IMG/VR virus record: IMGVR_UViG_3300030118_002786
Location: 1 to 25,979 of that record
Reading direction: 5' to 3' (one strand)
Source of the DNA: a virus
DNA: 25,979 nt
The notes beneath the pieces are model-generated. The model worked only from the letters and a program-made list of their open reading frames with translations, made no database searches and was not told the DNA's origin. This document shows positions 1 to 25,979 of this stretch, one piece after another; the stretch's first letter is position 1, and every line of letters begins with the position of its first letter. The translations under genes and the position numbers were made by a program.

Positions 1-1
1 C

Positions 2-547
2 GCCCCACTATTAGATATAGGAGCAGTCCAGAGAGAATACTGGGAAAGAAAAACTGTCTATTTACCTAGCTTAGAAAAGTTACAGAAACCTAAAGGAATA
101 CGTGGTTGGTTCCAAAAAACGCACACACCTGTCATAGTTTTACGCAGGTTAAAAGATTCAGAATGGCAAAGTATTAATGACAAATTCCTTGATTTACGCA
201 CAGAATTGGCTAAAGATGCTAATTTACTACATGCTTTAGTAAATAAAGTGTCTGAAAAAGGTCATTTATCACAAGATGAAAAGAAATTTTTGTCAGTTTC
301 TACACAGAAAGCAATGCCAATCTACATTGGTATGCTAGAATTGATGATTGACGAGCCTAAGATGGAATATTCACAGGTTGAGGCTCTTTTAGATATAGTT
401 GACCAGCACGATAAGGACACATTGATGGCTTATGTCAATACACTTACGTCAGAAAAGATGAGTGTTGCACAAGCAGTAGCTAATGAACGTATGGATGAGG
501 TTGACGGAATACGCACAAAAATGATGAGGGACTTGAAACTTGGCTGA
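2..547 (+). CDS. Tail assembly chaperone-like protein, 5' end cut by the window
   Basis: The frame is open from the first bases of the window, so this is the C-terminal 181 residues of a longer protein. An in-frame TTG at 206 is not the likely start, because coding continues upstream of it without a stop. The visible part is mostly helical and charged, with no catalytic motif. The gene stops 8 nt inside the next one, a short tape-measure-like gene. A helical protein immediately before the tape measure is the usual place of the tail assembly chaperones (gpG/gpT type), which bind tape-measure protein during tail assembly. The role is therefore inferred from position; no frameshift signal could be identified with confidence. 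Confidence 0.55.
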   Translation, partial: APLLDIGAVQREYWERKTVYLPSLEKLQKPKGIRGWFQKTHTPVIVLRRLKDSEWQSINDKFLDLRTELAKDANLLHALVNKVSEKGHLSQDEKKFLSVSTQKAMPIYIGMLELMIDEPKMEYSQVEALLDIVDQHDKDTLMAYVNTLTSEKMSVAQAVANERMDEVDGIRTKMMRDLKLG

Positions 548-1211
548 AGAGTATGTAATCAGTGTTGTTTTGGAGGGTAACGCCTCTAGCATGACTAATG
601 CAACAAATAAAGCCTCTAAAAGTCAACAAACGTTAAAAAAAAGCACTACTGAAGCTAATGTTGCCTTGTTGGCAAATATTGCAGTGTTTCAGGCAACAGT
701 TGCAGCTTTAAATCAAGTAAGTGGTGGTTTGAACAAGTTTGCTGGTGCTTTAGATAAGATTGGTGCTAAAGATACTGCTAAAGTAGTAAGAAATGTTGCA
801 ACTGCGTTTGAGTTGGTAGCAGGTCCATTAGAAGTTATACTTGCAGGATTTACTTTCTACATTGTTCTATCAAGTCAAGCGGCGGCGGGCGCACTTGGAT
901 TCTCTCTTGCTAACTTTACACTTGCAGGTTCACTTACGGCAGCAGCAACTGCAATGGCTGGATTCTTAATTACTTTTGGACCTTTCTTATTATTAGTAGG
1001 TGTAGTAATTTTGTTAGCAAAACACTTTAATGTTCTTGGAAGGACTATTGATATTATAATGAATCCATTAGAAGCTTTTAGAAATACATTACAAGAAATT
1101 GCAGATGTAGCTACTTTGGTTGTTGATGGTTTATCTGCAATAGGAGACAGATTAAGTATAGCTGGTGGTGCATTTAGTTCGCCAACTGCTTTGATTAAGG
1201 GTGGTGCATAA
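540..1211 (+). CDS. Short tape-measure-like tail protein
   Basis: This 223-aa protein starts at TTG 540, overlapping the upstream stop. The start is favoured because the first residues (EYVISVVLEGNAS) look like the beta-strand opening of many tape-measure proteins. Residues about 18-90 are a polar, Ser/Thr/Ala-rich helix, and residues about 95-165 are hydrophobic with two or three membrane-like helices. That order (amphipathic coil, then hydrophobic segment) fits a tape measure, which sets tail length and can enter the host membrane. At roughly 0.15 nm per residue the length would predict a tail of only about 33 nm, much shorter than typical siphovirus tails. It lies between the chaperone-like gene and the tail-tip genes. 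It could instead be a small membrane-active tail protein. Confidence 0.5.
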   Translation: MAEEYVISVVLEGNASSMTNATNKASKSQQTLKKSTTEANVALLANIAVFQATVAALNQVSGGLNKFAGALDKIGAKDTAKVVRNVATAFELVAGPLEVILAGFTFYIVLSSQAAAGALGFSLANFTLAGSLTAAATAMAGFLITFGPFLLLVGVVILLAKHFNVLGRTIDIIMNPLEAFRNTLQEIADVATLVVDGLSAIGDRLSIAGGAFSSPTALIKGGA

Positions 1212-4186
1212 TGGCAAGTGATGGGTTACAGCGTTTGTTTATACCTAACACTTCACTACCTAGTGCAGAAGTAGTTGCTAAAAGCATTTTTATAGATAAT
1301 GATGATGGCTCAGGAGTTGACACCACAGGTGATTATCTTAAATTTGGATATGATGATGCAAATAAAATTACATATAGAGGTATAATAACAGTTAAATTAC
1401 CATTATTAGAAGATGTCTTTGGAGATGTTACAACAGGTTTGTACAATTCTGATACTCCTGTTGGAGATATAGAAAACATTGCAATACGGTTAGACCCAAG
1501 TATTTCACGTACAAATATTGGTAAGTATCACGTTTATAAGATTAAAAAACGTTCTACACAGTTTGCCACTGGAATAAATGGTACTTTTACTACAGCAGGT
1601 GGACACTCTACTAATCACATTTCTACAGATACAGTAACATGGAATGGTTATGCAGATAGTGAAATGAATAAAGATAGTGATGTAGATGGTCATAGTGCTG
1701 GAACTATTTTTTGGCATACTTCTGGTGCTTTTGTAAAAGGAATTGCAACGCAAGGCGCTAGTGGCGTTAAAACACCCACAGGTTCAGGCAGTCCTGATTT
1801 AGACCAAACTACTGATTATGGTCACGGAGCTAATGGTATTATTCATATGTTTAATGTTGAAAATCACAGTTCTAGTAATACCCTTACAATTCCTTTAAAA
1901 AAATTATTAGAATCAGATTCTTTTACTTGGGGAGATACGTTTCAATTATTAATAAAACATGAGGGTAAAGTTGATGAAGGTATAGGTCAAGCTGATGGTG
2001 GTGACGGTGATGCAAATTGGGGAGATGAACATTCTATTACTGGCACAGAAACAATGATTACTTGTGAAGCTAGCACGTTTGGTAGCTCTGTTAGTTCAAG
2101 TCTTGTACAGGTTGAAATAATATATAAAGATGCTCCACCTACAAAACCAATCATAAAATTGTCAGCAGACCCTAAAGATTTTAGAACGCCTATTGTTACT
2201 TTTACTACATTTCCTAGTGATGCAGATTTACAAACAGTAGCACTACATCATAATACATCAAACGCATTTACTTTTGATGGTGGTGGAAGTGACGTGAGAA
2301 CAAACCTTACAAGTTTTAATTCTGAGACTTATCGAGATTTAGAAAGCACTAATTTTTTAAACACAGCAGGCACTAAAAATTATTTTTTAACTGCTATTGC
2401 TAGTGATAATACTAGTCATATCCAAGGTAATGTAATTAACAAAGGCCGTATGCAATGTTCAGGAGCTATTGCTTCTACAACAAGTATTGGAACTCAAGTT
2501 ACCTTAACAGTTACTGGTAGTAATGGAGATTTTTCTGGTAAATTTATTAAGGTTGGAGTAAATTGGAATAGTGGTGCTTCAGATGATATATCTGATTATA
2601 GAGTAGTTACACTTACAGAAGAGTCAACTACAGCCCAAATAACGCACACATATGATACTAGTGGAGTCTTTCAAGTAAAATTGTTTACAGTAGATAGAGA
2701 TGGATTTAGAAGTAATAAAACTAATGCTGCAAACACGACTGTTGTCAAACCAATAGGAACTACAGACCGAGAGGCAGTTGCTAAACTAAGTGTAAGTAGA
2801 GACACTGCTGTAAGAGCTAGATATGGTGATTCTTTTTCTGTTATTACTTTATCTGGTGCGCAAGGATATGCAGTTGGTAGTGACAAGCGTATAGGCACTT
2901 ATTTATTCAAACATAATAACGGAAGTGACGCAAATCCACTAACTACAAATCCATTAGGTAATAATAATGATTCTTTTAATTCTGTAAGTGCTATTGTCAA
3001 ACTTAGATGTAATCAAGCAGGTCGAGACGATACTGTTTTGAAAGTATGGGGTTGGTGTTCTGTTGAAGCAGATGGCACACCTGTTGCAGATAACTCTGCT
3101 AATTTTGACCATTATGAATGGCAAGTACACTCTGTTAGTCCACATGCTTCTGCAAACACAGTGGGCACACAAGCACAAACAGGTGGTGAAGATGTCTATT
3201 ATAAATCTGTAGAATTTGTAGCTTTAGATGCTATTGATGCTGATGATAATGGTACAGCAACATCAACAGGTACAGTCAATAGGTATGTCTTAGTAGATGG
3301 TGCAGGAAATATAATTAATAGCGAAATAAGAGGAACTGCTAATGATTATTCTTTTGGTGGATATATTACCACTGGTGATATCACTGTTGCTTTTCATGAC
3401 ACTAATAAAACTATCACAAGAAGTAGTGGTAGTTTCTTAACTGATGGATTTGAAGTAGGTGATGTTGTAATGATTGGTGGTATGTTAGAGGATTCTGTAA
3501 ATAATATTTTTACAAAAATTACAGCACTTACAGCAACAATTATGACAGTTGAAGATGATTTAGAAGATGGAGATGGTAGTAATGCTAATGTAAAAATATT
3601 CAAAGCACAAGGGCCAACTTTACAAGTTGCATCTTATGATGAGAGTGCTCCTACATTTACACATAAAATAGTTCCAATTAATATAAATCAAAGTTCAGCA
3701 GTAAATGATATTGAAAAAGGTGGAGCTGATGCTACAAATAATGCTCCAGTATCTACTGAAGTTACACAACAAGTTATATTTGAAAGTGAAGAATATCACA
3801 CTTATGATTTTGATACTGAGGCAGATGCACGTAATATATCTATAACAAGCGCACAATTAAGCAGGCGTGGAGGTATTTCAGGTGTTATGCCATTAGGTCA
3901 GGGTAGGTATCCTATATCACCTACTAGAACGTCTCTAGGATTGCCTACAATGACCATTTCTGTGCGTGCGCACACACAAGCAGGTTACAGAAAACTTTGG
4001 AATCTTATACAAGGAGATAGATATGAATGGTCAACTATTGATTCTAAAAAGGTAGACTCGCCTGATAATTCATTTAGACAGTTAAGATTAAAAATAATTG
4101 ATGGTACTTTGAATAAAGACCCTTCGCTTGCAAATGAATACACTGCTAATCTAAACTTTTTAGTAATAGGTGAGTTGGTTACGTAA
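1211..4186 (+). CDS. Large multidomain tail protein (DNRLRE-like, PKD-like and distal-tail-like regions)
   Basis: This 991-aa protein starts at an ATG in a TAATG overlap with the upstream stop. Residues about 1-200 alternate beta-strands with the pattern seen in DNRLRE-type surface domains (YRGIITVKLP, then VYKIKKRS, then DTVTWNGY). Residues about 310-400 look like a fibronectin-type sandwich. Residues about 430-505 resemble a PKD domain, ending in ITHTYDTSGVF and VKLFTVDRDG. The last 100 residues (TQAGYRKLWNLIQGDRYEW and the strands after it) resemble a distal-tail/baseplate structural domain. PKD domains are frequent in archaeal surface proteins, which fits host-surface recognition. The order tape measure, this gene, hub suggests a combined distal-tail and receptor-binding protein. 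Domain calls are by eye. Confidence 0.6.
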   Translation: MASDGLQRLFIPNTSLPSAEVVAKSIFIDNDDGSGVDTTGDYLKFGYDDANKITYRGIITVKLPLLEDVFGDVTTGLYNSDTPVGDIENIAIRLDPSISRTNIGKYHVYKIKKRSTQFATGINGTFTTAGGHSTNHISTDTVTWNGYADSEMNKDSDVDGHSAGTIFWHTSGAFVKGIATQGASGVKTPTGSGSPDLDQTTDYGHGANGIIHMFNVENHSSSNTLTIPLKKLLESDSFTWGDTFQLLIKHEGKVDEGIGQADGGDGDANWGDEHSITGTETMITCEASTFGSSVSSSLVQVEIIYKDAPPTKPIIKLSADPKDFRTPIVTFTTFPSDADLQTVALHHNTSNAFTFDGGGSDVRTNLTSFNSETYRDLESTNFLNTAGTKNYFLTAIASDNTSHIQGNVINKGRMQCSGAIASTTSIGTQVTLTVTGSNGDFSGKFIKVGVNWNSGASDDISDYRVVTLTEESTTAQITHTYDTSGVFQVKLFTVDRDGFRSNKTNAANTTVVKPIGTTDREAVAKLSVSRDTAVRARYGDSFSVITLSGAQGYAVGSDKRIGTYLFKHNNGSDANPLTTNPLGNNNDSFNSVSAIVKLRCNQAGRDDTVLKVWGWCSVEADGTPVADNSANFDHYEWQVHSVSPHASANTVGTQAQTGGEDVYYKSVEFVALDAIDADDNGTATSTGTVNRYVLVDGAGNIINSEIRGTANDYSFGGYITTGDITVAFHDTNKTITRSSGSFLTDGFEVGDVVMIGGMLEDSVNNIFTKITALTATIMTVEDDLEDGDGSNANVKIFKAQGPTLQVASYDESAPTFTHKIVPININQSSAVNDIEKGGADATNNAPVSTEVTQQVIFESEEYHTYDFDTEADARNISITSAQLSRRGGISGVMPLGQGRYPISPTRTSLGLPTMTISVRAHTQAGYRKLWNLIQGDRYEWSTIDSKKVDSPDNSFRQLRLKIIDGTLNKDPSLANEYTANLNFLVIGELVT

Positions 4187-5325
4187 TGCCTGTACAGAAG
4201 GGGCATTTGTTACAAAGCCCTCATGTAGATATTGTTGTCGATGACGTTATTTTAAATGATGTTGTTTCTATAAATCTTACACATGAATTAGACAAAGCAA
4301 GAGTTTTGACATGTGTATTTAGAGGAGATGCTGCTTTACTACATTGTCGTTTAGGTTCTATTGTATCTTTAAGACAACATATAGGTAAACCTACTAGTGG
4401 AGTGTTTAGTGATGATAATTCTTTTTTAGGTATTATAAAAACTATATCTCCTTCAGATGAAGAACATCAGTTTATTGCATTTGATTTTACTACATTACTT
4501 GCAGAATCTCAATTAATAAATTTTAAAGCTGAAGATTATATTGGAGAGGATTTATATTTTGCAGCAGCAAATGCTTGTGATTTTAAATATCATGGAGAAG
4601 TTTCTCTTATGTCAAATACAAGTATTGATGTGTCAAATCTAAAAGGTGGTTCTGGTATTTTTATAACAGAGGATATGGATTTATTTGGCTGGAAGACTCG
4701 TAAAGAATTTATTGATGCTTGTTTTAATGAAATGAAAGTGTTAAGAGATGATGCACATCATCCACAATTTGCAATACAACAATTTCATTATGCAATCCAT
4801 AAAGATAATATTATGAGTTTTTTTGCTCCAGACCCTTTACATAAACAAGCAATACCTTCACTTACATTATCAAAAGACAATAATAACATACCAGCAAAAG
4901 GAGTTGTATCACAGATAGATACTACTAAATTAGTTAATGCAATTACTGTAGTAAGTAAAACAGACTCTACTATTTATGCACAAAGAGAAAATGCTTCTAG
5001 TATTGCACGCTTTGGTGTTATATCTAAGTTTATACAATTAGATACTGATGACATAAATGTATTAGATAATGCGGCTGAACTTATCTTAAGAAGATTTGAT
5101 AAACCATCTATATTCTATAATATTGTTTCTATAGAACCAACTAACTTACATCTAGGAGATTTGGTAAGAGTTAACTTACCACGATTAAATATTGATGAAA
5201 TATTACCAATAACATCTATAACATTAGATATAGGTACAGAAATACAATATCAATTCAAAGTAGGAGAGAGAACTTTAACTTTACAAGAAGAGCTAGAAAT
5301 AGTTTCTAATCCTACAAATAGATAG
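4186..5325 (+). CDS. Tail hub / baseplate hub protein (gpD / gp27-like)
   Basis: This 379-aa protein starts in a TAATG overlap with the preceding gene, which suggests translational coupling. The N-terminus (HVDIVVDDVILNDVVSINLT) and the C-terminal third resemble tail hub proteins of the late-control-gene-D / ReqiPepy6 gp37-like group. That third contains AITVVSKTDSTIYAQREN, a run containing ARFGVISKFIQLD, then SIEPTNLHLGDLVRVNLP and the closing strands. Such hubs cap the tail tube and hold the tip or cell-puncturing device. It is the last gene of the left plus-strand tail operon and is followed by a structured convergent intergenic region. No peptidase or lysozyme domain is visible. Confidence 0.7.
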   Translation: MPVQKGHLLQSPHVDIVVDDVILNDVVSINLTHELDKARVLTCVFRGDAALLHCRLGSIVSLRQHIGKPTSGVFSDDNSFLGIIKTISPSDEEHQFIAFDFTTLLAESQLINFKAEDYIGEDLYFAAANACDFKYHGEVSLMSNTSIDVSNLKGGSGIFITEDMDLFGWKTRKEFIDACFNEMKVLRDDAHHPQFAIQQFHYAIHKDNIMSFFAPDPLHKQAIPSLTLSKDNNNIPAKGVVSQIDTTKLVNAITVVSKTDSTIYAQRENASSIARFGVISKFIQLDTDDINVLDNAAELILRRFDKPSIFYNIVSIEPTNLHLGDLVRVNLPRLNIDEILPITSITLDIGTEIQYQFKVGERTLTLQEELEIVSNPTNR

Positions 5326-5331
5326 AGACAG

Positions 5332-5469
5332 ACACCTTCATTTCCACTGGAACTTTTTATATATAAGAAAGAATATATCTTATATAGCTAATAAGCCGCC
5401 GTACCCCTCTATAATTTTTTTTAAAAAAAACGACACACCTTGTAATAGTTCCAGTGGAAACAAAGGTGT
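5332..5469. repeat. Nested inverted repeats between convergent operons (possible bidirectional terminator or origin-like structure)
   Basis: Two 22-nt arms (5332-5353 and 5448-5469) are inverted copies matching at 20 of 22 positions, each containing TTTCCACTGGAAC or its complement. Inside lie a second perfect inverted repeat TATATAAGA/TCTTATATA (5360-5368 and 5378-5386) and a T8A8 palindrome around 5415-5430. A competing stem ACACACCTT (5433-5441) / AAGGTGTGT (5463-5471) shares the right arm, so two alternative folds are possible. The block sits exactly where the plus-strand tail operon and the minus-strand cluster converge. A bidirectional terminator is the simplest reading; a replication or packaging structure is possible. 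Confidence 0.75.
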
Positions 5470-5495
5470 GTGTGCCTCTCTTTTATATCAAATCC

Positions 5496-5507
5496 ATGGG
5501 TTAAACA
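5496..5507. repeat. ATGGGTTAAACA motif, copy 1
   Basis: First of four identical 12-mers in the window. It lies 5 nt beyond the stop of the last minus-strand gene (5513). Read on the minus strand it is TGTTTAACCCAT. The flank after it (TTTTACTAAT) resembles that of copy 2. Its place at the 3' end of a transcription unit suggests a role in transcript ending or a protein binding site. Confidence 0.7.
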
Positions 5508-5512
5508 TTTTA

Positions 5513-5590
5513 CTAATCTAAAAGTTTACCACATAAAATACATTGCCATCCACCTTCTACACCTATTTGTGCTTCGTGTTTACAATTCAT
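5513..5590 (-). CDS. 25-aa zinc-ribbon-like microprotein
   Basis: This tiny ORF begins at an ATG inside the last codons of the upstream gene (CATGAATTGTAA). It reads MNCKHEAQIGVEGG, then WQCILCGKLLD. The pair CxxH near the start and CxxC near the end could hold one zinc ion. Overlap with the upstream stop indicates coupled translation as the last gene of its operon. Function unknown. At 25 residues it could be chance, but the same architecture recurs in at least seven other small ORFs here, which raises confidence. Confidence 0.5.
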   Translation of the reverse strand: MNCKHEAQIGVEGGWQCILCGKLLD

Positions 5591-5819
5591 GGTCAATTCT
5601 CTTACCAAGATGACTTATCTTAGGTTCTACAGCTTTCGAATGACCTACAATGTAAATCATACTATCATTATATCCATAGCTTTTTACACCATGATATTGT
5701 CTAGGTCTTTCCCATATACCCAATCTTTTATGATGATTGGGATGATAATCCTCTTTCATTTGTTTAAGCCATCGCTTAGCAACTGTAAGAGAATTGACAC
5801 TTACAATCTTAGTTGCCAT
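5580..5819 (-). CDS. Hypothetical protein, 79 aa
   Basis: The start MATKIVSVN at 5819 is preferred over the upstream ATG at 5840, because GGTGTT lies exactly 4 nt before it. That matches the GGTGAT-N4-start pattern of other genes in this virus. The protein is basic and rich in His and Tyr, with KRWLKQMKEDYHPNHHKR in the first half and YNDSMIYIVGHSK in the second. No family recognised. It overlaps the end of the upstream gene by 11 nt and contains the start of the 25-aa zinc-ribbon ORF, so all three are one operon. Confidence 0.6.
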   Translation of the reverse strand: MATKIVSVNSLTVAKRWLKQMKEDYHPNHHKRLGIWERPRQYHGVKSYGYNDSMIYIVGHSKAVEPKISHLGKRIDHEL

Positions 5820-6015
5820 GTTGAACACCTTTCTCTGCATCAGCCATAGCTTCTAGTAACATTATCTTAGTTTTATTTCTGATTCGTTTCCAATCTTCAC
5901 TAAATGTTTTTTCATCCATAGTGATGTCTAATTCTATATCAGCTCTCACTGATTCATATTGTCTAGCAGTGGGTCTGGTAGCCCCTAATTTTATTTTGAG
6001 TGACTTTATAATCAT
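5809..6015 (-). CDS. Hypothetical protein, 68 aa
   Basis: The start is ATG 6015, directly after the ribosome-binding cassette GGTGATAAAC that is repeated before two other genes. The protein opens with beta-strand-like segments (MIIKSLKIKLGATRPTARQY), then RADIELDIT, then a helix rich in Lys and Arg (DWKRIRNKTKIMLLEAM). No family recognised. It is the first gene of a three-gene minus-strand operon with its own promoter at about 6050. The operator-like palindrome in that promoter suggests repressible, probably early, expression. Confidence 0.6.
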   Translation of the reverse strand: MIIKSLKIKLGATRPTARQYESVRADIELDITMDEKTFSEDWKRIRNKTKIMLLEAMADAEKGVQHGN

Positions 6016-6022
6016 GTTTATC

Positions 6023-6053
6023 ACCAAAAGGCGATATGACCCCCTCTATTTAA
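6023..6053 (-). promoter_or_regulatory. Promoter with GGTCATAT operator, for the 6015 gene
   Basis: On the minus strand TTAAATA (6053-6047) serves as TATA box. GGTCATATCGCC (6041-6030) follows about 15 nt downstream, centre to centre. A start site 26 nt from the TATA centre falls near 6024, which would leave a leader of about 9 nt holding just the GGTGATAAAC ribosome-binding cassette. Confidence 0.55.
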
Positions 6054-6061
6054 CAATATCT

Positions 6062-6073
6062 ATGGGTTAAACA
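6062..6073. repeat. ATGGGTTAAACA motif, copy 2
   Basis: Identical to the other three copies. Here it overlaps the stop codon of the 6067-6318 gene: on the minus strand TGTTTAACCCAT contains that gene's TAA. It also lies just upstream of the TATA box for the next unit. Confidence 0.7.
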
Positions 6074-6318
6074 TTTTTATTAATAATTTTTACAAGCCCT
6101 ATTTTTACAAAAGAATTAACAAATTCTTCTTCAGAATCAATATTAATGACATTTTTCTTTACATTGTAGATGTTTTCGTACGAATAACGCACACCATCCA
6201 TGTATTCTTTATTATTTATTTCTTCACAAAAAGGATGTTTCATTTGCATGAACTCAATGAATCGTTTTGGATTTTCATAGTTGTAAGTGCTGCCGTCTAA
6301 CCACTTGATTTGTTTCAT
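6067..6318 (-). CDS. Hypothetical protein, 83 aa
   Basis: The ATG at 6318 is preceded by CCAAATAATACAC, a variant of the CCAAATAA box seen in the arrays, and no ribosome-binding sequence is visible. The protein is Asn/Tyr/Lys-rich (MKQIKWLDGSTYNYENPKRF, later NIDSEEEFVNSFVKIGLV) and has no recognised domain. It appears to be a single-gene unit ending in copy 2 of the ATGGGTTAAACA motif. A possible structured leader lies upstream. The opening WLDGSTYNY-PKRFIEFM suggests a compact alpha/beta fold, but nothing more can be said. Confidence 0.55.
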   Translation of the reverse strand: MKQIKWLDGSTYNYENPKRFIEFMQMKHPFCEEINNKEYMDGVRYSYENIYNVKKNVINIDSEEEFVNSFVKIGLVKIINKNV

Positions 6319-6331
6319 GTGTATTATTTGG

Positions 6332-6404
6332 GGGGATAAGAGAGGGAACTTTCATGTGTGATAAACATGTATGTACAAAGTAGGTGCTCTCTTACCCTAT
6401 CCCC
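6332..6404 (-). promoter_or_regulatory. Leader hairpin upstream of the 6318 gene
   Basis: GGGGATAAGAGAG (6332-6344, plus strand) can pair with CTCTCTTACCCTATCCCC (6387-6404) apart from a 3-nt bulge, giving a stem of about 13 bp around a 42-nt loop. A TATA-like TTTATATT lies upstream on the minus strand near 6420-6428, so the hairpin would fall in an mRNA leader of about 80 nt. It could control translation of the 6067-6318 gene or end the upstream operon, which stops at 6436. Confidence 0.4.
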
Positions 6405-6435
6405 TGTTACAAGGAAGCAAATATAAACGTGTGTG

Positions 6436-6660
6436 TTATCCGTTTATTATCTTGTCTTCTCTATCTAGCCATTGTTTTAGTTTCATGATGTGTTCAATAC
6501 GATATTTGTACCGTTCACCATCAGTTACCTTCTCTCTATGATACAAAAGGGCATCATTTAGGGCAAATAAATGCTCTTTAAGGCCTTCTGTATCTAATTC
6601 CCATAGTTCGTATAGGTACTTACGTTCTACTAAGCTAGTTTCTTTTTTCTTTCTTGGCAT
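6436..6660 (-). CDS. Hypothetical helical protein, 74 aa
   Basis: This basic protein (MPRKKKETSLVERKYLYELW) is followed by amphipathic helices (TEGLKEHLFALNDALLYHRE, then YKYRIEHIMKLKQWLDRE). It overlaps the end of the preceding gene by 26 nt and is the last gene of the operon that begins with the amidotransferase. No family recognised. The basic N-terminus and coiled character would suit a small nucleic-acid-binding or adaptor protein, but that is a guess. Confidence 0.6.
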   Translation of the reverse strand: MPRKKKETSLVERKYLYELWELDTEGLKEHLFALNDALLYHREKVTDGERYKYRIEHIMKLKQWLDREDKIING

Positions 6661-6829
6661 TTTTCATGTCCTCTTTTGTTTTGTACATTGTATCTTTTGC
6701 GCTCAAGTATCGTAAAGCTTCTGTGATTCTAATCCACGCAATATCTAAATCGTGTGCGTTATCTAGTGAATCAGTAAGCTTTACAATATCTTCTGCTATT
6801 ATCTCAGCTCTTATGTCTTCTTCTTTCAT
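6635..6829 (-). CDS. Hypothetical helical protein, 64 aa
   Basis: The start ATG overlaps the upstream stop in an ATGA junction, with GGAG before it. The sequence is almost wholly alpha-helical, acidic at the N-terminus (MKEEDIRAEIIAEDIVKLTD) and basic at the C-terminus (KTKEDMKNAKKEKRN). No known family. Its place in a tightly overlapping operon with a zinc ribbon and a nuclease supports it being real. Confidence 0.6.
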   Translation of the reverse strand: MKEEDIRAEIIAEDIVKLTDSLDNAHDLDIAWIRITEALRYLSAKDTMYKTKEDMKNAKKEKRN

Positions 6830-7005
6830 TCTTTCTCCTTCTTTGCTAACATTTCTTCATGTATTACATAAATCTCAGCGTTATCGTAACATAACGCACA
6901 CAATCCCATAGATTTATTGATTACATATACTACACCTAACTTAGTTAGGTTGTCGCCACAATTATCACAACTATCTGTGTAATAGTCTTTCCATTTCTGT
7001 ATCAT
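6826..7005 (-). CDS. Zinc-ribbon protein, 59 aa
   Basis: This ORF begins in an ATGA overlap with the nuclease gene and ends in an ATGA overlap with the next gene. AGGAG precedes its start. It contains two CxxC knuckles, CDNCGDN near residue 13 and CALCYDN near residue 36, the spacing of a small zinc ribbon, followed by a charged helix ending KKEKE. The fold is likely metal-stabilised; it could bind nucleic acid or a protein partner. Confidence 0.7.
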   Translation of the reverse strand: MIQKWKDYYTDSCDNCGDNLTKLGVVYVINKSMGLCALCYDNAEIYVIHEEMLAKKEKE

Positions 7006-7868
7006 TTCTTTCTCCTTTTTGTTATCCCTGCTTTATCACGCAATGATGATAATTTTCCATTAGATAAATTGAGTTTCTCCATCATTCGTTTAAAGGTATA
7101 ACCTTTCTTATGTAACTTCTTAACCTCTTTGATTAACTTGTCATTTTCTTCTTTTGTGTAGTTACTGTAGCCGTTTACGTGGTGTTTCCATTCACCTCGG
7201 TAACTTACATGGCCATTTATGACCCTGTTAAACGTATTTCTACTGATATTATACTTCTTACATACATCTAAGATGGCCTGAGTTACTTCTCTACGTTTAC
7301 CGTGCTTTGCAGCGTTTACAAATTCTTTAACAATTCGTTTCTTTTCTGTTTCTTTGAAATTTAATAATTTCTTTGTAATGTAATTTGCTTTGCGCATGAA
7401 TGCAGGTCTGTCCAATTTTAGCACATCCCAATTATTACGACAGATTGAATACTTGTCATACGTATTGTAATACGATAACTTACTATAGTTACTACCATAT
7501 TGCGCACACATATCATTATTCTGTAAAACGCACACAACTCTATGATTCCTTTCATGTAAATATTTTTGTGGTATCATATAGAATACTTCTGGTAATCCAT
7601 TCATATCAATACCAACACATAAAGCATAATCGAAAGCATCTTTCTTTAATTGACTTTTCTTAAAGTTGAATCGGTATGTATTAGACGGGCGTTTAGAGTT
7701 GCGTTCTTGGTAGATATTGGAGGTTTTGATTTCTACCCGATAGCCTTTTTCAATAAGAACAGTATCATAAACGTCTTTGATAGGCGCATTACGTATTCCA
7801 TTCTTAATTAAAGCTATAGAAGCTTCTAACTCTCCAATATCTCCTGTATCTTGTGGATTCATTAACAT
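7002..7868 (-). CDS. PD-(D/E)xK nuclease with C-terminal HTH repeats
   Basis: This 288-aa protein has an N-terminal PD-(D/E)xK-like core. GDIGELEASIALIKNG (about residues 9-24) supplies the helix with the conserved Glu. An Asp follows at about 35 (VYDTVLIEKG), then the signature VEIKTSN (about 45-51). After a middle section come two helix-turn-helix-like units, one near 195-230 (TQAILDVCKKYNISRNTFNR) and one near 247-283 (LIKEVKKLHKKGYTFKRM). Such proteins cut DNA as homing, resolving or restriction-like enzymes. The HTH units imply sequence-specific binding. GGAG lies 7 nt before the start, and the gene overlaps both neighbours. Target and role are unknown. Confidence 0.7.
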   Translation of the reverse strand: MLMNPQDTGDIGELEASIALIKNGIRNAPIKDVYDTVLIEKGYRVEIKTSNIYQERNSKRPSNTYRFNFKKSQLKKDAFDYALCVGIDMNGLPEVFYMIPQKYLHERNHRVVCVLQNNDMCAQYGSNYSKLSYYNTYDKYSICRNNWDVLKLDRPAFMRKANYITKKLLNFKETEKKRIVKEFVNAAKHGKRREVTQAILDVCKKYNISRNTFNRVINGHVSYRGEWKHHVNGYSNYTKEENDKLIKEVKKLHKKGYTFKRMMEKLNLSNGKLSSLRDKAGITKRRKK

Positions 7869-7999
7869 GTAATTACTCCACTTCTTGTTTCATAGACCAT
7901 TTCTAATCTTTCAAGACTTTTTTTCATAACTTCAATAGTCTCTTTCATTTCTGGTAAAGACATAGAAGTAATTTTTTTATAACTGATAGTACGTTTCAT
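7862..7999 (-). CDS. Small helical protein, 45 aa
   Basis: This short ORF starts directly after the amidotransferase stop (TAAATG), with a strong ribosome-binding site GGAGGTGAAATAA before the ATG. It overlaps the nuclease start by 7 nt. It reads MKRTISYKKITSMSLPEM, then a helix with regular Leu/Met spacing (TIEVMKKSLERLEMVYE). The strong site and close packing support real expression. No family recognised; it may be a small partner of the amidotransferase or nuclease. Confidence 0.6.
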   Translation of the reverse strand: MKRTISYKKITSMSLPEMKETIEVMKKSLERLEMVYETRSGVITC

Positions 8000-8887
8000 T
8001 TATTTCACCTCCTTTGATTTTTTAGACCATGAACGCCAGTCTCCATAGACTGCTTCCCATTCAACGTCTATATCATCCAAATAAGACACACATTCTTCCT
8101 CTTGTTCTGGTTGGCATACGAGGCTGGTCTGCCTCGTAGCCTTTGGTGTGTGTCTTTTCTGGGACAAATCTCTCCATGAATAGGTTGGACGCTTGATTTT
8201 TCTTAGGTGTGTTTTGTGAACACTCATTCCTTCTGGAGTAAATTTGTACAGATGTCCGTGTTTTGCATCAAAGACTTGTTTGAATCTCAAACCAGTAGAC
8301 ATTAGATGTTCATCAGTAGATGAATACATGAAATCCCCATTGAATAGTTCACCAATAACTAAAGGAGACATTCCATTAGTCCAAAGATACATAGTCTTAC
8401 CTTTGGCCCATGAAATAGACATAGAGCCTTCTACGTGTCGAGCTACTGCATCTATACCACCGTTCTTTAATGCTACAAGGATTGCTTCAGTATCTACATC
8501 ACGCTTTGCGCTTGTATTATACTTACCTAAGACATTACTCTTATTATATACAACACCATTATGACATAGAGCCATTTTACTACCCATTAGAGGGTGATTG
8601 TTTCTATTTAACTCTGGTTTACCATGAGTTGCAGCTCTCGTATGTAACATGACCCATCGTGGGCTTCTATTCATACCAAAAGCTAGGTTCATAGTCAAAC
8701 CACTAAGTTCATACGCTGGTTTGTCTGTTTTGTAATGCCTAATACCTGTAGGACTTTCATACGCAACGCCTGAAGCGTCTGTACCTCTGGACTGTAGGGT
8801 ATCCCACATTTTCCTGAGGGCTGGCTGTGCCCACTTAGGGGCGTTTTCTGTACTACCTGTTTGGTAGTATCCTCCGATTCCGCACAT
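8000..8887 (-). CDS. Class II glutamine amidotransferase (Ntn hydrolase)
   Basis: This 295-aa protein starts MCGIGGYY at 8887. An upstream GTG (8896) is rejected because Cys2 must become the N-terminal nucleophile after Met removal; the GTG is part of the ribosome-binding cassette GTGATAAAC. All class II landmarks are present: Cys2, the oxyanion and glutamine-binding residues in RGTDASG (34-40), HTRAATHG (82-89, Arg84), CHNGVVYN (108-115, Asn110/Gly111) and DTE (Asp132). The family releases ammonia from glutamine for a partner synthase. Here no synthase domain is fused; residues after about 230 are a short basic and acidic tail. The likely partner is the amidoligase at 10207-11340, in the same strand cluster. 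First gene of a six-gene operon. Confidence 0.88.
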   Translation of the reverse strand: MCGIGGYYQTGSTENAPKWAQPALRKMWDTLQSRGTDASGVAYESPTGIRHYKTDKPAYELSGLTMNLAFGMNRSPRWVMLHTRAATHGKPELNRNNHPLMGSKMALCHNGVVYNKSNVLGKYNTSAKRDVDTEAILVALKNGGIDAVARHVEGSMSISWAKGKTMYLWTNGMSPLVIGELFNGDFMYSSTDEHLMSTGLRFKQVFDAKHGHLYKFTPEGMSVHKTHLRKIKRPTYSWRDLSQKRHTPKATRQTSLVCQPEQEEECVSYLDDIDVEWEAVYGDWRSWSKKSKEVK

Positions 8888-8922
8888 GTTTATCACTTAT
8901 TCCTATCAAAAGTCGCCTTCTG

Positions 8923-8953
8923 ATAATAGGACATATGACCCACCCTATATAAA
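8923..8953 (-). promoter_or_regulatory. Promoter with GGTCATATGTCC operator, for the amidotransferase operon
   Basis: On the minus strand TTTATATA (8953-8946) is a canonical archaeal TATA box. The palindromic GGTCATATGTCC (8940-8929) is centred 15 nt downstream. The predicted start near 8923 gives a leader of about 36 nt ending in GTGATAAACATG. Confidence 0.7.
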
Positions 8954-8983
8954 GGCTTTGTTGACCCTTTTCTGTGTTTTTCT

Positions 8984-8995
8984 ATGGGTTAAACA
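8984..8995. repeat. ATGGGTTAAACA motif, copy 3
   Basis: Identical 12-mer, just beyond the terminator-like hairpin that follows the zinc-ribbon operon (9126-9716) and 31 nt upstream of the next TATA box. Confidence 0.7.
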
Positions 8996-9001
8996 AAATA
9001 C

Positions 9002-9038
9002 AAAAAAAATAAAAATGGTCAGTTTTAGGTGATGACCA
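9002..9038 (-). terminator. Stem with T-rich tail after the zinc-ribbon operon
   Basis: On the minus strand TGGTCA and TGACCA (9038-9033 and 9021-9016) form a 6-bp stem around an 11-nt loop. They are followed by TTTTTATTTTTTTT, a strong T-tract as used in archaeal termination. Confidence 0.6.
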
Positions 9039-9047
9039 GCACCATAC

Positions 9048-9119
9048 TCAAATAACGCACACAAATGATTCAAATCATAAATGAAAAAAGCCCTCGAACT
9101 GTTGCCGTGTGCGTTATTC
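9048..9119. repeat. Inverted pair of CCAAATAACGCACACA boxes
   Basis: TCAAATAACGCACACA (9048-9063) and its reverse copy (AATAACGCACAC on the minus strand, 9107-9118) form a perfect 12-bp inverted repeat around a 44-nt loop. It lies just after the stop of the 9126-9230 gene, so it may act as a transcript-end hairpin, a protein binding pair, or both. Confidence 0.7.
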
Positions 9120-9125
9120 TACCGT

Positions 9126-9230
9126 TTAAGTTTCAATCTCGTTATAAATATAATCATAACATTTGCCACATGTATGTTTATTATCTATGAGTATATCCCA
9201 ACTTTCAGACTTACAATATTCACAGTTCAT
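9126..9230 (-). CDS. 34-aa zinc-ribbon microprotein
   Basis: The ATG at 9230 directly abuts the previous stop, with GGGGTGAT upstream. The protein reads MNCEYCKSESWDILID, then NKHTCGKCYDYIYNEIET. Two CxxC pairs separated by 18 residues form a minimal zinc knuckle. It is the third gene of a three-gene zinc-ribbon operon. Function unknown. Confidence 0.65.
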   Translation of the reverse strand: MNCEYCKSESWDILIDNKHTCGKCYDYIYNEIET

Positions 9231-9398
9231 TTAATCACCCCCATACTTTTCTTCTAGTATTCTGTAGAGCATCCACATCCCTTGTAATCTACTGTCATTA
9301 AGCCCGTACTCCCTCCATGCTTCTATCTCGCCTTTAACGGCCTCTAAAGTCATACTATTACTTAATTCTTGGCTTAGTTTAGCTATTACTGAAGACAT
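9231..9398 (-). CDS. Small acidic helical protein, 55 aa
   Basis: The ORF begins at ATG 9398 immediately after the upstream stop (TAAATG), with GGTGAT exactly 4 nt before the start. Residues predict two or three helices (MSSVIAKLSQELSNSMTLEA, then EIEAWREYGLNDSRLQ). No cysteines and no recognised family. It lies between two zinc-ribbon genes and probably shares their transcript and timing. Confidence 0.65.
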   Translation of the reverse strand: MSSVIAKLSQELSNSMTLEAVKGEIEAWREYGLNDSRLQGMWMLYRILEEKYGGD

Positions 9399-9716
9399 TT
9401 AAATCACCCCTATGAATATTTCTTCTTGGAAGTCACATCTTGCATGGTTATTATCACCATTATAATTGAATTCACATCTTGCGTAGGCTTTCCATCCATT
9501 TTCATCAGTAGTAAACACTCTTCTATCTACTCTATTCCAATGATATCTTTCTTTTGTGTGTTCTTGATTATATCCTCTTAATTCTACAGAAGCACCACAC
9601 TTAGGACATCTAAATGAACAGTAATGATTTTCTGTGGCTTCACTGATTGGACCTACTCGTGAAAGTGGTCTTCTCTGTGGGCTGGCGTTTGTTTTAGTGT
9701 CTTGACTTTGTTTCAT
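9399..9716 (-). CDS. Zinc-ribbon protein, 105 aa
   Basis: The start MKQSQDTK at 9716 follows the ribosome-binding cassette GTGATAAAC; the upstream in-frame GTG is part of that cassette. The N-terminal 30 residues are polar and likely disordered. A CxxC knuckle (FRCPKCGASVELRGY, about residues 34-48) is followed by a second Cys pair farther apart (ARCEFNYNGDNNHARCDF, about residues 79-96), giving a four-Cys zinc ribbon with a long insert. It is the first gene of a three-gene operon. Nucleic-acid binding is plausible, but no family was recognised. Confidence 0.65.
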   Translation of the reverse strand: MKQSQDTKTNASPQRRPLSRVGPISEATENHYCSFRCPKCGASVELRGYNQEHTKERYHWNRVDRRVFTTDENGWKAYARCEFNYNGDNNHARCDFQEEIFIGVI

Positions 9717-9724
9717 GTTTATCA

Positions 9725-9776
9725 CTACATATCCAGTATCAAGGGGGTATATAATAGGCTACTATGACCTTTTAAG
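9725..9776 (-). promoter_or_regulatory. Promoter region of the zinc-ribbon operon
   Basis: On the minus strand ATTATATA (9755-9748) is centred 26 nt before 9725, where the GTGATAAAC cassette begins, so the mRNA leader would be only about 9 nt. A degenerate operator GGTCATAGTAGCC (9769-9757) lies upstream of this TATA and directly downstream of a second A/T-rich box (CTTAAAAG), so two overlapping promoters are possible. Confidence 0.45.
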
Positions 9777-9874
9777 CACGAATCGGTGTTTTTAGTGTTA
9801 TTTCTAGCGCATTTTAGAATCCCGTTAAAGGTTTGCAGGACATTAGACTTACAGTAATAATAATAATAGGAGTA

Positions 9875-10060
9875 CCAATAAAACACACAACCAAAAAAAA
9901 GATGTGCATTATATGGTAAAGAACTAAATAATTCACACAGACAAATAAAACACACAGTAAAATAAAACACACAACCAAATAACACACATATTTCAGGATT
10001 TAAGAGCTGTTAAAGAAAAAAAAGTGTGTTTTATCTGGTAAAAGCCCAAATAACGCACAT
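9875..10060. repeat. Array 2 of CCAAATAA boxes (noncoding 9777-10063)
   Basis: This gene-free stretch holds about eight degenerate copies of the CCAAATAAYGCACACA box. Plus-strand copies begin at 9875, 9924, 9941, 9959, 9975 and 10046; minus-strand copies lie at 9903-9916 and 10024-10038. Copies from 9924 to 9990 are nearly contiguous with a period of 16-18 nt. Frames through it are low-complexity and not coding. It lies between the 3' end of the amidoligase unit and the start of the zinc-ribbon operon. Confidence 0.75.
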
Positions 10061-10063
10061 CCT

Positions 10064-10075
10064 ATGGGTTAAACA
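10064..10075. repeat. ATGGGTTAAACA motif, copy 4
   Basis: Identical 12-mer downstream of the two hairpins that follow the amidoligase gene, immediately next to the last CCAAATAA box of array 2. Confidence 0.7.
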
Positions 10076-10138
10076 AAAATGCCTGTAGATTTTTCTAGTG
10101 CTTTTTCTGGTCAATTCTGATAAAATTATAATTCTAAA

Positions 10139-10189
10139 GTTCGCTAAAAAGCGAACGTGTGGATTAATTGGATATTATCCAATCAATCC
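10139..10189 (-). terminator. Two consecutive hairpins after the amidoligase gene
   Basis: The first is a 29-nt palindrome (10161-10189) with 14-nt arms matching at 13 positions around a single base, core ATTGGATA/TATCCAAT. The second is GTTCGCT-AAAA-AGCGAAC (10139-10156), a perfect 7-bp stem. Both lie within 70 nt of the amidoligase stop, and T-rich stretches follow on the minus strand. A terminator or 3'-end-protecting structure is likely. Confidence 0.6.
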
Positions 10190-10206
10190 CGTTCTTTCTT
10201 TCTGTT

Positions 10207-11340
10207 TTATTCTTGGCTTACGATTTCTTGAAATCTTCTAATCACATTTTGGACATTAATTAGAGAGGTTGGTAACCTATTATTTTCTAATGTTTGTTGA
10301 ATGTAATTTCTTAAAACTAAAAGACTTAATTCATTCCTGTTATATCTTCTTATCCATGTTCTGATAGCGTGATAATCTCCATAGCTATTTTCAAGGACTA
10401 AAAGAGTTTCATTATATGGACTTAAGAAATCGTCATCCTCTGAATTATTGCTGTTTTGCACTGGAGCGGCCGCTATTGCTTCAAAACCATTATTGGCCAC
10501 TCTATCCCTAACCCAACCTCTTACGTGTCTATTTGACGCTCCAAAGCCTAGAAAATCGCACATTCCATCTACTGTGATTGGGTAATTTCTGCAGTCTTGA
10601 TTTTTGTATTTTCTGTCTGCAGTTCTAGCTACAAATCTTTCCATTAGCTTAACCCAGTTTACTATTTTTGTAGCGTTTAAAGTTCCTTGAAATTGTCTAA
10701 ATTCGACAGTTCCATAAGATGCCAAACTTACAAAGTTAATTACGTTATATCTAGCGTTAGAATCAAGGCCACGAGGTGGAGCTGTCATTGACTTATCTTC
10801 TGAATACATCTTTAACTGTGCATCAGTGATATTTGCCCACTCATCCTGTATAGGATTGTTGTAAGCGTGACCAGTTAAGACCCTTCGAGAAGGTGCGACT
10901 ATTGCATCTATTACAGGCTGAAAGTAAGCGTAATTCTTAAGCAATTTAGCACAGAATAAACGAACAGGCTTTGAGTCAATAGCCTTGAGCTTTCCAGCTC
11001 TGTAATTGACGTTTACACGTCTTTTGGCCCAGTATTTGTTCAATACATCTACATGAAGGTGAAAACCACACTGTCTGTCAACTCTAGCCAAATCTTTAAC
11101 AGCTTCACAAATTAGCTTCACTTCTCTCTCGATTCGTGGCATTCCAGCTAGTGGAGGGCTTACAATCTCAAATCCGTTACTTACTGAAGCATCTGAAACA
11201 GCTTTCCAACTGGACATAACTTCATGAGTGTATCCTTCATAATTTATGCTAATTCCTTTGGCTCTGATTGAGTCCAAAATATCTGCACGGGTAACCCCAG
11301 CGACTGGCTTTAGTTCAAGTTCCAAACCGACTTTGTACAT
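10207..11340 (-). CDS. COOH-NH2 amidoligase (Amidoligase_2 family)
   Basis: The start MYKVGLELEL at 11340 is chosen because a TATA box is centred 26 nt upstream, making the mRNA leaderless; an ATG farther upstream at 11394 would sit before the promoter. The 377-aa protein has the marks of the glutamine-synthetase-like Amidoligase_2 family. These are GLELEL (5-10), a DASVSNGFEIVSPPL stretch (about 50-64), CGFHLHVD (91-98) and YNVINF with TVEFRQFQGTLN (198-222). The family uses ATP to join a carboxylate to an amine or ammonia, making amide or peptide bonds. In several genomes it is encoded near class II amidotransferases, as here (8000-8887). Residues from about 270 form a divergent tail. The substrate is unknown. 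Confidence 0.82.
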   Translation of the reverse strand: MYKVGLELELKPVAGVTRADILDSIRAKGISINYEGYTHEVMSSWKAVSDASVSNGFEIVSPPLAGMPRIEREVKLICEAVKDLARVDRQCGFHLHVDVLNKYWAKRRVNVNYRAGKLKAIDSKPVRLFCAKLLKNYAYFQPVIDAIVAPSRRVLTGHAYNNPIQDEWANITDAQLKMYSEDKSMTAPPRGLDSNARYNVINFVSLASYGTVEFRQFQGTLNATKIVNWVKLMERFVARTADRKYKNQDCRNYPITVDGMCDFLGFGASNRHVRGWVRDRVANNGFEAIAAAPVQNSNNSEDDDFLSPYNETLLVLENSYGDYHAIRTWIRRYNRNELSLLVLRNYIQQTLENNRLPTSLINVQNVIRRFQEIVSQE

Positions 11341-11370
11341 ACCTCTCCAGTAGCATACTACATATAAAAG
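11340..11370 (-). promoter_or_regulatory. Leaderless promoter of the amidoligase gene
   Basis: TTTTATAT (11369-11362, minus strand) is centred 26 nt before ATG 11340. A variant operator GGCCATATGTGCC lies just upstream (11384-11372) rather than downstream of TATA, so its effect may differ from the other promoters. GGAGAGGT touches the ATG, so a ribosome-binding site is also present. Confidence 0.6.
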
Positions 11371-11494
11371 GCACATATGGCCCAGTAAGCACAAAACAGG
11401 CTAAAGGTCATATTTTCTAGAGTTTTAGGAAGCCCTAAATGCACTCCGCAAAACTTACAAAATTAATCATTATTTTTACTATTATAATACCATT

Positions 11495-11689
11495 CCAAAT
11501 AATACACATTCCAATTAATCCACACACTCCAAATAGTACACATTCCAAATAGTTAACACAGCCAAATAACCCACATTCCAAATAATGCACAAACCAAATA
11601 ATTCACATTGGAAAATATCCAAATAATTAACACAAAGCGCACCAATAGACAGAGGTTTGCCTCGTGTAATAATCCAAAAAATACACACG
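11495..11689 (+). repeat. Array 1: tandem CCAAATAATNCACATT repeats (in noncoding 11371-11822)
   Basis: Eight direct copies begin at 11495, 11511, 11529, 11545, 11562, 11578, 11594 and 11619, all in the same orientation. The first seven follow head-to-tail with a period of 16-18 nt and no spacer. A ninth degenerate copy is at 11674. Consensus CCAAATAATNCACATT; the positions after CCAAATA vary most. This is iteron-like architecture, in the divergent control region between the minus-strand cluster and the plus-strand operon. The remainder of 11371-11822 is A/T-rich with no convincing gene. Confidence 0.85.
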
Positions 11690-11766
11690 ATGCCGTACTA
11701 GTGGCCTGTCATGTCAAGGGTACGCCCCTGCTGTATGGAGTGAGTATGTCTACAAATTTTCTAAGG

Positions 11767-11797
11767 TTTCTATCAAGGGGGTCATATTATTTTTTTT
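11767..11797 (+). promoter_or_regulatory. Promoter with GGTCATAT operator, for the first plus-strand operon
   Basis: GGTCATATTATT (11780-11791) matches the left half of the operator palindrome. TTTCTATC (11767-11774), a weak TATA box, lies 15 nt upstream centre to centre, the same geometry as the other promoters of this class. The predicted start is near 11797, leaving a leader of about 26 nt. Confidence 0.45.
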
Positions 11798-11822
11798 TTG
11801 GAGTTTTGAACGGTAGGATTAT

Positions 11823-12023
11823 ATGTCCTTCCCTAGTAGAGGTGGTATGGTATATTCTAAGAAGAAGGGGTGGCCTAAGCAGTTTGTGCTGAATTGTGGG
11901 CGAGACCCTATGAGAAAGGAAGTATTTGCAGAGATGCAGCGTTTGGCAGATGAGGATGAGATGAGTTTGCAGGAGGAAATATGGGAAGCATTGCTGATAC
12001 ATACAAGAAGAAGGAAGTTATGA
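11823..12023 (+). CDS. Ribbon-helix-helix-like regulator, 66 aa
   Basis: The start is ATG 11823, with TAGGATT upstream; a second Met eight residues later is possible. The basic N-terminus (SKKKGWPKQFVLNC) gives one beta-strand. Two helices follow (PMRKEVFAEMQRLADEDE and SLQEEIWEALLIHTRRR), the strand-helix-helix pattern of CopG/Arc/MetJ repressors, which bind short palindromes as dimers. It heads the plus-strand operon behind a promoter carrying half of the GGTCATATGACC palindrome, so autoregulation is plausible. The family call rests on pattern only. Confidence 0.5.
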   Translation: MSFPSRGGMVYSKKKGWPKQFVLNCGRDPMRKEVFAEMQRLADEDEMSLQEEIWEALLIHTRRRKL

Positions 12024-12103
12024 GGCATAAGATGTGGGTGGCTTGTTTGAAGCTTGACATGATAGAGTGGGTAGACTTAAATAGCAAGGGGCATATGACC
12101 TAG
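12020..12103 (+). CDS. Possible 27-aa peptide
   Basis: The ORF overlaps the end of the RHH-like gene in an ATGA junction, with GGAAG before it. It reads MRHKMWVACLKLDMIEWVDL and seven further residues. It contains the TATA box and operator of the next promoter inside its coding sequence, so it may be chance. Only the overlap and ribosome-binding sequence support it. Confidence 0.25.
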   Translation: MRHKMWVACLKLDMIEWVDLNSKGHMT

Positions 12104-12105
12104 CA
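12076..12105 (+). promoter_or_regulatory. Leaderless promoter with GGCATATGACC operator
   Basis: CTTAAATA (12076-12083) is centred about 26 nt before ATG 12105, so transcription would begin at the start codon. The palindrome GGGCATATGACC (12089-12100) is centred 15 nt after the TATA centre, between TATA and start, where a bound repressor would block RNA polymerase. Confidence 0.65.
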
Positions 12106-12341
12106 TGAGTGATAAGGTTTGGAAGAAGGGCCATGTTTGGACCGAGAAGCATTTGAAGGCGAAGCTACGTTTGGTAGACGTTAGAAATTTTGCGAAGGCT
12201 AAGATGGCGGGCTTGAAAGACGACATACATGACAACGATTGGGGTCCTATAGGTGATACGAGCTTGAAGGACTATTTGACGGGTTATCATGCGGCGTTAG
12301 ATGACTTAGCTAAATGGACAATGGAGCAAGTAAATGACTGA
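12105..12341 (+). CDS. Hypothetical protein, 78 aa
   Basis: ATG 12105 coincides with the predicted transcription start, so translation is probably leaderless. The protein is charged and rich in Lys, Asp and Trp (MSDKVWKKGHVWTEKHLK), with a helical C-terminal half (LKDYLTGYHAALDDLAKWTM). No known family. It overlaps the next ORF by 8 nt and starts a chain of small overlapping genes that leads to the terminase. Confidence 0.65.
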   Translation: MSDKVWKKGHVWTEKHLKAKLRLVDVRNFAKAKMAGLKDDIHDNDWGPIGDTSLKDYLTGYHAALDDLAKWTMEQVND

Positions 12342-12531
12342 AGCGTTGGATTTGTGGATAGTGCAGTTGGATAATCTTCTTGGTCATGTACAGAAGTTTG
12401 TGGATGACAATCCTATGGAGTATGATGGTAAGGAGTTGAAGGCATACACGACAGGTTTGGGTATGATGGCAGTATTGATGAAGAAGATGATAGAGGACAT
12501 GTTGAAGGAGAAAGAGGATGTGGAGGTGTAA
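12334..12531 (+). CDS. Small helical protein, 65 aa
   Basis: The ATG lies in the last codons of the upstream gene. The protein is predicted all-helical with heptad-like hydrophobics (LDLWIVQLDNLLGHVQKFVD, then GLGMMAVLMKKMIEDMLKEK). This may be a coiled-coil or helical-bundle protein. No cysteines and no recognised family. Confidence 0.6.
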   Translation: MTEALDLWIVQLDNLLGHVQKFVDDNPMEYDGKELKAYTTGLGMMAVLMKKMIEDMLKEKEDVEV

Positions 12532-12607
12532 GGCATGTGGTATGGTAATAACGCCATTGGATGTAGACATGCACGGTTCATTTTGCAGGGAGTGTCGCAA
12601 TGAGTAG
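12518..12607 (+). CDS. 29-aa zinc-ribbon microprotein
   Basis: The ORF overlaps the end of the preceding gene by 14 nt, and the following gene starts inside it. It reads MWRCKACGMVITPL, then DVDMHGSFCRECRNE. Two CxxC knuckles 16 residues apart make a minimal zinc ribbon. Overlap on both sides and the shared architecture with the other microproteins here support it. Confidence 0.6.
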   Translation: MWRCKACGMVITPLDVDMHGSFCRECRNE

Positions 12608-12701
12608 TTTGGCTACGTTGTTTTTGATGGTAGTTGCGTTTATAACGGGATTTTGGTTAGGAGTAAATACATATAGGGAGCAGTTGAAGAAGAACTTATG
12701 A
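12600..12701 (+). CDS. 33-aa single-span membrane peptide
   Basis: It starts at ATG 12600 inside the zinc-ribbon ORF. Residues 4-23 (LATLFLMVVAFITGFWLGVN) form one strongly hydrophobic helix, followed by a basic tail (YREQLKKNL) that should stay in the cytoplasm. It could be a small holin-like or membrane-regulating peptide; no lysis enzyme is near, so no function is assigned. Confidence 0.55.
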   Translation: MSSLATLFLMVVAFITGFWLGVNTYREQLKKNL

Positions 12702-12868
12702 GAAAGAAGCATGCACCTAGTGCGGTGTTCAAGATGACATTGTGTGGTCACGAGGCCACGTATCAGGAGTTTCAGAAAATGAAGCAATTAGACCGTAGAT
12801 ATATTAATTGTAAACGATGTTTACAGGCGTTACAGTTGAGGGATTTGATAGAAGATGGCGAAGTATAA
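12698..12868 (+). CDS. Zinc-binding small protein, 56 aa
   Basis: The ATG overlaps the preceding stop (ATGA), and the gene overlaps the start of the terminase small subunit by 14 nt. A Cys-Gly-His element (TLCGHEATYQEF, about residues 14-25) pairs with a CxxC knuckle (INCKRCLQALQLRD, about residues 36-49), which together could bind one zinc. The N-terminus is basic. No known family; position suggests early or packaging-related function. Confidence 0.55.
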   Translation: MRKKHAPSAVFKMTLCGHEATYQEFQKMKQLDRRYINCKRCLQALQLRDLIEDGEV

Positions 12869-13358
12869 GTTAAAGCATAAGGAAGAGGGATTGAAGTTGT
12901 ATTTAGAGGGCAACAGTTTGAATGATGTTGCAACGATAATGCAGGAGCGTCACAAGTTTGTACCTGCGATAGATAAGAACGTAGTAAGGCGTTGGAGTGA
13001 TGCGATGGGTTGGCAGGAGTTGATGAGTGACGTTAAGCAGGAGGTACGAGAGGCAGTTAAGGAGCAGGCGATAACTAAGCATGTAAATCGTTTGGAGGAG
13101 GTAGAGGAAGTACGTCATGCCTTTTTAGATAGGATGCGAGAGAAGCAGGGTGCAGATATTCGAGGTCATGAGTTTGCGAAGTTGACAGAGATGGCGGAGC
13201 GTATGTCTTTGCGTGAGAATGAAAAGCAGGAGTTAGTGGAGACTATCAATGATTGTATAAGTCAGGCATTGGAAGAGGTGCAGATGGATGAGAACGTAAA
13301 ACAGCAGTTCCTTTTACGTTACATAGAGAAGCTTAGGAACGCAAGTAATTACATATGA
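12855..13358 (+). CDS. Terminase small subunit-like DNA-binding protein
   Basis: This 167-aa protein has an N-terminal helix-turn-helix of the type in small terminases (residues about 10-60). It runs GLKLYLEGNSLNDVATIM, then KNVVRRWSDAMGWQELM, the last part being the usual tryptophan-containing recognition helix. The remainder is a long charged helix, suited to ring oligomerisation. The small subunit recognises the packaging site and passes DNA to the large subunit (14812-16299). Six short genes separate the two, some nuclease-like. A plain HTH regulator is the alternative. Confidence 0.68.
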   Translation: MAKYKLKHKEEGLKLYLEGNSLNDVATIMQERHKFVPAIDKNVVRRWSDAMGWQELMSDVKQEVREAVKEQAITKHVNRLEEVEEVRHAFLDRMREKQGADIRGHEFAKLTEMAERMSLRENEKQELVETINDCISQALEEVQMDENVKQQFLLRYIEKLRNASNYI

Positions 13359-13690
13359 AAGAGTGGTTTAAGAATTTAGATACGGTAAAGAAGTTGGCGA
13401 TTAAGTGTTTGAAGGAGTTTCCGCATACACGAGACAGTGATATGGAGTTGTTTTATATGATTCTAAAGGATTACTATAGAGCAATACCTGCTGATAAGAA
13501 GCACAGTTTGTACGAGGAGCAGTTTTTGGCGGACTTGTATTTGTTGTTGAAGTTTGCACCTAGTAAGAGTAGTGTAAGTCGGATGCGCAGGAAGATACAG
13601 AACGATGATGGTATGTATCAGAGTACAGAAGAGGTACGCAAGCAACGGCAAGAGTTAGAGGCTAAGTTTATGGATTGGGCTTCTCGATGA
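13355..13690 (+). CDS. Hypothetical phage-type protein, 111 aa
   Basis: The start overlaps the previous stop (ATGA). The N-terminal half is helical (KEWFKNLDTVKKLAIKCLKE). The C-terminal motif SSVSRMRRKIQNDDG with TEEVRKQRQELEAKF resembles a short region common in uncharacterised tailed-phage proteins. The motif may mediate DNA or protein binding. Role unknown. Confidence 0.6.
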   Translation: MKEWFKNLDTVKKLAIKCLKEFPHTRDSDMELFYMILKDYYRAIPADKKHSLYEEQFLADLYLLLKFAPSKSSVSRMRRKIQNDDGMYQSTEEVRKQRQELEAKFMDWASR

Positions 13691-13854
13691 AGTGGAAGTT
13701 TAATTGTCATTCATGTGGTACAGTATATCAGATAGAACACAGGCAGTTACACAAGACTGTGTTTTATACTCCAGAGAAGAAGGGCAGGCCAACATTATCA
13801 TGTCGAGAATGCAATACAAAAGTAGTAGGTGATTTAGTTGGTGGGCGTTCATAA
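13687..13854 (+). CDS. Zinc-ribbon protein, 55 aa
   Basis: The ATG overlaps the previous stop (ATGA). Two cysteine knuckles, NCHSCGT at about residues 6-12 and SCREC at about residues 38-42, flank a basic loop with KKGRPTL, the kind of loop found in zinc ribbons that touch nucleic acid. It overlaps the next gene by 17 nt. Confidence 0.65.
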   Translation: MKWKFNCHSCGTVYQIEHRQLHKTVFYTPEKKGRPTLSCRECNTKVVGDLVGGRS

Positions 13855-14188
13855 TCAGGCAAGGCGCAACGAGGTATCTCGGTTATTGCGTATGAGTAAT
13901 CGTAACAGGAATGCGATGCGATGGAGTAAGAATGAGACTGAGGCGCATATTGACATGAAGTTTGCGATTTGTAAGCAACTTAAGAAGTGGGGACACGAGT
14001 TTTACACTGAGGCTGTGTTTGACGACTCAGGATTACGGGCAGATGTGATAGATGCAGATGCAGGCGTGATATATGAGGTGGTGAATACAGAAGATGAGGC
14101 AAGTATTTTGCGTAAAAACCGTCATTATCCGTTAGAGATACGACCAATTAACGCACACAGTGAGTTTTCGGAGGAGTTGTTGCTATGA
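13838..14188 (+). CDS. Nuclease-like protein, possible PD-(D/E)xK fold, 116 aa
   Basis: The start is TTG 13838, supported by GGTGAT exactly 4 nt upstream; GTG 13841 is an alternative. A basic N-terminus (RRNEVSRLLRMSNRNR) precedes ETEAHIDMKFAICKQLKKWG, then FYTEAVFDDSGLRADVID and GVIYEVVNTE. The helix with Glu, the Asp in RADV and the Glu in YEV match the core of small PD-(D/E)xK proteins, though the usual Lys after Glu is missing (EVVN rather than ExK), so it may be inactive. Such proteins often process or protect DNA. Confidence 0.5.
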   Translation: MVGVHNQARRNEVSRLLRMSNRNRNAMRWSKNETEAHIDMKFAICKQLKKWGHEFYTEAVFDDSGLRADVIDADAGVIYEVVNTEDEASILRKNRHYPLEIRPINAHSEFSEELLL

Positions 14189-14697
14189 ATTACAACTTTG
14201 ACGAGGATTTAAAGGATGGAAAGAAGGGCGAACAGGTTATTCGCTTCTTTGTAGAGTCTACATTGGGTCAAAGGTACATAAAAGACAACGATACTAGCGC
14301 ATATGACCTACTTTTTGAGGATGATAACATAGATTTGATAACTTACGAGGTAAAAACCGACCTCTGGGAGGTAGATTGGGGCAAAGGAGGGTCAGGAAAC
14401 ATGGCAATAGAGTACAAATGTCGTGGAAAGCCTAGTGGGATAGCAGTTACGAAGGCAAAATACTTTGTTTACTATTTAGTAAACGTATCTGACAAGCAGA
14501 TTTGGTTAATTGAGACAGAAAAGTTACAGGATTTGTTATTACAGGAGAAATTTCCTAGTAAAACAGTGGGTGAGAGGCATTATGACAGTGATGAGAAGGT
14601 TGCAAAGTGCTATATGATACCTAGATTTGAGTACAAGAAGCATTTTGACATATATTCGTTTGATGGTGAGCGTTGGTTGAGGGAATTAGACGAATGA
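14185..14697 (+). CDS. PD-(D/E)xK nuclease-like protein, 170 aa
   Basis: The ATG overlaps the previous stop (ATGA). The core elements are KKGEQVIRFFVES (about residues 13-25), SAYDLLFEDD (about 38-47, Asp41) and TYEVKTD (about 53-59, Glu55/Lys57). Next come NMAIEYKCRGKPSGIAVTKA and KYFVYYLV, a typical order for phage or archaeal Holliday-junction-type and related endonucleases. It lies just before the terminase large gene, so trimming of replication or packaging intermediates is plausible. Confidence 0.65.
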   Translation: MNYNFDEDLKDGKKGEQVIRFFVESTLGQRYIKDNDTSAYDLLFEDDNIDLITYEVKTDLWEVDWGKGGSGNMAIEYKCRGKPSGIAVTKAKYFVYYLVNVSDKQIWLIETEKLQDLLLQEKFPSKTVGERHYDSDEKVAKCYMIPRFEYKKHFDIYSFDGERWLRELDE

Positions 14698-14864
14698 TAC
14701 GCATAATTAAAGATGGCAAAGTTATAAAAGAGACGCAGGACATGCAAACTTTAGTTCAATTCATAGATTATTATGATTCTGAGCCAAAAAGAGTAGAATT
14801 TAGCCTTAACTATGACGAAATCGAAGAAAGGAATAGACGACAAGCTGCTGAACTTAGCGATTAG
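14694..14864 (+). CDS. Hypothetical protein, 56 aa
   Basis: ATG 14694 in an ATGA overlap is preferred to an upstream GTG at 14673. The N-terminal strands (MIRIIKDGKVIKETQDMQT) and acidic helical end (YDEIEERNRRQAAELSD) resemble other short phage proteins placed before the terminase. It overlaps the terminase gene by 53 nt. No family recognised. Confidence 0.6.
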   Translation: MIRIIKDGKVIKETQDMQTLVQFIDYYDSEPKRVEFSLNYDEIEERNRRQAAELSD

Positions 14865-16299
14865 TGGCGCATTGAATACGTTAAAGAGTACTCCGCTTAC
14901 TTTAGAGGAGTTTATAGACGATGTATTGCGTCATTACATGGAATTAGAACCGGGAGAATATGTCCCTTTAGGACAGATGCACGCAGAGTGGGCCGATGCG
15001 TTTGAATCAGGCACGCATACGTCAATAATTTGCGCAAGGGGTCACTTGAAGACGTCTTGGGGCTTGTCTGCACTTGCATATCAGATGGCAATGCAGCCAA
15101 ATTACCGTGCATTATATCTTTCAGCAACCTTGGAGCAGGCATGGGATAAGTTAGAACAGTTTGAGGAAATATGTAGACGTTCTTGGAGGCTTAATTCGTT
15201 TATGAAAGCGCAGGATGAGGACAGTAAAGTTACATGGAGGAAGGGTGCTAAGTATTTTAATAATGGAAGTAGGGTTCATGGTGCAAGTATTGGTAAAGCG
15301 TTAGAAGGTCCTCACGTTCACATGATTATTCTGGATGATATATTACAAGAGTTTCCTAATATGACAGATGATAAGGTAATTCACTACATAAAGCGTGTGG
15401 TTATGCCGATGAGGTTACCAAAGGCAAAGATGTTATTAGTAGGAACACAGAAGCGAGTAGGCGATGCAACAGATTGGGCAGAGCAAAACCCTCAGTGGAA
15501 CTCAGTGCGTCATCCAGCTTTGTTAGAAGATGGAACGCCACGTTGGCCTGAGTATTGGAATCAGGAAAGACTTGACAAAGAGCGAGAGACTATGGGAAGT
15601 AGGGCGTTTGAGTCTGAGTATATGTTGAATCCATTGGACCCAGAATCTGCTGTTATACCTTACGAGGTTTTGAAACCTTGTTTGAAAGAAAGTATGGGCA
15701 TGGGCTTACCTGAGTCAGGTGATGATTGGTTTGTGACTATGGGTGTTGACTTAGCAGTAGGTATGGACAGTCAGAATGACGAGTCTGCGTATGTGGTCAT
15801 GGCTTATAATCGAGTTACAGAAGAACGTAAGGTATTGTATTGCTGGTCAGGTAAGATTCGGGCTAAGGGTGCAGGCTGGTTAGAGGCTCAGGTAGTAACG
15901 ATGAAGAGTTTGGCAGACAAGTACAAGCCTGACAAGATTATGGTGGAGTCCAATGGTTATCAGAGATTGGTAGTACACACAGCAAGGGAATTAGATGGCA
16001 TGCCTGTTGAGGGACACAACACAGGCAGAGAGAAACACAAGCATGATGTTGGAGTTCCTAGAATTGCGTTAGCAATGGAGCAGGGCAAGTATTTCATACC
16101 TTGGAATAAAGAAGCAAGAGAGAATTCAAAACCGGGAATGAGAAAATTAGTAGATGGTTTGAGTAGATTAATTTACGGTAAGAATGGAAGGCTTGAAGGA
16201 CATACGCCCGATGCTGTTATGGCGCTATGGATGTGTGAGTTATGTGTGCATTATTTGGAAAAAAAGAGATTAGTTTTTACACGATGGGACTACATTTAG
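14812..16299 (+). CDS. terL: Terminase large subunit
   Basis: This 495-aa protein contains both terminase domains. The ATPase half has a Walker A variant CARGHLKTS (about residues 74-82), LYLSATLEQAWDKL (about 101-114) and Walker B MIILDDIL (about 171-178). The coupling region is LLVGTQKRVGD (about 208-218). The RNase-H-like nuclease half has MGVDLAVG (Asp313), IMVESN (Glu379) and HTPDAVMALWM (Asp near 472). The enzyme pumps viral DNA into the prohead and cuts it. The start at 14812 overlaps the upstream small gene. Length is normal for the family. Confidence 0.93.
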   Translation: MTKSKKGIDDKLLNLAISGALNTLKSTPLTLEEFIDDVLRHYMELEPGEYVPLGQMHAEWADAFESGTHTSIICARGHLKTSWGLSALAYQMAMQPNYRALYLSATLEQAWDKLEQFEEICRRSWRLNSFMKAQDEDSKVTWRKGAKYFNNGSRVHGASIGKALEGPHVHMIILDDILQEFPNMTDDKVIHYIKRVVMPMRLPKAKMLLVGTQKRVGDATDWAEQNPQWNSVRHPALLEDGTPRWPEYWNQERLDKERETMGSRAFESEYMLNPLDPESAVIPYEVLKPCLKESMGMGLPESGDDWFVTMGVDLAVGMDSQNDESAYVVMAYNRVTEERKVLYCWSGKIRAKGAGWLEAQVVTMKSLADKYKPDKIMVESNGYQRLVVHTARELDGMPVEGHNTGREKHKHDVGVPRIALAMEQGKYFIPWNKEARENSKPGMRKLVDGLSRLIYGKNGRLEGHTPDAVMALWMCELCVHYLEKKRLVFTRWDYI

Positions 16300-16335
16300 G
16301 CTAGGACATATCTCCCTTACAGAAAGACATATATA
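16291..16335 (+). promoter_or_regulatory. Promoter/operator region for the second RHH gene
   Basis: GGACATATCTCC (16304-16315) is a variant of the GGTCATATGACC operator, with TACATTTA (16291-16298) centred 15 nt upstream, the class geometry. A second TATA-like CATATATA (16328-16335) is about 29 nt before ATG 16361 and could give a nearly leaderless mRNA. Confidence 0.45.
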
Positions 16336-16360
16336 CCAATGAGCCACACTGGGATTCCAG

Positions 16361-16540
16361 ATGACAAGTTCACCCAGCAACGGAACACGAATGGAATTGT
16401 GGGGAATATCTGTTGAGACAAAACGAAATTTAAAGACGTTGGCAAAGGTCAAAGAGACGCCAGTATCTAAAATGTTAGAACCTGTTATCGAAGATTATAT
16501 ACACAGGCATCGTCATGTCCTTGAGTCGAGGAGACTATAA
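16361..16540 (+). CDS. Ribbon-helix-helix regulator, 59 aa
   Basis: This short ORF lies between terminase and portal, and its stop overlaps the portal ATG (TAATG). After a polar N-terminus (MTSSPSNGTR; ATG 16391 is an alternative start), MELWGISVETKRNLKTLAKV gives the RHH strand and first helix. TPVSKMLEPVIEDYIHRHRH gives the second helix. This is a good CopG/Arc-type match. Such proteins repress promoters by binding short palindromes. The adjacent operator variant suggests autoregulation and possibly control of the other operators in the window. Confidence 0.65.
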   Translation: MTSSPSNGTRMELWGISVETKRNLKTLAKVKETPVSKMLEPVIEDYIHRHRHVLESRRL

Positions 16541-18012
16541 TGGGAATATTTGACCGATTCAGGAGCAAGCCAGTTAGAAAGACCACTGGCATAGATGCGT
16601 TCTTAGAGGATGCAACCGCAGACATATCTAAGGATGCTAGAACTCCAGTATATTCAGGCGTAAGTACAGATACAGCATACAGACAATCTATCTTACCGCC
16701 AGTTGACCAATTTTATTTAGAACAATTAGCTGACAGGTATTCTCATCTTCGTACTGTAATCACTCGTATTGCTTCGCAGTCGGTCGCCAAAGGGTGGGAA
16801 TACCAAGCCATTGGCAAAGGTGACCCAGAGCAACGCAGGATGGTAGAGAGATTGTTACGTAATCCTACTAACGGTAGCAGTGACATGACTGGTTCAGAGT
16901 TCTTTAAGGCAATGATTAGACAGTTAGAAGTCTTTGATGATTGCTGGGTAAGTATTGTGTATGACAGAGTTGCAGATGGTTCAGGTAAAGTTACAAACAA
17001 AATAGTCAAAGAACTTTGGGTAGAAGATGCAAAGCACATGCGATTTAACGTTGATGAATATGGTCGTTTTGTAGAAGAAGAAAAGTTTGACCCAGTTACT
17101 AGAGAGTTTATGGAAGGGGATGTAAATCCAAAGACAGGAGTGGAGTTGGAGTACATGGCTTACTATTACGATTATGAGGATGGTAAGATACCTTTTGCAC
17201 GTGATGAGATGATTCACTTTAACAAATACAGTGCGAATGCTAGACTATATGGGCAGTCGCCAATTATAGGTCTTTCTAAAAAAATCGAAACAGCATTGGC
17301 CATAGAGTCATTTCAAAACAAAATCTATAGATTAGAAAGACCACCTAAAGGATTCTTAGACGTTCCCGGTCATGATGAGGAGTCACTTAACAGGTTAGGA
17401 GAATATATTGCAGAAGAAACAAGACGTAATCCTAATTTTATTCCTATATTAAGTAGCAGAGATGCAAGCACTACAGCGAAGTTTGTGCCTGTTATGCCTA
17501 ACATGGATGAGTTGATGATGCTGCCTTACATGGACCGCATTAACAACGACATAAACGCATCGTATGGAGTCATGCCATTAGTCGTAGGACAGATGCAAGG
17601 CGTAGGCGGACTTAATTCAGAAGGCGAGCAGATTACAATATTTGACAGAACCATAAGAGAAACACAGCAATGTTTGGAAATGGGATTCATAAAACCGTTG
17701 CTAAAGCTTATGGAGATTGACACTTGGAAAATTAGATTTAACGACATTAACGAGCGTGATGAGACTAAGTATTTGAACAATATGAATCTAAAAGCACAGA
17801 TACTTACACAGATGCAAAATGTAGGCGTAGAGATGGATTTAGACGCAGACGGTAATTTAGTATTGCCACAAGCTCCAGAGGTGGTGCGTCAGGATTTTCG
17901 AAACAGTACACAGGAGTCGCAGGAGGCCGAGGAGCTAAAAGAACATCTGGATACATGGAATCGGCAGCTCGAGAACTACGAAGAGTCCTTGTACAAGAAC
18001 TTAAGCAACTAG
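16540..18012 (+). CDS. Portal protein
   Basis: This 490-aa protein starts at ATG 16540, with GAGGAG upstream. It has the profile of HK97/SPP1-type portals. The N-terminal section contains DRYSHLRTVITRIASQSVAK, the stem region includes LWVEDAKHMRFNVDEYGRF and GKIPFARDEMIHF, and the helical part carries SKKIETALAIESFQNKIYRL. The C-terminal region is acidic and helical. The portal forms the 12-subunit vertex through which DNA is packaged. It follows the terminase and precedes the head morphogenesis gene, the standard order. Confidence 0.88.
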   Translation: MGIFDRFRSKPVRKTTGIDAFLEDATADISKDARTPVYSGVSTDTAYRQSILPPVDQFYLEQLADRYSHLRTVITRIASQSVAKGWEYQAIGKGDPEQRRMVERLLRNPTNGSSDMTGSEFFKAMIRQLEVFDDCWVSIVYDRVADGSGKVTNKIVKELWVEDAKHMRFNVDEYGRFVEEEKFDPVTREFMEGDVNPKTGVELEYMAYYYDYEDGKIPFARDEMIHFNKYSANARLYGQSPIIGLSKKIETALAIESFQNKIYRLERPPKGFLDVPGHDEESLNRLGEYIAEETRRNPNFIPILSSRDASTTAKFVPVMPNMDELMMLPYMDRINNDINASYGVMPLVVGQMQGVGGLNSEGEQITIFDRTIRETQQCLEMGFIKPLLKLMEIDTWKIRFNDINERDETKYLNNMNLKAQILTQMQNVGVEMDLDADGNLVLPQAPEVVRQDFRNSTQESQEAEELKEHLDTWNRQLENYEESLYKNLSN

Positions 18013-18677
18013 AAAAAATTAGAACTTATGACGAATTGCGCACACAAGTAGATGACATTGCTATAATGTTAGCTAAACGCATGCGTGATGCAATAATAGA
18101 TGACATGGATTTTGCATTTAGAAATGGTTATCAGTCTGCATATGGTGAGATAAAAGGTATAAGTAAAACAGCAGCTAAGGCACCTGACATGAGTCAACAA
18201 GATTTAGATATACTTACTATGCTTAAAAACGAAGGCGCTTTGTATAATGCGTACAATCAATTTCAAAATATACTAGTGCAAAAATTAAATGCAGCTATTG
18301 TGGCAGGAATATCACAGGGCAGTAGTATTCCTGTTATTGTGCAAAACATGAGACAAGTAGGCATTGGTGAAACGTATAAGCTTACAAGGATAGCAAGAAC
18401 AGAAATAAGTCAAATAGCAAATGAGGGTAGGTTACGTGGCTACAAAATAGCAGAGCAACGTATGGGACAACAATTTAAGTATGGATTAATTATCGGTAAA
18501 GATAGAAGAGTATGTCCTGCACACAAAGAGTTAGCACAAAGACAACCAAAAGACGGAATGTTCTTAAACGATTTAATTATGTTACAACAAGAAGTAGGAG
18601 CGAAATATAGAATGAATCTAAGAGGTCATTCTTTGTTACATCCTAATCAAAGAACACAACTAGTGAGGATAGTATGA
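17955..18677 (+). CDS. Head morphogenesis protein (SPP1 gp7 / Mu gpF-like)
   Basis: This 240-aa protein overlaps the portal end by 58 nt from ATG 17955. The N-terminal half is helical. The C-terminal half has the gp7/gpF signature: a helix with RIARTEISQIANEGRLRGYK, then FKYGLIIGKDRRVCPAHKEL, and a final RMNLRGHSLLHPNQRTQLV. The Cys, His and closing LHPN-R elements are conserved in the family. It is a minor capsid protein needed for infectious head assembly or DNA ejection. Confidence 0.8.
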   Translation: MESAARELRRVLVQELKQLEKIRTYDELRTQVDDIAIMLAKRMRDAIIDDMDFAFRNGYQSAYGEIKGISKTAAKAPDMSQQDLDILTMLKNEGALYNAYNQFQNILVQKLNAAIVAGISQGSSIPVIVQNMRQVGIGETYKLTRIARTEISQIANEGRLRGYKIAEQRMGQQFKYGLIIGKDRRVCPAHKELAQRQPKDGMFLNDLIMLQQEVGAKYRMNLRGHSLLHPNQRTQLVRIV

Positions 18678-18769
18678 GTAGGATGCCTGACCATATAAAA
18701 ATACATATAAGTAATGCAAAGTATGGTCATCACGGAAACGGAAAGGAGAAAGATGAGCAAACAGTGTAA
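18674..18769 (+). CDS. Possible 31-aa protein
   Basis: The ATG overlaps the preceding stop (ATGA), and the end overlaps the next gene by 17 nt. It reads MSRMPDHIKIHISNAKYG, then a His/Gly/Lys tail (HHGNGKEKDEQTV). Tight packing supports it, but its length makes chance possible. Confidence 0.35.
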   Translation: MSRMPDHIKIHISNAKYGHHGNGKEKDEQTV

Positions 18770-18992
18770 GAAATGTTTAAGAGGAGCAATGACAGTCCAT
18801 ATAGCGGCTAACGGATTATGCGAAGAGTGTGAGTCAGATAGGGCGTGGAAAAACGCACGTACTCAAACTATTTTGCAAGCGCAAAAGAAACAACGTATGG
18901 ATTATTACGAAAAAGCGCAGAAGTATGTCAATAAGAAATGGAAAGAAAAGTACGGTGACGAGCATATAGATAACGTCAAATTATACAAATGA
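18753..18992 (+). CDS. Zinc-ribbon protein, 79 aa
   Basis: ATG 18753 with GGAAAGGAGAAAG upstream is preferred over an upstream start at 18714. Two CxxC knuckles (KQCKKCLRGA near residue 3 and GLCEECESDR near residue 21) form a zinc ribbon, followed by a long basic helix (AQKKQRMDYYEKAQKYVNKK). The helix could bind nucleic acid or line the capsid. It is embedded in the head gene block. Confidence 0.7.
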   Translation: MSKQCKKCLRGAMTVHIAANGLCEECESDRAWKNARTQTILQAQKKQRMDYYEKAQKYVNKKWKEKYGDEHIDNVKLYK

Positions 18993-19528
18993 CACAACCT
19001 ATTCGTATAAAAAATGACGAGTTGCTAGACGAGTTTTTTAAAAGATTGCCTAGCGAGTCATATGATGCATTAGATAAGGCAATGACAGATACTGCACACA
19101 TGATACAAACAGATGCAATGCGTAATGTAGCCGATAGATATAACAAATCTGAATTTGGTAGAGATGGTGGAGCATATGATACAGGTAGACTTAACATGGG
19201 TTTTAGAGGCGTAGATGATGAACCAATGCGCAAAGTAGTAGGCAATAATGTGCGTTATGCGGCACATATGGAGTATGGTACTGGTCCAGCGATAGGAAGA
19301 CCAAAGTACAGGCCGCCTGATGGTGCGTTAGCTGATTGGGCAGGTCGCAAAGGTAAAGATGAAGAGATGGTTGCTTCTAACATTTGGAATTTTGGTACAC
19401 AACCACGTAGGTTTTTAGGCCGTGCATTTCATAAAAATAAACGTAAAGTACCAGAACTTATGGCTGAACAGTTAGCTGCAAGATTATCTGAGATAGCAAG
19501 ACAACAGATTGGCGTAAAAAAACGATAA
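18989..19528 (+). CDS. HK97 gp10-like head-tail connector / tail completion protein
   Basis: This 179-aa protein starts in an ATGA overlap. Its layout fits the HK97 gp10 family: an N-terminal helix (LLDEFFKRLPSESYDALDKA), then AYDTGRLNMGF, VRYAAHMEYGTG and PRRFLGRAFHKNKRKV, then a closing helix. YAAHMEYGTG is the most typical element. These proteins join head and tail or finish the tail end. Its position before the protease and capsid genes is slightly unusual. The gene ends exactly where a palindromic CCAAATAA box pair begins. Confidence 0.78.
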   Translation: MTQPIRIKNDELLDEFFKRLPSESYDALDKAMTDTAHMIQTDAMRNVADRYNKSEFGRDGGAYDTGRLNMGFRGVDDEPMRKVVGNNVRYAAHMEYGTGPAIGRPKYRPPDGALADWAGRKGKDEEMVASNIWNFGTQPRRFLGRAFHKNKRKVPELMAEQLAARLSEIARQQIGVKKR

Positions 19529-19562
19529 CCAAATAATGCACACAACTGTGTGCGTTATCTGG
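19529..19562. repeat. 34-bp palindrome made of two CCAAATAA boxes
   Basis: CCAAATAATGCACACA (19529-19544) and the reverse box TGTGTGCGTTATCTGG (19547-19562) form a dyad with 14 of 16 pairs and a 2-nt centre. It begins at the base after the connector stop and ends next to the late promoter element at 19564. It may be both terminator hairpin and operator. Confidence 0.8.
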
Positions 19563-19563
19563 T

Positions 19564-19614
19564 AACCCGAGTAAATATTTTTCTTTTTATATTGCCTCAT
19601 GTGTGCGTTATTTG
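19564..19614 (+). promoter_or_regulatory. Late promoter A: AACCCGAGTA-N10-TATA-N22-GTG
   Basis: AACCCGAGTA (19564-19573), then exactly 10 nt, TTTTTATA (19584-19591), then 22 nt to GTG 19614. TGTGTGCGTTATTT, the reverse CCAAATAA box, fills 19600-19613 at the predicted start site. Spacing is identical to late promoter B. Confidence 0.75.
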
Positions 19615-21905
19615 TGGCAGACGAAAGTAACACTGGTTGGAAAGTCTACCGACCAGAGTGGTATAATGACAGAGTAATGGAGACATACATCTCCGCTCCT
19701 ATCGTTGATAAACAGAACGATATGATACCCACTGATACTATCAAAGAAGCTATGGATTTTTACATGCGCTACGGCGTATATTCTTACCGTCATGAAGAGA
19801 TGCCAATCGGTTTACCTTTGGCTTACAAAATAAAAAACGGTAAAGTTAAGATTAGAGTAGGAATACACAGTAAAATCGGAATGCACGATAAAGTGTGGGA
19901 TGAGATTAAACAATATGGACACACAGGAGCAAGCAGCATACGTGGGGAAGCCACAAAACAAGAGAAGGTTTGTCAATCAGAAAACGACTGCCACAATCGT
20001 ATAAACGAACTTTCTCTTTGGAGCATATCTTGGGTTGGCGATAATCCTGCTAACCCAGAGGCAAAAGTCACGGATGTTGCTATGGTCAAATCTAAAAGTG
20101 TACAAGTCACTTTAGATGAGATAGAAGGCATGGTTGAAAAAATCATAGAGCGTAAAAAAGGCAAATACTGTTTGTACGCTAAAAAGGACCGAAGACTCTT
20201 GGGTTGCCATGATACCAAAGCTGGAGCTATAAGGCAGGAAAGGGCCATACAAGCGAGAAGATTCAGTAAATCTGATTTACTCAATGACCTTGTTACAAAA
20301 GTAGAAAAGTACAAGATACCAAATGGCGTAAGAGAAGAAGCGCTGGCAGGCAGAGAGCTACGTAAGAAGTTTGGATATGGTGGCGGTAAAGTTACAAAAG
20401 CAATAAACGCACATTTGATAAATAAAAAATATGTATCATATGGCATGGCAATGAAAATTCATAAGTATTATAGAAGACATGAAAAGGTAGACCCTAAAGG
20501 TAAAAACTTTGATAATAAGAAAAGACCTAGTAAGGGTTTGATTATGTGGAAGATGATGGGCGGTAACGCAGGTCACAGTTGGAGTAAAAGTTTAGAACAG
20601 AAAGTCAAAGCCGAACCATGTTGGACAGGTTATGAAATGGTAGGATTTAAGAACGAAGGAGGCAAACGTGTGCCAAATTGTGTACCTGTAAGTAAGAGTA
20701 GACATCCACAAACGCCTGCAAAGCCTAGCGAGAGGCGTAGAGGCAGTGATAAGAATCCAAAAGGGTCAGCAGGCGGACAACGTGGCGGAATCAAACTTAG
20801 TGAAGCAAACATAAAAACACTTAAGAATTATATTAAAGAACATAACGAAAAAGTTGGTGATGCAAAAGGCAAGAGAGCAAATCTAGGAGCATTAAAAGCT
20901 GTATTCCGTAGAGGCGCAGGCGCATTTTCAACAAGTCACAGGCCAAGTGTAAGAAGTCGTGACCAATGGGCGTTAGGTAGAGTCAAAGCATTTTTAAAAT
21001 TACTAAGTTCTGGTAGGCCATCTAATCCAAAATATACTACAGATTATGATTTGTTACCAAAAGAACATCCTAAATCTACAAAGAAATCTAAAGAAGATAC
21101 TGTAAAAGTAAATCCACCTAAAGGTTATCACTGGATGCAGACTAGAGAAGGTCCAGTATTAATGGAAGGAGACTACGAACCACATGATGGTGCAGTAGAG
21201 GCGTTTCCATTTACAGTATTAGAAACACATGAAGATGAAAGAATCATAAAAGCAGAGTATCAAGGACGCAAAGTAGAACTTAACAAACCACGCAGACTGT
21301 CTGGAGAAAACAAAAAGTTTGGAGTTTATGTCAAAAACGATAAAGGGAATGTAGTGCAAGTCAAGTTTGGCGACCCTAACTTAGACATAAAGCGTGATGA
21401 CCCAGAAAGACGTAGAAACTTTAGGGCCAGACATAATTGCGATAATCCCGGTCCTAAACATAAAGCACGATATTGGTCTTGTAGAATGTGGAGTTCTAAA
21501 AACGTATCAGATATAGTAGGCAAAGCAGAATGTCCACCAGTAATAAAAACTGAAAAACTTAAAAAAACAAATCAACATTTAGATGATATAATGCGTATGA
21601 TTAAGTTTGGTACTTTTTTACAAAAGAAACCTAAACGTGAAGAGGAAGGTGCGTCAAATCAACCACCGGGAGCGTGGATGGCAAACTGTAAGCTTGCAGC
21701 AAGAAAGTTAAGTGGTTTAACAGGCAATAAATTTACAGGAACTAGAGCAGTAATCAGAGATGAAGCGGCATGGTGTGCTGAATTATATAGAAATCCTGCT
21801 GCATATAGTAAACCGTACAAAAGACCAGATGGAACTACAGGAACTACCAGTGGATTCAAACTTAGAGACGCAGTAGGCAGAGCTAATTTTAATCCTAAAA
21901 AGTAA
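19614..21905 (+). CDS. Prohead protease fused to several small domains (763 aa)
   Basis: The start GTG 19614 is chosen because it sits where late promoter A predicts transcription to begin; ATG 19599 lies inside the promoter's box. Residues 1-155 look like an XkdF-type prohead protease: KVYRPEWYNDRVMETYISAP, His60 in YRHEE, Ser107/108 in TGASSIRGEA, and LSLWSISWVGDNPANPEA. After that come linked segments, each resembling a small phage domain. These are KYCLYAKKDRRLLGCHDTKA (from about 184), WTGYEMVGFKNEGGKRVPNC (near 340), a region near 450-470, ARHNCDNPGPKHKARYWSC (near 605) and PPGAWMANCKLAARKLSG (near 685). The fusion is far longer than usual proteases. The pieces might be released by self-cleavage. 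Confidence 0.65.
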   Translation: MADESNTGWKVYRPEWYNDRVMETYISAPIVDKQNDMIPTDTIKEAMDFYMRYGVYSYRHEEMPIGLPLAYKIKNGKVKIRVGIHSKIGMHDKVWDEIKQYGHTGASSIRGEATKQEKVCQSENDCHNRINELSLWSISWVGDNPANPEAKVTDVAMVKSKSVQVTLDEIEGMVEKIIERKKGKYCLYAKKDRRLLGCHDTKAGAIRQERAIQARRFSKSDLLNDLVTKVEKYKIPNGVREEALAGRELRKKFGYGGGKVTKAINAHLINKKYVSYGMAMKIHKYYRRHEKVDPKGKNFDNKKRPSKGLIMWKMMGGNAGHSWSKSLEQKVKAEPCWTGYEMVGFKNEGGKRVPNCVPVSKSRHPQTPAKPSERRRGSDKNPKGSAGGQRGGIKLSEANIKTLKNYIKEHNEKVGDAKGKRANLGALKAVFRRGAGAFSTSHRPSVRSRDQWALGRVKAFLKLLSSGRPSNPKYTTDYDLLPKEHPKSTKKSKEDTVKVNPPKGYHWMQTREGPVLMEGDYEPHDGAVEAFPFTVLETHEDERIIKAEYQGRKVELNKPRRLSGENKKFGVYVKNDKGNVVQVKFGDPNLDIKRDDPERRRNFRARHNCDNPGPKHKARYWSCRMWSSKNVSDIVGKAECPPVIKTEKLKKTNQHLDDIMRMIKFGTFLQKKPKREEEGASNQPPGAWMANCKLAARKLSGLTGNKFTGTRAVIRDEAAWCAELYRNPAAYSKPYKRPDGTTGTTSGFKLRDAVGRANFNPKK

Positions 21906-21956
21906 AACCCGAGTATTTTTTGTTATTTATATAGGCTGAGCCAAATAACGCACACA
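21906..21956 (+). promoter_or_regulatory. Late promoter B: AACCCGAGTA-N10-TATA-N22-ATG
   Basis: AACCCGAGTA (21906-21915), then exactly 10 nt, TTTATATA (21926-21933), then 22 nt to ATG 21956. CCAAATAACGCACACA (21941-21956) ends on the A of the start codon. The TATA centre lies 26 nt before the ATG, so the scaffold/capsid mRNA should be leaderless. Confidence 0.8.
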
Positions 21957-22507
21957 TGAGCGCATGCAGTTGTGGAGGTACACACGAAGCACCTACCGAA
22001 ATGGTAGAAGCTGAAAAAAGTGAAGCCTTAGACGAGCCAGTTATGGAATCTGACATAGATAAAGCAGATGAATTATACAAAGACATGGAAGCCACCCTTG
22101 GAAAACTCAAAGAAATCATGGCCTACCTTGAAGAAATGAAAGACGAAAAGATGGACCACGAAGAAAAAGCCGAACACGAAGAAGAGGAAAAAGAAGAGGA
22201 AGAAGAGGAAAAAGCCGAACACGAAGAAAAGATGGAAGACGAAGAAAAGGCTGAACATGAAGAAGAAGAGGAAGAAGAGGATGAAGAAGAAAAGATGGAC
22301 CACAAGAAAAAAGACACCATTGATGAACTTCACAAATCACTTACAACTTTAAAGAAATACGGAATTAACGTATATTCAGGTAGCAGGAAAACTCCAGCAC
22401 CTAAGAAAATTGACACTCCCGCAGTTGAAGAAAAAACCAACTGGTTTAACTTCTCCAAATCCTTGGATGAAGTAGCACACATGAAAGGAGAGGAAACAAG
22501 AATATGA
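21956..22507 (+). CDS. Acidic coiled-coil protein, probable scaffold, 183 aa
   Basis: ATG 21956 is the predicted leaderless start. The first residues hold a Cys/His cluster (MSACSCGGTHEAP). Residues about 60-120 are an extreme Glu/Lys/His/Asp low-complexity helix built of variants of KAEHEE and KMDHEE, and the C-terminal 60 residues are basic and aromatic (KTNWFNFSKSLDEV). Scaffold proteins often have this highly charged coil and lie between protease and capsid genes, as here. The stretch 22130-22310 is an imperfect repeat at DNA level. A zinc-binding role for the N-terminus is possible. Confidence 0.6.
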   Translation: MSACSCGGTHEAPTEMVEAEKSEALDEPVMESDIDKADELYKDMEATLGKLKEIMAYLEEMKDEKMDHEEKAEHEEEEKEEEEEEKAEHEEKMEDEEKAEHEEEEEEEDEEEKMDHKKKDTIDELHKSLTTLKKYGINVYSGSRKTPAPKKIDTPAVEEKTNWFNFSKSLDEVAHMKGEETRI

Positions 22508-23667
22508 GCAACGGAACAAGTTTCGAGGACTATGTTAACGCTTATTATGGCGGGACACTAGGTATCTCAAAAAGATATGGAATAGAAAAAAGCGCAACTG
22601 AATTGACTACAGCAGACGCAGATTACTTTAATGTAATGTTTGGAGCATCTGTATTCAATCAGCTAAACACAAGGTCAGAAGTATTTAAGCTTCTAAACAA
22701 AGCAGGTTGGACACAATCTGGATGGAGAGTCATGTACCAAAGACATGCAAACACCACTGGTATTGCAGAAGGTGACACACTAGGTACAGCAGACCAACCA
22801 GAACTCAAAGAAATGAGTGCAACCATCAAAGAAGTATCTACTCGCTGGGACACAACAACCAGAGCAGAGTTACTAGCTGACGCAGATGACGGAATCAAAG
22901 GTCTAGCAGCTTTCTTAAGAAAAGAAAACGGAGAAGCACACGCTTTCTTCCTAGACAAACAGTTACTAGCTTCAGTTAATACATCAGATGCAGCAACAGT
23001 TGCACAAGATGATTCTAACAACAACTTCGAATCTATTGATAAAATGACCACTTCTACCGCAGCAGTTGCAGCAGACAGTGACATTCCAAATCACATAGAA
23101 GATATGTACTTAGTAGACAGAGGTGCAGCAGGATTCACAGAGTGGATGCAGCCAGCAGCCTGTATTCAAGGTTCAACCGAAGGTACAGCCGAGGCATTAG
23201 ATTTAGATAAACTAGACACATTAATCAGGTCTTGTTTGGAAAACGGAGCTAACTACCAAGACTTGTTCTTCTTAACTGGTCATGATACATTGTACAACAT
23301 GAAACAGAAAATGACCACACACGGTTCAGGAAGCTTGGGTCAATTTGATATTAGACAACAAGCTGCAACCGCAGTCAATGGAGTAGCAAGCGAAGGTGGT
23401 TTAAACTTTGATACTCGTGTCGGTTACTATGACGGAATACCAATTTTCGTATCACAGCACGTTACAAAAGACACAGCATCTAAGATTTACTTGTTAGACA
23501 GAACTGCAATGGAACTAAGAATTGCAGCACCAACAACTTACATTGCAAGTGAAAACTTAGTTACAACCAACGCATTGAAAAAGCAATTTGCTTTCATCAC
23601 TGCTGGTGAACTAATTGTCTACAGATTCAACACAAGCGGAAAGATAACAGATTTAGACCTGTCATAG
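22504..23667 (+). CDS. Major capsid protein (HK97-fold type)
   Basis: This 387-aa protein begins in an ATGA overlap with the scaffold, with GGAGAGGAAAC upstream. Length and composition fit an HK97-like capsid. The N-terminal arm is SFEDYVNAYYGGTLGISKRY. A strand region follows (GWRVMYQRHANTTGIAEGDT), then a spine-helix-like LAAFLRKENGEAHAFFLDK. The C-terminal third has DLFFLTGHDTLYNMKQKM, GYYDGIPIFVSQHV and KIYLLDRTAMELRIA. The last group, a short strand, IPIFVS and then LLDRTA with a closing membrane-like strand, is common in this family. Gene order (protease, scaffold, capsid) supports it. Confidence 0.82.
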   Translation: MSNGTSFEDYVNAYYGGTLGISKRYGIEKSATELTTADADYFNVMFGASVFNQLNTRSEVFKLLNKAGWTQSGWRVMYQRHANTTGIAEGDTLGTADQPELKEMSATIKEVSTRWDTTTRAELLADADDGIKGLAAFLRKENGEAHAFFLDKQLLASVNTSDAATVAQDDSNNNFESIDKMTTSTAAVAADSDIPNHIEDMYLVDRGAAGFTEWMQPAACIQGSTEGTAEALDLDKLDTLIRSCLENGANYQDLFFLTGHDTLYNMKQKMTTHGSGSLGQFDIRQQAATAVNGVASEGGLNFDTRVGYYDGIPIFVSQHVTKDTASKIYLLDRTAMELRIAAPTTYIASENLVTTNALKKQFAFITAGELIVYRFNTSGKITDLDLS

Positions 23668-23681
23668 ATGAGGTATCTTAA

Positions 23682-23981
23682 ATGGCAAAATTTAGGAATC
23701 TCAACCCCACTGGCGTTACTGTTGGCAGGCGTCATGGGGGCAGGTTATTTGTTGGCAAAGGACAAGTCATTGAAGTCGAAGAACCTGAGTTCATTGAAAG
23801 ACTTGAAGCTCGTGGAGACTTCGAAGAAGTTAAGGAAGTCGTTGAACACAAGACTGGTGCAGGGGTTAAGACTAACGTCAGGAAGCCTAAATCTAGCAGC
23901 AAACCTGCTAGAGCCAAGCCCAAAAAAGAAGTAAAGCCTAAAAAGCCCAAGGGACTTAAGAAGCCTAAGAGGGCAGATTAA
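23682..23981 (+). CDS. Small basic structural protein, 99 aa
   Basis: This frame is chosen over the overlapping one at 23668 because GAGGT lies at a suitable distance and the product looks like a folded protein (MAKFRNLNPTGVTVGRRHGG, GQVIEVEEPEFIERLEARG) followed by a long Lys/Pro-rich tail (KPKKEVKPKKPKGLKKPKR). A small protein after the capsid gene is often a decoration or head-completion protein; the tail could bind DNA or the capsid surface. Confidence 0.65.
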   Translation: MAKFRNLNPTGVTVGRRHGGRLFVGKGQVIEVEEPEFIERLEARGDFEEVKEVVEHKTGAGVKTNVRKPKSSSKPARAKPKKEVKPKKPKGLKKPKRAD

Positions 23982-24409
23982 TGGCAAATACTGAAACGAC
24001 AAAGAAACTTACAAGCACTGTACAAGTCAGAGAAGTAACAAACGGAGCAACGGTATCTGTATTAGCAAGTAGTGGCAATTTTGCTACACTTATAGATGCA
24101 GTAGACGTAAGGATGTTTGATAAAGTCACCATACAGGTAAGAAACATAGACAATACTAGTACTCCTAAAGTAAGAGTGTTTGGTACTTTGTTTCCTACTC
24201 CCGGTGCTACACCTACAGCAACTACTCCAGCAGATTCTAAATGGGTACAGATTGGAGATGACATAGATATTGGGGCTTCTACAGGAGCAATCAAGTCTAT
24301 ATCTACAACTGCATTGAAAAAAATCTGTGTAGTAATCAGAGACCAAGGCTCAAACACACAAACATTCCCAGCAGGCGATTGTGTAGTGTTTTGTCAGGGC
24401 ACTATATAG
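23981..24409 (+). CDS. Probable structural protein, 142 aa
   Basis: The ATG overlaps the previous stop (TAATG). The protein is Thr/Val/Ile-rich and beta-stranded (TSTVQVREVTNGATVSVLAS, then TIQVRNIDNTSTPKVRVFGT), with a Pro/Thr-rich loop and a closing CVVFCQGTI. This suits a beta-sandwich capsid decoration or tail-tube-like protein. No family recognised. Confidence 0.55.
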   Translation: MANTETTKKLTSTVQVREVTNGATVSVLASSGNFATLIDAVDVRMFDKVTIQVRNIDNTSTPKVRVFGTLFPTPGATPTATTPADSKWVQIGDDIDIGASTGAIKSISTTALKKICVVIRDQGSNTQTFPAGDCVVFCQGTI

Positions 24410-24412
24410 TGA

Positions 24413-25979
24413 ATGGCAGTAGCAACTTGGGTTGGCGGTGATGGAACTGGTTCCGAGCAAACAGATTACGGTAGAGCTGCTAACTGGAGCGGTGGCGTAG
24501 TTCCTGATGCAGACGACCACGTTATAGTAGCCAATACAGGCCATAATTGTAAACTAGATGCAAATAGAGAAGCTGCATCTTTAACAGTCAATTCAGGGGC
24601 AACAATAGATGGCTCAGGTGCTAAAATATCTATAAAGAGCGAAGGTGATGGTTCAGGTGGAACTACTAACGGCTATGCTGTAAATTTGATTGGTATTGTA
24701 ACAGGCAATTTAGATTTAGAAATAGATACGCCTGATACAACTAATCTTGATATTATACCTTCATCTGGAAATATTAGAAATTTAATTATTGATTTAGGTG
24801 ATGCTGCTAGAATTGCAAAAATACAAACAGGCGGGCCAACACTTACTGGTAATCTTACAATAACGTCAGGTCAACTAAGCACAGAAAACAATTCACTTAC
24901 AGTAGAGGGAACTACAAGCGTAACAGGAACATTAAATTGTGGTTCTTCAACAATAAGTTTAGGTTCAGGCATAACAAATGCGTTTGCTGTTGTAGTAAAT
25001 TCTGGAGGCACGTTTAATGGTGGTTCTGGAACTCATACTTACGGCAGTCTTAACGTACATAGTAGTGCAACTTTGTATGCATTTAGTTCAGGAACTACAA
25101 CTTTAAACGGCAAAAGTAATGGCCTACAAATATTTGGAACATCTGCAACCGATAGGATAACTGCGGCTGGAACTCTTACTATTGATACGGCTCAATCACC
25201 AGTAGTGCTTAATTGTGCTGATACTACAGGTATTAACAATTTAACAATGAACAGTGGTTCTGGTAGAGTTTTACGTCTTGGTAGTGCTACAACTATCGGT
25301 GGCGACCTTACACTTTCCGCAGGAGAAGTTAATACAGATTCTAGTAATAATTATGCACTTACAGTAAATGGAGATGTAATAATTACAGGAGGAGGATTAG
25401 TTTGTAATTCCTCGACCGTGTCTGTAGATAGTTTTACAATTTCATCAGGAGGTATTTTATCAGCTCCAGATTCGTCAGGAAGTTTAACTCTTAACGGAAC
25501 AAAAAATGCTTGGTCATTTCAAAACAACAGTACAGGCTTCAATCATAATAACGGAACTATAACTCAAACTAATGCAGGACACATAAAATCTGTAAGTTCT
25601 AATCCGATGTATAATTTTATTATGAACTCAAGTTCTAGTGATAGCCACGAAGCAGTGTTTAGACCTAGCTCTGGAACTGATTGTGTTATAGCTGCAAACG
25701 AAGTAACAGTTACAAGAGGAATAGTAAAATTAAATACAGTAACAAACAACGCAAGTATGGGAAGTCTTAAAATAGGAAGCACAGGAACTTTTCAAGCGTC
25801 AAGCGGAACTACTACAGTAAGTAAAGAAGCCGATACTGGCGGAACGGATTTTATGTTTCATAACGATGGTACTTTTACTCATAATGACGGCAAATTTGTA
25901 TTTGATGATGCAGGATTATCTAGTAGTTCTAATGTTAGATGCTCGTCAAGTTTTTATGATGTAGAATTAACAATGGGTT
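24413..25979 (+). CDS. Large adhesin-like beta-helix protein, 3' end cut by the window
   Basis: A frame opens at ATG 24413, four nt after the preceding stop, and runs 522 codons to the window edge with no stop. The N-terminus (VATWVGGDGTGSEQTDYG, then AANWSGGVVPDADDHVIV) is the Trp-Ser-Gly-Gly opening found in many bacterial and viral beta-helix adhesins. The rest is repeats of short Gly/Ser/Thr/Asn-rich strands (SLTVNSGATIDGSG, NLTITSGQLSTEN, SGTHTYGSLNVHSS). Few long hydrophobic stretches are seen. It is probably a capsid or tail fibre that contacts the host surface. A trailing single base means the reading frame continues. Confidence 0.7.
   Translation, partial: MAVATWVGGDGTGSEQTDYGRAANWSGGVVPDADDHVIVANTGHNCKLDANREAASLTVNSGATIDGSGAKISIKSEGDGSGGTTNGYAVNLIGIVTGNLDLEIDTPDTTNLDIIPSSGNIRNLIIDLGDAARIAKIQTGGPTLTGNLTITSGQLSTENNSLTVEGTTSVTGTLNCGSSTISLGSGITNAFAVVVNSGGTFNGGSGTHTYGSLNVHSSATLYAFSSGTTTLNGKSNGLQIFGTSATDRITAAGTLTIDTAQSPVVLNCADTTGINNLTMNSGSGRVLRLGSATTIGGDLTLSAGEVNTDSSNNYALTVNGDVIITGGGLVCNSSTVSVDSFTISSGGILSAPDSSGSLTLNGTKNAWSFQNNSTGFNHNNGTITQTNAGHIKSVSSNPMYNFIMNSSSSDSHEAVFRPSSGTDCVIAANEVTVTRGIVKLNTVTNNASMGSLKIGSTGTFQASSGTTTVSKEADTGGTDFMFHNDGTFTHNDGKFVFDDAGLSSSSNVRCSSSFYDVELTMG

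Follow-up and report, generated by a model that had tools for sequence, protein, structure and literature searches.

Genomic context of the late promoters

The stretch analyzed here, hereafter the window, is a virus record of 25,979 bases in which a head-protease-like fusion gene is followed by genes for a scaffold-like acidic protein and the major capsid protein, with a predicted TATA promoter in front of the protease gene and another in front of the scaffold gene (Table 1). The portal and MuF proteins have Pfam matches, and the capsid protein, besides its likeness to haloviral capsid proteins, is 22.5% identical to that of a Methanofastidiosa virus. Gene order compared with that of two relatives, G001 and G007, suggests a full genome of roughly 36 to 38 kb.

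Table 1. Coordinates of the genes, promoter parts and boxes discussed in the text.
Feature	Position	Strand	Remark
16-mer box at start codon of early gene g83	6316..6331	-	Covers the start codon; g83 at 6067-6318
Class II glutamine amidotransferase gene	8000..8896	-
16-mer box array	9874..10171	.	Downstream of amidoligase gene
Amidoligase-like gene	10207..11394	-	Between box arrays; divergence follows box type
Array of nine 16-mer boxes	11495..11689	+	Divergent intergenic region
RHH1	11847..12023	+	58-aa ribbon-helix-helix-like protein; candidate UAS reader
Two overlapping 16-mer boxes	16232..16258	-	In 3' end of large terminase gene
RHH2	16361..16540	+	Arc-like protein of 59 aa, encoded between terminase and portal; alternative UAS reader
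16-mer box in MuF gene	18031..18046	+	Type switches with promoter boxes in relatives
Left 16-mer box of the inverted pair	19529..19544	+	Directly 3' of upstream stop codon
Right 16-mer box of the inverted pair	19547..19562	-
UAS-like element 1 (AACCCGAGTA), protease promoter	19564..19573	+	-50 to -41
TATA box (TTTTTATA), protease promoter	19584..19591	+	-30 to -23
16-mer box at protease gene start	19600..19615	-	Covers predicted transcription and translation start
Head-protease-like fusion gene	19614..21905	+	Leaderless GTG start, conserved
UAS-like element 2 (AACCCGAGTA), scaffold/capsid promoter	21906..21915	+
TATA box (TTTATATA), scaffold/capsid promoter	21926..21933	+
16-mer box at scaffold gene start	21941..21956	+	Last base is the A of the start codon
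Scaffold-like acidic protein gene	21956..22507	+	Function from position and composition
Major capsid protein gene	22504..23667	+	27-29% identity to HVTV-1/HCTV-1 capsid proteins

Three features support an archaeal host for this marine tailed virus: a haloviral capsid protein, TATA promoters, and GTTCCAGTGGAAAYRAAGG sequences arranged as an inverted pair. A search of genome contigs for the host by homology returned neither a terminase relative nor an origin-box match. The GTTCCAGTGGAAAYRAAGG sequences agree with archaeal origin recognition boxes described in the literature (PMC4153887). They lie at 5317-5357 and 5444-5484, flank AT-rich DNA and are about 107 bp apart; most of the relatives examined have such a pair at this position, and others have a single copy or none. 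Host Orc1/Cdc6 probably reads the region 5317-5484 as the replication origin of the virus.

Relatives were collected from IMG/VR in three viral scans, which yielded 18, 40 and 80 loci; a further scan with the window's own amidoligase as the query added nothing new. These records are metagenomic and some are fragmentary, and relatives, including members within one lineage, are not independent samples. Lineage C carries extra genes on the opposite strand between g179 and the protease gene (L169, 5604-6439; L170, 8898-9733), which encode proteins of 182 aa, with a cysteine-peptidase-like motif recognized by eye, and 99 aa.

Two late promoters share their layout

The initial annotation had described two late promoters in which a 10-nt element, a gap of 10 nt, a TATA sequence, 22 nt and the start follow one another identically. 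The element AACCCGAGTA, the TATA sequence (19588-19591 and 21930-21933), the 22-nt spacing and the starts are indeed as described at both promoters, but the gap between element and TATA is 14 nt; to obtain a gap of 10 nt, the box must be taken as TTTWTATA, starting at 19584 and 21926. Because of this wrong gap, the pattern as written is not significant, a search of the window with up to three mismatches giving 4 matches versus 2.2 expected. The element itself, hereafter the UAS, is exact at both places and has no other copy in the window even at one mismatch; under a second-order Markov model, 0.01 exact copies would be expected. Its first base is 50 nt from the start codon at both promoters (GTG at 19614 and ATG at 21956).

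Relatives keep GTG 19614 (GTGGCAG...) as the protease start. This conserved start and the TATA box at -30 to -23 fit an archaeal leaderless promoter, in which TATA lies some 26 bp before a start codon that doubles as the transcription start; the transcription start has not been mapped. The longest open reading frame begins at ATG 19599, just 7 nt past the TATA sequence, and this is probably the wrong start for the protease gene.

Might the two promoters resemble each other merely through duplicated or recombined DNA, with short shared ancestry and nothing more? They do share UAS, TATA and box, and these viruses actively recombine. Nevertheless, the stretch from UAS to start is dissimilar outside the elements, the boxes are in opposite orientations, and four lineages each match themselves at both promoters, as detailed below. 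We regard such an origin of the likeness as very improbable.

Two other repeated sequences occur near starts. TTTAACCCATRG has four copies on the minus strand (5494, 6060, 8982 and 10062) versus 0.26 expected, all on the early strand only, and two of the four stand shortly before a TATA-like box; it is possibly an early-promoter element resembling AACCCGAGTA. Sequences like CATATGTCC lie near several starts (8929, 11820, 16304 and others), are over-represented at one mismatch (18 versus 5.4 expected) and are among the top repeated 8-mers in the relatives G004, G018, G019 and G020.

The upstream element is lineage specific and concordant between the two promoters

Relatives in the window's own lineage that cover both promoters have the 10-mer at about -50 in both, in agreement with the conservation that had been anticipated for it. 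In the alignment upstream of the protease gene the lineage has AACCCGAGTA, with AACCCGAGTG or TTACCCGAGTG in a few members, and the leaderless GTG is kept. In 17 of the 23 distinct scaffold promoters of this lineage, the start codon lies another 2 nt downstream, and we therefore take element-to-TATA, rather than element-to-start codon, to be the fixed spacing.

Across the relatives, the UAS exists in lineage-specific versions, AACCCGAGTA, TATACGGAG, TTTCCGGAAA or YTCCGAAA, whose core begins 45 to 49 nt upstream of the start codon. In most promoter sets the UAS is much richer in information than the flank upstream of it. The larger records (11 to 34 kb) have the UAS at both late promoters and almost no copy elsewhere. 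The UAS type was the same at the protease and scaffold promoters in all 46 distinct pairs (17 A/A, 10 C/C, 10 D/D and 9 E/E), without a mismatch. This count leaves out loci whose scaffold promoter fitted none of the four patterns, and the E-type group comprises few loci.

Three viruses separate the UAS from the genes that it precedes. In L009, L010 and L101 the scaffold genes are 80-84% identical to that of the window, and the capsid genes, where covered, 96-97% identical, yet both promoters carry the lineage C UAS. In L010 and L101, for which the terminase/RHH region is covered, promoter type follows that module and not the driven gene, which is our main ground for invoking a viral trans-acting factor at the UAS.

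The element near -50 had been likened to an activator site or to an unusual extended TFB-recognition element. If the latter, it would be read by a general host factor, and the two promoters would merely be strong promoters of the host type; its position upstream of TATA in a canonical archaeal leaderless promoter is compatible with this. The BRE, however, directly abuts TATA, whereas 14 nt separate the -50 element from it. Furthermore, each genome has the element at two promoters only, and viruses whose structural genes are closely alike differ in its sequence, a pattern one would not expect if a conserved host factor read it. We hence give the TFB reading little credence. As three other lineages place a different element at this position, concordantly in all 46 pairs, a lineage-specific, virus-encoded activator is the favored reader of the UAS, although no binding or activation data are available. 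The proposal of a virus-specific late-gene switch gains support from this conservation in relatives, and start sites, binding, regulation and late timing remain to be shown.

Candidate readers of the UAS

Two small proteins, RHH1 and RHH2, are of types that segregate with UAS type. The terminase and TerS modules also cosegregate with it, and cosegregation alone therefore cannot name the reader. RHH1 shows greater variation in its putative DNA-contacting strand (QFVLN, THLLS or RYLIS) than does RHH2 (R-x-E-x-[WYF]-G). On account of this divergence between UAS types, in the absence of binding data, we consider RHH1 somewhat more likely than RHH2 to read the UAS.

The ribbon-helix-helix fold of both proteins is only weakly supported. 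Foldseek searches with RHH1 returned mostly Arc, CdbA, NikA and CopG, all of them weak matches (best E-value, 1.9), and its AlphaFold model (pLDDT 65) predicts two helices. RHH2 has weak Arc-like matches. Neither protein matched Pfam, and PDB profile searches gave weak matches only.

A dispersed family of 16-mer boxes includes those at the predicted start sites

A box at each predicted start site, inverted at one promoter and direct at the other, had also been noted, and both are present as described. The "CCAAATAA box" is real but was under-described, as it belongs to a larger 16-mer family, CCAAATAACGCACACA, with copies in genes, promoters and arrays. Allowing up to three mismatches, the window contains 23 copies versus 0.29 expected, a number reached by none of 100 shuffled sequences. 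Position weight matrices (PWMs) found 40 to 43 copies versus 1.0 to 1.1 expected; the matrices were refined on the same sequence and their counts are biased upward, the mismatch count being less affected. The copies (27 plus and 13 minus) have no consistent relation to gene direction.

Other viruses have their own versions of the box, with TTACGCACWA, ATTACATACA and TTATGTACACA cores, in many of the same places in comparable genomes. We distinguished types I (CCAAATAAYGCACACA), Ib (CAANATWRCGCACACA-like), II (ACGNWTTACGCACWA), III (ACGRATTACATACA) and IV (ACGAATTATGTACACAA), the last represented by few loci. Box positions are syntenic among relatives, intragenic ones included, and many of them are occupied in the type II genome, G019, by that genome's own version. 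The intragenic boxes in g116 and TerL are not kept in all relatives. No box-like repeat family was found in the lineage C and D viruses examined.

The box within the MuF gene illustrates the change of type. Nearly all type I viruses have (G/A)AATTRCGCACACA there, encoding ELRT or KLRT; type III viruses have GAATTACATACACA, encoding ELHT, an R-to-H change; and a type IV virus has GAATTACGTACACA. MuF box type equals promoter box type in all loci examined except L014. With only ten distinct combinations behind it, the agreement is a strong pattern, but the sample is not large. The MuF genes of lineage C lack such a sequence. L009, which combines a type III MuF box with lineage C promoters, is in our reading a recombinant.

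It had been suggested that the box is a repressor site. That is plausible, and better supported now that the box proves to belong to a genome-wide family of about 40 sites changing in concert, although repression has not been shown. The boxes could instead be genome maintenance sites (parS-like partition, condensation or packaging) used by a virus protein, their presence at promoters being incidental. Many of them, in both orientations, do lie in coding or intergenic DNA without a recognized promoter, and those in arrays are spaced at 16-17 bp. Against an incidental presence, boxes fall exactly on the start points of g83 and the two late promoters, where they are conserved. We find a purely maintenance role rather doubtful, without dismissing it.

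Box type follows the amidoligase module

In viruses of types I and III, box arrays stand on both sides of the amidoligase gene, and the glutamine amidotransferase and amidoligase genes occur only in viruses with 16-mer boxes. In the 11 records covering both regions, the nearest neighbor by amidoligase always shared the box type or had the one closest to it (11/11), while TerS, RHH1, TerL and g111 relationships in these records mix box types. Types II and III are represented by few records. The determinant of box type thus maps to the amidoligase/early module. DNA binding by the amidoligase is not proven, and inspection of the module revealed no DNA-binding protein.

Several candidate box readers were eliminated. 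TerS is 98% identical between type I (G018/L182) and type III (L055) viruses, and RHH1 and RHH2 likewise do not follow box type. A helix-turn-helix (HTH) protein encoded at 7002-7868 is missing from some box-carrying genomes, such as G001 and G005, yet is present in lineage C. In this protein (minus strand) the HTH is C-terminal and the N-terminal part is, in our view, nuclease-like; few relatives have it, and its identity in these is only 28-37%, although many neighboring genes are conserved. The variable protein g83 is present only in box-carrying viruses, and its confident model (pLDDT 90) matched no known fold; whether it reads the boxes is left open.

As the viral box-binding protein has not been identified and the types differ among viruses of unknown host, a host protein might read the boxes, with types reflecting different hosts rather than different viral regulators. 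This appears unlikely to us, in view of the dependence of box type on a viral module when other viral genes are up to 98% identical across types, and of the lack of a box family in lineages C and D.

A model for late head-gene control

We consider it probable that two site sets govern late head-gene expression, through a viral activator at the UAS and a separate viral box-binding protein. What the genomes provide directly are the sites, their counts, geometry and conserved positions, and the co-switching of both families; that proteins bind these sites, that they activate or repress, when they do so and which two proteins are involved are all inferred, there being no expression or binding data. 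A virus-encoded activator, most likely RHH1 or RHH2, would bind the UAS some 45-50 bp upstream of the start of the leaderless TATA promoters and recruit host TBP, TFB and RNA polymerase to produce two late transcripts, one for the protease and one for scaffold and capsid. The separate DNA-binding protein, set by the early/amidoligase module, would bind the asymmetric 16-bp site at about 40 places. Boxes over the start point and in the inverted pair farther upstream would prevent late initiation and oppose the activator, and the arrays and intragenic boxes may silence or condense the genome, or keep it quiet.

More tentatively, the whole may form an immunity-group system comparable to the stoperators of phages, combining a silencer with dozens of dispersed sites and switching specificity with a late activator whose specificity evolves separately. 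The silencer would be encoded by or closely linked to the amidoligase/amidotransferase pair and might represent a new kind of DNA-binding regulator. We hold this to be possible, short of probable. If true, silencer specificity would shift genome-wide between close relatives, recoding protein where a site is intragenic.

Comparison with known systems

To our knowledge, no activator-operator pair has been characterized for late-gene control in tailed archaeal viruses. Two pairs of activator/operator type can be proposed here from sequence, with natural swaps between close relatives linking element to module. They predict cross-reactivity groups, i.e., who regulates whom, among uncultured marine viruses, and offer short, testable DNA targets with a small list of candidate proteins.

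In Cluster A mycobacteriophages such as L5 and Bxb1, a repressor acts with operators and stoperators (PMC6550527, PMC9283540). As in that cluster, a short asymmetric site recurs tens of times over the genome, in promoters and elsewhere, and the motif varies between related viruses. In contrast, the window belongs to an archaeal TATA-promoter virus, the site is 16 bp long rather than 13, the sites ignore transcription direction, no repressor or integrase has been identified, and tandem arrays flank the amidoligase gene. The box system thus resembles stoperators in its logic, but we do not class it with them because the orientation rule, by which most sites point one way relative to transcription, fails and no repressor is known. 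A literature search on stoperators and archaea found only one cyanophage paper.

For the UAS, a comparison is offered by archaeal activators such as Ptr2 and TFB-RF1, which enhance the recruitment of TBP and TFB (PMC5569661). The location of the window's element, upstream of BRE/TATA, would suit such recruitment, but unlike theirs, the window's activator protein is not demonstrated. Ptr2, moreover, is a cellular protein of another family. The nearest protein precedent is provided by the ribbon-helix-helix regulators of archaeal viruses, SSV1 F55, AFV6 AvtR and SIRV SvtR, since the window's candidates are small proteins of this type, with the weak fold support noted above. F55, whose sites overlap the start point, works on early promoters as well as on its own, and AvtR, with eight potential sites, can both activate and repress (PMC5569661). 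Unlike the sites of F55 and AvtR, the element of the window marks exactly two head-gene promoters, in four lineage-specific versions. The nearest promoter precedent is that of rudiviruses and their relatives, in which conserved regulatory sequences of early genes define an early anti-defence regulon (PMC11065993). Both cases have a virus-specific sequence around a conserved promoter core at co-regulated genes (in the window, by prediction), but the element described here stands at the protease and scaffold/capsid genes, at a fixed gap from TATA.
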